DNA from: Chloroflexota bacterium
Lineage (GTDB): Bacteria; Chloroflexota; Anaerolineae; J036; Brachytrichaceae
Reading direction: 5' to 3'
Assembly: GCA_030550095.1 (NCBI GenBank)
Contig: JAUQQA010000001.1
Coordinates: forward strand, 1 to 64,000
DNA length: 64,000 bases
Shown here one piece after another: positions 1-64,000 of this stretch (positions are counted from its first letter, which is position 1; each line of letters starts with the position of its first letter). The notes under the pieces are model-generated. The model was not told where the DNA came from. It did no database searches and was given only the letters and a program-made list of their open reading frames with translations. The translations under genes and the position numbers were made by a program.

Positions 1-1619
1 CCATTGCTAAGCACCACGTTGCCCCGAAGCAGGGCGCTCACGTATTGCGCCGCAATACCCGCTTGCTCTGCATCGCGCACGGTGTTTCCTTCTACAATCA
101 GGTCCGCGCCGCCGCTGAAGAAAATGCCAACCTCTCCACCTCTCACTGTGTTGCTCAACACGCGCAACGTCCCCATAGAGCCTGCATCAATGCCGCGGCT
201 TGCATGACCCTCCACTACATTACTCACAACCTCCGCTGTGCCCATACTCCGTAGAAAAATGCCAGAAAGTCCTCCTTCTGCATTCAACACATTGGCTGAG
301 AGTACAATTCTGCCTAAATTAGAAGCTTGTACACCCGCCTGAGTAAACCGCGACAGTCTATTGCCAGTCAAATCCGCATCTGTCCCAGTGACCGAGATAG
401 CTACCGTGTGGCTCACGATCTCATTCTCACGCACACGCAGCAACCCAGATCCACCATTCACTATAAGACCAAAAACATACCCACCCGTAATCACATTGTT
501 CGAGAGGGTGATGTCTTCACTCCTCGAGAGGAATACGCCTGCGCCCTGCAGACCTTGCGATAGGCTACGGCGCCCCGCACGCTCTATCACGTTGCCCTCA
601 ATCAACAACCTCTTATCACCGTAACCTGAAGTGTTTACATTGTCATGACCGATGTATATGCCGTAGTAGTAGATATCTCGCAGACGGTTGTTGATAATAC
701 GGTTCCCTTCACCATAGCCGCCTCCGTGGAGCAGGAAGATCCCATGATCACCATTGTTCACGACGATGTTTCCTGTGATCAAATTGTTCGTGTTAGTGAG
801 CACATCTGGAACCAGGGGGGGACGCCCTCGCGCAAGATAAATTCCAGGCCCAGGCACGTCATAGATTCGGTTCGATTCGATCACGTTGCTGTAGGTGCCC
901 GCAAGGCGGATCCCGTAGCTTAGTCCTCGAATCTCGTTATCGTGAATCTTGCTTTGCTCGACAAAAACACCGAGGATCCCAAAGCGGGCAAGTTCTATCA
1001 GGTTCAGATTCTCCCCTGCACGCGTGAGACCTTCTGTGATGGTAATGAAGTTGCTGTGTATGTTGACGCTGGTGATCGGCAAAGTCACCGTAAAGCCAGT
1101 CAAGCCAATGCCTACAACAGCATCTTCTGGCACTGAGTTTGGTGCCAGCGTCATCACAACGCCAGCGACGATGTGACCGCCACCTCCTAGCAAGATGATG
1201 CCCCGACGTACACCCTCAAGATGTGCGGTGAGCACCTTCAAGCCTTGCACCCCTGGCACCGTTGAGATTGCCTCGCTAGCACCCAAGCCCACCACCGAGA
1301 ACTGCGTGAGCGTCACTGCGTTCGCACTCACAACAATCACTGGCTGTGAAGCTGTGGTAGGGGAGATGATGCTCACCCCAGTGCCAGCCCCGCGGATGGT
1401 CAATGACTTGGTAACGACGACGTTCTCGTTGAACGTGCCGCTGCTCAGCACTAACGTATCCCCATCTTGCGTGTTCGCGTCGCCAATCGCTGCGGAGAAT
1501 GTGGTGTATGTGAGGTTCGTTCTTGTGTTCGTGATCACAGGTGATTGGGCATGTGCCACCTGGTAAGCAATCGCCGTTGCCGCAGCTGCTGCAAGCACAG
1601 CACAGATTTGCTTAATCAT
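1..1619 (-). CDS. Exported right-handed beta-helix repeat protein (partial, C-terminus off the left edge)
   Basis: The minus-strand frame opens with an ATG at 1619, preceded by an AGGGGG-type ribosome site at about 1630-1636, and the parts I translated stay open to the window edge (about 539 codons seen). The N-terminus MIKQICAVLAAAAATAIAYQ is a signal peptide ending near AHA-QS. A repetitive region rich in Asn, Gly and beta-branched residues follows, with stretches such as TKSLTIRGAG and EGNRIINNRL. This is the style of PbH1/NosD-type parallel beta-helix proteins, which include polysaccharide lyases and surface adhesins. No catalytic residues can be assigned because the C-terminal part is missing. 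By eye the region is less GC-rich than the neighbouring penicillin-binding protein gene, which may reflect a different origin. Export and fold class are fairly secure; the function is unknown. Confidence 0.72.
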   Translation of the reverse strand, partial: MIKQICAVLAAAAATAIAYQVAHAQSPVITNTRTNLTYTTFSAAIGDANTQDGDTLVLSSGTFNENVVVTKSLTIRGAGTGVSIISPTTASQPVIVVSANAVTLTQFSVVGLGASEAISTVPGVQGLKVLTAHLEGVRRGIILLGGGGHIVAGVVMTLAPNSVPEDAVVGIGLTGFTVTLPITSVNIHSNFITITEGLTRAGENLNLIELARFGILGVFVEQSKIHDNEIRGLSYGIRLAGTYSNVIESNRIYDVPGPGIYLARGRPPLVPDVLTNTNNLITGNIVVNNGDHGIFLLHGGGYGEGNRIINNRLRDIYYYGIYIGHDNVNTSGYGDKRLLIEGNVIERAGRRSLSQGLQGAGVFLSRSEDITLSNNVITGGYVFGLIVNGGSGLLRVRENEIVSHTVAISVTGTDADLTGNRLSRFTQAGVQASNLGRIVLSANVLNAEGGLSGIFLRSMGTAEVVSNVVEGHASRGIDAGSMGTLRVLSNTVRGGEVGIFFSGGADLIVEGNTVRDAEQAGIAAQYVSALLRGNVVLSN

Positions 1620-1718
1620 CGCAGAAGGTCCCCCTATCTAGCTTCGGCAGCAAACACTTTAGCACAAATGCATCGCTTCAGCAAATTCAACCACTAGCGC
1701 CATCGTTCAGCGATGCAC

Positions 1719-4700
1719 TTAGCGTGCATCGACCGTGAGGCTCAGCCGATTGCTCTCGGCGCGATTGCCAGCGGCGTCATACGCCACGGCATACACCTCG
1801 AACGTGCCCGGCTGCGTGAGTAGCCACTTCACCGTGAAGGGCGCTGCGGTCGCCGTCGCAATGCGCTCGCCGTTGGCGAAGAACTCCACGCGCGCAAGCG
1901 CGTAGTTGTCGCGCGCGTTGGTGACAAGGTCCACCCATTCGTCATTGGGAATGGTGAACGTGGTGCCGCCTAGCGGTGGAAGCAGCTGGATCGTTGGCGG
2001 TGTGTTGTCCACCGTGACTGCGACGCTTGCTTCAGTCCATTGCCCGTTGCCCTCCAGCCGCACCACCTTCAGCGTGTACGGACCCTCGGGCAACCCAGCG
2101 AGATTCCAGTTCTCTAGCACCCCATTGCTTACCTGCTCGCCGTGATCGGGTCCAATCTGCTGCCACTGCTCAGGCGCAGGATTCCACCCTGGCGCGAAAT
2201 ACACGCGATATGCCAGCCACTCGCCACCGCGCGCGTTGCCAATGATGGGCACCACCCCCGGCGGCGGCAAGGTCACTGGGTCAATCCCTTCTGGCGGTGC
2301 AGGGTTCGCGCTGAGGTAGCTATTCGGGCGCGGCGAGAGGATCACCACATCCGCTGCGCTGATCGTCCCGCCAAACCGGTCGTCGAACTCCGTCGGCGCT
2401 AGCGGCATCGCAGCGCGCTCTTCCTCGCTGAGCGAGGCATACCAGTCCATCGCCTGCGGCGGGAAGATGTACATCGGTCGCAGCTCGATCAGCTCCGCGG
2501 GTGTGCCGGGCAGCGCCAACTTGCCAGTCTCCTTGTTGATGGGGAAGTTCTGCACAGTGGTGCTCGGCTGCGTCGGCTCGGTGCCGGGGATGAACAGCTC
2601 CGTGCGCGCAGGGCAAACGCCGTTGTCCAACATGCCATCAATCGAGCACACGCGCACCGCGATCAATCCTTCAGGTTGCTGGAAGGCACGCATGGGACGG
2701 TCGCGGTGCAGATACTCCATCACCTGTTTCCAGATCGGCGCTGCCCCCGTCAAGCCCGTGACGCCGCGGCTCATGGGGCTGTTGTCGGTGTTGCCCACCC
2801 ACACGCCGACGGTGAAATCGGGCGTGTAGCCCACCGTCCAGTTGTCGCGGTAGTCATTCGTGGTGCCGGTCTTCACCGCAGCAGGGCGGCCGCCATCGAG
2901 ATCGAGCACCGAAGGGTAGCCAAACGCTGCCGCGCGCGCGCGCGCATCGGAGAGAATGCTGGTTAGGAGATAAGTGAGCTGCTTGCTCTTCGGACCAAGC
3001 AGGTCGGGTTTAGTGGCGGGCTGATACTCATACAGCACACGTCCGTTGCGATCCACCACCTTGAGGATCACAGCAGGGTCAAGCTCACGGAAGCCGGCGC
3101 GGCGCTGAGCAAGCGGGCGCGGCACGCCTATCATCGTCGCGCCGTTGGCGATGGTCGCATAGACGTAGGTGAGGTCGAGCAACTTCACCTCGCCGCCGCC
3201 GAGCGTGAGCGCCAAGCCGTAGTTCTGCAAGCCGCGGTCGAGGTCAGTGATGCCCAACAGGTGTGCGAGTCGGATCACGTTGCCCAAGCCAGCGCGGTTC
3301 AGCGCGTCCACAGCAGGGATGTTGTAAGAACGCGCCAACGCCTCGCGCATAAGCACAGGTCCGTGATACTTGCGGTCGTAGTTCTCGGGCAAGTAGGGCA
3401 CCTCGCCGCCGCTGTCGAACGCAGTGCGCACGTCCCAAAAGAGCGTTGCGGGTGAGCTGCCTTGACGAAGCAGCTCTAGGTAAGTGATCGGCTTAAACGC
3501 CGAGCCGGGCTGGCGCAGCCCCAGCGCCACGTTGAACTTGCCATCAATGTTGTCGTTGAAGTAATCAACGCTGCCGACCATCGAGAGGATCTCGCCCGTG
3601 TCTTGCTTGATCACCACGACGGCGGCGTTGTTCACGTTGCGCTGCTCGGCTTGTAGGCGCGCCACCTGTTCGTTGGCAATGCGGCGCACCGTTTCGTCCA
3701 GCTCGAGGTCAAGCGTAGTGTAGATCGAAAGCCCGCCACGCTCCACAAGGCTGGTCGCCGCCTCGATGCCGATGCCAAGGTGGTCGGCGAGCAGCTCGAT
3801 AGCGCGGTCCTTGGCGTACACCACGAAGTGCGGCGCGCGGATGGCAAACCGCAGTGTGCGACTAGCATACTGCAAGGGCTGGCGCTTGGCTTCGGCAGCC
3901 TCGCGCGCGCTCACGTTGCAGCCAGGCACGCCCATCTGCGAGCGCTCCACCATCTGGTCGAGCACCAGCGCTTGGCGGAACTTCGCCTCGTTGGGGCTGT
4001 TGAATGGGTTGAGCCGCGGCGATTGCGGGATGTGCGCGAGCATCGCGGCTTCGGCAAGCGTGAGGTCCTTAGCGCTTTTGCCGAAGTAAATGCGCGCGGC
4101 TGCCTCAACGCCATAGGCGAGGTTGCCGTAGAAGTTGGTGTTGAGATACCACTCGAGGATGTCACGCTTGCTGTAGCGACGCGTGATCTCCGCCGCAAGC
4201 AGCGCTTCTTTGATTTTCACTGCGGTTGTGCGCTTTGGACCTGCGCGCTCCTCTGGCGGCAAGATCACCTGCTTGACGAGCTGCTGCGTGATGCCTGAGC
4301 CGCCTTGCACGGCGCCGCCTCGCAGATTCGCCACAAACGCGCGCGCAATGCCGCGTAGGTCAAAACCTTGGTTCTCCCAAAACGTCTTGTCCTCGATGGC
4401 AACCGTGGCACAGATGAGGTAAGGCGAAATCTCGTCGAGCGTCACCCACTGGCGATCCCCGCCGCTCGGATCAATGATCTCGAACAACAGCGCACCGTTG
4501 CGGTCGTAGATCTTGGTGGTCTGGAAATCCTCACGCACTTTGACGATTTGCCCTGGGTCGGGCAAGTCCGCAGTGAGCGCGTTGTACGCGGCGCTCACCG
4601 CGAGCGCAACGCCGCCAATGCTGAGCGCCGTTAGCGTAAACGCGATCACCACTGCTGCGATCATCCACGAGACCAAACGACGCAGCGGCTCACGCTTTAG

Positions 4701-4754
4701 CGCGCGCGTGCGCCGATGTCGCAGCCGCACCAGCGAAGCAGCGCGCAAGCTCAT
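1719..4754 (-). CDS. Class A penicillin-binding protein (transglycosylase/transpeptidase) with C-terminal Ig-like domain
   Basis: A bifunctional peptidoglycan synthase of about 1011 residues, bound to the outer face of the membrane by one N-terminal helix (about 28-54). The GT51 glycosyltransferase domain carries EDKTFWENQG at 121-130 and GGSGITQQL at 151-159. The transpeptidase has the nucleophile motif SAFK (418-421), SYN (476-478) and KTGT (628-631). The tail from about 915 looks like a bacterial Ig-like fold that may contact the wall. The usual GT51 motif EDxxFxxHxG has Asn instead of His, and GGSxxTQQ carries Gly in the variable place. I place the start at the ATG whose first bases overlap the stop of the upstream prenyltransferase (ATGA), because the longer frame only adds sequence read inside that gene. 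The two genes should be translationally coupled. Confidence 0.93.
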   Translation of the reverse strand: MSLRAASLVRLRHRRTRALKREPLRRLVSWMIAAVVIAFTLTALSIGGVALAVSAAYNALTADLPDPGQIVKVREDFQTTKIYDRNGALLFEIIDPSGGDRQWVTLDEISPYLICATVAIEDKTFWENQGFDLRGIARAFVANLRGGAVQGGSGITQQLVKQVILPPEERAGPKRTTAVKIKEALLAAEITRRYSKRDILEWYLNTNFYGNLAYGVEAAARIYFGKSAKDLTLAEAAMLAHIPQSPRLNPFNSPNEAKFRQALVLDQMVERSQMGVPGCNVSAREAAEAKRQPLQYASRTLRFAIRAPHFVVYAKDRAIELLADHLGIGIEAATSLVERGGLSIYTTLDLELDETVRRIANEQVARLQAEQRNVNNAAVVVIKQDTGEILSMVGSVDYFNDNIDGKFNVALGLRQPGSAFKPITYLELLRQGSSPATLFWDVRTAFDSGGEVPYLPENYDRKYHGPVLMREALARSYNIPAVDALNRAGLGNVIRLAHLLGITDLDRGLQNYGLALTLGGGEVKLLDLTYVYATIANGATMIGVPRPLAQRRAGFRELDPAVILKVVDRNGRVLYEYQPATKPDLLGPKSKQLTYLLTSILSDARARAAAFGYPSVLDLDGGRPAAVKTGTTNDYRDNWTVGYTPDFTVGVWVGNTDNSPMSRGVTGLTGAAPIWKQVMEYLHRDRPMRAFQQPEGLIAVRVCSIDGMLDNGVCPARTELFIPGTEPTQPSTTVQNFPINKETGKLALPGTPAELIELRPMYIFPPQAMDWYASLSEEERAAMPLAPTEFDDRFGGTISAADVVILSPRPNSYLSANPAPPEGIDPVTLPPPGVVPIIGNARGGEWLAYRVYFAPGWNPAPEQWQQIGPDHGEQVSNGVLENWNLAGLPEGPYTLKVVRLEGNGQWTEASVAVTVDNTPPTIQLLPPLGGTTFTIPNDEWVDLVTNARDNYALARVEFFANGERIATATAAPFTVKWLLTQPGTFEVYAVAYDAAGNRAESNRLSLTVDAR

Positions 4755-5767
4755 GCCAACACCCCTGCGATCCTCAAGCTGGTCTCGAGCAGCAAGCCCA
4801 GCAAGAAGAGCAAGCCAAACGTGCGGTTGTGATAAAACGCAAACGCCACCAGCCACGTGGGCCACGCATCGGCTGGGAACCACGCGGGCCGCTCGGCAGG
4901 CTTAGGCTGCTGAAAGGCGTTGAACGTGATGACGAACGCGCGCAACGCCAGGAGCACGATCAGCATGATCGGCGTGAAAAAGCGCGCGATCACCAGCGCG
5001 ATCACCAAGACGTACTGCAACACCATGCACGCCAGCGCCACGATGCGCGACCAACGATCGCCGAGCAGCACTGGCAAGGTGCGAATGCCCTTGGCGAGGT
5101 CTGCCTCGCGCTTGTCAATGTGCTTGCCGAAGATCACCATCGTTGTGCCTAGCGCGTACGGCAAGCCGCCGAGCACCACGTTCCAATCCCAGGTGCCCGT
5201 GATCACGTAGTAACCACCGCCAATCATGAGCGGTCCCCACACCACAAGCACTGCAATCTCACCCAAGCCCACGTACTTCAGCGGCCAGGTGTATGCAAGC
5301 ACGAAGAACGCGCCGATGAGCAGCAACGGAAGGGTTAGCCCGCCGCGCAGCCACACCAACGCCACGCCGCACGCCAGCGCGATCGCGCCCGTGACCAGCG
5401 CATAGCGCCACGCATCGCGCAAGGTCCAAAAGCCCGCCTCGAGCGGCTGCACGCCGTATTGCGCGCGGTAGTAGTTGCCACGGTCCACGCCCTTGACGAA
5501 GTCCGTCATGTCGTTGAGCAGGTTGTTGGTGGCGTGTGCCATGAGCAAGCCCACCGTGAGCAGCAGCCACAAACCAAGGTCGAACTGCCGCGCGCGCAAC
5601 GCGAAGATGCCCGCCAGCGCTGCTGAGATGAAGGTCATGATCAGCACCGCCGCGCGCGTGGCGATCAACCAGCGCGTGATCACACCTCCGCGCTCCCATT
5701 CTTCGCGGCTGAGGCGCGGCACGCCGCGCAAAGCGCGCACCCAAACGTTCGCCGTGCTCATCGGCAT
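4751..5767 (-). CDS. UbiA-family membrane prenyltransferase
   Basis: About 338 residues with many hydrophobic helices. It carries two Asp-rich motifs typical of the UbiA superfamily: NDMTDFVKGVD near 85-95 and DKREADLAKG in the second half. Such enzymes move a polyprenyl chain from its diphosphate to an aromatic or quinone precursor in the membrane. The layout resembles the MenA/UbiA-like groups, but substrate cannot be told from sequence alone. A second in-frame ATG lies at 5761, and a TAGAAT box at 5771-5776 is so close that the shorter start would give an almost leaderless message. The stop overlaps the start of the penicillin-binding protein by ATGA, so both are likely made from one transcript. 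A quinone role and a lipid-carrier role are both open. Confidence 0.82.
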   Translation of the reverse strand: MPMSTANVWVRALRGVPRLSREEWERGGVITRWLIATRAAVLIMTFISAALAGIFALRARQFDLGLWLLLTVGLLMAHATNNLLNDMTDFVKGVDRGNYYRAQYGVQPLEAGFWTLRDAWRYALVTGAIALACGVALVWLRGGLTLPLLLIGAFFVLAYTWPLKYVGLGEIAVLVVWGPLMIGGGYYVITGTWDWNVVLGGLPYALGTTMVIFGKHIDKREADLAKGIRTLPVLLGDRWSRIVALACMVLQYVLVIALVIARFFTPIMLIVLLALRAFVITFNAFQQPKPAERPAWFPADAWPTWLVAFAFYHNRTFGLLFLLGLLLETSLRIAGVLA

Positions 5768-5770
5768 CGG

Positions 5771-5776
5771 ATTCTA
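5771..5776 (-). promoter_or_regulatory. -10-like box TAGAAT before the UbiA gene
   Basis: TAGAAT on the minus strand lies 3 bp before the first ATG (5767) and 9 bp before the second (5761). No good -35 hexamer is visible. It resembles the -10 boxes of both tRNA genes in this window and suggests a very short or absent leader. Confidence 0.4.
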
Positions 5777-5822
5777 AACGCGCCGCAAGAGGCGAGGGTT
5801 GCGTCTTAGTCAGAACGCGCGC

Positions 5823-7937
5823 TCACCGGCGCACCATCGGCACCCAAACGCGCGGGAATACGTTCGACGCGCGGTGCAGGTGCAGCAGACTGATGGAATA
5901 CGGAGGGAAGGCATAGGTCAACGTGCTACCGCTTGCGCTCAGTGGCGCTGGTGGTTCGCTCAGCGCATCTGAGGGGTTGGCGCTGCCGTTGTAGGTCACG
6001 CTCTGTGCATCGAGGCTGTTTGCGCGCACCTCCCACACCGCGCCGCTGATCAACGCGCCAAAGCCGCTCACTGTGATTGTCGCTGTGATCGGCGTGCCCG
6101 TCTTGTTGATCGCCATGAGCGAGATCGTGTCAGTGCTTACACGCCCAGCATAGACGCTGAGTTGCGTCGCGGCGCTGAGCGTGCTTGTAGCGCTGATCAT
6201 CTGGCTGCCAAAACGCGCCCAGAGGGGATAGACGTAGTATTGCGGCGCGCGGAAGAAGCCGTTGTCCTCGTGCATCAAGCCGTACTCCGTGCCGTTTTGC
6301 GCCCGACCGTTCGCCAAATCCCACTGCGCGAAGATCGGGATGCCATGTTGGGCAGCTTGCCCGAGTGAGTCCGCCAAGAAAAGCGCATTGATCGCGCGCG
6401 TCATGAGCTGCGCATTGTCTTGGTCTTGCACAGCGAACAAGTTGTATTCCGTCACTGCGATCGGCGCACGCCGCCCGTTGGCGTAAACATCAAAGGCGTT
6501 GTGGAGGTCGCTGACGATGCTGAAGAAATGCGTGTGCGGCTTGGCAAGCGCAGCCAGCAACGAGGGCGGGCTAACGAAGGGATACGGATGGATGCTGTAG
6601 AAATCCAAGTCGCTGCCTGCTGCGGAGATCACGCGCGCGCCCCAGCCGGCGAACGTCTGCCAACTGCTTTGCCCATCGTTGGGCGTGCCGGCCCGCTCAT
6701 AGCCCACAGCGCCGAGCTGAATGGTGGGGTCCACTGCTTTCATCGCTGCGCGAAACTCCAAGTAACCCTCGCGGCGCGCGCCACCGCTGCCCTTGCCGAA
6801 GACGTACTCGTAGCCGTCGCACGTCCACGTGTCTTCCCAGCCCCACGATTGACACAAGCTGCCGCCCGTGGAGGGCTTGCTGGCGTACACCTCGTTGCCG
6901 AACTCCCAGTAGCGAATACCGATTGGGTCCGTGTAGCCTGCGGCAGCGCGCAAGCGCGCCCAATGCCCCACGGTGTACCAGTCTGTGCCGCGGATGTCCA
7001 CGCCGATCGTGCGGTTGTCGTTGATGTCGCCGTTGAAGTACGCCACGAGCGCCGCTGCTTCTTTCGAGGTGCCCATCGGGCTGACTACCCACAGCCCCTC
7101 CATGCCTGTTGCCTTGAGGAAGGCGATGAAGTCGCGTGGGCGCGCCGCCCACGACTCCCACCCTGTTCCGCAATCCTGCCGTCCGGGTGCGTTTTGCCTC
7201 AGCTCACAGCTCAGCCAGCCGTAGGTGTTGCTCCAACTGCCGCCAGGCAGGCGCAGCAACGTCAGGCCCGAGGCGCGCGTGCGCGCCTGGAACGTCGTGT
7301 TGTTGAGCCGCGCCTCTCCGAGCCAAGCCGGCAAGTTGCTGGCGCGCAGATAAGGGCTGATCGCAGTCGGCGTCACGTCGGCGCGCACCGCGATCGTGGT
7401 GGTTAGCACTTGCGCCACGCTGCGCGCGCGAATGCGAATCTCATCTACGTAGAAGGTCGGCTGCGCGTTCGGCGTGTTGTTCATGACGCTCAGGCACTTG
7501 ATCTCGGCGGGGTTGCCGAGCGCGCCAACCGTGAAGGTGAACGGCGTCCATTGGTTCGTTGGCGCTGTGAAGTCGAACGAGAGCGGTGGACCGTAATCCA
7601 CTTCTTGCACAAAGAAACGCAACTGGCGCGCGCTGCCCGACGTGCCACCGTGCACCCACAGCGTGATCGCGTCGTAGAGCGTCGTGTCGAGCGGCGGATT
7701 GGTGCAGAAGATCACACCGCCCCAGCCGCTCGTGTACGTGACCGCGATCGAGGCGCTGCCCAGCGCGGGCGTCGTGTTGTTCAAGGCATACGTCGTGCTC
7801 CAGGCGCTCGCCGTCCACCCCGCGGACAACGCGTCGTCGAAAACCAACACATCAGGCGCTGCATAGGCGCGTTCTGCAAAACGAAACCCAAAGCCAAGCA
7901 ACAGCAAAAGGGCTAAGTGTCTAGGGCGAAGCAGCAT
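5823..7937 (-). CDS. Exported GH51/GH39-like glycoside hydrolase
   Basis: A 704-residue exported protein with a clear signal peptide (residues 1-26, ending AYAA). A purine-rich ribosome site (GGGGGGAGAG) lies directly before the ATG. Residues about 27-175 look like a beta-sandwich carbohydrate-binding module. The rest resembles clan GH-A arabinofuranosidase or xylosidase barrels: YWEFGNEVY has the Asn-Glu pair of the acid/base, and AVTEYNLFA has the expected nucleophile Glu. A C-terminal beta domain follows. The protein ends PRVWVPMVRR, a form of the motif shared by other exported proteins here. The likely role is cleavage of arabinose- or xylose-containing polysaccharide outside the cell; the exact family and substrate are inferred. 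It stands alone, with 55 bp to the UbiA gene. Confidence 0.75.
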   Translation of the reverse strand: MLLRPRHLALLLLLGFGFRFAERAYAAPDVLVFDDALSAGWTASAWSTTYALNNTTPALGSASIAVTYTSGWGGVIFCTNPPLDTTLYDAITLWVHGGTSGSARQLRFFVQEVDYGPPLSFDFTAPTNQWTPFTFTVGALGNPAEIKCLSVMNNTPNAQPTFYVDEIRIRARSVAQVLTTTIAVRADVTPTAISPYLRASNLPAWLGEARLNNTTFQARTRASGLTLLRLPGGSWSNTYGWLSCELRQNAPGRQDCGTGWESWAARPRDFIAFLKATGMEGLWVVSPMGTSKEAAALVAYFNGDINDNRTIGVDIRGTDWYTVGHWARLRAAAGYTDPIGIRYWEFGNEVYASKPSTGGSLCQSWGWEDTWTCDGYEYVFGKGSGGARREGYLEFRAAMKAVDPTIQLGAVGYERAGTPNDGQSSWQTFAGWGARVISAAGSDLDFYSIHPYPFVSPPSLLAALAKPHTHFFSIVSDLHNAFDVYANGRRAPIAVTEYNLFAVQDQDNAQLMTRAINALFLADSLGQAAQHGIPIFAQWDLANGRAQNGTEYGLMHEDNGFFRAPQYYVYPLWARFGSQMISATSTLSAATQLSVYAGRVSTDTISLMAINKTGTPITATITVSGFGALISGAVWEVRANSLDAQSVTYNGSANPSDALSEPPAPLSASGSTLTYAFPPYSISLLHLHRASNVFPRVWVPMVRR

Positions 7938-8014
7938 CTCTCCCCCCGTTTTGTGAACAGTTCAGCAACGGAACGCGATTATCCTCTAAGCTGAACGTGA
8001 AGGCAAATGACGCT

Positions 8015-8761
8015 TCAAATGGGGGGCCAAGGGATGTTGCGTTCGTAGCGGTTGGGCTTGGGAAAGACGCGCAGGCGCAGCAGCGCTTCAATCCGCTTAG
8101 CGAACGCGTTGATCTCTTCTGCAGAAAGCAGGTTGCGCAGGGCTTTGCCTAAGGTGTGATGCGGCTCGACTTGCAGCCGCAGTCGCGCGAGGTCACCCAG
8201 CAAGTCCTCGGGGATCGGCTGACCAGCGAAGTCCCAAATCACCGTGCGCAGTTTGTACTCGGCGTTGAAGCAGATGCCGTGGTCAATCGCCCAGATGCGC
8301 CCGTTGGGGTCGCGCAGGCAATGTCCGCTTTTGCGATCGGCGTTGTTGGTGATCAAGTCAAACAGTGCGATGCGGCGCAATTGGTCGCAGGCGCTCGGGT
8401 CGTCGCGGAAGGTGAAGTAGTGTTGCGCGGGATCGTTCTCGATGAAGAGCTGCACCGAGCCGAAGCCGTAGTCACCATCGCGCAGCACGGTGGGCGGAAC
8501 GAGGTGCCAGCCCAGCGCCTCGCTCACCAGCCACGCCGCATATTCGCGCAAGCACAGTGTGCCGGTGGGAAAGTCCCAAAGCGGCGCCTCGCCACGCCGT
8601 GGCTTGTACACCGCGAGCACCTCTTGGTGGGTCGGCTCGTCTTTTGTGATCTGCGTGAGGAAGGTGTAGTTCGATCCCCATGGCAACGTGCCGAGGGGCG
8701 TCATCTCGCCTGTGGCGAGCAACTCGAGCAGCTCATGCTGCGCCACGTCCTCCGGCATCAT
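8015..8761 (-). CDS. SCO1664-family protein (PI3/4-kinase-like fold)
   Basis: A 248-residue protein matching the SCO1664 family, whose members have a reduced phosphatidylinositol-kinase/HipA-like fold and no proven reaction. Visible family features are LAVYKPRRGEAPLWDFP near the N-terminus (the Lys expected to hold nucleotide phosphate), LREYAAWLVSEALGWHLVPP, and the C-lobe ITNNADRKSGHCL followed by WAIDHGICF. The last two correspond to the catalytic-loop N/D-R-K and metal-binding D of this fold. It starts with two consecutive Met codons and lies 44 bp downstream of the DUF3090 gene on the same strand, the same pairing as in Actinobacteria (for example Rv2133c-Rv2134c). Family assignment is strong; biochemical function is unknown. 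Confidence 0.87.
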   Translation of the reverse strand: MMPEDVAQHELLELLATGEMTPLGTLPWGSNYTFLTQITKDEPTHQEVLAVYKPRRGEAPLWDFPTGTLCLREYAAWLVSEALGWHLVPPTVLRDGDYGFGSVQLFIENDPAQHYFTFRDDPSACDQLRRIALFDLITNNADRKSGHCLRDPNGRIWAIDHGICFNAEYKLRTVIWDFAGQPIPEDLLGDLARLRLQVEPHHTLGKALRNLLSAEEINAFAKRIEALLRLRVFPKPNRYERNIPWPPI

Positions 8762-8805
8762 CAGCGTCGCTCACCCCTTTCGCGCGCTTCCTAAAGACAC
8801 AGGGT

Positions 8806-9351
8806 TTAGGCAAACACCAGCTCGTCCGAATGCCCATTGCGTCGCGGGCAAAAGCCATCCACGCTGCCATCGGGGTTCATTGGGCGACCGCATAGCGGGC
8901 AAATGGGGCGCCCGCGCGCTACGACATCTAGCCCGTGCCGACTGAGGGCATCTGCTTGGGCGCGCGTGAAGAAGAAGCGCGCCACCGTTGCCTCTTCGGG
9001 GTTCACCTCTGGCGGCACCAACTCGACCACGACTAAGCCGATGAGGTCGCGCTTGTCGTCGTACACCAGTCCCATTCGCCCAGCGCGAAATTCTGGTGTG
9101 AATGGCTGCTCAAGCTCCATGTTCTCGTTGAGCGGGCGGAACTTCGCGCCTTGTGGGTATTTCTCGCCCAGCTCCTCAAGCAGCCCTTGCAACGCCAAGC
9201 ACAGGTTTTGCACTTGCTCTTTCTCGCAGACCAGGGTGATCAGCGTGCTGCCTCGGCGCGCCTGTAGGTAGAAGGTGCGATGTCCCGGCTCGCCAATGGC
9301 ACCAACCGTGATGCGCGAGACGGGGTTCAGCTCGATCACGCGGCTGGGCAT
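8806..9351 (-). CDS. DUF3090 family protein with C-terminal zinc-finger-like motif
   Basis: A 181-residue protein of the DUF3090 family. It begins MPSRVIELNPVSRITVGAIG and continues with GHRTFYLQARRG, both typical of the family. The C-terminus carries CPLCGRPMNPDGSVDGFCPR, a CxxC...C arrangement suited to zinc binding. No function is established for the family. It is the first gene of a two-gene unit with the SCO1664 protein. A TAGAAT box sits only 6 bp before the ATG, so the message is probably leaderless. The divergent neighbour is the PIN-TRAM gene. Confidence 0.9.
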   Translation of the reverse strand: MPSRVIELNPVSRITVGAIGEPGHRTFYLQARRGSTLITLVCEKEQVQNLCLALQGLLEELGEKYPQGAKFRPLNENMELEQPFTPEFRAGRMGLVYDDKRDLIGLVVVELVPPEVNPEEATVARFFFTRAQADALSRHGLDVVARGRPICPLCGRPMNPDGSVDGFCPRRNGHSDELVFA

Positions 9352-9357
9352 GTGCAG

Positions 9358-9363
9358 ATTCTA
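9358..9363 (-). promoter_or_regulatory. -10-like box TAGAAT, leaderless start of DUF3090
   Basis: TAGAAT on the minus strand is separated from the ATG by exactly 6 bp, so transcription should begin at or next to the A of the start codon. There is no Shine-Dalgarno sequence and no convincing -35 hexamer. Confidence 0.5.
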
Positions 9364-9433
9364 CTTAAGTATGCTACCATGTAGCAGCACTCACACCCAT
9401 CTCAGGGAAATGATCTAAGCTTTCTCAGCAGCA

Positions 9434-10528
9434 GTGAGCGAGCGAACGGAATCCTACATCCTGGTTGGGCTGCGCATTTGCGGGGCAGTGGTGATGGGGC
9501 TGATCGGCTGGTCGGTCGGCAGCTCCGTCGCTCCTGTGCTGCCTTCGCCGCTCGACCACGAAACTTTCGCGCAAGTGGCGACAATGACGGCGCTCGGCGC
9601 GCTGGGCACGTTTGCGTTTCCCATGATGCTGGGCCGCCCGCTCATCCAGCTATATCGGCGCCTCACCAACCTCAGCGCCGCGCAAATCCTGGCGGGGTTC
9701 ATGGGCTTGGGCGCGGGGTTGTTGCTTGCTGCGCTGCTTGCGTTCCCGCTCGCGCGCTTGCCAGAGCCGTTCGGTCCAGTGTTGCCGTTCCTCGCCGCAG
9801 TAGGGTTTGGCACGCTGGGACTTGGGCTGATGAGCTTGCGCTACCGCGAGGTGTTCGCCTTGCTCAACATCAAGCTCCCCAGCACCCGCAGCGCCGACTT
9901 CCCCACTTACACGCGCGAGCCGTTGCTGCTCGACACAAGTGTGATCATTGACGGCCGCATCGCCGATGTGAGCACCACCGGCTTTCTGCGCGGCGAGCTG
10001 ATCATCCCGCGCTTCGTGCTCAACGAGTTGCAGTATGTCGCCGACTCACCCGACCCCATGCGTCGGGCGCGCGGGCGCCGAGGGCTTGAGGTGCTGCGGC
10101 GGCTGCAACGTGAATCGCCCATGCCCGTCCACATCGTGCAAGACGACCCCGAGGAAGCGCAGCGCGTGGACGAGAAGCTCATCGCGCTCGCCAAGCAATG
10201 GAACTGCCCAATCATCACCAACGATTACAACTTGAATCGCGTCGCGTCGCTCCAAGGCGTCAGTGTGCTCAACCTTAACGAGCTAGCAAACGCGGTGAAG
10301 ACCGCGCTGATCCCTGGCGAGTCGCTGCACGTGCGCATCATCCAGCCAGGGCGTGAGGCACGCCAAGGCGTGGGCTACCTCGACGATGGCACGATGGTGG
10401 TGGTTGAGGACGGCATTGACTTCATGGACCGCACGATCGAGGTCACGGTAACCAAGGTGCTGCAAACAGCGGCTGGGCGTATGATCTTCGCACGCCCAGC
10501 GATGAGCCAACTGGTGACGGCGAAGTGA
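9434..10528 (+). CDS. Membrane-anchored PIN and TRAM domain protein (YacL-like)
   Basis: A 364-residue protein with four predicted N-terminal membrane helices (within about 10-140), then a cytoplasmic PIN nuclease-fold domain and a C-terminal TRAM domain. PIN acidic residues are visible in LLLDTSVIIDGRIADV, FVLNELQYVAD, DEKLIALA and IITNDYNLNR. The TRAM part is the beta-rich GVGYLDDGTMVVVEDG stretch. Family members are putative RNA-acting proteins in Gram-positive and related bacteria. In Firmicutes the homologue lies near ispD, ispF and cysS; here cysS follows directly and ispDF are absent. The first codon is GTG and no ribosome site is obvious, so the exact start is uncertain. Confidence 0.88.
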   Translation: MSERTESYILVGLRICGAVVMGLIGWSVGSSVAPVLPSPLDHETFAQVATMTALGALGTFAFPMMLGRPLIQLYRRLTNLSAAQILAGFMGLGAGLLLAALLAFPLARLPEPFGPVLPFLAAVGFGTLGLGLMSLRYREVFALLNIKLPSTRSADFPTYTREPLLLDTSVIIDGRIADVSTTGFLRGELIIPRFVLNELQYVADSPDPMRRARGRRGLEVLRRLQRESPMPVHIVQDDPEEAQRVDEKLIALAKQWNCPIITNDYNLNRVASLQGVSVLNLNELANAVKTALIPGESLHVRIIQPGREARQGVGYLDDGTMVVVEDGIDFMDRTIEVTVTKVLQTAAGRMIFARPAMSQLVTAK

Positions 10529-10577
10529 TCGCCGAGCCTCTCGCGCAGCAGGTTATCATCACGCCGCAGAAGTCATC

Positions 10578-12050
10578 ATGTCGCTGGTCATCTACAACTA
10601 CTTAACCCGCGAGAAAGAGCCGTTCGTCCCCCTCGTCGAGGGGCGCGTGCACATGTACGTGTGTGGGCCCACCGTGTATGACCACGCGCATCTGGGCCAC
10701 GCTAAGACCTACGTCGCGTTCGACGCAGTGGTGCGCTGGCTGCGCTACAGCGGCTACAAAGTGCGCTACGTGCAGAACATCACCGACGTGGGACACCTGC
10801 TCGACGACGGCGAGGATCGCATCTTGAAGGGCGCGCGCCGCGAGCGCATCGAGCCGATGGAGCTTGTGGAGCGCTACATGCGCTCGTACTTCGAGGACAT
10901 GGATGCGCTCGGCGTGCAACGCCCCGACATCTCGCCGCGCGCTTCAGGGCACATCCCAGAGCAGATTGAGATGATCAAGCTGCTCATCGAGAAGGGCTAC
11001 GCCTACGAGGTGAACGGCTCGGTGTACTTCAGCGTGGAGAAGTTCCCCGAGTACGGCAAGCTGAGCGGTCGCCGCATCGAGGAAATGGAAGCCGGCAAGC
11101 GCGTCGCCGTGCGCGAGGAGAAGCGCCACCCAATGGACTTCGCGCTGTGGATCAAGGCGCCAGAGAACCACATCCTCAAGTGGCCCTCGCCGTGGGGATG
11201 GGGCTACCCCGGCTGGCACATCGAGTGCTCGGCGATGAGCACCAAGTACCTCGGGCACACGTTCGACATCCACGGCGGCGGCGTGGACAACATCTTCCCA
11301 CACAACGAATGCGAGATCGCGCAAAGCGAGGCCGCCTACGGCGAGCCGTTCGCGCGCTATTGGATGCTCACGGGCAGCCTGCTGGTGAACGGCGTCAAGA
11401 TGAGCAAATCGCTGGGCAACTTTGTGACGATCAAGGACGCGCTGAAGAAACACCGCCCCGAAGCGCTGCGGTTCTTCATTCTCTCCAACAAATACAACAG
11501 CCCAGCCGACTACAGCGAAGCCGCGCTCGAAGCCGCAACGAAAGGATGGGAGCGCCTGCACAACGGCGCGCGCCGCGTGCGTCGCCTGTTGGATCACCCC
11601 GAGCAAATCGCGCTCGGCAGCGACAGCACCCCCGCAATGACCGCGCACCTGGTGGAGACGCTCGACCAGTATCGCATGAAGTTCGTCAGCGCGATGAACG
11701 ATGACTTCAACACGCCGCTCGCCATCGGCGCCCTGCAAGACATGACCACCGACGTTAACCGTTGGATTGACAAAGGCATCGCCACGCGCGAGGTGCTCGA
11801 GCAGGTCGCCGATATCTACCGCGCGTTTGCAGGCGACGTGCTCGGCTTGCTGCGCTGGGACGCTGTGGATGAAACCAGCGGCAGCGCGCAGCGCGAAGCC
11901 GCGCTGATTGAACTGCTGATCGAGCTACGCGCCGAGGCGCGCAAAGCCAAAGACTACGCCCGCGCCGACGCAATCCGCCAACGCCTCGCCAACTTGGGCA
12001 TCATCCTTGAGGACGGTCCCAACGGCACCACGTGGCGCCTGGCAAGCTGA
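10578..12050 (+). CDS. cysS: Cysteinyl-tRNA synthetase
   Basis: A 490-residue class I aminoacyl-tRNA synthetase that charges tRNA-Cys in the cytosol, of normal family length. The HIGH-type motif is HLGH at 38-41 and the KMSKS loop is KMSKS at 274-278. Zinc-site residues are visible: Cys29 in CGPTVYD, the Cys in HIECSAMS and the following His/Glu in PHNECEIAQ. The C-terminal helical anticodon-binding part is present, ending in [15 protein letters not shown]. It lies 50 bp after the PIN-TRAM gene and just before bcp, probably in one transcription unit. Confidence 0.97.
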
Positions 12051-12079
12051 TGCTCGACGCACGAGGAGACCCTACACCC

Positions 12080-12571
12080 ATGTTGAAACCTGGTGACCTC
12101 GCCCCCGAATTTGAGTTGGAATCCGAAAGCGGCGTTGTCCGCTCCGCAGACCTGAAGGGCACGCGCTACGTGCTCTACTTCTACCCCGCTGACGACACGC
12201 CCGGCTGCACCAAAGAAGCGTGCAGCTTCCGCGATTCGCTCCAGGCGTTTGAAGCGCTCGGCGTCCGCGTGTTCGGCGTCAGCCCGCAAGGGCTGGACTC
12301 CAAGCGCAAGTTCGCCGCCAAATACGGCTTGAACTTCCCCTTGCTCGCCGACACCGATCACAAAGTTGCCGAGGCGTTCGGCGCCTGGGGCGAGCGCTCG
12401 CTTTACGGCAAAAAGTTCATGGGCGTGATCCGCTCCACGTTCATCATCGGTCCCGACGGGCGCATCGAGCACGTGTGGGAGAAGGTGAAACCCGAAGGCC
12501 ACGCCGAGGAAGTGCTCGCCGTGCTGCGCGGCGAAGCAGCCCCAAAGCCCAAGAGCAAACGCAAAGCATGA
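12080..12571 (+). CDS. bcp: Thioredoxin-dependent peroxiredoxin (Bcp/PrxQ type)
   Basis: A 163-residue peroxiredoxin that reduces peroxides using thioredoxin-like donors in the cytosol. The active site DDTPGCTKEACSFRD holds the peroxidatic Cys and a second Cys five residues later, the C-x4-C arrangement of atypical two-Cys Bcp proteins. I chose the ATG at 12080 because the family begins with a short stretch before GDLAPEFEL, and an AGGAG site lies about 11 bp upstream; the longer frame overlaps cysS. The stop overlaps the next gene's start (ATGA), indicating translational coupling with the SIS-domain enzyme. Confidence 0.93.
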   Translation: MLKPGDLAPEFELESESGVVRSADLKGTRYVLYFYPADDTPGCTKEACSFRDSLQAFEALGVRVFGVSPQGLDSKRKFAAKYGLNFPLLADTDHKVAEAFGAWGERSLYGKKFMGVIRSTFIIGPDGRIEHVWEKVKPEGHAEEVLAVLRGEAAPKPKSKRKA

Positions 12572-13641
12572 CCGCAGAAGCGCCCCCCGGCGCATTCATG
12601 CGCGCCGAGATTTTGGAGCAGCCACACACGCTGGCGCAGTTGATTACGCAGCCGCCGAGCGCCATCGCAGCGCTCACGCCGAAAGCGCGCGCCGCGCAAT
12701 TCGCCATGCTCGCAGCGCGCGGCAGCAGCGACAACGCCTCGACCTTCGGCAAATATCTGCTGGAGAGCTTGGTCGGCATCCCCACAGCGCTCGCGGCACC
12801 TTCGTTGTTCACGCTGTATCGGCGGCCGCCTCGTCTTCAAGGCGGCTGGGTGATCGGCGTGTCGCAAAGCGGCGCAGCCGCCGATGTGATCGCTGTGTTG
12901 CAAGAGGCGCGTAGTCAGGGCGCGCTCACCCTCGCAATCACCAACACGGAAGGCTCGCCGATCACCACAGCCGCGGAGTATGCGGTCTTGCTAGGCGCAG
13001 GCCCAGAACGCGCGCTCGCCGCCACCAAGACCGTCACCGCGCAGTGCGTGGCGTATGCGCTGCTCACCGCGGCAATTACAGAAGACGCGCAACTCCAGCG
13101 CGAATTGCACACCGTGCCTGAGAGCGTGCGCGCTGTGCTTGCACAAGCTGAGGCAATCGAAGCGGCGGCATATCGCTGGCGCCATGTGCAGCGCGTCGTC
13201 GTGATCGGGCGCGGCTATCCCTACGCCGCCGCGCAGGAGATCGCGCTGAAACTCAAAGAGACGTGTTACATCGGCGCCGAGGCCTATTCCGCCGCGGATT
13301 TCCTGCATGGTCCCTTGGCGATGATCGAGCCAGGCTATCCCGTGCTCGTGCTTTTGAACCACGACGCCGCCGGCAGCATGACCGCCGAGTTCATCGCGCG
13401 CGTGCTCGCATGTGGCGGCGATGTGCTCTGTTTTGCCACGCACCAAGCACGCGCTTTGCTTGAGGGCATGCCGCCTGGCGCAGGTCAACTCACTGTGATC
13501 GCGTTCGAGGTGCCCTCGGCAGTGCTCAGCGCTGTGGCGTTCATCGTTGCAGGGCAATGGCTCGCGCTCACGCTCGCCCTGTTGAAAGGGCGCAACCCTG
13601 ACCAATCTCGCAGTGTCACAAAAGTCACCATCACCCAGTGA
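12568..13641 (+). CDS. Double-SIS-domain sugar-phosphate isomerase/deaminase (GlmS C-half / NagB-II-like)
   Basis: About 357 residues with two SIS phosphosugar-binding domains and no glutaminase domain. The N-terminal FMRAEILEQPHTLAQL matches the M-x-x-E-I-x-E-Q-P signature of GlmS-type isomerases and of glucosamine-6-phosphate deaminases. First-domain residues AARGSSDNA and GVSQSGAAADV, and the C-terminal NPDQSRSVTKVTIT, fit the same group. Lacking the glutamine-hydrolysing half, it more likely works as a deaminase or ketose/aldose isomerase than as a glutamine-dependent synthase. The ATG overlaps the bcp stop. Reaction and substrate are inferred. Confidence 0.85.
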   Translation: MTAEAPPGAFMRAEILEQPHTLAQLITQPPSAIAALTPKARAAQFAMLAARGSSDNASTFGKYLLESLVGIPTALAAPSLFTLYRRPPRLQGGWVIGVSQSGAAADVIAVLQEARSQGALTLAITNTEGSPITTAAEYAVLLGAGPERALAATKTVTAQCVAYALLTAAITEDAQLQRELHTVPESVRAVLAQAEAIEAAAYRWRHVQRVVVIGRGYPYAAAQEIALKLKETCYIGAEAYSAADFLHGPLAMIEPGYPVLVLLNHDAAGSMTAEFIARVLACGGDVLCFATHQARALLEGMPPGAGQLTVIAFEVPSAVLSAVAFIVAGQWLALTLALLKGRNPDQSRSVTKVTITQ

Positions 13642-13648
13642 ACAAGCG

Positions 13649-14683
13649 ATGCGCGTCTTCATCACAGGCGGCGCTGGCTTCATCGGCTGCAACCTCGCAG
13701 CCCACCATGCGCGCCAAGGACACCCCGTCACGATCTTCGACAACCTCAGCCGTCCGCGCACCGAACACAACCTGCACTGGCTGCAAGCGCAGTTCGACAC
13801 GCGCACGCTCACTTTCGTCCGTGGCGATGTGCGCGACTACGCTGCGCTCGAGGCAGCCGTGCGCGCTGCGCAGCCAGACTTGATCGTCCACCTCGCCGCG
13901 CAGGTTGCAGTGACCACTTCGGTGAAAGACCCGCGCGCGGACTTCGAGATCAACGCGCTCGGCACGTTTAACGTGCTGGAAGCCGCGCGCGCACAACCCA
14001 AGCCGCCCGCGGTGTTCTATGCCTCCACCAACAAGGTGTACGGCGGCATGGAGCACCTCGCCATTGTGCTCGACGGCACGCGCTACCGCTACCGCGATCT
14101 ACCACACGGCGTGGACGAGACACAGCCGCTTGATTTCCACTCACCCTACGGGTGCAGCAAAGGCGCTGGCGATCAATACGTGCGCGACTACGCGCGCATC
14201 TACGGCTTGCGCACCGTTGTGTTTCGCCAAAGCTGCATCTACGGCGAGCGCCAGTTCGGCGTCGAGGACCAAGGCTGGGTGGCGCACTTTGTGATCGCCG
14301 CCGCGCTCAATCGCCCGATCACGATCTACGGCGACGGCAAGCAGGTGCGCGATCTGCTTCACGTGCAAGACCTGATCGCCGCCTACGACGCAGCGTGGGA
14401 ACGGATCAACGCCGTGAGCGGCGAGATTTTTAACCTCGGCGGCGGCGCGGAGAACGCGCTGGCGATCTGGAGCGAGTTTGGTCCGATCCTCGAGTCGCTC
14501 GCTGGGCACACGATCCCCGTGCGCTATGCTGATTGGCGCCCCGGCGATCAGCGCGTGTTCATCAGCGACAACCGCAAAGCCGAGCGCCTGCTCGGCTGGC
14601 AACCGCGCATTCGTGCCCATGAGGGCATTCGTCGCTTATGGGAGTGGGTGACGGCGAACCGCGCGCTCTTCGAGGCAGCGTGA
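13649..14683 (+). CDS. NAD-dependent epimerase, CDP-tyvelose (CDP-paratose) 2-epimerase-like
   Basis: A 344-residue extended short-chain dehydrogenase. It begins MRVFITGGAGFIGCN (Rossmann GxxGxxG) and has the YxxxK pair in SPYGCSKGAGD. The segment RQSCIYGERQFGVEDQGW resembles the CDP-tyvelose epimerase branch more than the UDP-galactose epimerase branch. Such enzymes invert C2 of a CDP-3,6-dideoxyhexose; the other genes of that pathway are not in the window, so a different nucleotide sugar is possible. It starts 7 bp after the SIS gene stop and ends the plus-strand run, meeting DUF3592 tail to tail with 4 bp between. Confidence 0.82.
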   Translation: MRVFITGGAGFIGCNLAAHHARQGHPVTIFDNLSRPRTEHNLHWLQAQFDTRTLTFVRGDVRDYAALEAAVRAAQPDLIVHLAAQVAVTTSVKDPRADFEINALGTFNVLEAARAQPKPPAVFYASTNKVYGGMEHLAIVLDGTRYRYRDLPHGVDETQPLDFHSPYGCSKGAGDQYVRDYARIYGLRTVVFRQSCIYGERQFGVEDQGWVAHFVIAAALNRPITIYGDGKQVRDLLHVQDLIAAYDAAWERINAVSGEIFNLGGGAENALAIWSEFGPILESLAGHTIPVRYADWRPGDQRVFISDNRKAERLLGWQPRIRAHEGIRRLWEWVTANRALFEAA

Positions 14684-14687
14684 TCGC

Positions 14688-15080
14688 TCAGCCCAAAAAG
14701 CCCAGCGCCCACAGCACCAACACAAATCCAATCAGCCCGATCACCAGCCCAGCAACCGCAGCGACAATGGGCACCGTCCAGTTAAACGGGCGATCCAAGC
14801 GTGCGTCTTGCGGGTCATGTGGCAGGTAGAGCACGCTCACTTGCTCGCCCTCGGCAAATGCAGTGCTGCGCATGAGCGCGGGCAAGGCGATCTCCTCGCC
14901 AGATTGGGTTTGGAAGCGAAACACGATTTGCCCATCCTGCTGCGTCACGGTTGCAACCGCGCGCACAGCGCGGCGGTAGAACGTCCACGCGCGCAGCAAC
15001 ACAGCAACGCCAAACGAGAGCAGCAAAATTCCTGTCAGGGTCACAGCCATCGCGACTGGCAGGCGCAATCCCTCTTCCAT
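14688..15080 (-). CDS. DUF3592 domain membrane protein
   Basis: A 130-residue protein with a hydrophobic helix at about 8-30, an extracytoplasmic or cytoplasmic beta-rich middle (VTQQDGQIVFRFQTQSGEEI, then VSVLYLPHDPQDARLD) and a second long hydrophobic segment at the C-terminus. The layout and the YLPHDPQDARLD segment fit DUF3592. No function is known for the family. It is separated by 27 bp from the flavoprotein gene upstream on the same strand and may be co-transcribed with it. Confidence 0.82.
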   Translation of the reverse strand: MEEGLRLPVAMAVTLTGILLLSFGVAVLLRAWTFYRRAVRAVATVTQQDGQIVFRFQTQSGEEIALPALMRSTAFAEGEQVSVLYLPHDPQDARLDRPFNWTVPIVAAVAGLVIGLIGFVLVLWALGFLG

Positions 15081-15107
15081 GCCGTTAAAGATAACGCAGT
15101 GGGCTGG

Positions 15108-16313
15108 TCAGGCGCGCTTGAGCAACGCGCGCACGGCGCGCCCCACTGTGAGCCGCCCTTGGATCGGCATGCCGCCGAGCACGACTTGCGCCAGCTTGCT
15201 GCGCAAATCCGTGCGGCGATTCGCAAGTGCAACCAGCGCGTCGAGCACCAGCGGATGCATGGCCCAACGGCGCACCGTCCAGCAAAACGCGAACAGCGCT
15301 TGGAAGCGCGCGCGCAGCGCTTGGTCATAGGCTTGATGCGCCGCAGCGGAGAAGTCGCCGCGGCTAATCATCGCGTGGAGGTGCTGCGCTGCAATTTGCC
15401 CCGATTCGAGCGCATAGTCAATCCCCTCGCCTGTCAGCGGATTCACCAGCCCGGCCGCCTCGCCCACCACGAGGATGCGCTCCGCCCACGTGCGCGCGGT
15501 GAGGAAATCATCGCGCAGCGGATAGCCCTTCACGGGTTCCAGTTGTCTTGCCTCGCGCAGCATAGCGCGCAATGCTGGCGCGCGGATGAAACGCTCGAAT
15601 GCGCGATGCGCCGAGGTATGGCGGTCTTCTTTGAAGTAACCCACGCCGATGTTCGCCACGTCAGGCGCGACAGGGAACACCCAACCGTAGCCAGGCATCG
15701 GCGCGTGATCGAAGCGCAACATCCACGTATCGCTAAGCTCACGGACACCTGCAAAGTACGTGCGCGAGGCGACCAATACCTTGGGTTGCTTCTCCAACAC
15801 GCCTGCTTGCATCAAGAGGCGGGTGCTGGCGCCTGTGGCGATCACAGCCATTGCTGCACGGTAATGCGCACGACGCCCCTCATGCTCCACTGTGGCTACC
15901 ACGCCGCCGTCCTCGCGCGCGAGGGCGACGACATGCGCAGGCGCTACAAACGTGGCGCCGCTCGCCATCGCGCGCTGTCGCAAGTGATCGTCGAGCACGC
16001 GGCGCGGCACCACGAGCGCTGTCGTCGGCACGCCGCTCAGCAGGGGGATCGGCGCGCGCGTCGCGTGACCACGCGGGGCGAACACGGCAAAGTGGCGCAC
16101 TTCATAACCCTCTGCGCGCAGCGTCTCCAGCAACCCCATCTCCGCCACCATGCGCACCGCGCGCGGCGTTAGACCGTCGCCGCAAGTTTTATCGCGCGGG
16201 AATGCTGCCTTGTCGAGCAGCAACACGCGCAGCCCTAGCTGCGCAGCGAAGTGTGCAGTGGAGCTGCCCGCAGGCCCCGCGCCAACCACCAGCACATCGT
16301 AAAAGGTGCTCAT
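15108..16313 (-). CDS. Geranylgeranyl reductase family FAD-dependent oxidoreductase
   Basis: About 401 residues. The FAD-binding N-terminus is VLVVGAGPAGSSTAHFA, followed by the family signature PRDKTCGDGLTPRAV and a second FAD motif in VVGEAAGLVNPLTGEGIDYA. Family members reduce double bonds of geranylgeranyl chains on lipids, chlorophylls or menaquinone. With a UbiA enzyme and a phytoene-desaturase-like enzyme elsewhere in the window, a role in isoprenoid lipids or quinones is plausible, but no chlorophyll genes are visible. I chose the ATG at 16313, directly before the FAD motif; the longer frame adds an unlikely 21-residue leader. The tRNA-Leu gene is divergent. Confidence 0.88.
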   Translation of the reverse strand: MSTFYDVLVVGAGPAGSSTAHFAAQLGLRVLLLDKAAFPRDKTCGDGLTPRAVRMVAEMGLLETLRAEGYEVRHFAVFAPRGHATRAPIPLLSGVPTTALVVPRRVLDDHLRQRAMASGATFVAPAHVVALAREDGGVVATVEHEGRRAHYRAAMAVIATGASTRLLMQAGVLEKQPKVLVASRTYFAGVRELSDTWMLRFDHAPMPGYGWVFPVAPDVANIGVGYFKEDRHTSAHRAFERFIRAPALRAMLREARQLEPVKGYPLRDDFLTARTWAERILVVGEAAGLVNPLTGEGIDYALESGQIAAQHLHAMISRGDFSAAAHQAYDQALRARFQALFAFCWTVRRWAMHPLVLDALVALANRRTDLRSKLAQVVLGGMPIQGRLTVGRAVRALLKRA

Positions 16314-16392
16314 TTGGAGAGGCAAGCTTACCGCGCGCCCGTTGGCGCTCGAAAGCGCGTAATCCGCGCGCTCCAAGAGCGCAAAAGCGCGT

Positions 16393-16398
16393 TATAAT
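16393..16398 (+). promoter_or_regulatory. -10 box TATAAT of tRNA-Leu
   Basis: A perfect TATAAT lies 15 bp before the tRNA-Leu 5' end, as expected for its promoter. No convincing -35 hexamer is visible. Confidence 0.55.
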
Positions 16399-16413
16399 TG
16401 GGCGTGAATTCCC

Positions 16414-16495
16414 GCCCAGGTGGTGGAATTGGCAGACACGCTACCTTGAGGGGGTAGTGCCGCAAGGCTTGCAGGTTCAAATCCTGTCCTGGGCA
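16414..16495 (+). tRNA. tRNA-Leu (anticodon GAG)
   Basis: An 82-base tRNA whose acceptor stem pairs GCCCAGG with CCTGGGC and whose discriminator base is A. The anticodon stem CTACC/GGTAG encloses loop TTGAGGG with anticodon GAG at 16448-16450, reading CUC and CUU. It has the long variable arm of class II tRNAs and the T loop TTCAAAT. The 3' CCA is not encoded. A consensus -10 box precedes it and a strong terminator follows. Confidence 0.97.
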
Positions 16496-16496
16496 T

Positions 16497-16530
16497 CGCG
16501 CCTCTCACGAGAGAGGCGCGTTCTTTTTTT
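16497..16530 (+). terminator. Rho-independent terminator of tRNA-Leu
   Basis: A perfect 10-bp stem CGCGCCTCTC/GAGAGGCGCG with a 4-base ACGA loop is followed by TTCTTTTTTT. The U-tract overlaps the stop codon of the ABC transporter gene coming from the other strand. Confidence 0.93.
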
Positions 16531-18301
16531 ACCCGCCGAACGCTGGCGATTCGACCAACGTTCGCGCGGCTTCTTGCGCGCGCATTTGCATCTCAAAGAG
16601 CTGGCGATACAACCCGCCGCGCGCGTAGAGCGCCGCGTGCGTGCCCATCTCCACAATGCGCCCTTGGTCGAGCACAACGATGAGGTCAGCGCGCTGGAGG
16701 GTGCTGATGCGCTGCGCCACAACGATGTTGGTGCGACCACGCATCACGGCTTCGAGCGCCGCCTGGATGAGCTGCTCCGTGTGTGTATCCACAGCGCTGG
16801 TCGCTTCGTCGAGGATCAAGATGCGCGGGTTCATCAGCACCGCGCGCGCGAGCGCAACGCGCTGGCGCTGCCCGCCGCTGAGTCCAACGCCGCGTTCGCC
16901 GATGAGCGTATCGTAACCTTTGGGCAACTTCTCGGCGAACTCGTGCACCTGCGCGATCTTCGCTGCCGCGATCACCTCTTCGAGCGTCGCGTCGGGCTTG
17001 CCGAAGGCGATGTTCTCGCGCAGGGTGGCGCTGAACAGGAACGTCTCCTGCGGCACGATGGCGATGCGCGCGCGCAGGTCGCTTAGGCGGTAGTCGCGCA
17101 CGTCCATGTCGTCCACGAGCACGCGCCCTGCCGTCACGTCGTAAAAACGCGGCACGAGGTTGATCACGCTGCTCTTGCCGCTGCCTGTGGTGCCGAGGAT
17201 CGCCACCGTCTGCCCCGGCTCGATCACCAAGTTCACGCCGCGCAGCACAGGCACTGTCGGCGCATCGGGATAGCTGAAGTGCACCTCCTCGAAGACCACC
17301 CGTCCGCGCGGCGGCGGCGCAGGGCGCGGGCGCACCGGATCGCAAATCGTCTCCTCGGCGTCGGCGATCTCGAACAGCCGCTTGGCTGCCGAGACGGCTT
17401 GGCGCGAGAGGCTCACGAACCAGCCAATGAGACGAATGGGCCAGATCAGCGACCAGATGTACCACGTGAATGCCGTGAACACGCCGAGCGTCAGCGAGCC
17501 TTCGATGATGCGCAGCGCGCCGACCAGCAGCAGCACCGTGAACGACAAGCCGCTGATGAAGTCCATCGTCGGAAACGCCGCCGCCTCGAGCTGACCGCGC
17601 TCGATGTTGCGCTGGCGGTTGAGCGCGTTTTCGCGCTCGAACTGAGAAACGGCATACGGCTCGCGCCCGAACGCCTTCACCACGCGCACGCCAGAGACGT
17701 TTTCTTGCAGCACACTGGTCAAGCGCCCCATCTGCTCACGCACTGCGTCCCAGGCTGGATCAAGCTTGAGGCGAAAACGGATGAGCGGGATCGCCATCAG
17801 CGACATCGGCGCGAGCGCCAGCAAGGTGAGCTGCCAATCGAGCTGGAGCAGCACAACCAACACCAAGATAAACGTGCTGACCTCGGTGATCATCGCCGTG
17901 AACCCAAAGGCGACGAACTGCTCGATGGCGTCCATATCGCTCACCATGCGGCTCATGATCTGCCCGGTGGGCATGGTGGTGTAGTAGGAGAACGGCAAGC
18001 GGTGCAGCTTGGCATAGAGCGCGTTGCGTAAATCGCGCACGATGTCGGCGCCGATCGTCCCTTGCCACACGCCCTGCAAGTAAAAGAACACACTGCGCAG
18101 CGCCGCAACGCCGACCAGCAAGCCAGACCACCACAACACGGCTTGCAGATCGCGCTTCAGCACGCCTTCATCCACTGCTTGACCTAGCAGGCGCGGCACT
18201 GCGAGGTTGGTGAACAACGCGCCCAGTGTGAACAACACCGTGAGCGCAATCTCGCGGCGATAGGGCGCAGCGAAAGGCAACAGACGCTTGAGGTATGACA
18301 T
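16529..18301 (-). CDS. ABC-type exporter half-transporter (fused permease and ATPase)
   Basis: A 590-residue type IV ABC exporter subunit. The N-terminal six-helix transmembrane domain spans about 15-310, and the ATPase domain has Walker A GTTGSGKSS, signature LSGGQRQRVALAR and Walker B ILILDEATSAVD. It is complete and of normal length, and would work as a homodimer or with a partner not in the window. Substrate is unknown; relatives move lipids or drugs. It stands alone between tRNA-Leu and the divergent XPB gene. Confidence 0.94.
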   Translation of the reverse strand: MSYLKRLLPFAAPYRREIALTVLFTLGALFTNLAVPRLLGQAVDEGVLKRDLQAVLWWSGLLVGVAALRSVFFYLQGVWQGTIGADIVRDLRNALYAKLHRLPFSYYTTMPTGQIMSRMVSDMDAIEQFVAFGFTAMITEVSTFILVLVVLLQLDWQLTLLALAPMSLMAIPLIRFRLKLDPAWDAVREQMGRLTSVLQENVSGVRVVKAFGREPYAVSQFERENALNRQRNIERGQLEAAAFPTMDFISGLSFTVLLLVGALRIIEGSLTLGVFTAFTWYIWSLIWPIRLIGWFVSLSRQAVSAAKRLFEIADAEETICDPVRPRPAPPPRGRVVFEEVHFSYPDAPTVPVLRGVNLVIEPGQTVAILGTTGSGKSSVINLVPRFYDVTAGRVLVDDMDVRDYRLSDLRARIAIVPQETFLFSATLRENIAFGKPDATLEEVIAAAKIAQVHEFAEKLPKGYDTLIGERGVGLSGGQRQRVALARAVLMNPRILILDEATSAVDTHTEQLIQAALEAVMRGRTNIVVAQRISTLQRADLIVVLDQGRIVEMGTHAALYARGGLYRQLFEMQMRAQEAARTLVESPAFGG

Positions 18302-18428
18302 GGCGGCTCAAGTGGGTCGCTACACGCAAGCGTAGCGCATCATTGTAGAGGGGAACGCTTGTGCGCTGCTATTCACCCTACGCTGTTTGTCATACCCGCT
18401 TGGGTAGAATGCAACGTTGCCGATCGCC

Positions 18429-20225
18429 ATGCACGGCTATCGTCCCGATAACCCGCTGATCGTCCAGAGCGACCGCACTGTGTTGATCGAAGTGGACAAC
18501 CCGCTCTACGCCGAAGCACGCGACGCGCTCGCGCGCTTTGCCGAGCTAGAAAAAAGCCCTGAGTACGTCCACACCTACCGCATCTCACCCCTCTCACTTT
18601 GGAACGCCGCCGCAGCGGGCTTGACCGCGGAAGAGATCCTCACAGCTCTTGAGCGCTTCTCCAAGTACCCCCTGCCGGAGAACGTCAAGGTGGACATCCG
18701 CGAGGCGATCGGGCGATATGGCAAGGTCAAGCTCTTCATCGCCGATGGGCATTTGCTGCTCACCACGGAAGATGCCGCGCTCGCCGAAGAACTGGCGCGC
18801 CACCGCACGCTCGCGCCGCTGCTGCAACGGCGACTTTCCGCCACGCAGTTTGAGATCGACCCTGCGCATCGTGGACATGTCAAGCGTCTGCTCGTGCAGG
18901 TGGGCTACCCTGCTGAAGACCTCGCAGGCTATGTGGACGGCGCGCCGCTGGCGTTTGAGCTGCGCACGATCACCCGCTCGGGCGAGCGGTTTCAGCTCCG
19001 ACATTACCAAGCGGACGCTGCCGAGGTGTTTTGGGCACAGGGCAGCGCCGCAGGCGGCAGCGGCGTGATCGTGTTGCCGTGCGGCGCTGGCAAGACCATC
19101 GTCGGCATGGCGGTGATGGCGAAGGCGCAATGCGCCACGCTGATCCTCACCCCCAACACCGTTGCCGTGCGCCAGTGGATCCGCGAGCTGCTGGACAAAA
19201 CTACGCTGACCGAAGAACAGATCGGCGAATACAGCGGGCTGAAGAAGGACATCCGCCCCGTCACCGTGTGCACCTATCAGGTGCTCACCTATCACCCGCG
19301 CAAGCGGAACGGCATCGCCTCCACGGGCCGGGGGCGGCGCGCATTACCAGCGCTCGATGAATACCCACACATGGCGCTCTTCAACAGCATGGACTGGGGG
19401 CTGATCATCTACGACGAGGTGCACTTGCTGCCCGCGCCGGTCTTCCGCATCACGGCGGAGATCCAAGCACGGCGCCGGCTCGGCTTGACGGCGACGCTCG
19501 TGCGCGAGGATGGGCTGGAAGGCGATGTGTTCTCGCTCATCGGACCGAAGAAGTACGACGTGCCCTGGAAAGATCTCGAGCACCAAGGTTGGATCGCCAC
19601 GGCGGAGTGCCACGAGATCCGCGTGGGCATGAGCGAAGAGGATCGCATGGAGTACGCCGTGATGGACGAAGAACTAAAGTATCACTTCGCAGCGGTCAAC
19701 GAGCGCAAGCTGCACGTCGTGAGCATGCTGCTCGAAAAGCACAAAGAGGACGCCGTGTTGATCATCGGGCAGTACATCCCGCAGCTTGAGACCATCGCCA
19801 AGCGCATCGAAGCACCGCTGATCACCGGCGAAACACCTGTGCGCCAACGTGAACGCCTGTTGGAACAATTCCGCCACGGCGAGATCACGCGCCTGGTGCT
19901 CTCTAAGGTGGGCAATTTCTCCATTGACCTGCCCGACGCCAACGTGTTGATCCAAGTGAGTGGCATGTTCGGCAGCCGCCAAGAAGAGGCGCAGCGGCTT
20001 GGGCGCGTGCTCCGCCCCAAACGCAACGGCTTGCTGGCGCACTTCTACACCATCGTCACGCGCGACACGTTGGATCAAGAGTTCGCCGCGCGCCGCCAGC
20101 GCTTTCTGACCGAACAAGGCTACCACTACAACATCCTCTACGAAGAAGAAGTGCCTGCCTTCACCCCCGCGCTAATCGCTGAGCGCGCCGTGCCGCCCAG
20201 CCGTGGGCGCTTGCCCGCTGGCTAG
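18429..20225 (+). CDS. XPB-type DNA repair helicase (superfamily 2)
   Basis: About 598 residues resembling bacterial and archaeal XPB/ERCC3 helicases. An N-terminal helicase-associated module lies at about 50-100 (YRISPLSLWNA...PLPENV), followed by a damage-recognition-like region. Motor lobe 1 has GAGKT at 219-223 and DEVH at 329-332, and the XPB-specific RED motif is in LTATLVRED (353-361). Lobe 2 ends with SGMFGSRQEEAQRLGRVLRP. XPB unwinds or translocates on duplex DNA in nucleotide excision repair and transcription. I chose the ATG at 18429 because the longer frame uses a TTG and lacks support; a TAGAAT box lies 18 bp upstream. Two helicase-associated genes follow on the same strand. Confidence 0.93.
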   Translation: MHGYRPDNPLIVQSDRTVLIEVDNPLYAEARDALARFAELEKSPEYVHTYRISPLSLWNAAAAGLTAEEILTALERFSKYPLPENVKVDIREAIGRYGKVKLFIADGHLLLTTEDAALAEELARHRTLAPLLQRRLSATQFEIDPAHRGHVKRLLVQVGYPAEDLAGYVDGAPLAFELRTITRSGERFQLRHYQADAAEVFWAQGSAAGGSGVIVLPCGAGKTIVGMAVMAKAQCATLILTPNTVAVRQWIRELLDKTTLTEEQIGEYSGLKKDIRPVTVCTYQVLTYHPRKRNGIASTGRGRRALPALDEYPHMALFNSMDWGLIIYDEVHLLPAPVFRITAEIQARRRLGLTATLVREDGLEGDVFSLIGPKKYDVPWKDLEHQGWIATAECHEIRVGMSEEDRMEYAVMDEELKYHFAAVNERKLHVVSMLLEKHKEDAVLIIGQYIPQLETIAKRIEAPLITGETPVRQRERLLEQFRHGEITRLVLSKVGNFSIDLPDANVLIQVSGMFGSRQEEAQRLGRVLRPKRNGLLAHFYTIVTRDTLDQEFAARRQRFLTEQGYHYNILYEEEVPAFTPALIAERAVPPSRGRLPAG

Positions 20226-20228
20226 AAT
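20223..20228 (+). promoter_or_regulatory. -10-like box TAGAAT overlapping the XPB stop codon
   Basis: TAGAAT contains the TAG stop of the helicase gene and lies 10 bp before the next ATG (20239). It could give that gene its own nearly leaderless transcript. No clear -35. Confidence 0.35.
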
Positions 20229-20238
20229 CCTGCGCTGA

Positions 20239-22200
20239 ATGCTGCTCCCAGACTTCATCATCCACCCAGCGCAAAGCTGGACCCGCGCAAGCCTCTACTA
20301 CCTCAACATCAACGCCGAAACAGCACGCGCGCTGCTTGAGGATCTTGAACCGAGCGCATTGCGCCGCGTCATCCGCGCACACGGCGAGAAACCCAAAGCC
20401 ACTTCCTTCGCGGCATTGCTTGATCAGGCAACGCATCTCTGGCTGCGCCGCCATGAACAAGGAGGAGATCCCACCCTGCTCCTTGAGCAACTGGAAACCC
20501 CTCAGGAGCAGCAATGGCTGCGCGCCGTCTTCACCTTTTCTGACCCTGATTTGCTCATCCCAGGAGATGCGTTTCTACACGCAGCGGCGTATGCACGGCT
20601 CGCGCCCACTCGAATCAAGCGCTTGCTTGAGCGCTTCGTGATGCAAGGCGCGCTCTTTCTTGCAACACCTGTGCCTTTCAGCTCCGTGATTGAGTTAGAG
20701 AACGAGGCTGAGCTGAGCAGCGCAATCGCTAGCACCAGCGGGCAATGGATGGTCTTCACGCGCTTGCCACCTGTGCTGCATTGGACACCGCCCGCGATCA
20801 CGCCGAACGCCGCGACAGGCGCGGCGCTTCCGATCACGCAAGCGTTCGAGCGGCTCACCACGGCGCTGTATCGCGCACGTGCCGCGCTGAATACAGAGGC
20901 AGTGAATCGCTACCGCGAGGACCTGCGCGCCACCCCCGAACACCTTCCTTACGCATTGGTCCAAACCGAAGCAGAAGCGCGCAACAGCCAAGAGTTGTTG
21001 CCTTTGGTCAGCCCACTCACCCCCGAGGCGCTACACCAGCTCGCTGCTGCGACCGAGCTAGAAGCGCCCTTGGTCGAGTTCCTGTTTGGGTTGGCTGGTG
21101 TGCTTGGATTGGTCGAGCCGCCGCCGCAAAAGCCCCCCTACGAAGTGGGGCTCCACCGCGCACAGTATAGCCAATGGATCGCGCTCAGCCGCGAGGAGCA
21201 GCTTTTCGCCCTGTGGACGGCTTGGCAGTATTGGCTCTCGGATTGGATCGAGGCACGCCTTGCTATCGCACGCCTCCCCTACCACGCGCGCTTTGGCGTT
21301 GTGCGCCGCGTGCGCCCGCACCTCATCCCGCCCCGTCAGCTCGGCGCGGACTTGTGCGCAGCGCGTCGTCTCCTTGTGCGCTTTCTACGTGGCTTGCCTG
21401 ATGAGACCTGGTTCGACGCGCGCGCGCTCATCGCACAACTGCTCGATCGCTTGCCGCAGGCGTTGTGGTCTTACTCACACCCAACAGCGTGGGACTTCGT
21501 GGCAAACAACAGCGCGAACTCAGCCGAGACACGCAGGCAAGCGCAGATGTTGCTCTTCTTGCACATGCTGAGCGGACCGCTGCGCTGGTTTGGCGCAGTT
21601 GAGGTTTCCACCGACGCGCAAAGGCGCACTGAGGGATTGCGCATCACGCCGCTTGGACGCGTGTTGTTTGAGGCGCTGCGCGGCTTTGTGCCCGCTGCTG
21701 CACTGCGCGCCCATTGCAGCGAGCCTCTGGCTGAAGCAGATTCCCCTGCAATCACATGGCGCGATGATCACACAGTGCAACTGCGCCCCACAGTGCATCA
21801 TCGCGCGCTGCTCACGCTTGTGCAGTCCTTCGCCGATCTCAGTCAAGCCCCATACACGTTCACCTTCACGCCGCAGAGCATCGAGCGCGGCTTGCGCCAA
21901 GGCGCTTCGGTTGAAGCGCTCGCCCAGGCATTCGCCGAACAAGGCGCTCCGTTGCCCCAACAGTTGAGCGAGCAACTCCGCGCGCTTGCGCAACGCGTGG
22001 GGCGTGTGCGCGTGTACGAAGCGCTGCCCGTCGTTGAAGTTGCAGAGGCTGCCCTCCTACGCGAGCTTTTGGCACAGCCCGAGATCAGCCAGCACGTGCT
22101 GCACGTGCTTGGACCCACCGCGTTTGCAGTGCGCGAGGAGGCGCTGGAGGAATTTCTGCACGTCTTGCAGCGCAAGGGCTACACGCCCCGCATTGCCTGA
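20239..22200 (+). CDS. Helicase-associated domain protein, XPB neighbour (paralogue 1)
   Basis: A 653-residue protein. It has no Walker motifs and is not a helicase itself. Its C-terminal part carries the module also present at the XPB N-terminus, here at about 539-585 (YTFTFTPQSIERGL...PLPQQL), followed by the family end FAVREEALEEFLHVLQRKGY. The segment MLSGPLRWFGAVEVS recurs in the next gene as VVSGPLRWMGLIAL, and a variant is in the gene at 59.7-61.3 kb. The Mycobacterium pair Rv0861c (XPB) and Rv0862c shows the same neighbourhood, so a supporting role for the helicase is likely. The N-terminal 250 residues give no recognisable domain. Confidence 0.8.
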   Translation: MLLPDFIIHPAQSWTRASLYYLNINAETARALLEDLEPSALRRVIRAHGEKPKATSFAALLDQATHLWLRRHEQGGDPTLLLEQLETPQEQQWLRAVFTFSDPDLLIPGDAFLHAAAYARLAPTRIKRLLERFVMQGALFLATPVPFSSVIELENEAELSSAIASTSGQWMVFTRLPPVLHWTPPAITPNAATGAALPITQAFERLTTALYRARAALNTEAVNRYREDLRATPEHLPYALVQTEAEARNSQELLPLVSPLTPEALHQLAAATELEAPLVEFLFGLAGVLGLVEPPPQKPPYEVGLHRAQYSQWIALSREEQLFALWTAWQYWLSDWIEARLAIARLPYHARFGVVRRVRPHLIPPRQLGADLCAARRLLVRFLRGLPDETWFDARALIAQLLDRLPQALWSYSHPTAWDFVANNSANSAETRRQAQMLLFLHMLSGPLRWFGAVEVSTDAQRRTEGLRITPLGRVLFEALRGFVPAAALRAHCSEPLAEADSPAITWRDDHTVQLRPTVHHRALLTLVQSFADLSQAPYTFTFTPQSIERGLRQGASVEALAQAFAEQGAPLPQQLSEQLRALAQRVGRVRVYEALPVVEVAEAALLRELLAQPEISQHVLHVLGPTAFAVREEALEEFLHVLQRKGYTPRIA

Positions 22201-22206
22201 TCCACC

Positions 22207-23988
22207 ATGACGGTTTCTGCGTTGCCTTTGCTAGGTGCTCCTGAGCTGTATCGCCTTCTTGGGCGCTACGTGCGCCTCGTCGCCCAACGCGAAGAAGTGC
22301 CGCTCACCGCGCAAGGGCGCATCCGCAAGACGGTTTTCAAGAGCCTGCTACGCGATCTCGGGCTCGGCGAACACGCCATCACCGAGGATCAAGCGCCACA
22401 ACTGCTTTTCGCGCGGCTTGCGCTCATTGGGCTAGGCGTGTTCGAGGTTGACCAGCACAAGTTGCGCGTGAGGGATGCCGAGCGGTGGCTTGAACAGCCG
22501 CTCACGCGACGCGCGCAGTCGCTTCTGGAGACGTGGCTGGACGGCGCTGCTTGGAACGAGCTGGTGGAATTGCCCAGCGTTTCGGTCACGCGCTATCGCC
22601 TTGAGCCAGAAGGGCAACAGCGCTTGCGCGAGGCGCGCCAAACGCTGTTAACGGCGCTCAGCGCGCAACTCCGCGCTGCGCCGCGGCAAACGCTCTCGCT
22701 CGCCGCTTTCGTCGAGCATCTGCGCCAGCTCCCGTTCAAGTTGATCACAGACGCCCCCAGGCGCAACGACGCCTTCTCTTGGCGGGCTTCTTACTACGCT
22801 GCCGAAAGCCGGCTGGGCGTGAGCCTTTACCCTATCCCCACGAGCCTCGCTGAAGCGTGGGATCGCCTTGAGGGCGCGTTTGCGCTTCACGTGGTGAGCG
22901 GCCCACTGCGCTGGATGGGCTTGATCGCGCTGAGCCAAGAGCCGCGCCCCAACAATCTCGATCAGGTGCAGCTTCAGCTCACTGAAGCAGGGCGCTGGCT
23001 GCTCCTCGGCGCCGAAGCACCGCAGTGGGCAGAAACAGGCGGGCGCATCGTGGTGCAGCCCAACTTCACGGTGCTCGCCTTTGAGCCGCTGCCCGACAGG
23101 GTGTTGCTGGACTTAGAACGCTTCGCCGCGCTGCAGAGCGCCGACCGCGCGCTTACTTACCAGCTAACGCGCGAGTCCGTTTACCGCGCGCAGCTTCAAG
23201 GATGGAACGCGTCGCGCATCATCGCGTTCCTCGAGGCGCATAGCGGCGCGCTGCCTGCTAACGTGCGGCGCACGCTGGAGGAGTGGGAGGCGCAGCATCA
23301 ACGCATTGTGGTTCACAAGCAGGCGTGCGTGGTGCAACTCGCTGACGCCTCTATCCAACCCGCCGTGCTTGAGACGCTGCGCGCTTTCTCGCCGCGTGCC
23401 CTCGGGGAGCATTTTCTGCTTGTGCCCGCCGCTGCTCAAGCAGTGGTGGAAACGCTGCAACATCATGGTTGGAGCCCACACATTTCGCCGAAGCGCAGCG
23501 CCGAGCCAGAGGTGCGCATCACCGAAGACGGCACGATCACCTTGCGAACCACGCTGCCGAGCGTGCACGTCCTCGACCGTCTTCAGCAACTTGCTGACCT
23601 CACGCCAGATGCTGATGCACCTACCGCCCCGATGCGCGCGCGCATCACGCAACAAAGCGTGCAGCGCGCCATGGAACGCGGCATGAGCGTGGAGCAATAC
23701 GTGGCTGCGCTCAAGCAGCTCAACGGCGGCGCGTTGCCACACGCGCTGCTAGAGCGCATCACGCGGTGGTCACGCTTCTTTGGGCACGTGCGCGCGCAAC
23801 CGTTCTTCCGTCTGAAATTCTCCCATGCGCGCGTGTTGCATCACCTGCTGGAAGATAAGGAAATTGCGCCATACCTCAACCTGCCCGAGCTGCCCATTTT
23901 CACCGACGAAGCCTTTGTCGCCGCCGAGGACTTGCCAAAAGTGCGGCAGCTTTTGGAGGCGCGTGGCATCTCCTTCCTCGAGGGCTAG
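22207..23988 (+). CDS. Helicase-associated domain protein, XPB neighbour (paralogue 2, two modules)
   Basis: A 593-residue protein starting 6 bp after its paralogue, so certainly in one transcript. It carries two copies of the helicase-associated module, at about 318-362 (YQLTRESVYRAQLQGW...ALPANV) and 477-530 (RARITQQSVQRAMERG). Each is followed by the beta-hairpin-rich tail with an FAVREE-like pattern (LLVPAAAQAVVETLQHHGW, and FVAAEDLPKVRQLLEARG). No nucleotide-binding motif is present. The gene ends with its stop codon interleaved with that of the convergent M23 peptidase gene. DNA binding or scaffolding of the helicase is inferred only. Confidence 0.8.
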   Translation: MTVSALPLLGAPELYRLLGRYVRLVAQREEVPLTAQGRIRKTVFKSLLRDLGLGEHAITEDQAPQLLFARLALIGLGVFEVDQHKLRVRDAERWLEQPLTRRAQSLLETWLDGAAWNELVELPSVSVTRYRLEPEGQQRLREARQTLLTALSAQLRAAPRQTLSLAAFVEHLRQLPFKLITDAPRRNDAFSWRASYYAAESRLGVSLYPIPTSLAEAWDRLEGAFALHVVSGPLRWMGLIALSQEPRPNNLDQVQLQLTEAGRWLLLGAEAPQWAETGGRIVVQPNFTVLAFEPLPDRVLLDLERFAALQSADRALTYQLTRESVYRAQLQGWNASRIIAFLEAHSGALPANVRRTLEEWEAQHQRIVVHKQACVVQLADASIQPAVLETLRAFSPRALGEHFLLVPAAAQAVVETLQHHGWSPHISPKRSAEPEVRITEDGTITLRTTLPSVHVLDRLQQLADLTPDADAPTAPMRARITQQSVQRAMERGMSVEQYVAALKQLNGGALPHALLERITRWSRFFGHVRAQPFFRLKFSHARVLHHLLEDKEIAPYLNLPELPIFTDEAFVAAEDLPKVRQLLEARGISFLEG

Positions 23989-25115
23989 GGCAAGTAGAGG
24001 ATCGGGTTCATCGGCGTGCCGTTGTAGCGGATTTCAAAGTGCAGGTGTGGTCCTGTTGAACGCCCCGTGCTGCCCATTGCGCCGATCACCTGACCGCGCG
24101 CCACACTCTGGCCTGGCGCAACAAACCAACTGGATAGGTGCGCGTAGAACGTCGAGAAGCCGTTGCCGTGGTCAATGATCACAAGGTTGCCGTAGCCCTG
24201 GTTGTTCCAGCCAGCGTAAGTAACATACCCTCCATCTGAGGCCGCGATGGGCGTGCCGATCGCGTTGGCGATGTCGAGCCCGCGATGCCCCCACCAATAC
24301 TGCTGCGTGATCGCGCCGACTGTGGGCCAGCCAAAGGCGCCTGTCGCCGCAAAGCTCGGCGCTGGCCCCACGTAGCGCCGTCCTGGTGTGCGCTGCGGCT
24401 GAGGCGTGATCACGCGGCGCTGGATCGGCTTCACGCCGCCGGGCACGATGATCTTTTGCCCAGGCACAAGGTTGTCGCCAGGCGCGAGGTTGTTGAGCGG
24501 GAACTCAACAATCGCCTCGGGCTTCACCTTGAAGCGCTCTGCGATGCTGCTGAGCGTGTCATTGGGCTTGACTTCGTAGAGCAAGCCATCTACAGGCAAG
24601 ATGGTGAGCACCTGCCCGATGCGCAGCAGGTCGGGCGTCTCCTCAAGCTCGGGGTTCGACCAAATGATGGTGGTGGGTTGCAGCCCAAAGCGTTGGGCGA
24701 TGCGCTCCACGTTGTCGCCGGGCGCGACGGTGTAGGTGATCACAGCGCGACGTGTCTCGGCAGCGCTAGGCGCAACATCGAGCGCAAAGTCGCGCACAAC
24801 GAGGTCTTGGGCTGGCGTGCGCGCCTTCAAGCTGCGTGGCGTGAAGTTGGTCACGCCGCGCGCACGTAGCTCCGCGCCCAACACGAGCGGTGAGTCCGCA
24901 TAGCGCAGCGTCTGAGGCGCGTCTATGGCTGCCTCAGCAGGCGCGCTGGGCAAGCGGAGCTGCGCAATGACAAACGCAAGCACGGCAGCGACAAGGGTGG
25001 CAAGGTGAGGCACCCACTGGCTTGGTGAGATGCGCCGTAACGCGCCGTAGAATCGCTGCGCGTTAGTCATCACAAGGACAAGCCCACGCGCAACGCGCTG
25101 AGGCAAATCTTTCAT
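23985..25115 (-). CDS. Membrane-anchored M23 (LytM) peptidase with two LysM domains
   Basis: A 376-residue envelope protein with a membrane helix at about 35-52. Two peptidoglycan-binding LysM repeats follow (ITYTVAPGDNVERIAQRFGL and LLYEVKPNDTLSSIAERFKV), then a C-terminal LytM zinc peptidase domain with HRGLDIA and HLHFEI, the HxxxD and HxH zinc ligands. It probably cuts peptide cross-links or acts as an amidase activator; the ligands look complete, so activity is expected. Its stop overlaps the convergent gene by 4 bp. Confidence 0.93.
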   Translation of the reverse strand: MKDLPQRVARGLVLVMTNAQRFYGALRRISPSQWVPHLATLVAAVLAFVIAQLRLPSAPAEAAIDAPQTLRYADSPLVLGAELRARGVTNFTPRSLKARTPAQDLVVRDFALDVAPSAAETRRAVITYTVAPGDNVERIAQRFGLQPTTIIWSNPELEETPDLLRIGQVLTILPVDGLLYEVKPNDTLSSIAERFKVKPEAIVEFPLNNLAPGDNLVPGQKIIVPGGVKPIQRRVITPQPQRTPGRRYVGPAPSFAATGAFGWPTVGAITQQYWWGHRGLDIANAIGTPIAASDGGYVTYAGWNNQGYGNLVIIDHGNGFSTFYAHLSSWFVAPGQSVARGQVIGAMGSTGRSTGPHLHFEIRYNGTPMNPILYLP

Positions 25116-25195
25116 AAGCTAACGCTTTTGTAAGGCGGCGCGATTTTAACAAGAAAAATGATTACCGCTTTTTTGCGCAAACACTAGCCGTTTCC

Positions 25196-25672
25196 ATGGC
25201 CCAAGAAGTCTTCTTTTGCAAATCCGTTCCCGCGCTCGGCGAAGTGCAAGCGAGCGTGAATTTCGACGCTGAGGCGTTCGGCGCCAGCACTCACATCACG
25301 CCGCTCACGGTCGCCATTGAAGCAGAAGGGCATGACCTCGGGCGCATCGTTGGCTTTGAGGGCGAGGCGCAGGCGATCATCGCCATGCATGGGCTGAAGC
25401 CCGATCCGCAAGCCAAGCGCGCGCTCGAGATAACCGTGTTTCGCGTGAGCGAACCGCTGCGCGCGCACAAGTTGGATGCCCTTGTGTTTGCGGCGTTCGA
25501 GCGCTGGCTGTTGCGGCGCGGTTGGCGCGGCGATTTGCTCAAGCGCCTCTTGTTCACCGACCCGCAACAGGTGATCCCGATCCGCACCTTTTGGGTGAAG
25601 CAGCTCGGCTTTGAGCTGGTGCTCGCCGAGGAGGGCAAATGGGATGAGCACGTGGTGAAGCGCTGGCGCTAG
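25196..25672 (+). CDS. Conserved-looking hypothetical protein
   Basis: A 158-residue acidic/basic mixed protein without membrane segments or signal peptide. The best-supported frame is the plus strand: it reads as ordinary globular sequence (GRIVGFEGEAQAIIAMHGL, then FERWLLRRGWRGDLLKRLL), while the antisense frame is rich in His and Ala as expected of a shadow. The closing segment VKQLGFELVLAEEGKWDE recalls the last strand and helix of GNAT acetyltransferases, but no acetyl-CoA loop is visible, so I do not assign a function. It stops 3 bp before the convergent amidohydrolase stop. Confidence 0.6.
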   Translation: MAQEVFFCKSVPALGEVQASVNFDAEAFGASTHITPLTVAIEAEGHDLGRIVGFEGEAQAIIAMHGLKPDPQAKRALEITVFRVSEPLRAHKLDALVFAAFERWLLRRGWRGDLLKRLLFTDPQQVIPIRTFWVKQLGFELVLAEEGKWDEHVVKRWR

Positions 25673-25675
25673 CGC

Positions 25676-27679
25676 TCACGCGATCGCCTCTTCGGGTTCT
25701 TCGGCGATCTGCACGTATTCCTGGCGCAGCAGCGCTTCATCACTCACGCCGAAGCGTGCGAGTAGTTTGCTGATGGCGGCAGCCTTGCGCTCCGCATCGC
25801 GCTGGCTCCAGGTGCGGCTCTTGATTTCTAGGAAGTACCCCTCGCGGGGCGGATTCACCATGCGATCGATGTTGATGAACATCTCCTCGTCGTCGAAGAA
25901 CACCTCCCAGCGCAGGCGATCCTTCTCGACGTGCACCTCGCGCGCGGGCTTGAAATACTCACGGTAGAAGCGCAAGCTGCGGTCCGCAGGCGCCATGAAG
26001 CGGACGCGGCTGAGCAAGATGGCGTGTGGATATTCGCGCTCGCGCTGCCCGCTCACGAGCGTCAGGCGATAGCGCGTGCTCACGACTTGCCCGTTCTCGT
26101 CAACGCGCTCGTCCTCGCGGTAGCGCAAGCGCGAAGGCTCATGGTCGAAGAAGAAATAGGTGTCGTACTGGCGATAGTGCACGTGGCGCACAATGGTGAT
26201 CTCGCCGCTGTGGTTGATAAAGTCAATCAGCGGCTGTGGGTCTGAAATACGCGCCTTGACCTGCACCTCAAAGGACTCCTGCTGTTGCACCCCGCCGATT
26301 GCCGCGAGCTTGCGCAACACGTCGCCCTCGCGCGCGACGAGGAAGCCATGCACGCGCCGCGCCACCTCTTGCGCCTGCGCGCGGATTTCTGCCTCGTTCA
26401 GCGTGAGCAGCTCACGCGCGCGCATCAAGCAGCGCCCGTTCACGAACACATCGCGCACGTCGGTAGATTTGCTGGAGTACACAATGAGCGTGTAGATCGC
26501 ATCGCTTTCGGGATCGAGCGCAGCGTAGTTGGGCGCGGTGTGCAGGTGATCGAGTTCGAGCACGATCACGTCGGCGCGCTTGCCCACTTCCAGCGAGCCA
26601 GTGAGCGCGCCAATGTGCAGCGCCTCGGCGCCCATGCGCGTCGCCATGAGCATTGCCGTGCGCGCCGGCACGGCAAGCGGATCGCGGGTGCTGCCCTTGG
26701 CAAGCAGCGCGGCGAGACGCATCTCCTCGAAGTGATCGAGGTCGTTGTTGCTCGCGGGACCATCCGTGCCGATGCCCACCTTCAGCCCTGTGTCGAGCAT
26801 TTTTTGCACGTTGGCGATGCCGCTGGCGAGCTTGAGGTTCGCGGTGGGGTTGTGGGCGACGGTAGCGCCGGCGTTGCGCAGCGTGCGCATCTCGCCGGCG
26901 TCAATCGCCACGCAGTGCGCGGCGATCACCTTCGCCTCGAGCACGCCGTTCTTCTTCACCCAGTTCACCACCGGCATGCCGTGATCGCGGCGGCATTCTT
27001 CTACTTCCTGCTGCGTCTCGCTGATGTGGATGTGCAGCGGCACGTCGTAGCGGATGGCGATCTCAGCGCAGGCGCGCATCAGCTCACCGCTGCACGTGTA
27101 AGGCGCATGAGGCGCGATCACAGGCGTGATCAGCGGATGCCCGCGCCACTTCTGGATGAAGCGCTCAGTGAACTCCAAGCTCTCATCGGCGGAGTGCGCG
27201 TCGGGCGTGGGAAACTGCATGATGGTCTGCGAGCACAGCGCGCGCATGCCCACCTCGGCAAGCGTTTGCGCGATGGTGTCCTCGAAGTAGTACATGTCGT
27301 TCACGCAGGTCACGCCGCTGCGCAACATCTCGGCACACGCTAGCCGCGTGCCCAGCGCGACAAACTCCGGCGAGACGAACGCGCGCTCGACAGGCAGCAT
27401 GTAGCCGTAGAGCCACACATCCAAGCGGCGATCATCTGCCAAGCCGCGCAGCAGCGTCATAGGGAGATGCGTGTGCGCGTTGACCAAACCGGGCAAGATG
27501 GCGCAGCCAGAGCAGTCAATAATCTCCTTTGCTGAGACGCTCGCGCCCACCGTCTCCGCATCTCCCACTGCCACGATGCTATCTCCGCGAATGGCGACGG
27601 CGCCGCGCGGATACTTGCGGAACTGTTCGTCCATGGTGAGGACGAAGCCATTGACGAGGAGGATATCCGCTTGCTGCAT
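25676..27679 (-). CDS. Amidohydrolase (MtaD/SAH deaminase-like) fused to a CYTH-like domain
   Basis: A 667-residue fusion. Residues 1 to about 445 form a complete metal-dependent amidohydrolase: HTH at 69-71, His217 in IHISE, His255 in AAHC and Asp306 in GTDGP match the subgroup that deaminates 5-methylthioadenosine, S-adenosylhomocysteine or similar purines. From about 468 the sequence changes to a CYTH-like beta-tunnel pattern: FEVQVKAR at the start, YRQYDTYFF, RLRYRED, RYRLTLVSG and a final YFLEIKSRT. CYTH enzymes act on triphosphates, for example thiamine triphosphatase and class IV adenylyl cyclase. The usual ExExK is EVQVK here, with Gln at the second acidic place. I chose the ATG at 27679; a TATAAC box 6 bp upstream suggests a leaderless message. 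Domain 1 is sure, domain 2 likely, the joint function unknown. Confidence 0.88.
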   Translation of the reverse strand: MQQADILLVNGFVLTMDEQFRKYPRGAVAIRGDSIVAVGDAETVGASVSAKEIIDCSGCAILPGLVNAHTHLPMTLLRGLADDRRLDVWLYGYMLPVERAFVSPEFVALGTRLACAEMLRSGVTCVNDMYYFEDTIAQTLAEVGMRALCSQTIMQFPTPDAHSADESLEFTERFIQKWRGHPLITPVIAPHAPYTCSGELMRACAEIAIRYDVPLHIHISETQQEVEECRRDHGMPVVNWVKKNGVLEAKVIAAHCVAIDAGEMRTLRNAGATVAHNPTANLKLASGIANVQKMLDTGLKVGIGTDGPASNNDLDHFEEMRLAALLAKGSTRDPLAVPARTAMLMATRMGAEALHIGALTGSLEVGKRADVIVLELDHLHTAPNYAALDPESDAIYTLIVYSSKSTDVRDVFVNGRCLMRARELLTLNEAEIRAQAQEVARRVHGFLVAREGDVLRKLAAIGGVQQQESFEVQVKARISDPQPLIDFINHSGEITIVRHVHYRQYDTYFFFDHEPSRLRYREDERVDENGQVVSTRYRLTLVSGQREREYPHAILLSRVRFMAPADRSLRFYREYFKPAREVHVEKDRLRWEVFFDDEEMFINIDRMVNPPREGYFLEIKSRTWSQRDAERKAAAISKLLARFGVSDEALLRQEYVQIAEEPEEAIA

Positions 27680-27685
27680 ACGAAG

Positions 27686-27691
27686 GTTATA
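27686..27691 (-). promoter_or_regulatory. -10-like box TATAAC, leaderless start of the amidohydrolase-CYTH gene
   Basis: TATAAC on the minus strand is 6 bp before the ATG. No ribosome site is visible between it and the start. Confidence 0.45.
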
Positions 27692-27761
27692 GCACACGCA
27701 GCGCAGCTTCAGGGTGCATCACAAACTCAGAGGCTCAGAGTTGCTCCGTGTGCTGGGCGAT

Positions 27762-28550
27762 TCACGCTGCGTCGTCTTCGTCGCTCAAGCCGAGCGCGCG
27801 CAACCGCGCTGCAAGCCGCGCGGCGCGTTGCTCTGCTGCCTCGGCGCGTTGGCGTTCTGCCTCAGCACGTTGGCGTTCCTGCTCGAGCAGCTCTGCGGCG
27901 GTTGGTATGAGCTGCCCTTCCGCGTCGTAGAGGCGCAGCCAGCGCGTGCGCATGCCGTTGTATTCTCCTTCCCACGTCCCCAGCCACACGCCAAGCACTT
28001 CGCTCCAGCGCCAGCCGCGCTCATTGGCGTCAACCTCGCGGTAGCGCTCGCCGTTGAGCCGCCACAGGTAAAACTCGACTTTCGTGTGCTGCGTGGGATC
28101 AGGTCCGTAACACACGTACTCGGGCACGCGCAACACGCGCTCATAGAGGTCTTTCTTCGTCCCCAAATCCTCGCGGCGCGTAGATTCGGAAAGCAGCTCC
28201 ATGATGAAGTTGGGCGCTCGCCCACCCTCAAGCCAAATTGCCCAGTAGGGCCGCGGGCGTGTGCCGTCCACGTCCTTCACCACGAACAGATCAGGACCGC
28301 GATACGAGAGGGTTTGTGCTTGTTCGAGGTTGTAGTAAAGGAACATGTTGCCAGCGATGTAAAAATCCGTGCGCCCACGCCAGAGTTGGCGAAGGCAATC
28401 CTCGAACAAGTTGATTTGCAGGCGATGCCAAGCGTTTTCCAAGGGGATGCCATCCTCGTCAAGAAGTTTGAGCGAGGCAAGCGCTGCAAGCTCGGCGTCG
28501 GAGATCCTCGCCGGCTGCGCTTGCAAGGCGGGTGCCTCTTGGAGCGTCAC
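27762..28550 (-). CDS. Uma2-family putative PD-(D/E)XK nuclease with coiled-coil tail
   Basis: A 262-residue protein of the Uma2 (DUF820) type, common in large numbers in Chloroflexota and Cyanobacteria. The nuclease-like core reads GPDLFVVKDVD, then NFIMELLSEST, then DLGTKKDLYERVLRVPEYVCY, giving the expected D...E-x-x...D...K...Y order. The C-terminal 50 residues are a charged coiled coil built from ERQRAEAE-like repeats. Nothing shows what DNA, if any, it cuts. It starts with GTG, 5 bp after the MFS gene stop, as last gene of the operon from 32.8 kb. Confidence 0.88.
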   Translation of the reverse strand: MTLQEAPALQAQPARISDAELAALASLKLLDEDGIPLENAWHRLQINLFEDCLRQLWRGRTDFYIAGNMFLYYNLEQAQTLSYRGPDLFVVKDVDGTRPRPYWAIWLEGGRAPNFIMELLSESTRREDLGTKKDLYERVLRVPEYVCYGPDPTQHTKVEFYLWRLNGERYREVDANERGWRWSEVLGVWLGTWEGEYNGMRTRWLRLYDAEGQLIPTAAELLEQERQRAEAERQRAEAAEQRAARLAARLRALGLSDEDDAA

Positions 28551-28554
28551 ATCG

Positions 28555-29784
28555 CTATTGTACGTGCCTTGCTGGTTTTAGCGATGCGCGCATCTCAGGC
28601 ACAAGCAGCGCCGAAGCCAGCGCGATCATCCCCGCGGCAATAAAGGCGAGCACGCCGATGGGCAGCGTCTGCGTGAGTTGAAACGCCAATGTGGGCGCGA
28701 TCACGCCGCGCACGCCGGTCAAAAAGGTGTGCACGCTCATGTAGTCGGCGACCCGGTCAGGCGGTGCGATCTTGGTCACCCACAAGTTCCATGCCAGCTC
28801 GCCGCCCGCAGCGGCAGCGCCCACCAGCACCGAGCCCAACACCAACCCCAAGGTGCTCGTCCCTGTGAAGAACGAAGCGATGCCCAATGCAAAGCCTGCG
28901 TTAAGCACAATTCGCATGGCGAAGAAGTTCATGCGGTCGAACAGTCGCCCCCACATCGGCGAGAGCACGAGGCGAACGCCGTTTGGGATCAGCACCGTGT
29001 AGAGCGCCACCTGCTGGGGCGTGAGCATGATGCCGTAGCGCGGGCTTGCTAAAAACTCCACGCGCAGCGGCAGCATCATCAAATTGGCAAACCCCATCAG
29101 CATCCATGAGGCTAACGTCCAACGCAGCGTGCGATCCTCGGCGACGAAGCGCAGCGCGCCCAACGCGCCCGTGAACCAGTGCTTTGAGGTTGAGGCGCGG
29201 CTTTGCAACGGCTGCGAGGGAATGCGCCATAAGCAAAACGCAACCGCAGCAAACGCGGCGGCGATTGCGCCCAACGTCCAGCGAAACAAACCCAGGTTCG
29301 CGGTGAGCATTCGCCCGAACACCTCCGCGCACAACGCCGCCGCGCCCACGCGCACGACAAACGTGCGCGAGACGAACCGTCCGCGCGAGCGGGGGTCATA
29401 GTTGGTTTGATACATCGCTGTCAGCAGCGGCACGATGAGCATCGAACCGCCCACGCCGATCACACTTGCCGCCAGCAACGTAGGCAGCCCGGGCAGCAAC
29501 GCTGCAACCAGCATCGCCAGCGCGCCTGCCGCAGTGACTGCCGCGGCGATCTGCATGCCGGGGCGATGCACGCGCTCGGCGATCGGCACGATCCACAATG
29601 ACGCCAACAGCCCCGCATTCCCCGAAGCGGCGATCAACGCTTTCGCCAGGGGGCTGGCGTCGAACACTTGCACAGCAATCAGCATCAAGAACGTGGAGCT
29701 GCTCGCCTCGATCATCCCCTGCGGCACAGCGCGCAGGCGGTCGTAGAGATACGTGCGTTTTGCAATGGGCGATAAGGCGTTCAT
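28555..29784 (-). CDS. MFS transporter
   Basis: A 409-residue polytopic membrane protein with about 12 predicted helices and the alternating hydrophobic pattern of the major facilitator superfamily. No substrate motif is recognisable. Its start overlaps the cobU stop by 4 bp (29781-29784), so the two are translationally coupled. Import of a corrinoid is not implied, because MFS proteins are not known cobalamin importers in this context; the substrate is open. Confidence 0.85.
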   Translation of the reverse strand: MNALSPIAKRTYLYDRLRAVPQGMIEASSSTFLMLIAVQVFDASPLAKALIAASGNAGLLASLWIVPIAERVHRPGMQIAAAVTAAGALAMLVAALLPGLPTLLAASVIGVGGSMLIVPLLTAMYQTNYDPRSRGRFVSRTFVVRVGAAALCAEVFGRMLTANLGLFRWTLGAIAAAFAAVAFCLWRIPSQPLQSRASTSKHWFTGALGALRFVAEDRTLRWTLASWMLMGFANLMMLPLRVEFLASPRYGIMLTPQQVALYTVLIPNGVRLVLSPMWGRLFDRMNFFAMRIVLNAGFALGIASFFTGTSTLGLVLGSVLVGAAAAGGELAWNLWVTKIAPPDRVADYMSVHTFLTGVRGVIAPTLAFQLTQTLPIGVLAFIAAGMIALASALLVPEMRASLKPARHVQ

Positions 29785-30335
29785 TTCAGACGAAGGGGCA
29801 ACCCAGCGACGATCAAAAACGCGCGGTCAGCATGTCGTGCCACGATTTGATTTGCGCGCCCGAGCGCATCTCGATAAGCGCGCGCAGCTGGGCTTGGAGG
29901 CGTCACGTCCATGCCGACCTCGTTGCTGACGATCACCCACGGGCACGCTGTGGCACGGGCAAACATCACCAGCGACTCAGCAAGCTGTGCGGCGCGATCT
30001 TCCACATCAGCAGGCAACACTTCACTCATGAACAACGCGCCGCTCACGTAGAGCGAGAGGCAATCGAGCAACACACAGCGCGTCGGCGCTGTCTCGAGCG
30101 CGCGCGCGATGACAGCAAGGTCGTCCTCAAGCACGAGCGTGCGCCAAGCGCTTGGGCGCACTGCGCGGTGCCGCGCGAGGCGCTGCTGCATCTCGGGATC
30201 GGCGCGCACTGCTTCGGTCTCGCGCAGGGTAGCGATGAACAGCACCGCCTCGCCGCCGATCTCAAACGCCAAGTGCTGCGCGAACGCGCTTTTGCCGCTG
30301 CGCGCCCCGCCCAACACAAACGTGATCGCGCTCAC
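29781..30335 (-). CDS. cobU: Adenosylcobinamide kinase / adenosylcobinamide-phosphate guanylyltransferase
   Basis: A 184-residue enzyme of normal length that phosphorylates adenosylcobinamide and then attaches GMP, in nucleotide-loop assembly of vitamin B12. The P-loop is GGARSGKS near the N-terminus, and the guanylylation segment RHRAVRPSAWRTL contains the conserved His. CobU is the only cobalamin gene in the window. It overlaps scpA by 4 bp upstream and the MFS gene by 4 bp downstream. Confidence 0.93.
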   Translation of the reverse strand: MSAITFVLGGARSGKSAFAQHLAFEIGGEAVLFIATLRETEAVRADPEMQQRLARHRAVRPSAWRTLVLEDDLAVIARALETAPTRCVLLDCLSLYVSGALFMSEVLPADVEDRAAQLAESLVMFARATACPWVIVSNEVGMDVTPPSPAARAYRDALGRANQIVARHADRAFLIVAGLPLRLK

Positions 30336-31120
30336 GTCGTGAACTCCAGCTCGCTTGGCACCTCCACAGCGGGGCGCTCTTCCTCAGGGAATGGCTCAAT
30401 GATGATCTCGCCAAACGGCTGCGTCTGGTAACAACGCACAGCGAAGCGTTTGAGCAGCTCCAGCAACGCCAGCAGCGTGATCACCACCTCAGCTCGGCTT
30501 CGGCTCTGACCAAGCACTTCGCGGAAAGTCACGCGCACGCGCTCGCGCACGACGTGCGTGATGCGATCCATGCACTCATTGATCGTGAACGGCAACGGCG
30601 CGATCATCGTGTCGGCAGGGGGCGGCGGCATCCAGCGCAACACCACGCGCTGCATCGCGCCTTGTAACATCGCCAACGTGATCCCCTCAAGCGGCAACGA
30701 CCTCGGTTTGGGTCGGGGCAACGGCGGCGGCTGGACGGGAAAAGCGCGCAAATGGTGCGCCTCGCGCTCGCGTAAGAACTGCGCGGCGCGCTTATATGCT
30801 TGGTACGTGCGCAACTGCTGGAGCAGCGCCTCGGTTTCGGCGGGGTCTTCCGCGTCCTCGACCGGAGGGGGCGGCAACAACGCGCGGCTTTTGATCAGCA
30901 GCAGGCGCGCCGCGACGGACACAAACGCCGCGATCACCTGCGGATCACGTTGCGGCATGCTGAGCATGTACGCGATGAACTGATCGGCTACTGCTGCGAG
31001 CGAAACCGCCGTGATGTCCAGCTCACGCTCCTCGATCAAACGCAACAGCACGTCCAGCGGACCTTCGTAAACGGGCAGATGCACCGAGAACGACGCCAAC
31101 ACTTGGCTCTCTTGGATCAT
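30332..31120 (-). CDS. scpA: Segregation and condensation protein A (kleisin)
   Basis: A 262-residue kleisin that links the heads of SMC in the chromosome condensation complex. The N-terminal SMC-neck-binding part PVYEGPLDVLLRLIEERELD is typical, as is the C-terminal winged-helix part ending RAEVVITLLALLELLKRF. The partner scpB, which often follows scpA, is not here; cobU follows instead with a 4-bp overlap. The start overlaps the preceding membrane glycosyltransferase stop by 4 bp. Confidence 0.93.
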   Translation of the reverse strand: MIQESQVLASFSVHLPVYEGPLDVLLRLIEERELDITAVSLAAVADQFIAYMLSMPQRDPQVIAAFVSVAARLLLIKSRALLPPPPVEDAEDPAETEALLQQLRTYQAYKRAAQFLREREAHHLRAFPVQPPPLPRPKPRSLPLEGITLAMLQGAMQRVVLRWMPPPPADTMIAPLPFTINECMDRITHVVRERVRVTFREVLGQSRSRAEVVITLLALLELLKRFAVRCYQTQPFGEIIIEPFPEEERPAVEVPSELEFTT

Positions 31121-32793
31121 GATTCGCTCGGGATGGGCAGCAACAACCAGTATTCAAAGCCGTTGATGTCGAACTTCTGCGCCCAGTAGTAGTTGCGCAG
31201 GATCGCGGCTTTCACGTCGTCGGGGTAAAACAGCGCGCGGAACACCACAGCGCCAAAAGCGCGCTGCTCGATCATCGCGATCATTTGGCGGGTGTCGAGC
31301 ATGCCGTTTTTGCTCAGGTTGAGCAACTGTGTCGGGTTGGTGACGACATCCTTGCCCGCCAGCAGCGTGAACATCGCCTCCTCGCTCCACACTGGCCCTT
31401 CCACTTCGCGCAAGCGCTGGACGAGCGCCCAGCCGTTGTTCACATCTGCTGGCAGCGGCAGGTGACCAAGCTGCGTGTAACCTGCCGAGTCGTAGTAGGC
31501 ATAGGGCGGATAAACGTGCTGCTCTGCAACACCCAGCCATCGCGCCAACGTGCCAAAGAAGCGTCCTGTGGTCGGCAAGTGCACGTTGAGCGCTGCCTGC
31601 ACGAGGAACACCACGCCAAGCATTGCCGCGATCAGCGCATGGGCGCGCGCCTCATGCCGTCGCTGCAACAGCGCAAACAGCCGCGCGAACACGCCAGCAG
31701 TGCACACTGCGCCCACCGCAATGGACGAGACAAGATACGCTGGACCAGCGCCCCATTTCCCCGTAAGCATGCCCATCGCGCTGCTGGTGATGAAGTACAG
31801 CGACCACACGCTCAGCGGCTGCGTGCTGCGCGCGCGCCAAACGCGCCAACCGTCCCACAACGTGTACGCCACACCGCCGAGGATGAGCGGCGCCTGCAAC
31901 CGAAGCCACTGCGCGTAGGTCTGCCAGGTCAACGCGAGGTCATACTCGTTCACGTTTGCCGCGACGACGTTGACCCAAAACTGCCCCGCGGTGATCGCGT
32001 TCATCGCTAGCACGAAGCCCAAGGTGAACACAAGGCACGCCCCAAACGCCCACGCAAACCAACGCGGACGTCGCAGGAGCAACAACCCAAAACCCGCCAC
32101 GAGCGCATCTACTGCCTGAAGCTTGGTGAAGCCAGCAGTCATCAGCAGCGCAACGCCCAACGCCGCCCACCGCGCACTCGGCGCATGGAGCGTCGCAAAC
32201 GCGCGATCCAGCGCGTACGCGCCCGCGAGCGAGAACATCACCATTGGGATGTGCGCCCGCGCCAATGCGCTGATGTGATACACGTAGTTCGCTGCAAAAA
32301 ACGAGAGCGCCGCGAGCAAGGCTGCGCCCCACCGCAGCGCGCGCGGCGCGCTCGGTGCCCATAGACGCCATACCGCCAGCACGATCAGCGCGCCCGCGAT
32401 CAGCGACGCGGCAAAGGTGAGCGCCCGCCCCACAGCGATGTGCGGACCGAAGACCAGCACCAGCAACGCGAGGATCGTGCGATATACCGGCGGATAGTTG
32501 GACGAGTAGAACGGGAACTGCGCGTTATCGAGGTAAATGTTCTCGCCGCGCGCGAGGCGGATCGCGTCGTACAGCTCGAAGCCCTCGCCCTGGTCGTAGT
32601 CAAAGGGGAAGTTAAACAGCGCGCGCGCATAGACGAGAAACACAAGGAAATACAACGCCATCGCAACCCATGCCGACGCCAGAAGGGCATAGGCTGCGCT
32701 TTGCGCAAGCGCGTTTACGAGGGAAAGGCGCTGCCGGCTTGCTTGGAGCCAACTTGGGCGCAAAACGCGCCCCGAGAACAGCTTGAGGCGCAA
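31117..32793 (-). CDS. GT-C fold membrane glycosyltransferase-like protein
   Basis: A 558-residue integral membrane protein with a dozen or so hydrophobic helices. The first periplasmic loop contains FDYDQGEGFELYDAIRLARG, with the acidic residues typical of GT-C enzymes that use polyprenyl-phosphate sugars (GT39/ArnT/PMT-like). The C-terminal soluble part has GKDVVTNPTQLLNLSKNG. Acceptor and sugar are unknown. The frame begins with TTG at 32793, and a TAAGAT box lies about 11 bp before it; this start is uncertain, though the first membrane helix is well inside. It heads the five-gene minus-strand operon. Confidence 0.78.
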   Translation of the reverse strand: MRLKLFSGRVLRPSWLQASRQRLSLVNALAQSAAYALLASAWVAMALYFLVFLVYARALFNFPFDYDQGEGFELYDAIRLARGENIYLDNAQFPFYSSNYPPVYRTILALLVLVFGPHIAVGRALTFAASLIAGALIVLAVWRLWAPSAPRALRWGAALLAALSFFAANYVYHISALARAHIPMVMFSLAGAYALDRAFATLHAPSARWAALGVALLMTAGFTKLQAVDALVAGFGLLLLRRPRWFAWAFGACLVFTLGFVLAMNAITAGQFWVNVVAANVNEYDLALTWQTYAQWLRLQAPLILGGVAYTLWDGWRVWRARSTQPLSVWSLYFITSSAMGMLTGKWGAGPAYLVSSIAVGAVCTAGVFARLFALLQRRHEARAHALIAAMLGVVFLVQAALNVHLPTTGRFFGTLARWLGVAEQHVYPPYAYYDSAGYTQLGHLPLPADVNNGWALVQRLREVEGPVWSEEAMFTLLAGKDVVTNPTQLLNLSKNGMLDTRQMIAMIEQRAFGAVVFRALFYPDDVKAAILRNYYWAQKFDINGFEYWLLLPIPSES

Positions 32794-32838
32794 GGCAACG
32801 CCCGATCTTACACCCCTGATGCAGAAGAGCCAAGCACG

Positions 32839-33576
32839 CTAAAAGCCCGAGACGCCCGCGCCGCCCAACACAGCAGCGGCGATCAACGCGAGCACCAACG
32901 CCGGCAGGAAGTTCGCCACCCGCACGCGCTTGATCTCCAGCAGTGAAAACCCAATGCCGAGGATGATCACCGCGCCCGTCGCCGAAAGCACTGCGAGCAT
33001 TGCAGGCGTAAATGCGCTTTGCAGCACTCCTGCCATCAGCGACAACCCACCTTGCAGCACCAGAATGGTGAGCACGCTGAAGCCCACGCCAATCCCCAAC
33101 GACGCCGCGAACGCCAGCGAGGCAAACCCATCTAACACGCTCTTGATCGCAAGCAGCGAGTAGTCGCCAGTCAGCCCGTCGCGGATCGAACCAAGGATGG
33201 TCATTGGGCCGACACAGAACACCACACTTGCCGCCACAAAGCCACGCACAAAGCGCGCTGTTTGCTCTGCGGAGCCGCTACGTGCAAATCGCGCCTCGAG
33301 CCACGCGCCGGTGCGGTTAAGCGCGCCGTCGAGATCGAGCGCCTCACCAGCAATGCCGCCGAAGAGCATCGAGAGCAACACCACGATGAACTTCACAGGC
33401 ACATTCGCCTGGTTGCTCATCGCGTCCACAAGGCTAAGCACGCCGTAACCCAGCGTTGCTAGCCCCAAGCCGTCTAACACCGTCTGGCGCCAGCGCTCTG
33501 GCAGCCGATTGCCAACTGCAATGCCGAGGCTGGTGCCGATCAAGACTGTGACGATGTTGATCAGCGTGCCCGTCAT
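32839..33576 (-). CDS. DUF554 family membrane protein (YdfK/YqgA-like)
   Basis: About 245 residues with seven or so membrane helices. The N-terminus MTGTLINIVTVLIGTSLGIA and the segments LYG/VLSLVDA, KSVLDGFASLAFA and VLSATGAVIILGIG are typical of DUF554. Possible transporter; no substrate is known. I chose the ATG at 33576 because it overlaps the xseB stop (ATGA) and fits the family start. Confidence 0.9.
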   Translation of the reverse strand: MTGTLINIVTVLIGTSLGIAVGNRLPERWRQTVLDGLGLATLGYGVLSLVDAMSNQANVPVKFIVVLLSMLFGGIAGEALDLDGALNRTGAWLEARFARSGSAEQTARFVRGFVAASVVFCVGPMTILGSIRDGLTGDYSLLAIKSVLDGFASLAFAASLGIGVGFSVLTILVLQGGLSLMAGVLQSAFTPAMLAVLSATGAVIILGIGFSLLEIKRVRVANFLPALVLALIAAAVLGGAGVSGF

Positions 33577-33782
33577 GCTTGCGCGTTGTCGTCCTGGAGC
33601 ACGTGTAGCGTGAGCGTGGCTTCGTCTAATTTGCGCGCGCACCACTCCGCGAGCTGTTGACCGCGCGCATACAACGCCAGCATCTCCTCCAGCAGCAAGT
33701 CGCCGCGTTCCAACTGTGCCACGATGGACTCTAACTCTGCCAACGCTGCTTCAAAGGAAAGCGGCGCAGCTTGCTCGCTCAT
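33573..33782 (-). CDS. xseB: Exodeoxyribonuclease VII small subunit
   Basis: A 69-residue helical protein with the XseB pattern LSFEAALAELESIVAQLERGDLLLEEMLALYARGQ. It partners XseA in the nuclease that trims single-stranded DNA; xseA is not in the window. I chose the ATG at 33782, 4 bp after the desaturase stop, since the longer frame uses TTG and overlaps that gene. The stop overlaps the DUF554 start. Confidence 0.9.
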   Translation of the reverse strand: MSEQAAPLSFEAALAELESIVAQLERGDLLLEEMLALYARGQQLAEWCARKLDEATLTLHVLQDDNAQA

Positions 33783-33786
33783 CCTG

Positions 33787-35397
<1,611 letters not shown>

Positions 35398-35471
35398 GGT
35401 TGCGTTTTGAACGATACTGCGGCTTTGTGAAGCAGCGCGCAAACTGAGACGGGTTTCAGCCGCGAGGAACA

Positions 35472-35506
35472 AAAAACGCCGAGCCTGAAAGCAGCTCAGC
35501 GTTTTT
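35472..35506 (-). terminator. Rho-independent terminator of clpB
   Basis: On the minus strand, AAAAACGCTGAGC pairs with GCTCGGCGTTTTT across a 9-base loop (one mismatch in the stem) and ends in a T-run. It lies 22 bp beyond the clpB stop and separates clpB from the crtI-like gene. The A-rich left arm would also allow termination in the other direction. Confidence 0.85.
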
Positions 35507-35527
35507 GTTGCCATGAACGCGCGCGTC

Positions 35528-38107
<2,580 letters not shown>

Positions 38108-38419
38108 GCTATACCTCCACGACGCACTGGCTATTGATGGTATGAGGCGACCTCTGAAAGGTGTTGGCAACGCGTTAACGTTTTATTGCGCGTGCGCAGG
38201 GGCGGAAAAACCAAGTGCTGGAGCGTTGGAATGTGCTATAGTGCGCCAGCGTGGCACAGTCTCGTCACTGAAGGAGGGGTAAGAGGCCATCGGGTCGCGT
38301 TGGCGGTGGATTGAGCAGTTGACGTGGATTCGAAGGCGTCCATTTACGAGTGAGCCTGCGTGAGAAGAGCAAGAGAGGGCAATGCAGGGCAACCACAGCT
38401 CTAGGGAGGGTAAGGTGGA
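38108..38419. promoter_or_regulatory. Divergent intergenic region between clpB and the metzincin gene
   Basis: About 310 bp with no gene. It holds the clpB ribosome site (GGAGG near 38114-38118), a TATAGT box at 38237-38242 that could serve the metzincin gene with a leader of about 170 bp, and an AACGCGTTAACGTT stretch near 38169-38182 that is a possible operator. No TTAGCACTC-type CIRCE element is visible. Promoter calls here are tentative. Confidence 0.35.
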
Positions 38420-40270
38420 ATGAACCGAAAAACCAAAAAGTTCCTCATTCCCCTTTTGAGTTTTGCCGCAAGCATCGTCATCGCCGTTCAAAGCGTGAGC
38501 GGGCAAGTAGCTCCTGAGCAGCTGCGACCGCGCGCCTACTTCCCGATCATGCGCAAATCGCCACCTGTCCAAAGCGTGAACGTGGGCTTTGAGGTGTCGC
38601 AGGGCATTCAGCGTCCCGACAACGGCGTGCCTCTGGTCAGCTACCGCCCCACCATTGTGCGCGTGACGCTCACAAGCAGCACACCGCGCAGCAACGTCTC
38701 GGCGTGGCTGCAGGTTTTCAACAGCAACGGGTTTCTTGGGAGCGTTGCAGCGATCAACAACCCACGCACGCTGAAAGCTACTGCCGATCGCGCCCAGCTC
38801 AACGATACTTTTAACTTCCGCGTCCCCACTCAGTGGCTCAACGGCAACGTCACTTTCCGGGTGTTCGCCACAAACAGCACTGACTACGCTGCCCAAAGCC
38901 AAGCGCAGACCTTCACGTTCTCACCTGTGCCGCCGCTCCACGTCACCATTGTGCCCGTTCACTACACATGCACCTCGGGTGGAAGCGGCACCAGTGTGCC
39001 GACACCGCCTTACGACTACATCATCAACAATTTCACGCGCAAGGTGTATCCGGTGCCAGAAGTGACCCTTCAGGTGCATGCCCCTGTGGCGCATAGAGGA
39101 CCATGCACTAATAACGTCCCTAATCCTAGCTACCAAGACTGGGGAAGTATGCTGGATCTTGTCACTGGGATCTGGCAAGCGGAGGGCACCCCAGTCCGTT
39201 ACTACTACGGCTTGCTCAACGTGTACTGCGAGTATGGCTGCATCGCAGGCGTAGGCTGGCTTGGCGGCTACCGCGCAGCGGTGGGCTTCACAGGCTTTGA
39301 CTCGAATCCATCTGTTGCTAGTCAAGTCCACGCACACGAAGTGGGGCACAATCACGGAGTAGAGCACATGCCTGGCTGTGGCGCATCCGACCCCGATCCA
39401 CGGTTCCCTTACACCGATTCACAAGGCAGAGCGCGCATTGGCAATACAACGTTCCCCAACTTCGGCTTGGATGTGTTCGACACCCCAACGCTGTATCCGT
39501 TCTACAACTATCTTTTCGACTACATGAGCTATTGCAGACCTGTTTGGACTTCCGACTTTGTCTATAACCTCATCCGCGATTACGCGCTGCGCTACAACAA
39601 TGCAGCAAATATGCTTGATGTCGCAGAGGCAAGCCCTCATTTCCTCGTCAGCGGTCGGCTCATGGAGGAAGGTACGCAGCTTGACCCCCTCTTCATTATC
39701 GAGACCCGCCTCGACGACACCACGCGCGCGATGATGTTCGACAACCCCGCTGGCATGGCAGAGCTGGAGCTGCTCGACGCCGAGGGCAACGTGCTTGCGA
39801 CGCATCCCATCCCCCTGCGCAAGACCAGCCACCACGATCCGCAAGGGCGCGAGCAATTAGGGTTCAACACCGCCGTGCCCTTCGTCGAGGGTGTGCGCGC
39901 TGTGCGTCTGCGCCAAGGCGCACAAGTGCTCGCGGAGCGCGTCGGCGGCCAAAGAGCGCCGCGCCTAGCGCCTGTTATCACACGCGCGACCACCAACGGC
40001 AGTGCGCAGACCTTCAGTTGGAGCGCGCAGAGCGACAACGATCAGGCGTTGCGCTACCTGGTGCGGCTCTCCACCGACCGCGGCAAGACGTGGCAAATGG
40101 TCGCGCTCACCGACGCGCCGAGCTTCACGCTCGACGCAACCGCCGCGCCAGAACTCTTCCGCGAGGGCACGCCGTGGATCGAAGTGCAAGCCAGCGACGG
40201 CGTGCGCACTACCACGCGCCGCTTCGCGCCTACTGCTGAGGATCGGCTCGTAGCTGTAGAAGGCGAGTGA
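38420..40270 (+). CDS. Exported metzincin-type zinc metalloprotease
   Basis: A 616-residue exported protein with a signal peptide (residues 1-29, ending SVSG-Q), then PRAYFPIMRK at 37-46, a form of the motif shared by other exported proteins here. The middle domain has the zinc signature HEVGHNHGVEH (His306, Glu307, His310, His316) and a probable Met-turn YMSYC with Met at 369, which together define the metzincin clan. I cannot place it in a named peptidase family. The C-terminal 120 residues look like a fibronectin/Ig-type domain (FSWSAQSDNDQALRYLVRLS). A GGTGGA-type ribosome site precedes the ATG, and a strong hairpin follows the gene. Confidence 0.8.
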   Translation: MNRKTKKFLIPLLSFAASIVIAVQSVSGQVAPEQLRPRAYFPIMRKSPPVQSVNVGFEVSQGIQRPDNGVPLVSYRPTIVRVTLTSSTPRSNVSAWLQVFNSNGFLGSVAAINNPRTLKATADRAQLNDTFNFRVPTQWLNGNVTFRVFATNSTDYAAQSQAQTFTFSPVPPLHVTIVPVHYTCTSGGSGTSVPTPPYDYIINNFTRKVYPVPEVTLQVHAPVAHRGPCTNNVPNPSYQDWGSMLDLVTGIWQAEGTPVRYYYGLLNVYCEYGCIAGVGWLGGYRAAVGFTGFDSNPSVASQVHAHEVGHNHGVEHMPGCGASDPDPRFPYTDSQGRARIGNTTFPNFGLDVFDTPTLYPFYNYLFDYMSYCRPVWTSDFVYNLIRDYALRYNNAANMLDVAEASPHFLVSGRLMEEGTQLDPLFIIETRLDDTTRAMMFDNPAGMAELELLDAEGNVLATHPIPLRKTSHHDPQGREQLGFNTAVPFVEGVRAVRLRQGAQVLAERVGGQRAPRLAPVITRATTNGSAQTFSWSAQSDNDQALRYLVRLSTDRGKTWQMVALTDAPSFTLDATAAPELFREGTPWIEVQASDGVRTTTRRFAPTAEDRLVAVEGE

Positions 40271-40291
40271 GGCAACGCACATCCGCCGCAA

Positions 40292-40337
40292 GCGAAAGAA
40301 AGAGCCGGGCGGGTTCTCCGCTCGGTCTTTCTTTCGC
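40292..40337 (+). terminator. Long hairpin after the metzincin gene, terminator-like
   Basis: GCGAAAGAAAGA pairs perfectly with TCTTTCTTTCGC, and the interior continues with a GC-rich partly paired stem. There is no long U-run after it, but the right arm itself is U-rich. It lies 21 bp after the stop codon. Confidence 0.7.
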
Positions 40338-40366
40338 AGTGCCTTTGGTGATAATCGCGCCGCAAC

Positions 40367-40628
40367 GTGGAAGATGCGGTCATCGGCGGCACCATGCACA
40401 CGCTGCTCGGCAAGGCGCGCAAGGGTAGCCTCCGCGCGATGCGTCCCAAGGCGTTCGCCGCAGTAGCGATCCGCGAGGCGGTCGCGCGTGCCCGAGTTGG
40501 AGCCATCGCACGTTGACGACGTGCTCCTGGGCTGCGCCATGCCCGAGGCGGAGCAACGAGCACAACAGCTCGCCCACGTGCTGCGCAGTGGCGATCTCGC
40601 GCTGCCGCAATGGGCGAGCAAGGGCTAG
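40367..40628 (+). pseudogene. Thiolase (acetyl-CoA acetyltransferase) N-terminal remnant with frameshift
   Basis: Read in frame from 40367, the sequence gives LLGKARKGSLRAMRPKAFAA and then AIREAVARAR, recognisable as the N-terminus of a thiolase (typical: TPxGKxxKGSLxxxRPxDLAA). This frame meets a stop at 40514. A second frame from 40491 continues in register with PELEPSHVDDVLLGCAMPEA, the next thiolase segment. It then loses similarity and stops at 40626. One frameshift near 40490 and deletion of roughly the last 300 residues, including both catalytic Cys and the His, make it a non-functional fossil. No start codon or ribosome site is clear. Confidence 0.75.
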
Positions 40629-41287
40629 GGGTTAGCGCTTGAGCGCGAGGCGTTCGCGGCTTCGCTTGAAGCTGCTTCGGGCGTGTAACTCGGCAGCATC
40701 GAACGCGCCCAGCCGCGCAAGAACACCCACCACGTGTTCCACGTCGCCGCCACCTCGCGCAGTTGATACCAAGGCATCGCCTGATACACACGCCGATCCG
40801 CAACGTAGCCCACAGCGTCAACGCCCAACGCGGCGCATGTGAACAGCGCACGATCAAGGTGAAACGCCTGCGTCACCAGCACAGCGCGCTGGACGCCGAA
40901 ATGATCGCGCGCGCGTCGGCACGTCTCGCGCGTGTTTAAACCAAGCGGATCGATCCACAACGCCGAAGCTGGCACACCAAGGCGCAACGCCGAGCGACGC
41001 ATTGCCTCGGTCTCATCATGGGTGCGAAAGCGACCATCGCCGCTCAGCAGCAGCACGCTGACGCGCCCTTGGTGATACAGTTCGGCAGCGGCCCGCACGC
41101 GATCGTAGAGCACGGGGCTGGGTGCACCGTTGCGCACACCAGCACCAAAGACGATCGCCACTGGTCGATCGGGAACCTCGGCACTCGTCGCGTAGATGCG
41201 CCCTTGCGCCCAAAGCGCCGTCGAAAGGCGCGGCACCAACACCACTCCCGCCACAAACAGCAGCACACTGATCAAGCGAAACACCAC
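40625..41287 (-). CDS. YdcF/SanA-like DUF218 membrane protein
   Basis: A 220-residue protein with one N-terminal membrane helix and a DUF218 domain. Family segments are IVFGAGVRNGAPSPVLYDRV, LLLSGDGR, NTRETCRRAR and VTQAFHLDRALF. Members such as SanA and YdcF affect envelope barrier or lipid-carrier recycling, with no settled reaction. The start is GTG; the gene lies 6 bp after cdd and probably shares its transcript. The C-terminal tail is rich in Ser and Ala and looks disordered. Confidence 0.87.
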   Translation of the reverse strand: MVFRLISVLLFVAGVVLVPRLSTALWAQGRIYATSAEVPDRPVAIVFGAGVRNGAPSPVLYDRVRAAAELYHQGRVSVLLLSGDGRFRTHDETEAMRRSALRLGVPASALWIDPLGLNTRETCRRARDHFGVQRAVLVTQAFHLDRALFTCAALGVDAVGYVADRRVYQAMPWYQLREVAATWNTWWVFLRGWARSMLPSYTPEAASSEAANASRSSANP

Positions 41288-41293
41288 TCGTCG

Positions 41294-41764
41294 CTATTGT
41301 GCGCGCCTAGTCTGAGCGCGCGCTGAGCGTTTGCGCGGCAGCGCCAATTGCGCAGGCGTGAACGCTTGCGGCAGCAACGCGCCAACCGTGGTGATCTCGT
41401 AGCGACGCGTGCTGTCAGCGATGATGACCCACGTGTCTAACCCGAACTCCGCCATGAACTGACGACACGCGCCACACGGCGCGCCGCCGTTCTCAGTGAC
41501 CACAGCAATTGCGACGAAAGCGCGTTCGCCCTCACTCACTGCCTTCACGTATGCGGTGCGTTCAGCGCAAATCGCTAAGCCGTAGGACGCGTTCTCGACG
41601 TTCACACCGCTATACACCTTGCCCGAGGCAGCCAATAACGCCGCGCCCACACGATAACGGGAGTACGGCGCATGCGAGAAGACGCGCGCGCGATCTGCAA
41701 CTTCGATGAGCACTTGGATCACATCTTCTGGCAACATCAGCTTGCGCCTTGCAACAGATGCCAT
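41294..41764 (-). CDS. cdd: Cytidine deaminase
   Basis: A 156-residue zinc enzyme that converts cytidine and deoxycytidine to uridine forms in pyrimidine salvage. The active site has NVENASYGLAICAER (first Cys and catalytic Glu) and PCGACRQ (two further zinc Cys), the tetrameric cytidine deaminase pattern. I chose the ATG at 41764 because an AAGGAG site lies 9 bp before it; the longer frame begins with TTG. The C-terminus has a basic tail beyond the usual 130-residue length. Confidence 0.93.
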   Translation of the reverse strand: MASVARRKLMLPEDVIQVLIEVADRARVFSHAPYSRYRVGAALLAASGKVYSGVNVENASYGLAICAERTAYVKAVSEGERAFVAIAVVTENGGAPCGACRQFMAEFGLDTWVIIADSTRRYEITTVGALLPQAFTPAQLALPRKRSARAQTRRAQ

Positions 41765-41781
41765 GAGCAACGACTCCTTGT

Positions 41782-42522
41782 CTAGCGTCCAAGAACAGGC
41801 AAAGCAGCCTCTTGCAACACAATGCCCTCTGCAAAAGCCATGTAGTGGCGCGCCTCGCCAAGCAAGCGGTTGGTGGTCGCTGTGAACGTGTACGTCTCAC
41901 CCGGTGCGATAGGCACGAGGTCGGTAACGAGCGCTTCTGCGACGCCCGCTAGTTGCCTTCGGGCATCGTAAAGCCCAACCACCACGTACACTTCGTTCGC
42001 GCTTTGCTCACCGCTGTTGCGCACTTCACCGCTCACCTGCACTACGCCTCCAGCCAAGTGAAGCATATGGACCTTGGTCATGAAAGCGTAGTAGCGCTCC
42101 TCGTGCGCCGCGCTGTTGAGCGTTTGGTCGCTCAAGCAGACCGCCGCTTTGACGAGGCTGCGCTCCGTGATCTGCGTCTTGCGCAGCAAGAGCCGAAACG
42201 GCACCGAGCGGCGCAGCGGCAGGCTGCTAGAGAGAAACAAGCGCTCCACTTGCTGAGGCGCTTGAGCATCAGCCTGCGTGAGGAGGACGACATCCGCATA
42301 ATCAGCGCGCGGGGCGAGGGTGTTCTGCACTTCGCCGATGAGCCACCATCGCCCTGTGGCATCGGCGTAGAGGCGCGCCTGCGAGAGCGACAACGCAAGT
42401 CGCCCCGCGCAAATGCTTCCATCTACGATCGGCTCGTATACGGGCAGCCCTTGCAATGGGCTACAGGCGAGGAGCAGCCCCAAGGCAATGCTGACCAGCA
42501 GCGCGACGCGACCTCGTGGCAT
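41782..42522 (-). CDS. Lipoprotein with two FxLYD-like domains, function unknown
   Basis: About 246 residues. The N-terminus MPRGRVALLVSIALGLLLAC is a lipoprotein signal with the lipidated Cys at 20. Two similar beta-rich units follow: one around WWLIGEVQNTLAPRADYADV and one around VQVSGEVRNSGEQSANEVYV, each with the G-E-V-x-N-x-[GA] pattern of FxLYD domains. They probably form small beta sandwiches outside the membrane. The gene precedes cdd by 17 bp. The frame extends upstream to a GTG at 42561, but the ATG at 42522 fits the signal peptide better. Confidence 0.75.
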   Translation of the reverse strand: MPRGRVALLVSIALGLLLACSPLQGLPVYEPIVDGSICAGRLALSLSQARLYADATGRWWLIGEVQNTLAPRADYADVVLLTQADAQAPQQVERLFLSSSLPLRRSVPFRLLLRKTQITERSLVKAAVCLSDQTLNSAAHEERYYAFMTKVHMLHLAGGVVQVSGEVRNSGEQSANEVYVVVGLYDARRQLAGVAEALVTDLVPIAPGETYTFTATTNRLLGEARHYMAFAEGIVLQEAALPVLGR

Positions 42523-42571
42523 GGGCGTTGCAGTGCCTATCATAGTGCCGAGCGCAAACACGTGCCGCTCT

Positions 42572-42577
42572 TACAAT
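42572..42577 (+). promoter_or_regulatory. -10-like box TACAAT, leaderless start of the PfkB gene
   Basis: TACAAT lies 7 bp before the ATG at 42585 with no ribosome site between, so the first transcribed base is probably the start codon itself. Confidence 0.45.
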
Positions 42578-42584
42578 CGCCGTC

Positions 42585-43514
42585 ATGATCCTCACCGTCA
42601 CGCTCAACACTGCTGTTGACCGCATCTTTCGCATCGCGCGCCTCGAGCCAAACCGCACCCTGCGCAGCCAACCTGTGGTGATCAGCCCTGCAGGCAAAGG
42701 GGTGTGCGCCTCTCTTGTCGCTGCAACGCTCGGTTACCCCACCCTCGCCTTGGGCTTCATCGCAGGCGCAAGCGGCCAATGGCTCGCCGCGCAGTTGCGC
42801 CAACGCGGCGCACACACTGCATTTGTCGAAGTCGAAGGCGAGACACGCTGGAACATCGTGATCCTTGGCGAGGAGGACCACACCCACACCACGCTCACTG
42901 CTGAAGCGCTTCGCGTGCGCCCTGAACACGTGCAAGCCCTGCGACAACACTTCGCTGATCACCTCGACGAAGCGCGCTGCGTGGTGTTCGGCGGCAGCGC
43001 GCCTGCCGATGTGTCGCCAGCGGTCATCGCCGATCTCATCGCAGCAGCACGTGCGCATAAGGTGCCAGTTGTGCTCGACGCAAGCGGCGAAGTGCTGCGG
43101 CAAGGCATCCGCGCAGCGCCGACATGGGTGAAGCCCAACCGCGAGGAGCTTGAGCTGCTGAGCGCAACGCCCGTTCGCTCACCCGACGAAGCCCTGCGCG
43201 CAGCACACGCTTTGCAACGCCAGTTCGGCTGCAACGTGCTCGCCTCGCTGGGTGAGCAGGGCGCGGTGGCGGTCACAGCAGCAGGCGCTTGGCGCATCGC
43301 GCCGTTGCGCGTGCCCGTCGTCAACCCCGCGGGCGCCGGCGATGCGATGGTTGCTGGGCTTGCGCTCGGGCTGGCGCAAGGGTGGGCACTCGAGGAGTCG
43401 TTGCGCTGGGCAACAGCCGCCGCCAGCGCGACGGTGAGCTTTCTCGGCACTGCTGAGCTAACGCGCGAGGCAGTGCTCGCGCTGCTGCCGCAGGTGCAAA
43501 TTTCACCGCTTTGA
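42585..43514 (+). CDS. PfkB-family sugar kinase (1-phosphofructokinase-like)
   Basis: A 309-residue ribokinase-fold kinase. It begins MILTVTLNTAVDRIF, like 1-phosphofructokinase and tagatose-6-phosphate kinase, and has the anion-hole/catalytic motif NPAGAGDAMVAG with the catalytic Asp. Its closest named group by appearance is the 1-phosphofructokinase branch. It lies 27 bp upstream of rhaM and probably shares a transcript with rhaM and rhaI, where a kinase for L-rhamnulose would be expected but RhaB is absent. That it acts on L-rhamnulose is my inference from context; fructose 1-phosphate or tagatose 6-phosphate are alternatives. Confidence 0.88.
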   Translation: MILTVTLNTAVDRIFRIARLEPNRTLRSQPVVISPAGKGVCASLVAATLGYPTLALGFIAGASGQWLAAQLRQRGAHTAFVEVEGETRWNIVILGEEDHTHTTLTAEALRVRPEHVQALRQHFADHLDEARCVVFGGSAPADVSPAVIADLIAAARAHKVPVVLDASGEVLRQGIRAAPTWVKPNREELELLSATPVRSPDEALRAAHALQRQFGCNVLASLGEQGAVAVTAAGAWRIAPLRVPVVNPAGAGDAMVAGLALGLAQGWALEESLRWATAAASATVSFLGTAELTREAVLALLPQVQISPL

Positions 43515-43541
43515 GCCAAAATAGAGCCAAGGAGAAAGCCC

Positions 43542-43862
43542 ATGCAGCGCGTTGGTTTCATGCTCAAGGTCAAGCCAGACAAGATCGAGGAATACAAGGC
43601 CCGCCACAAAGCCGTTTGGCCGGAGATGCTCCAAGCGCTCCGCGAAACCGGTTGGCACAACTACTCCATCTTTATGCACACCGACGGCACGCTTTTCTTC
43701 TACGTCGAAACGCCGGACTTCAAAGCTGCGCTCGAAGGCATGGCGCAGCGCGAAGTCAACACGCGCTGGCAGGAATACATGAAGGACCTGTTCGAGAACA
43801 CCGAAGGCAAGCACGCCGACCAGAGCTTCATCCTGCTAGAAGAAGTCTTCCACCTCGATTAA
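43542..43862 (+). CDS. rhaM: L-rhamnose mutarotase
   Basis: A 106-residue dimeric ferredoxin-like protein that interconverts the anomers of L-rhamnose before isomerisation. The family segments [27 protein letters not shown] (catalytic His) and EVFHLD are present and length is exactly typical. An AAGGAG ribosome site lies about 8 bp before the ATG. rhaI follows 22 bp later. Confidence 0.93.
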
Positions 43863-43884
43863 GCTCCTTGCACGGTTGATCGCC

Positions 43885-45096
43885 ATGTCCAACGCTGCAT
43901 ACGAGCAACTCGCCGAACGCCTCGCCACGAAAGGCATTGACGTTGAAAGCGTCAAGGCGCGCCTAAAGGCGCAGCACATCGAGCTGCCCTCTTGGGGCTT
44001 CGCCAACACTGGCACGCGCTTCAAGACCTACGCTTGGCCTGGCGCAGCACGCACGCTCTACGAGAAGATCGAGGACGCCGGCATGGTGCACAAGCTCACA
44101 GGCGTTTGCCCCTCGATCGCCATCCACATCCCTTGGGACAAGGTGGACGACTGGAACGCTGCGCGCGAATACGCTGCCGCGCATGGCTTGCGCCTCGGCG
44201 CTGTGAACACCAACACATTCCAGGCAGACATTTACAAGTGGGGCAGCATCACCAACGCCGATCCCGCTGTGCGCCAAGCTGCGCTGGAGCATCATCTTGA
44301 GTGCATCGAGATCGCCAAGCAGGTTGGCTCCACAATCCTCAGCTTGTGGTATGCCGACGGCACCAATTACCCTGGTCAAGCCTCATTCGTCGAGCGCCGG
44401 CACCGCATGATTGATTTCTTCAAGCAAGTGTATGCCGCGCTGCCCGAGAACATGCGCATGTTGATCGAGTACAAGTTCTACGAGCCGGCGTTTTATCACA
44501 CCGACCTCGCTGACTGGGGACAAGCCTACGCGATTTGCCTCAAGCTCGGGCCAAAAGCACAAGTGCTCGTGGATCTCGGACATCATCCACATGGCACAAA
44601 CATCGAGCACATCGTGGCCACGCTGCTCGACGAAGGCAAGCTCGGCGGCTTCCACTTCAACAACCGCAAGTATGGCGATGACGACTTGATCGTGGGCACC
44701 ATCAACCCGCTGGAGCTATTCTTGATCTTCAACGAGCTGGTCGCCGCCGAAGACGCCGCGCGCGATGTCGCCTACATGATCGATCAGTGCCACTACCTTG
44801 AACCCAAGATCGAGGCGATGGTGCAAAGCGTGATCAACATCCAGACCGCCTACGCCAAGGCGCTGATCGTGGACCGCAAAGCGCTGCGTGAGCGCCAAGC
44901 AGCGAACGACCTCCTTGGCGCCAACCGCGTGCTCATGGACGCCTTCGAGACCGATGTGCGCCCGCTGCTTGCGCGCGTGCGCGAAGAGATGGGACTGCAC
45001 CCCGACCCGATCGCCGCGTTGCATGCCAGCGGCTACGAGCAGCGCATCGCCGAGGCGCGCGGCGTCGCAACCACAAGCGGCGGATTCCCCGACTAG
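43885..45096 (+). CDS. rhaI: L-rhamnose isomerase (RhaI type)
   Basis: A 403-residue TIM-barrel sugar isomerase of the Pseudomonas stutzeri-like RhaI group, unrelated in length to E. coli RhaA. It interconverts L-rhamnose and L-rhamnulose with two divalent metals. Metal ligands are visible in IEYKFYEP (Glu), LVDLGHH (Asp and His) and [15 protein letters not shown] (His and Asp). The ATG at 43885 is used; the longer frame has a TTG. A 13-bp hairpin follows. No aldolase gene (RhaD) is adjacent. Confidence 0.92.
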
Positions 45097-45126
45097 CGCC
45101 CAAAAGCGCACATCTGAGCGCAGCCT

Positions 45127-45158
45127 AAAGCGCCGTGCCTTCGCAGGCATGGCGCTTT
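45127..45158 (+). terminator. Hairpin after rhaI
   Basis: AAAGCGCCGTGCC pairs with GGCATGGCGCTTT (13 bp with one G-T pair) around a 6-base loop. The right arm ends in TTT only, so termination may be partial. The following P450 -10 box begins at its last base. Confidence 0.7.
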
Positions 45159-45163
45159 ACAGT
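45158..45163 (+). promoter_or_regulatory. -10-like box TACAGT before the P450 gene
   Basis: TACAGT lies 8 bp before the P450 ATG with no ribosome site in between, again suggesting a leaderless message. The box is less canonical than the others. Confidence 0.35.
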
Positions 45164-45171
45164 TCCCCTGT

Positions 45172-46539
45172 ATGACGATCTCCTCTTCTTCGCTCACAAC
45201 CAGCACACGCGCGACGTTGCCCGGACCATGTGGCGTGCGCGCCGCATGGCAAAACCTGCGCGCCTTTCGCGCTGATCTGCCTGGTTTTCTCCTAAAACTG
45301 GCGCGCGAGTACGGCGACTTCGTGCAATTTGACTTCGGACCGTTCCGCACCTACTTCATCAATCACCCAGACCTGCTCCACCAGGTGCTGGTGGGCGACG
45401 CCAGCCACTACTACAAGACGCGCATCACCAAAGCCGTGTTGCGCCCGCTGCTTGGTGAGGGCTTGCTGATCAGCGACGGGGAGCTGTGGCGACGCCAACG
45501 GCGCCTATTGCAGCCCGCCTTTCACGCCGCGCGCATCGCAGCCTATGCCGACACAATGGTGCAATGCACGCTCGAGGCGATGCAAAGCTGGCACCCCGGC
45601 GAACAGCGCCGCGTGGACCACGACATGATGACGCTCACGCTGGAAATCGTGATCCGCACGCTGTTTGGCGAGGCGCTCTCGCCTGAAGAGCGCGACGCCG
45701 TTGGGCACGCCGTGGACGTGGGGCAAAAGCACGTCGGCGAGATGTTCAAGACGTTGTTCCGCATCCCAACATGGGTTCCCACGCCTGCAAATCGCGAGCT
45801 GAAACAAGCCGTGCAGGTGATTGATGCGCTCATCGCGCGCTTTGTGGCGCGCTATCGCCAAAGCGGCGAGGACCGCGGCGATTTGCTCTCCATGATGCTG
45901 GCCGCCGTGGACGAGACAGGACAAATGACCGACGCGCAAGCACGCGACGAAGCGTTCACGCTCATCGTCGCTGGGCACGAGACCACAGCGAACACGCTGA
46001 GCTGGGCGTGGTACTTGCTCGCAACGCATCCTCACGTCGAGGCGCGCTTGCACGACGAATTGCAACGCGTGCTCAACGGGCGCCCACCGACTGTGGACGA
46101 CCTTCCCAACTTGCCTTACACCGAAGTGATCGTGAAGGAAACACTGCGGCTCTACCCCGCCGCATACGTCACCGCGCGCGAGCCGATCACCGACGTGACA
46201 CTTGCCGGACACCGCATCCCCAAAGGACGAACGATCCTGATCGCGCCTTACACCGTGCATCGCGATCCGCGCTGGTATGAGCAGCCCGAGGCGTTCATGC
46301 CCGAGCGCTGGCTTGGCGATCTCGAGAAGCGCATCCCGCGCCTTGCTTACTTGCCCTTCGGCGCAGGCCCGCGCATCTGCATCGGCAACGCGTTCGCCAT
46401 GATGGAGGCGCGCTTGATCTTGGCGACAGTGGCACAACGCTTCCGCTTCGTGCTCAGTGCAGGGCAGCGCGTTGAGCCAGACCCGATGGTGACGCTGCGC
46501 CCGCGCGGCGGACTCACCATGCAGGTCCTCGCGCGTTGA
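45172..46539 (+). CDS. Cytochrome P450 (soluble)
   Basis: A 455-residue cytochrome P450 with no membrane anchor. The I-helix is AGHETTANTLSW, the K-helix ETLRL holds the ExxR pair, and the heme loop FGAGPRICIG has the thiolate Cys at 403. It is complete. By its signatures it resembles the fatty-acid-hydroxylase-like CYP102/CYP110-type branch, but the substrate is not deducible and no ferredoxin partner lies next to it. A carotenoid hydroxylase role is possible given the crtI-like gene elsewhere, without direct support. Confidence 0.93.
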   Translation: MTISSSSLTTSTRATLPGPCGVRAAWQNLRAFRADLPGFLLKLAREYGDFVQFDFGPFRTYFINHPDLLHQVLVGDASHYYKTRITKAVLRPLLGEGLLISDGELWRRQRRLLQPAFHAARIAAYADTMVQCTLEAMQSWHPGEQRRVDHDMMTLTLEIVIRTLFGEALSPEERDAVGHAVDVGQKHVGEMFKTLFRIPTWVPTPANRELKQAVQVIDALIARFVARYRQSGEDRGDLLSMMLAAVDETGQMTDAQARDEAFTLIVAGHETTANTLSWAWYLLATHPHVEARLHDELQRVLNGRPPTVDDLPNLPYTEVIVKETLRLYPAAYVTAREPITDVTLAGHRIPKGRTILIAPYTVHRDPRWYEQPEAFMPERWLGDLEKRIPRLAYLPFGAGPRICIGNAFAMMEARLILATVAQRFRFVLSAGQRVEPDPMVTLRPRGGLTMQVLAR

Positions 46540-46576
46540 GCGCTCAGCGTGTTCCAGCACACGATGCGCCGTGTAG

Positions 46577-46582
46577 TAGAAT
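46577..46582 (+). promoter_or_regulatory. -10 box TAGAAT of tRNA-Pro
   Basis: TAGAAT lies 12 bp before the tRNA-Pro 5' end. No good -35 is visible. It supports TAGAAT as a working -10 sequence in this genome. Confidence 0.5.
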
Positions 46583-46594
46583 AGGCGTATCCCT

Positions 46595-46668
46595 CGGGGA
46601 ATGGCGCAGCCTGGTAGCGCGCTGCGTTCGGGTCGCAGAGGTCCCGGGTTCAAATCCCGGTTCCCCGA
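46595..46668 (+). tRNA. tRNA-Pro (anticodon CGG)
   Basis: A 74-base tRNA. The acceptor stem pairs CGGGGAA with TTCCCCG and the discriminator is A. The anticodon stem CTGCG/CGCAG encloses loop TTCGGGT with anticodon CGG at 46629-46631, reading CCG. The T stem CCGGG/CCCGG has loop TTCAAAT. CCA is not encoded. Confidence 0.97.
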
Positions 46669-46673
46669 TGTGC

Positions 46674-46714
46674 AAGGCGAAGCAGACGACGTTGAGCGCT
46701 GCTTCGCCTTTTTG
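46674..46714 (+). terminator. Rho-independent terminator of tRNA-Pro
   Basis: AAGGCGAAGCAG pairs with CTGCTTCGCCTT (12 bp) across a 13-base loop and runs into a T-tract. It ends 11 bp before the FemAB ATG, so the FemAB gene must have a start site inside or depend on read-through. Confidence 0.88.
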
Positions 46715-46725
46715 AGTCGAGAGCT

Positions 46726-47811
46726 ATGCAATCGGAGCGCTTTCCCGCGCGCACGCGCACGCAAGAGATCGCCGCATTTGAATGGGACGCCTTCGTGCGC
46801 AAACACCCACATGGGCACGTCTTGCAAACACAGCGCTGGGGGCATCTGAAGAGCATTCATGGCTGGAACGCGGCGAGCGTCAGCGTGCACCTGCCACAGC
46901 GTGAGCTGATCGGCGTGGCGTTGCTGCTTATGCGTCGCTTGCCGTTTGGGCTTGGGCGCATCGCTTACGTGCCGCGCGGCCCCGTGGTGAATTGGGATAA
47001 CCCTCAGCACGTGCAGCTGGTGCTGGCGCGCGCGCTCGCGGCTGCGCGCGTGAACGGCGCATTCGCGCTCGTGATCGAACCCGACTTGCTCGACACGCAA
47101 ACCGATAGAGCACAGCTCGCGCAACTAGGCTTCATGCCGCTCGACTTTCACGTGCAGCCGCGCCGCACGATCTGGGTGAACCTCGACGTGGACGAGGAGG
47201 TGGATATCCTCGCCGCCATGAAACCTAAGACGCGCTACAACATCGGCTTGGCGCGCCGGCGCGGCGTGCAGGTGCGCATTGGCACACCCGACGACGCCGA
47301 CATCTTCTACTCCCTCCTCAAGACCACCGCGCAGCGCGATGGTTTCACCATTCATCCATTCCGCTACTATCGTGACTTCCTCGAGCTGTTCACCTACGGC
47401 GAGCAGCCTCCAGCGCGCTTGTTCATCGCCGAATACCAGGACAAGCCGCTCGCTGCGGTGGTGGTGACCGTCGTCGGCGAGCGCGCGACGTATCTCTACG
47501 GCGCAAGCAGCAACGAACACCGCGAGCTGATGCCGACTTATCTGCTCCAGTGGGAAGCCATGCGTTGGGCACGACAGTGCGGCTGCAAAACATACGACCT
47601 TTGGGGCATCCCCGACGAGGATGAGCAAACCCTCGAGGCGGAATTCGAGCACCGCAGCGATGGGCTTTGGGGCGTATATCGCTTCAAGCGCGGCTTTGGG
47701 GGGCAAGTGGTGCGTCACATCGGCGCCTGGGTGCGCGTGATCGCACCCGTGCGATGGGCGCTGTATCAGCTCGCGCGCAAGCTGCACAAATCCAGCGGGC
47801 TTGCAGCGTGA
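46726..47811 (+). CDS. FemAB-type aminoacyltransferase (peptidoglycan bridge family)
   Basis: A 361-residue protein with the double GNAT fold of FemA/FemB/FemX enzymes, which use aminoacyl-tRNA to add residues to the lipid II peptide. Recognisable segments are WDAFVRKHPHGHVLQTQRWG at the N-terminus, PRGPVVNWDNP, and MKPKTRYNIGLARRRGVQV, followed by AAVVVTVVGERATYLYGASS and MRWARQCGCKTYDLWGIPD. These match the family closely. The inter-domain coiled coil of staphylococcal FemA is absent, as in shorter FemX-like forms. The neighbouring tRNA-Pro is probably coincidental. A non-peptidoglycan acyl acceptor is possible. Confidence 0.88.
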   Translation: MQSERFPARTRTQEIAAFEWDAFVRKHPHGHVLQTQRWGHLKSIHGWNAASVSVHLPQRELIGVALLLMRRLPFGLGRIAYVPRGPVVNWDNPQHVQLVLARALAAARVNGAFALVIEPDLLDTQTDRAQLAQLGFMPLDFHVQPRRTIWVNLDVDEEVDILAAMKPKTRYNIGLARRRGVQVRIGTPDDADIFYSLLKTTAQRDGFTIHPFRYYRDFLELFTYGEQPPARLFIAEYQDKPLAAVVVTVVGERATYLYGASSNEHRELMPTYLLQWEAMRWARQCGCKTYDLWGIPDEDEQTLEAEFEHRSDGLWGVYRFKRGFGGQVVRHIGAWVRVIAPVRWALYQLARKLHKSSGLAA

Positions 47812-47847
47812 AACAACGCACTGACCGCGCCTCGTCTCACGCACACC

Positions 47848-49182
47848 ATGCATCACGCCGCACTCACTTTCCCGCCCAACTTCCGTTGGGGCACCGCCAC
47901 CGCTGCACACCAAGTGGAGGGCTACAACACCAACAACCAATGGTGGCAGTGGGAGCAACAACCCGGGCGCATCGTCAACGGCGATACCTCCGGCGTTGCC
48001 TGCAACTGGTGGGAGAACGCCGAGGCCGACTTCGATTGGATGGTGACGCTCGCCCAAAACGCACATCGCCTCTCCATCGAGTGGAGCCGCATCGAGCCAC
48101 GCGAGGGGTACTTCGACGATGCCGCGATTGAACGCTATCGCGCGATGCTGAAAGCGCTCCGCGCGCGCGGCATCGAGCCGATGGTCACGCTGCATCACTT
48201 CACCAACCCGCTTTGGCTCGAAGCCCAACAGGGCTGGCTGCACACAGAGCGCGTCGTCCCGCGCTTTCGGCGCTTTGTGGAGCGCGTGGTGCGCGACCTT
48301 GGTGACTTGTGCAATCTGTGGTGCACGATCAACGAGCCAAACGTGTATGCCGTCATGTCGTACTTCGGCGGGCGCATGCCGCCAGGGCTTACTGACATGG
48401 GCATGGCGATCACCGTGATGCAAAACTTGCTCGTGGCACATGCCGCTGCTTACGAAGCCATCCACGCTGTTCAACCCCACGCGCGCGTCGGCATTGCGCA
48501 CCACATGCGCTACTTCCAGGGATTGCGCCCCCACCTCATCCTCGATGCCATCATCGCGCGCGTGATTGACGGCATCTTCAACGACAGCCTGCTACTGGCG
48601 CTCCTGCATGGGCGCTGGCACTGGATGCTCTGGCGCGGCGCGCCTGTGAGCGCGCGCAAGCTGCGCGGCACGCTGGATTGGATCGGGCTGAACTACTACA
48701 CGCGCCAACGCATCGCCTTCGATCACACTGGCGGGCAGGCGCTCTTCGGCACGCTCGTCAACACCCCCGGCGCGATCATGAGCGACTACGACTTCGGCGA
48801 GATCTTCCCAGAGGGGCTGCACTACTTCTTGCGCAAGCTCGCGCGCTACCGCCTGCCCATCTACATCACCGAGAACGGCTTGCCCGATGAGGACGACGAT
48901 CTCCGCCCGATGTTCATCGTGCGCCACCTGCGCGCATTGTGGGACGCGCTGCAAGCAGGGTGCGACGTGCGCGGCTACTATCACTGGAGCCTCGTGGACA
49001 ACTTCGAGTGGAGCGAGGGCTGGCGCATGCGCTTCGGCTTGATCGCCATGGATTGGCGCACGCAACAACGCACGCCACGCCAAAGTGCGTTTCTCTACCG
49101 CGATGTGGCGCGCGCAAATGCGCTCACCACAGCCATCGTGGAGGCATACACACCCGAGTTGTTCTCCCAGGTGTTCGCCTGA
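47848..49182 (+). CDS. GH1 beta-glucosidase/beta-glycosidase
   Basis: A 444-residue cytosolic retaining glycosidase of family GH1, of normal length. The N-terminal signature FRWGTATAAHQVEG is present. Acid/base Glu163 is in TINEPN and nucleophile Glu342 in YITENG. The sugar-binding WSLVDNFEWSEG at the end of the barrel is intact. It cleaves beta-linked glucose or related sugars from oligosaccharides; aglycone preference is not visible. There is no signal peptide, so it probably acts on imported oligosaccharides. It converges with the exported glycosidase gene. Confidence 0.95.
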   Translation: MHHAALTFPPNFRWGTATAAHQVEGYNTNNQWWQWEQQPGRIVNGDTSGVACNWWENAEADFDWMVTLAQNAHRLSIEWSRIEPREGYFDDAAIERYRAMLKALRARGIEPMVTLHHFTNPLWLEAQQGWLHTERVVPRFRRFVERVVRDLGDLCNLWCTINEPNVYAVMSYFGGRMPPGLTDMGMAITVMQNLLVAHAAAYEAIHAVQPHARVGIAHHMRYFQGLRPHLILDAIIARVIDGIFNDSLLLALLHGRWHWMLWRGAPVSARKLRGTLDWIGLNYYTRQRIAFDHTGGQALFGTLVNTPGAIMSDYDFGEIFPEGLHYFLRKLARYRLPIYITENGLPDEDDDLRPMFIVRHLRALWDALQAGCDVRGYYHWSLVDNFEWSEGWRMRFGLIAMDWRTQQRTPRQSAFLYRDVARANALTTAIVEAYTPELFSQVFA

Positions 49183-49189
49183 AGCGCAC

Positions 49190-52100
49190 TCAGCGGCGCA
49201 CGACGGGCAGATACACCGCCGAAGCCCAAACGCGATCGATCTTCAACGCGAGGCTGCGCGTGATCGGCACAGGCAAGGTGAGCGTCAACCTGCGCTGCGC
49301 AGCAAGCGCGAGCGTTGTGCTCATCGGTTGACCGCGCCAAGCATCCCACCACGTCACGCGATACATGCCCTCAGCAACATCAGGCACACTCACCGTACCG
49401 CTTGCAGGTGCGATGGGCACATTGTTGAGCACATTGTGCCAAGTGAACTGCCGATGGCGGAGCCACAAGTGCGCACGTCCTGCTTCACGATCCATCTGCC
49501 CAAGCGCGATCAAGTCTGGGTGGCTCGTGGAGGCGCGCGCATCAGCATAGCGCCCGTTGTTCAACGGCACGCCATCCATGAAGTCGCGGAATGCCTTGAA
49601 GTGAAAGTAAAGGTTGTGTCGCACGATGTTGGTTTGGTCCCAATACAGCTCGTAGAGGCCGCCGGGGTTGATCTGCGCCCAAACGAAGGTGTGCAGCCAA
49701 ACGCCTTGCGTGTCGCTCGCCTGCGCGTGTTGCGCGTCGCCGCGGTAATCTGTCTCGTCGCCAACCGCAACTTCACCCCGTGTGACGGGCTTGCGCGGAC
49801 CAGTGAGCGCGCGCCCGCCGATCTGCTGGCTCAGCGCCGCGCTCAGGTGTGCTGTGTCCGAGAGGATGGAGGTGAGGTCGAACGTGCTGTTGAGGTACGC
49901 CGCCCGCCCGTCAGGCGCGATCAGCTCAACGTCGTCAATCCACGCCGTGCCGCCTGTGCCGAAGCCGTTTTGAAAGGCGAGGATGAGCGCGTGCCAATCG
50001 TCGTCGTCGAGGATCAAGCGCGCGCTTAGGGGCGCAGGTTGCCCGTCGTGCGTGAAGCGGCTATCGAACGTGCGCCAATCGTAGGTGCCCGCCGGCGCAC
50101 TGCACACGAAGTTTTGACCGCTCGGCGCAGGCGGCACCACGTTTGAACGCGCGCGCGGCGTGCCGTTGTCGAGGATCCACAGCAGGCGCGGTCCTGCAAG
50201 CGAATCAGGGGCACCGTATGGGCACGTGCCCGTGAAGTCCTGCGCCTTCATCTTGAAGCGGATCACCCACTCCCCACGCCCGCGAATGGCGAGGCTGCGC
50301 GGCGTCTCCCCTGCGTTGTTGAACTGCACCGCGCCCGGGATGCGCACCGAGCCACCGCGCCCTTGGTCATCGTGGGCCGGATCAGCATCCAGCACCAGTG
50401 GTGAACCAATCGTCTGCGCCCAACCCGCATAGCGATTGCCGCAACAGGCGTACTCGTGAATGTCCGCGTAGTCCACGCCCTCGTATTGCGGGTTTGCCCA
50501 AAACTCGACCAGTGGGAAGCTGTGCCAGTTCGAGGTGGTAGTGAGCTGACGATGGGGATTGTGCTGTCGCATGAAGCGCCCGAAGGCATCTGCCATCGCG
50601 TAGTGGTTGCCGTTGTAGGGATCACCCTCATTCAGCAATTCCCAAGAGTGCACACTGCGCGCGTAGCCCCAGCGCGCGATGAGGTAGCGCCAGAAGTACT
50701 CATGCAAGCGCCGCACGGCGGTGTTCGGCGCGGCGTAAAAGCGATTGTTGTCCAGCTCGTAGTAGCCGCCCACGGGGTTGCCGTCAGCGCCGAGGTGATT
50801 TGCGATCCAATCGTTTTTCTCCAGCACCACGGGGCGAATGGTCACGCCGTATTGCGCCGCGCGATCCAACAAGTAGTCCCACTGCCAAGAAGCGTACGGG
50901 TCAAAGTAGAGGTGATAGGCGAAGCGACCCTTGCGCAATATCTCCGGACCACTCGGCACACCGTTTACGACTTCGCGCAGCGAAACTTCGTCCACGAACG
51001 CATCGCCGCCCGTCGTGTTCTCCAAGATGAGGTAGAGGTTGTCCAAGAAGTAGGTGTTGGCGTCGGTGGTGAAGGTGTGGCTGACCACCATCCAGTCCGC
51101 AGTTGCTTGTATGTGTGGCAGCAACACCCTCGTGTTTTCTCGCGTCTGCGATGGATCGCCGCACGCCTCGCCGAGCCAGCCGCCGTGCCGCACAGTGAAG
51201 CCGTAGGGGTAACCGCTGCGCCTCGGCCCGTTCACGCCGATCAAGCGCAGGCGCACTTGCAGGCGGTAAGTGGTGTTCGGCTTAACGGCGACGCCCGTGG
51301 TGAATCCTTGAAACATGCACGGGTTACGGCGGTTGTCCATCGTGGGGTCGGGGTAATCCCACAGCCGCAACGAGACGAGGTGGCCTGTGTAAGCGTGGGT
51401 GTAGGTCAAGCTCGTCGGGTTCAAGTAGCCGCCCTCGCCAGGCAAGTGGTGCGAGTGCCACGGGTTCCACGCGGCCATGTATATCCCTGCGCCGCTCATC
51501 CAGATGCGCACGAAATTCACGCGCCCCGCAGCTAAGCGTGCGAGCGTCTCATCAGCGTCGTAGGTGAAGCGCCACGCGCGGAAACCTTCGCCGTGTCCTA
51601 CGCCGATGAACGGCGTGCCATCTGAGTACTCAAAGTAACCTGGGTCGGCGCGCGCAATGCGAATAAAGCCGTGGTTGTTCGGATCGGTGGGTGGCACAGC
51701 GATGAACGTGCCTTCGTCGCTCGTTGTGCTGCCCGAAGCATCCACAGCGCGGACGCGGTAGCGCCACGTGCCGATCTGTTGCGGCGCAAAGCGAACCTTC
51801 CAGCGCGGCGCGCCTACAGGATATAACCACTCCTCGCCCTCTGGCGGACAAGACCCTGCGAAGCCATCGCCGCTCACACAACGGCGCTCATACGCCTGAT
51901 ACAAAAACGCAGGCTGCGTGAGCACGGTGTTGCTCTCCACGTGCGTGAAGGTCGCCTCAACTGTGATGCCAACCCCAGGAGGAACGCCTGGCGGCGGGTT
52001 GGGGTCATAGGGAAAATGTGGGTTGGTCGCCACGCTGCCGGTCACGTCGAAGGTGAGTTCAAACTTCTCGTAAAGCTCAACTGTTGAGGCGCTGGGCTGG

Positions 52101-52216
52101 AGGTTCATGATCTGCAAGTGGCTTCTCCGCGTGGCAAATGCGCGCGGCGCAGGCAATGCCATGCCAAAGCCGAGGAGACAAGCCAGCAAACCATTGAGCC
52201 AATATCGTTTTTTCAT
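49190..52216 (-). CDS. Large exported glycoside-hydrolase-like protein with DUF5060-like N-domain
   Basis: About 1008 residues with signal peptide MKKRYWLNGLLACLLGFGMA (cleavage after APRAFA). An N-terminal beta domain around WKVRFAPQQIGTWRYRVRAV resembles DUF5060, which precedes barrels of glycoside hydrolases. The following barrel contains WELLNEGDPYNGNHY, a typical acid/base Asn-Glu, with a carbohydrate-binding-like sandwich inserted at about 290-420. A second sandwich follows around residues 650-800. The C-terminus ends AVYLPVVRR, the shared exported-protein motif. Start is at the ATG after a GAGGG-type site. Substrate unknown. Confidence 0.72.
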   Translation of the reverse strand: MKKRYWLNGLLACLLGFGMALPAPRAFATRRSHLQIMNLQPSASTVELYEKFELTFDVTGSVATNPHFPYDPNPPPGVPPGVGITVEATFTHVESNTVLTQPAFLYQAYERRCVSGDGFAGSCPPEGEEWLYPVGAPRWKVRFAPQQIGTWRYRVRAVDASGSTTSDEGTFIAVPPTDPNNHGFIRIARADPGYFEYSDGTPFIGVGHGEGFRAWRFTYDADETLARLAAGRVNFVRIWMSGAGIYMAAWNPWHSHHLPGEGGYLNPTSLTYTHAYTGHLVSLRLWDYPDPTMDNRRNPCMFQGFTTGVAVKPNTTYRLQVRLRLIGVNGPRRSGYPYGFTVRHGGWLGEACGDPSQTRENTRVLLPHIQATADWMVVSHTFTTDANTYFLDNLYLILENTTGGDAFVDEVSLREVVNGVPSGPEILRKGRFAYHLYFDPYASWQWDYLLDRAAQYGVTIRPVVLEKNDWIANHLGADGNPVGGYYELDNNRFYAAPNTAVRRLHEYFWRYLIARWGYARSVHSWELLNEGDPYNGNHYAMADAFGRFMRQHNPHRQLTTTSNWHSFPLVEFWANPQYEGVDYADIHEYACCGNRYAGWAQTIGSPLVLDADPAHDDQGRGGSVRIPGAVQFNNAGETPRSLAIRGRGEWVIRFKMKAQDFTGTCPYGAPDSLAGPRLLWILDNGTPRARSNVVPPAPSGQNFVCSAPAGTYDWRTFDSRFTHDGQPAPLSARLILDDDDWHALILAFQNGFGTGGTAWIDDVELIAPDGRAAYLNSTFDLTSILSDTAHLSAALSQQIGGRALTGPRKPVTRGEVAVGDETDYRGDAQHAQASDTQGVWLHTFVWAQINPGGLYELYWDQTNIVRHNLYFHFKAFRDFMDGVPLNNGRYADARASTSHPDLIALGQMDREAGRAHLWLRHRQFTWHNVLNNVPIAPASGTVSVPDVAEGMYRVTWWDAWRGQPMSTTLALAAQRRLTLTLPVPITRSLALKIDRVWASAVYLPVVRR

Positions 52217-52265
52217 CCCGCTGCCCTCGCGCAAGCGCGCAACTGCGCGCAGTAAACAACGCGCC

Positions 52266-54356
52266 TTAACGCACTTGAATCTGCACTGGATGCATCACGC
52301 GCACGGCTGGGTCGCCTTGATACCAACCGATTCGCCCGACAACGGCAACGCGTTGACCAGGGCGGTAGAGGCGCTCAGGCGGCAACGCAAAGTTCGCCCA
52401 ATGCTCGCGCGCGATGATCACTTTGAAGCTGCCCTGGTGCGGATTGGCGAAGCTGAGCATCACCTGCTTGCCGTTGTTGAACACGTAGCGCAACGTACCT
52501 GTGACTGTCACCGTTCGCCCTGCCCACGCGCGCGCTGAGGCAGGAGCGATCTCAGCTATCGGCACCGGGTCTGGCGTTGGCGTTGGTAGTGGCGCTGCTT
52601 GATCGGCAAGCGTGCCCATCGCGCCACTGGGATTGCCGCTGGTGAGCGCAACGATCGCGCCGTCCACGCTGCGGAAGTACACGTTGTCGTTGCTCACGAC
52701 CCAAACGGCATATTCGCTCCAGTATTGGTCGTAAACAGGTCCTTGGTTGTAGTAGATGTAAAAGCCGAAGTCGTAGGCTCGGGTGTCATACAGGTTGCTA
52801 GCGCAATAATGCGTGGCGGCGTTGAAGGCGCAGCTTGCGTCCTGCTGCGAGCTGGCGATGGTGGCGAGGCGTTGGCTGGTGATCTTGTTGGTGAAGCTGC
52901 CACGCGCGTCGGAGCGGTCGAGGATGCGCAGCGCAAACCCTGCCTCCCAGTGAGCACCGAACAGATAATCGCCTGCCATGGAGACGTTCGGCTGTTCGTC
53001 GGTGATCAGATATGGGTCGCTCGACCCTGGCGGCCAATCGAAAGCGATGAAACGCACGTCGCCGCCCTGCAACCCGCCCACGGTGGAGCCATCGAGCACC
53101 ATCTCGCCGAAGTGCGAGTCCCAGCGCGCGTCGTAGGCGTGTTGCGCGCGGATGATGGTGTACACCACGTCCTTGCCGTTCGCTAAGCGCTTCACCACTG
53201 GCTGCGGACCCATGGGCATGTAGTCGTTATCACCATAGCCGCCGTGCCCTACGTTGGCGATGAACGGCACGCTGCCATCATCCAGGTCAAGCACGAAAAG
53301 CGCTTGGTCGCCCGGGTTTGCCGTTAGCAACTGGCGCATCGCGGCGTTTGTCTGCGGCCAGTCACGCCAGAGCGTGCTCCACGGCAAGCGCACTTTGATC
53401 AACACGTAGCCGGCGTTGTCGGCGATCACCGGCCAGCCGAGGCGGTACTCTGTTGGGTCATTGAAATTGCGGCTGCTGTGCACGGGGCGCGTTGCCCAAA
53501 CCTGCGTGCCGTCGCTGTTGCGCAGCGCGCGCACCACGAGGTCTGGCTCGGTCGCTACGATCACCAAATCACGCGAGGCGGAGTATGCTGGCGGCACAGC
53601 GACCGTCAGCGTGCTCGCCACGGTGTGCGTCCAGATGCCCTGCACGGTGAATTTGTTCACGGCATATACGCGCCGCCCCATGGAGAACACCACGCGATCG
53701 GCATAAACTGCTGGTGGCAGCGGCAAGGTGCTGGCTTGGTCGGTCACAAACTGGGCGAGGATCTGCCCGTCCGAGGCGCGCAACTTGTAGAGCCGCCCGT
53801 TGCTGGAGACGACGAACACGGCTTGCGTCTCATGGTCGTAAGCGACGGTAGAACGCACATTGCCGAGGTCGTTGCGTTGCCAAAGTTGCTGCCCCGTCGC
53901 CTCGCTCAAGGCAAACACGCCGTCAACCCCGGCAGCGATGTAAACGCGCCCACCGCCAGTGACGGGTTGAACGTTGCGCGGCAGCGTGCCGCCTGTTGTG
54001 ACCTTGCTCACGCCACCATTTGCGTTCGGACCGTTCCACGCCCAACGCCAGCGCCAAGGATAAGCAGGCGCCTGCGTTGTGTAGCTCGTGCGTTGCGCGT
54101 CGTGCGCGTGCTGGCTCCACTCAGCAGGCAAGGTCGCTGCGGGCGTTGGTGTCGGCGTTAGCGTTGGTGTCGAAGTCGGGGGCGCGCCCCCATTTGGGCG
54201 ATGCACTAGTGGCAACCACGCGCGCGGCGTCACGTCCGACTGTGCCATTCTTGCCCCGTGCCCAACTTCGCCTCCCACCAAGCCAACGCCGAGCGCCAAC
54301 AGAAGCGCCGAGAGCGCCAAGCTCGTCAACGCTCGCCGTCTGTGCTGATCTGGCAT
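52266..54356 (-). CDS. Exported PQQ-type beta-propeller protein with C-terminal OB-fold-like domain
   Basis: A 696-residue exported protein with a textbook ribosome site (AAGGAGGT at 54361-54368). After the N-terminal hydrophobic segment comes PRAWLPLVHR (44-53), then a Pro/Thr linker (PTSTPTLTPTPTPAATLP). A large propeller follows with repeats such as VYIAAGVDGVFALSEATGQQ and VFVVSSNGRLYKLRASDGQI, typical of PQQ-like blades. A second Pro/Thr linker precedes an OB-fold-like tail with VTVTGTLRYVFNNGKQVMLS. No redox-cofactor ligands are evident, so it is more likely a binding than a catalytic propeller. Confidence 0.78.
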   Translation of the reverse strand: MPDQHRRRALTSLALSALLLALGVGLVGGEVGHGARMAQSDVTPRAWLPLVHRPNGGAPPTSTPTLTPTPTPAATLPAEWSQHAHDAQRTSYTTQAPAYPWRWRWAWNGPNANGGVSKVTTGGTLPRNVQPVTGGGRVYIAAGVDGVFALSEATGQQLWQRNDLGNVRSTVAYDHETQAVFVVSSNGRLYKLRASDGQILAQFVTDQASTLPLPPAVYADRVVFSMGRRVYAVNKFTVQGIWTHTVASTLTVAVPPAYSASRDLVIVATEPDLVVRALRNSDGTQVWATRPVHSSRNFNDPTEYRLGWPVIADNAGYVLIKVRLPWSTLWRDWPQTNAAMRQLLTANPGDQALFVLDLDDGSVPFIANVGHGGYGDNDYMPMGPQPVVKRLANGKDVVYTIIRAQHAYDARWDSHFGEMVLDGSTVGGLQGGDVRFIAFDWPPGSSDPYLITDEQPNVSMAGDYLFGAHWEAGFALRILDRSDARGSFTNKITSQRLATIASSQQDASCAFNAATHYCASNLYDTRAYDFGFYIYYNQGPVYDQYWSEYAVWVVSNDNVYFRSVDGAIVALTSGNPSGAMGTLADQAAPLPTPTPDPVPIAEIAPASARAWAGRTVTVTGTLRYVFNNGKQVMLSFANPHQGSFKVIIAREHWANFALPPERLYRPGQRVAVVGRIGWYQGDPAVRVMHPVQIQVR

Positions 54357-54374
54357 GTGAACCTCCTTGCAAAC

Positions 54375-55433
54375 TCAAAACCGCTTCGTCACCACGTCAT
54401 ACGTCGGTCCATTGCTCGGACCGCCCACGCGCCGCACACCGTGGCTCGGTCCACCAACTGCGCCCGAACTGTCGAGCACTGTTGTGCCGCTCCCTTCATC
54501 GAAGTGATACAAGCCTACGGTGTTGGCGTCGGGCACAAACGGCGTGCTTGGCGATGTGAAGTTGGTCGTGTAACGCACCACACTGGAGAGGCGCACTTCG
54601 TCAATCCAGCCGCTGAAAGAGGGATAGGTGTTCGGATCGTAGTCGTGTTTCTCAGCGCCAATCACCAAATACGGCTCGTTGAACCACTGGTGATTCGTGA
54701 TGTTGCGCCCAACGCGGTATGAAATGTCGCCCGCCGGCCCGTTGTAGCTTCGCGTTAGCAAGCCATTCACGAAAATACGCATCTCACCCGTCAGCCGGCG
54801 CGTCACCGCAACATGATGCCACTGGTTAGGCGCAAGCGCCGTGCCGCTGCAAATGCTGTAGCCGCTGCTGCCGTTGTGCACGCCGAACGCGATCTGCCCA
54901 CCGTAGAGCGAAACGCCAAAGTCGCCGTACTCTGGCACACCAAAGATGTCACGGTCGAAGAGGATGTTGCCGTAGATCCAAGTGTCCTCACCCTCTTGGC
55001 ATGGGCCGCTGGTGTTCTCGCCCGGAGCAAAGCGCAGCCAGAACTCGAGGGTGAAGTCCGTCGCGCCAATGTTGACCGGCAGCGAAATCCCCACGGCATT
55101 GCTCATCGGGATCTTCACGCGATCCACGTCACCGTTGCCCGTGCCGTAAAAGCGCAGCGCGTAAGTTTGGCTCGCAGTCGGTGTTGGTGTGGATGTAGGT
55201 GTGGGAGTTGGCATGGGCGAAGATGGAGCGCTCCGCTGCACGATGGCAAGCCAAGCACGTGGGACCACGCTGGGCGTCTCAGCCCCCGCGAACATCGCGG
55301 CACGAACGTGCGAGAAGCTCTGTGCATGGTCGCCAAGCGATGCCGAAGCCAACCTAAGGACCTCACCGAGCAGATAGAACCCCACCGTCATCCCCAACAG
55401 CACCAAGACGAGAAAACGCTTTGAGCGACGCAT
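54375..55433 (-). CDS. Exported LamG-type (concanavalin-like) domain protein
   Basis: A 352-residue protein with an N-terminal membrane or signal helix (about 6-27), the motif [10 protein letters not shown] at 58-67 and a Pro/Thr linker ([14 protein letters not shown]). A single LamG/concanavalin A-like sandwich follows, visible in [41 protein letters not shown] and [11 protein letters not shown]. Such domains bind carbohydrate. An AGGAGGG site lies 4-5 bp before the ATG. It sits 18 bp upstream of the propeller gene and both probably share one transcript. Confidence 0.85.
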
Positions 55434-55513
55434 AAAACCCTCCTGCCCAGCGCTTAGCGTTGGCGCTGCTGGTGCTCCCCCGCGAAGCGTTATGGCGTTC
55501 TTAGTTATCTGTC

Positions 55514-55519
55514 TATAGT
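55514..55519 (+). promoter_or_regulatory. -10-like box TATAGT before the golvesin-domain gene
   Basis: TATAGT lies 11 bp before the ATG at 55531. No ribosome site is seen. Confidence 0.35.
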
Positions 55520-55530
55520 AGCACCCAGCA

Positions 55531-57453
55531 ATGCGTTTCGCAAGCGTTCTCTCTCAAAGCCTAGCCACGCTTGGGCTGGCGCTCGGGATTGCCTCGGCGA
55601 GCCACACGTCCTTTGCCCGAGCACAAGCCCTATCCTCGTTACCTCCTCAAGCCATCGTTGTGGACGAAACAGACATCCACTTTGCTCGCTTCGGGCCGCC
55701 GCAGTACTGGTGGACAAGCACAGGCACGGCTTTCAGCTACTACGGCGGCAGCATGATCTGGACGTGGAACGAGGCGCTCACGCTCACCAACTACGCGCGC
55801 TGGCATTTGCCAATCTCCGCGACGTTGCCGCTCACCTACGAGGTGTTTGTGTTCGTCCCGCGCTACAACGCGACAACGCGCAACGCGCAATACCACATTG
55901 TGCAAGGTGTTGCCGATTCGCCCATCACCACAACGCGCGCCCTTAGCCAAAACCAACATTACGCTGAATGGGTGAGTCTTGGGCAATACTTCTTCCGCCC
56001 TGGTGAGCTGAACTTCGTGCAGCTTGGCGACGTGACGGGTGAACCCAATGGCACACAGCGCGTAGGGTTCGACGCGCTCGCATTCGTGCCGCTTGTGCCC
56101 GCCGAGCCGCTCACACCTGCACATCGCGCCTTCTTGCCGTTCGTGAGCGGACCTGCGTTCGCGCACACCACTTCGCGCTACATCTCGACGATGAACCCGC
56201 AGCACCATGAATTCATGGGCTGCGCAGCGGGGCGCGCGAATGAGCAGGGCGTGATCATCCTAGCCTTCGGGCAACCATGGGCACAAGGCGACGAGTATGG
56301 CGTGCTCTACTATCGCAGCAACTTCACGTTTGCCTCTACCGCAACCATCGCAGAGGCAGTGAAGGGCTTTCTGCGCGGCTATTGGACCTGCGCGCCGCCG
56401 TATGCACGGCTCAAGCTCGGCGTGGGCACAAACAACTACCGCGGCGCAACAGGCTTCAACCACGGTCGCGCGTGGGGGCAAATGATCAACCAGCTCCACA
56501 CGTGGCTGCAAACGAACGCGCCAGCCGGCGCTGCAGAACGTCTTACCGTGCTCGGCGCTAATGACATCGAGATGAGCTGGAACGGGCCGATTACGACGCT
56601 TGCTTGGGTGCAGGGCTATGCTTCGGCGACAACGATCCCATTTATCAACTTTGGCACGTGCGACGGCTGCCCAACCACTGCCTCACCAAATCGGCAGCCG
56701 AACAATGGCTGGACGGTTGATCAGGTCTGGCAGGTGAATAGCGGCATTGCGATCCCGTTCCCCGAGATTTACCTGCGCAACGGCGTCAACGCTGATCAGT
56801 GGTACCGCATGAGCCTCTACGCAGCGCTCAACAAGGGCGCCAAGCTGAACTTCGGCGGTCTGCTCACGCAGTGGCAGGCGTGTCGCGATGTTGGCGGTTG
56901 CAACGGCACGGATAACACGCCTCATCAAGGTTGGTCGCAGCTCCAAGCTGCGCTGAACGCTGACCCGCGCACGGCAATGCCTTTACCTTTCCCGAGCGAC
57001 ATCACTTGGCGCGTGATCACGCAGCCGCTAGACACTGGCACGTTAACACTGCAGACAACCGATGAGGTCGAGGGAGATGTTGCGCTGTTGCGAGAAACGC
57101 CTGCTGGCGACGGCGTGATCCTCGAAGAAGTTGCGCCGCCGATCCCTGCAACTTTGTTCCTTGCGGAGAACGCTTGGCGCGGTGCCATCAACTCGCGGGC
57201 GGGTGCACGGACCGTGCTCGTATTTGCGGGGCGTGTGCGCGATCCAGCGCTGGGTGGGGTGGACGAAACACAGCGCGGCGGCGTTGCCGTGATCCACGCG
57301 TGGCACGATTGGCGCATCATCGCAGCACCCGAAGGTGTAGGCACATTGCGCATCGTCAGCGCTGCCAACGCTGTGCTCGTGCTGAGCGACGGCGCGCGCA
57401 CCTTGCGCTTCGACGTACGCTCAGAGCTGTGGCTCAACCAAGCACATGGATGA
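55531..57453 (+). CDS. Exported protein with golvesin C-terminal-like domain and unknown barrel-like region
   Basis: A 640-residue exported protein with a signal peptide up to about residue 32 (FARAQA). Residues 40-190 form a golvesin-type beta sandwich, ending [25 protein letters not shown] at 198-207 is the shared motif. The middle (about 215-520) has [37 protein letters not shown] and [12 protein letters not shown], which read as strand-helix alternations of a barrel, yet no catalytic pair can be named. A small C-terminal beta region ends with the segment duplicated at 59.45 kb. Function unknown. Confidence 0.7.
57356..57433 (+). repeat. 78-bp direct repeat, left copy
   Basis: It matches 59453-59530 at 77 of 78 positions (only AACGCTG versus GACGCTG differs). 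This copy is the 3' end of the golvesin-domain gene, encoding the stretch around [20 protein letters not shown]. Similarity stops sharply 3 bases after the final Trp codon begins. Confidence 0.95.
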
Positions 57454-57454
57454 T

Positions 57455-59281
57455 TCAAGGCCGCTGAGCTTGTACGCGGGGAGCCGAGGAGACAGTCGGG
57501 ATGGATTGAGCGCGTTGCAGCACGAGGTATGCAACACGAGCAATCACTGAGGGATGCTCACGCAGACGCGCGACCGCAGGCTCAAGCCACACACCAATCA
57601 CAAGCGCGCCAATAACACCCAACACCAGACCAAGCAGCGATGAAAGTACCACAACTAAGAGAAGGCTTGGATCTCGCTCATCAGGAGGCAGCGCAGGAGA
57701 AGCCAGCTGCACCTCTATGCTCGCGAGCTTTCGCTGCAAGTTCACCTCCTCGCGCTTGCGCGTGAGCGTGGCCAAAGTCTCGCGCTTTGCATCGCGCTCA
57801 AGGGTCAGAAGATTAAGCGTCGCGGCTTCGCGTTCAAGATCAGACTGCGCTTGCAAGACAGATTGCTCCAATTCAGCAAGCGTCGGCAAGCCTATTACCT
57901 TCTGAGCCAGCTCATCTAGGATTTGGGCGGAGCCACCTTGCACCTGTAGAAGAGGCTCCAAGGCTGTTATATTCACAGATGCAATCAACTGCTGTGCATA
58001 CTCAGGCTTGAGCAAACTAGAGAATGTCTCGCTCAACACCTGAGCGTAAAGCGAACTCAGATCGGGGGCAGCGGTCAAAGTATAGGCAGCCCCCGAGACA
58101 AGCTTTTGCTCAAGTGCTGCGATCTCGGTCTCAACCGCGCTCAAGCGCTGATTTAGCGACGCAATCAAAGCCTCTACATCGCGTCTCTGCTGTGCTGCCG
58201 ACACGGCACGTGGTTCGGTCGGCATCTGGAGTTGGAGATCAACCCCTGGAGAGAGCGCGAGGGCAAATGCTTGTGCCTTCATCAAGTTTAGTGCTAAGGC
58301 ATTAGACTGGGCTACGCTGTCGCCCCCCGCCTCTATCTGCGCTCGCAGCGCTTCTGCATCGCCGATCAACTGCACAATGCGATTGCGCACACGGTAGAGA
58401 GCGCTTAGTCTCTCACTGTCCGCTTGGAAAGCGGTCGTGAATCCTTGCAAGTAAGCTTTGTACTGGGCCCCAAACAAAGCTTCTGCGGTGTTTCGCTTCC
58501 CTTCAAGCTCCTGCTTAATAGCGAGATCCTGGGCGCCAATGGCTGCATTTAAGATCGCCAGCGCCTTCTGAGGGGTGTAGCTTGCGGTGAGCTCAAGGAG
58601 AGGGGCGTTTGCGCCGATATAACGCTGCAAATGCTCCTTGCGACTGCGAGCAATAAATTGTTCCAGGCGCGCCTGCGCCTGCTCGTACTCGCGGACTGCG
58701 CGCTGGTATTCACTTTCAACAGTGCGTACATACTCGTCATTCACGCCACTGTAAAGCTCGTTCGCATGGCGCACGTAGGTTTCGGCCCACACCGTAGCAA
58801 TTTGCGCAGCCAGAACGGGGTCGTTCTTATCGCGGACACGTATGGCAATGACATCACCGTTCTCCACCAACTCGCCCCTCACACGCCTCAAGAGTTCTGA
58901 AGGCGTTATCTCGAGCGCGGAGAGCGTTGGGCTAAGCTGCTCGAAGACCTGAGTTGCAATGACACCACTTGACGCGAGCGCGCTTAAAGCTGCGCGCCGC
59001 GCCTTAAAAGTGTCCTGGGTAGTGCCTTGGTTCTGCTCTACTGTACGCTCTACTGTGCGCAGACGTGGATCAAACTCTGCCTGTGTGCTCACGCGCACAA
59101 TAGCCACGAGTGCCTGCGCTTCGTACCTTGAAAGACCCAGGGGCGAGATGTAGAGCAAGCTACTCAACAAGCCTGCGAGTATTGTGCTCACCAATACCAA
59201 CCGCCAATGCGCAACAATGTGCACGAAGTAGGGGAGTAGGTCAATGCTGTCATCGTCAACGAACTTATCTGCGCGTTGCAT
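57455..59281 (-). CDS. Wzz-like polysaccharide chain-length/co-polymerase protein
   Basis: About 608 residues. A cytoplasmic N-terminus with DDDSIDLLPYFVHIVAHW precedes membrane helix 1 (VSTILAGLLSSLLYI). A long extracytoplasmic coiled-coil-rich region follows, and a second helix is near the C-terminus (LLLVVVLSSLLGLVLGVIGA). This is the layout of Wzz/VpsO-type co-polymerases that control surface polysaccharide length; no C-terminal tyrosine kinase is fused. The partner polymerase and flippase genes are not here. By eye the gene is less GC-rich than its neighbours and lies between two copies of a 78-bp repeat, so it may be an inserted cassette. An AAGGA site precedes the ATG at 59281. Confidence 0.82.
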   Translation of the reverse strand: MQRADKFVDDDSIDLLPYFVHIVAHWRLVLVSTILAGLLSSLLYISPLGLSRYEAQALVAIVRVSTQAEFDPRLRTVERTVEQNQGTTQDTFKARRAALSALASSGVIATQVFEQLSPTLSALEITPSELLRRVRGELVENGDVIAIRVRDKNDPVLAAQIATVWAETYVRHANELYSGVNDEYVRTVESEYQRAVREYEQAQARLEQFIARSRKEHLQRYIGANAPLLELTASYTPQKALAILNAAIGAQDLAIKQELEGKRNTAEALFGAQYKAYLQGFTTAFQADSERLSALYRVRNRIVQLIGDAEALRAQIEAGGDSVAQSNALALNLMKAQAFALALSPGVDLQLQMPTEPRAVSAAQQRRDVEALIASLNQRLSAVETEIAALEQKLVSGAAYTLTAAPDLSSLYAQVLSETFSSLLKPEYAQQLIASVNITALEPLLQVQGGSAQILDELAQKVIGLPTLAELEQSVLQAQSDLEREAATLNLLTLERDAKRETLATLTRKREEVNLQRKLASIEVQLASPALPPDERDPSLLLVVVLSSLLGLVLGVIGALVIGVWLEPAVARLREHPSVIARVAYLVLQRAQSIPTVSSAPRVQAQRP

Positions 59282-59400
59282 ATCTCCAGTCCTTGCTTGC
59301 AAATATACCATCCTCGCCTAGGTCAAGCGAGCCTTCGGAGACCGCAGGCTCACAGTGTTCACCTGCGTGCGCAAGCTCTCCACCTAAAACGCAGTTTTAA

Positions 59401-59538
59401 GGCGACGTGCGCTTCGCGCACTTCGCGCACATTGCGCGCTTGATCACCTTGCTCAGCGCTGCCGACGCTGTGCTCGTGCTGAGCGACGGCGCGCGCACCT
59501 TGCGCTTCGACGTACGCTCAGAGCTGTGGCGCGAGTGA
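59401..59538 (+). pseudogene. 3' fragment of a golvesin-domain gene paralogue
   Basis: An open frame reads on into [20 protein letters not shown] and ends ...ELWRE followed by a stop at 59536-59538. It is the C-terminus of a protein like the one at 55.5-57.5 kb, with no 5' part in the window. The first 50 bp are only loosely similar; the last 78 bp are nearly identical. Confidence 0.7.
59453..59530 (+). repeat. 78-bp direct repeat, right copy
   Basis: One mismatch to 57356-57433. Its last bases include the GTG start codon (59526-59528) of the DUF2256 gene. Together the two copies flank the Wzz-like gene. Confidence 0.95.
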
Positions 59539-59723
59539 AGAAAGCGCATCTGCCACAAAAGATTTGCCCTATTTGCGGACGACCATTTGTGTGGCGCAAG
59601 AAGTGGGCGCGCGATTGGGAGCGCGTGGTGTACTGCAGCGAGCGCTGCCAGCGCGAGGCACGCCGCAAGCGCCGCGCCATCTCAGCGCACCGCGCGGAAG
59701 CTGCCCTCGATCTCGATCAGTAG
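59526..59723 (+). CDS. DUF2256 family small zinc-finger-like protein
   Basis: A 65-residue basic protein that reads [20 protein letters not shown], then [14 protein letters not shown], with a CxxC...CxxxC pattern suited to zinc. It belongs to DUF2256, of unknown function. It starts with GTG and overlaps the stop of the golvesin fragment, which suggests that it was once coupled to a full-length copy of that gene. Its 3' end overlaps the convergent helicase-associated gene by 42 bp. Confidence 0.88.
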
Positions 59724-61337
59724 CCCTTCTGCCAACGCGGCAGCACGCACGTCCTCAACGGCACCGAACCGCACAAGCAAGCGCGTGGGTGAGAGGCGCG
59801 CGATAACTGCACGGCGCACCTGCGGCAGGCGAAGCAGGGCGTCCATCGTGCTCGCCTCGCTGGCCTGCAGCAACGCGCACGGCGACAGGCGCGCTTCTAC
59901 CGCGCGCGACTCCCAACGCAACAGCGCCTCGCGCACACCCTTCGGCAGAGGCGCAGCAGCATTCTGCTCCAAAAACGCGATCACGCGCGACACCGCGATA
60001 CGTTGTGCGCGTGCTCGCGCCAGCGAAGTCGGCGTGAGCACATATACGTAGCGATCGCCTTCCGTGCGCACCCACTCGGCAACACGCGCGAGTTGAAAGC
60101 GCGTCCAGCGACGCTCTGCTGCAACATACACTAGCCCTGCAGCAGTGACTACAAACGGCGGCTCATCAGCAGGCTGCGGCAATTCGATTTCCTCGCGCAG
60201 CCAACGCATCGGCTTGGTGAGCACGTAGCGGATCAGCGCACCCTCAATGCGATCCCAGTGCTCAAAGCCGCTGAGAAAGGCTCCTGTGCGCACCTCGCGG
60301 ATATGCCACGTGTCGTAGCGCCCATCGGGGCGCGCAAAGTCGGGGTGATGCTCGTGGACGAAGCGTACGAACGCCTCAACGCGCTCCCACGAAGGCGGCT
60401 CAGTCGGATCAGGCGCCCACCGCTCCCACAACCCTAGGATCGCCCGCCGCTCGCGCAGCGGATCGTTAGACCACGCATGCGTGAGTTCAAAGCGCAGGCC
60501 ATCCACGTGCGCCAGATCGTTCCACGTTTCATCCTCACACCAGGCGCGATACACCACCTCGCGCTGATGCTCAGGTGTGCTCTGCAACCACTGCTGCACA
60601 GGTTGCGGCACCAGGCGCAGCCGCTGATTCACCACGCGCACCCACCCGAGGCGTCTGAGCAGGTGGGTGAGGAAGGCAAAGCGCCCGTTCGGGTTGCCGT
60701 CCAGAGCACCGTCAGCGTCGCGCAACATCGGCAGCACCGCGCGACGCGAGGCAGCGTCCCAAGTGCCATCAGCGCTGGGACGCACGGTTGCGTTCTGCAC
60801 GTGGCACAGCAGCGTGGTGAGATCGTCCAGAAGCGGCGCGATCGCAGAGCGCTGTTCATTCACGCTCCCGCGCAATGGCTCGGCGCGTGCGGATTCGCCT
60901 GGTGCGGAGGGCTGCAAGCGCGCCAGCAAGTCCTCGGGCACGAACACCACTTCAGCGACCTCGCCCGCGATGCGATCGAAGGCGCGAAACACGAGGCCAT
61001 GGTAACGGAGCACCTCGGCGGGATTTTGCGGCGCGCGCCAAGGCTGCTCGCGCTCGAAGCGCCTCGGCCCCATGACGCGCATCGCCCCAAAGCGGCGCTC
61101 GAACGTTGCAAGCGGCATCTTGCCGCCAGCCGCAATCAGCGCCTCAAGCGCATTGCGCGCTGCCTCAGGGAGTGACCCAAGCACAGCGCGCAATGTTGAA
61201 GGGTGCAGCATGTGCGCTGCCAACGCAGCCGCCATCTCTTGGGGCGTCGCAGCTCCAATAGCTGCATCCCAGAGCGCCGCCACGCCCATCAAGAAAGCGA
61301 GCGGCTCATCCTGCAAGCACGCGCGAAGCGAGCGCAC
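59682..61337 (-). CDS. Helicase-associated domain protein (third paralogue)
   Basis: A 551-residue protein without Walker motifs. Residues about 430-475 hold the module found at the XPB N-terminus and in the two genes after XPB ([18 protein letters not shown]...PLPKGV), followed by [17 protein letters not shown], like the family tail. [23 protein letters not shown] parallels the SGPLRW segment of the paralogues. It starts with GTG, 7 bp after the mdh stop, so it is probably co-transcribed with mdh. A link to the XPB system is inferred from shared architecture only, as the helicase is 40 kb away. Confidence 0.8.
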
Positions 61338-61344
61338 AAGGGCT

Positions 61345-62313
<969 letters not shown>

Positions 62314-64000
62314 TTAGGGTGAAAACAATGATAGCCCACGCGCTGCATTTTTGACGCGCCACCGGCGGCGCAGCATGAGCGCGGCAACGCCGACGCCCCA
62401 AAGCACGCCGCCGACAGCGCTCATCCCGAGGCCCACGCGCACACTGATCGGTTGATACACCAGCTCCACCTGCCGCGCATCGGGAGGCAACACCACCGCG
62501 CGGAAAAGGTCATCCACACACTCCACAGACACCAGCGCGCCGTCCACGTTCGCAAGCCAACCTGGGTAACACGCATCACGCACGATCAAGCGCGCAGCAT
62601 CTGCACTTGCTGGCAAACGCAACACAAGGCGCTCTGGCGCATCTACGACAACCGCGCCCCCAAGGGCATGTAGATCCGCCAACGAACCATCACGGCGCTG
62701 CAACGCGAAGCGCGAAGGCGCGCGCGTGTTTTCGTACACCTTCACGTCGCCTGAGTGCACCACGCGCAGGCGATCGCCCCACACATGCTGCGCCCAAAAG
62801 CTCCCGTCGCGCTCATCAACGCTCGTCACGCCGTTGAGCACAAGCCCAAGGCGGAGTGGCTCCAACGTGAGCTGCACGGGCAGGCGATCCTCCCCCCACG
62901 CCAAACGCGCCAGCCAGTAGGGCGGCTCGCTGCGCTGCGCGCTCACGCTGAAGCGCAACACGCTACCGTCATCAAACACCAGGCGCGCGCGCGCGAGCAA
63001 ATCGCCCGCTTGAGCTTCGGGTGCGCGGAAGACCAACCCCAACGCCGTTGCGCGAAACGGCTCAAGCGGCAACGTGAGTGAGGCGCTCACAGGCTGGGCA
63101 ATGAGCAGGTCGTAATACACGCCGTCGAAGAAGCGATCTGCCGTTTTGTCGGCGATCACGTAGCGCACTGCCATGGCGTCTAACCAATCGCCACTGGGCA
63201 CGGCGGAGAGGAACTCGCGCAAGCGACCATCCAGCCCACCCGTAGGCAACGCAGCAAAGCGCTGCACGAAAGCAACGTAGCGCCGCAACGGCAACAATCC
63301 GCCGTCATAGCCATCTACGCTGTAGAGCCGATACCACAACGCCAAGTTCGGCGAGAGGATCTCCTTGTGTTTGCTGGCGATGAGGCGGTCGTAAACCTCA
63401 TCAGCGGTGAGATGCGCGCTGTAGATCAGCTCCTGCTCCGCCTTGTCTCCGGGATCGAAGAAGAGCGAGGAGAGCGCCAAGACGCGCGCGTTTGGGTCAT
63501 TGGCATGCGCGCGCAAAAACAACGTGCTCGGGCGCAACGAGGTGAGTGCTTGGCGATCGCTTGCGCGCGCGTAGGGCTGGAATTGCGCTGCAACGAGCAA
63601 CTCTGCGCTGAGCAGCGCCACCGCCCACCGTCCTGCTGCGCCGTGCGCACGCGCACCCAAGACGCCACCACCCGCAAGACACACCGCGCCGGCGATCGCG
63701 CTCAAGAGCCAACCCAGCAACACTGCGCGCGTCGGGAACACCGCATACTCCGCTTCTGGCGAAAGGCGCACGCCCAGCACGATTAACGCGATCACGCCGA
63801 GCACCAAGCTGATCCACGCGATCACAAGCTTTGGCACCGCGCCTGCCGCCAACCCTTCTTGCAGCCGCTGCACGCCCAGCCCAACGAGCAACGACGCCCC
63901 AAGCGCAAACATCACGAGCCAGCGCGCCTGCGCACGAAACAAGTTGAAGCCCGGCATCCAACGGTAGAGCACGCCAAACAGCGGCGTCGCCACGCCGAGC
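62314..64000 (-). CDS. YfhO-like large membrane protein (partial, N-terminus off the right edge)
   Basis: About 562 residues are seen. The frame stays open to the window edge; the apparent first codon at 63993 is an internal GTG, and the residues before it (LGVATPLFGVLY) continue the same protein. It begins inside a helical membrane region (FNLFRAQARWLVMFALG, typical of YfhO-type lipid-linked-sugar or lipoteichoic acid glycosylation proteins). A beta-rich extracytoplasmic part follows, and a last membrane helix precedes the basic C-terminus. Family assignment is tentative because the N-terminal GT-C part is missing. Confidence 0.7.
   Translation of the reverse strand, partial: LGVATPLFGVLYRWMPGFNLFRAQARWLVMFALGASLLVGLGVQRLQEGLAAGAVPKLVIAWISLVLGVIALIVLGVRLSPEAEYAVFPTRAVLLGWLLSAIAGAVCLAGGGVLGARAHGAAGRWAVALLSAELLVAAQFQPYARASDRQALTSLRPSTLFLRAHANDPNARVLALSSLFFDPGDKAEQELIYSAHLTADEVYDRLIASKHKEILSPNLALWYRLYSVDGYDGGLLPLRRYVAFVQRFAALPTGGLDGRLREFLSAVPSGDWLDAMAVRYVIADKTADRFFDGVYYDLLIAQPVSASLTLPLEPFRATALGLVFRAPEAQAGDLLARARLVFDDGSVLRFSVSAQRSEPPYWLARLAWGEDRLPVQLTLEPLRLGLVLNGVTSVDERDGSFWAQHVWGDRLRVVHSGDVKVYENTRAPSRFALQRRDGSLADLHALGGAVVVDAPERLVLRLPASADAARLIVRDACYPGWLANVDGALVSVECVDDLFRAVVLPPDARQVELVYQPISVRVGLGMSAVGGVLWGVGVAALMLRRRWRVKNAARGLSLFSP

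Follow-up and report, generated by a model that had tools for sequence, protein, structure and literature searches.

An MtaD-like deaminase fused to a triphosphate-tunnel domain with altered metal-site motifs in Chloroflexota

Introduction

Proteins of the CYTH/triphosphate-tunnel (TTM) fold occur everywhere, and their published roles, in the literature that we surveyed, are enzymatic or substrate-binding. The known fusions of the CYTH domain join it to an HD hydrolase, an exopolyphosphatase, a nucleotidyl kinase or CHAD, and a deaminase is not among these partners (Vogt et al., PMC8233210). A gene in the first 64,000 nucleotides of a Chloroflexota contig (this whole stretch is called the window below) raises the question of what a tunnel of this kind would do at the end of an enzyme of purine metabolism. 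The initial annotation read the gene as an MtaD/SAH-deaminase-like enzyme followed by a CYTH-like domain, and suggested that the latter could sense a nucleotide or triphosphate and regulate the deaminase, or act on the deaminase product. We found no published description of a deaminase-CYTH fusion in the openly accessible literature, and regard the protein as new in two respects: a fold and an enzyme that are each familiar occur here in a conserved combination not described before, and the active-site pattern is new as well.

Results

One intact reading frame encodes both domains

25676..27679, minus strand: entire fusion gene of 667 aa, from the ATG at 27679 to the stop at 25676-25678
26345..27679, minus strand: amidohydrolase / MTA-SAH deaminase-type domain, aa 1-445 (Pfam, NCBIfam, match to 4f0r)
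25700..26284, minus strand: CYTH / TTM-like domain, aa about 466-660 (homologue profile matches, AlphaFold, Foldseek, HHalign)

The gene boundaries given by the initial annotation are correct: a single minus-strand open reading frame, uninterrupted by any internal stop, runs across both domains, and most homologues start at the same position or within 1-2 residues of it. The AlphaFold model of the full-length protein reached a pLDDT of 91.3 and a pTM of 0.85. An assembly error joining two genes, which had been named as the finding that would undo the fusion, is ruled out since all fetched relatives (80/80, full-length or cut by contig ends), from many independent assemblies, are fused as well, and the conservation pattern of the protein excludes both chance and assembly artefact. 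A whole-genome search with a profile of the C-terminal domain detected the same fusion in 62 of the 301 Chloroflexota genomes sampled, some of them in the window's class and others not.

The N-terminal domain resembles deaminases of 5'-modified adenosines

27467..27475, minus strand: HxH metal motif H69-T-H71 (both His conserved 100/100; alignment to 4f0r)
27017..27028, minus strand: H218 and E221 (conserved 100/100)
26915..26917, minus strand: active-site H255 (conserved 100/100)
26762..26764, minus strand: active-site D306 (conserved 100/100)
26492..26530, minus strand: short insertion, aa about 384-396, in fused deaminases and not in unfused paralogues (alignment gap in 4f0r)

The MtaD/SAH-deaminase-like assignment held. 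Residues 61-416 match Pfam Amidohydro_1 (2.3e-68), the best solved relative is the MTA/SAH deaminase 4f0r (E 2e-94 over residues 12-443), and the amidohydrolase active-site set (HxH, H, E, H, D) is present as H69, H71, H218, E221, H255 and D306, which do not vary in any sequence that includes these positions; from knowledge of the family, we take H218 and E221 to be a metal ligand and the catalytic Glu, respectively. The best NCBIfam models are the TRZ/ATZ hydrolase model PRK09045 and related deaminases, all of them scoring under their curated cut-offs (PRK09045, 451.7 bits vs. 540; PRK07228, the 5'-deoxyadenosine deaminase, 348.6 vs. 522; PRK15493, 314.6 vs. 779). Consequently, the domain is filed here as MtaD-like with no named equivalog, and annotation leaves its exact substrate unfixed. 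The N-terminal half is predicted to be an active deaminase of 5'-modified adenosines, and the fused enzyme probably removes the amino group from spent adenosine compounds. The solved MtaD relatives (4f0r, 4dyk, TM0936) share with the fused protein the full-length amidohydrolase domain and all catalytic residues; however, they are only 406-472 aa long, match only to residue ~444, and lack the tunnel domain, and the fused forms differ further by the short extra loop near residues 384-396.

The C-terminal domain is predicted to be a triphosphate tunnel

The copy of the C-terminal domain in the window is too divergent in sequence to be recognized directly: its 213 aa alone had no Pfam, NCBIfam or PDB sequence match, and a PDB sequence search with its profile also found nothing. 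The CYTH-like assignment is nonetheless upheld by its homologues, 26 of 47 of which match Pfam CYTH (PF01928; best 6.8e-9) and 32 of 47 the cyaB model TIGR00318 (best 3.5e-9), and by HHalign comparison with Chloroflexota CYTH proteins (E 1e-7). Further, the AlphaFold model built with 47 homologues (pLDDT 93.2) has a strand-rich topology that, together with Foldseek, gives an eight-stranded beta tunnel with a C-terminal plug helix. Among solved structures, Foldseek ranked Yersinia CyaB and Sulfolobus SaTTM first (E about 2e-7, probability 1.00) and also matched those of AtTTM3 and ThTPase. A fold other than a beta tunnel, the other outcome that would have spoken against the initial annotation, is thus ruled out by the two structural comparisons, and the C-terminal half is, according to these models, a CYTH/TTM tunnel.

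The tunnel retains its basic pocket and appears to have lost ligands of one metal site

26255..26269, minus strand: ExQxK motif E471-V-Q473-V-K475, canonical ExExK (E, Q and K each 101/101; profile alignment)
26117..26125, minus strand: RxR motif R519-Y-R521, triphosphate-binding arginines (101/101)
26000..26008, minus strand: R558-V-R560, RxE in canonical CYTH (R560 101/101; canonical E 29/29)
25820..25828, minus strand: strand-8 E618-I-K620, ExE in canonical CYTH (E and K 99/99; canonical ExE 29/29)

Motif counts refer to an alignment of 101 fused-family members, 99 of which reach K586 and the positions beyond it. All 101 share E471, Q473, K475, D506, Y508, R519, R521 and R560, and all 99 share K586, R588, R590, E618 and K620; the invariance of K475, D506, Y508, R519, R521, K586, R588, R590 and E618 indicates that the tunnel pocket is under selection. 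The Gln in place of the second Glu of ExExK had been pointed out before and stands, but it is a family-wide feature rather than a peculiarity of the protein in the window. Two additional changes had been missed, i.e., the middle-strand RxE reads RxR (101/101) and the strand-8 ExE reads ExK (99/99). Among 29 canonical Chloroflexota CYTH proteins, RxE and ExE are both present in 29/29; the corresponding count for ExExK is circular, since these comparison proteins were chosen by that motif.

Compared to CYTH triphosphatases and class IV cyclases (SaTTM 7ns9, YpCyaB 3n0z, ygiF), the fused domain has in common the eight-strand tunnel, the first Glu and the Lys of ExExK, DxY, RxR, KxR, the first Glu of strand 8 and the terminal Y, and differs from them by ExQxK, RxR for RxE, ExK for ExE, and its position after a deaminase. 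In ygiF, E160 bridges metal 1, the ligands of metal 2 are E4, E6 and E162, and mutation of such metal-binding Glu residues (to Ala or Asp) strongly lowers TTM hydrolysis (Martinez et al. 2015, PMC4641920). Mapped from the published TTM structures, the family appears to retain metal site 1 (E618) and the basic tunnel, whereas metal site 2 would keep E471 and lose two of its three ligands (Q473, K620). In SaTTM with Mg/PPPi, the second Glu of ExExK was instead assigned to metal 1 (Vogt et al. 2021, PMC8233210), in which case the Gln of ExQxK may also impair site 1. Judging from these substitutions, the domain is unlikely to be an efficient two-metal hydrolase under either assignment.

The same residues bear on the activities that a CYTH domain might have been expected to carry. 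The motifs of a two-metal TTM triphosphatase are absent from the family, strand 1 reading ExQxK in 101/101 and strand 8 ExK in 99/99, which speaks against an ordinary triphosphatase. Class IV cyclases are recognized by an HF motif before ExExK and by an xxRxR motif without its central Arg (PMC8233210); none of the family sequences inspected has the HF motif and the central Arg, R519, is kept in 101/101, which speaks against a class IV adenylate cyclase (CyaB). Cyclase activity, mentioned in the initial annotation, is therefore disfavoured, also because two of the three metal-2 ligands are replaced, and the latter replacement likewise disfavours a domain that acts on the deaminase product. A thiamine triphosphatase is rejected by the W/YxRxR test, position 517 being R in 87/101 and Y in 4.

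A relationship to VTC proteins was also assessed. The Vtc4p-type VTC polymerase tunnel resembles the fused domain in its last-strand ExK, which Chloroflexota VTC proteins also have, and in a single metal site (predicted for the fused domain). Vtc4p works with metal site 1 alone and has basic residues where triphosphatases have an acidic patch (PMC4641920). Nevertheless, there is no relation at the profile level (hhalign probability 1.8% over 12 columns) and no VTC structure among the 50 Foldseek matches listed for the C-terminal domain. Descent from the VTC family is ruled out by the profile comparison, and by sequence the two belong to different TTM branches; hence, the shared ExK looks like convergence on a one-metal, basic tunnel. 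A parallel in architecture is offered by TTM1/TTM2 of plants (structure 7z67), in which a TTM with altered ExExK and ExE is likewise joined to an enzyme of nucleotide metabolism (nucleotide-kinase-like), but with another partner enzyme, other motif changes and in another kingdom.

The fusion is common in one class and likely arose once

The C-terminal domain was found in 33 of 38 genomes of the window's class and in 29 of 263 genomes from the rest of the phylum. Every profile match lay within a frame of at least 658 aa, bar one that begins at a contig end, and no unfused C-terminal domain was found among the matches in the 301 genomes. In this sample, the tunnel domain thus came with the deaminase throughout. 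A quick FastTree phylogeny with few outgroups placed the fused deaminases (97 sequences) in a single clade with support 0.966 and set it apart from the 11 unfused homologues, and the insertion at 384-396 is present in this clade and absent from the unfused homologues that cover the region, suggesting that a single origin of the fusion is likely. A plasmid collection had no match to the fusion. Cultured bacteria such as Pelolinea submarina carry the fusion, and one relative (G297) has two full-length copies, on contigs C53 and C121. In the window's own genome (G000), Pfam detects a CYTH domain in one protein only, a separate one of 553 aa (contig C53, L089 1336-2997, plus strand) with a long helical C-terminal part that is CHAD-like by eye. 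One short contig of another genome (L187; G316 contig C174) encodes, besides a NupC-like transporter, a nucleoside phosphorylase and a cytidine deaminase, a truncated MtaD that falls near the fused clade, and a GrpE-like sequence follows (names by eye); this contig is possibly a contaminant or chimeric.

Genomic context and related pathways

Operon context is a weak clue to the function of the fusion because the neighbours are clade-specific. In the window, Uma2, MFS, CobU and ScpA genes are upstream and an M23/LysM peptidase gene is downstream; the Uma2 gene (putative restriction endonuclease family; 27765-28550, minus strand) lies directly upstream on the same strand, and a 158-aa ORF with no Pfam match (25196-25672, plus strand) adjoins the fusion gene. 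Farther away, two adjacent large plus-strand ORFs (20239-23988) have Helicase_C_3 domains, one of them weakly similar to Tfb2, and look like a paired system of helicase C-terminal domains of the XPB/Ssl2 type in which no helicase core is obvious. Anaerolineales loci have CinA-like, MiaA-like and starch-synthase-like neighbours (named by eye). In about nine Chloroflexia-like loci, coaE (dephospho-CoA kinase) adjoins the fusion on the same strand, in some cases overlapping it or nearly so (L159, where coaE is at 7345-8001, and L166, L165, L168, L163, L160, L158, L162 and L161); in the remaining loci searched, those of Anaerolineae included, the fusion has no coaE beside it. No polyphosphate gene neighbour was noticed in the loci examined. 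SAH hydrolase was found in 38 of 40 relatives and PNP_UDP_1 phosphorylases in 40 of 40, so that SAH has routes other than the deaminase, and the deaminated nucleosides could plausibly be cleaved further downstream.

Discussion

The simplest view of a strictly conserved tunnel that has apparently lost metal site 2 and is joined to an enzyme in every member is that of a regulatory module which binds a ligand. We accordingly favour, with about an even chance of being right, the explanation that the C-terminal domain is a non-hydrolysing tunnel that binds triphosphate or polyphosphate and regulates or positions the deaminase; given the evidence, sensing of a triphosphate coupled to (inferred) regulation is the best of the alternatives in the initial annotation. 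Under this hypothesis, the deaminase half would act on spent SAM-derived compounds, i.e., 5'-methylthioadenosine (MTA), S-adenosylhomocysteine (SAH) or 5'-deoxyadenosine. The tunnel, of CyaB/inorganic-triphosphatase lineage, would use a single metal at site 1 to bind a ligand that carries a triphosphate (PPPi, ATP or short polyphosphate) and, with catalytic site 2 no longer built, hold it without efficient hydrolysis, and binding would change the activity, the oligomeric state or the location of the deaminase. SAM synthetase forms PPPi while making SAM, and MTA, SAH and 5'-deoxyadenosine are the leftovers of SAM use that the deaminase would clear, which may be the reason for the fusion. PPPi is thus an attractive ligand, and the fusion might link the removal of spent SAM with SAM production or with the phosphate/energy state; ATP and polyphosphate as ligands are equally compatible with the data.

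Alternatively, the CYTH domain could be an enzyme with altered chemistry that works independently of the deaminase, for instance a phosphotransferase/polymerase with one metal, as in Vtc4p, or an NTPase in which Lys620 takes the place of metal 2. The invariant tunnel residues and the last-strand ExK and one-metal mechanism of the VTC tunnels fit this explanation, but the profile ties the domain to CYTH and not to VTC, the listed structural matches and the gene neighbours offer neither a VTC structure nor a polyphosphate gene, and we consider it unlikely. A still smaller chance is given to an ordinary two-metal triphosphatase that tolerates the Gln and Lys and is fused only for co-expression: CYTH membership is in its favour, yet every member has substitutions at two of the three metal-2 ligand positions, one of them to Lys, and Asp or Ala at these positions impairs the characterised enzymes, so that we find this very hard to credit.

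It is also conceivable that the tunnel serves the substrate rather than regulation, holding a phosphate tail (of ATP, dephospho-CoA or similar, or RNA) such that the deaminase acts on a nucleotide and not a nucleoside. Deaminases of this fold do take 5'-substituted adenosines and coaE does adjoin the fusion in part of the Chloroflexia-like loci; however, this adjacency is confined to those loci, and the nearest relatives of the deaminase are MTA/SAH enzymes, which accommodate uncharged or amino-acid 5' groups in their sites, making this scenario rather improbable. Just as improbable, in our view, is a targeting or oligomerisation domain (e.g., one that binds polyphosphate granules) with no effect on catalysis, for which the unusually basic conserved tunnel and the CHAD polyphosphate-binding modules that accompany TTM enzymes could be cited, but which would not require the conservation of site-1 Glu618 and of the precise triphosphate residues, beyond the needs of general polyanion binding.

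If the favoured explanation of a ligand-binding, regulatory tunnel is extended to the whole family, Chloroflexota might possess phylum-wide triphosphate-gated deaminases, in which a TTM without its catalytic metal site senses PPPi, ATP or polyphosphate allosterically and couples the removal of nucleosides left over from SAM use to the making of SAM or to the phosphate/energy state. We advance this broader model only tentatively and think it somewhat improbable as a whole; to our knowledge, a triphosphate-gated deaminase would, if true, be the first sensor role for the CYTH fold. A conserved tunnel branch that apparently lacks site 2 and is always welded to a predicted deaminase of SAM by-products offers a clean test of this fold as a phosphate sensor, and the existence of cultured carriers makes the hypothesis testable. 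The fusion is also a candidate link between SAM turnover and triphosphate/polyphosphate status in an understudied phylum.
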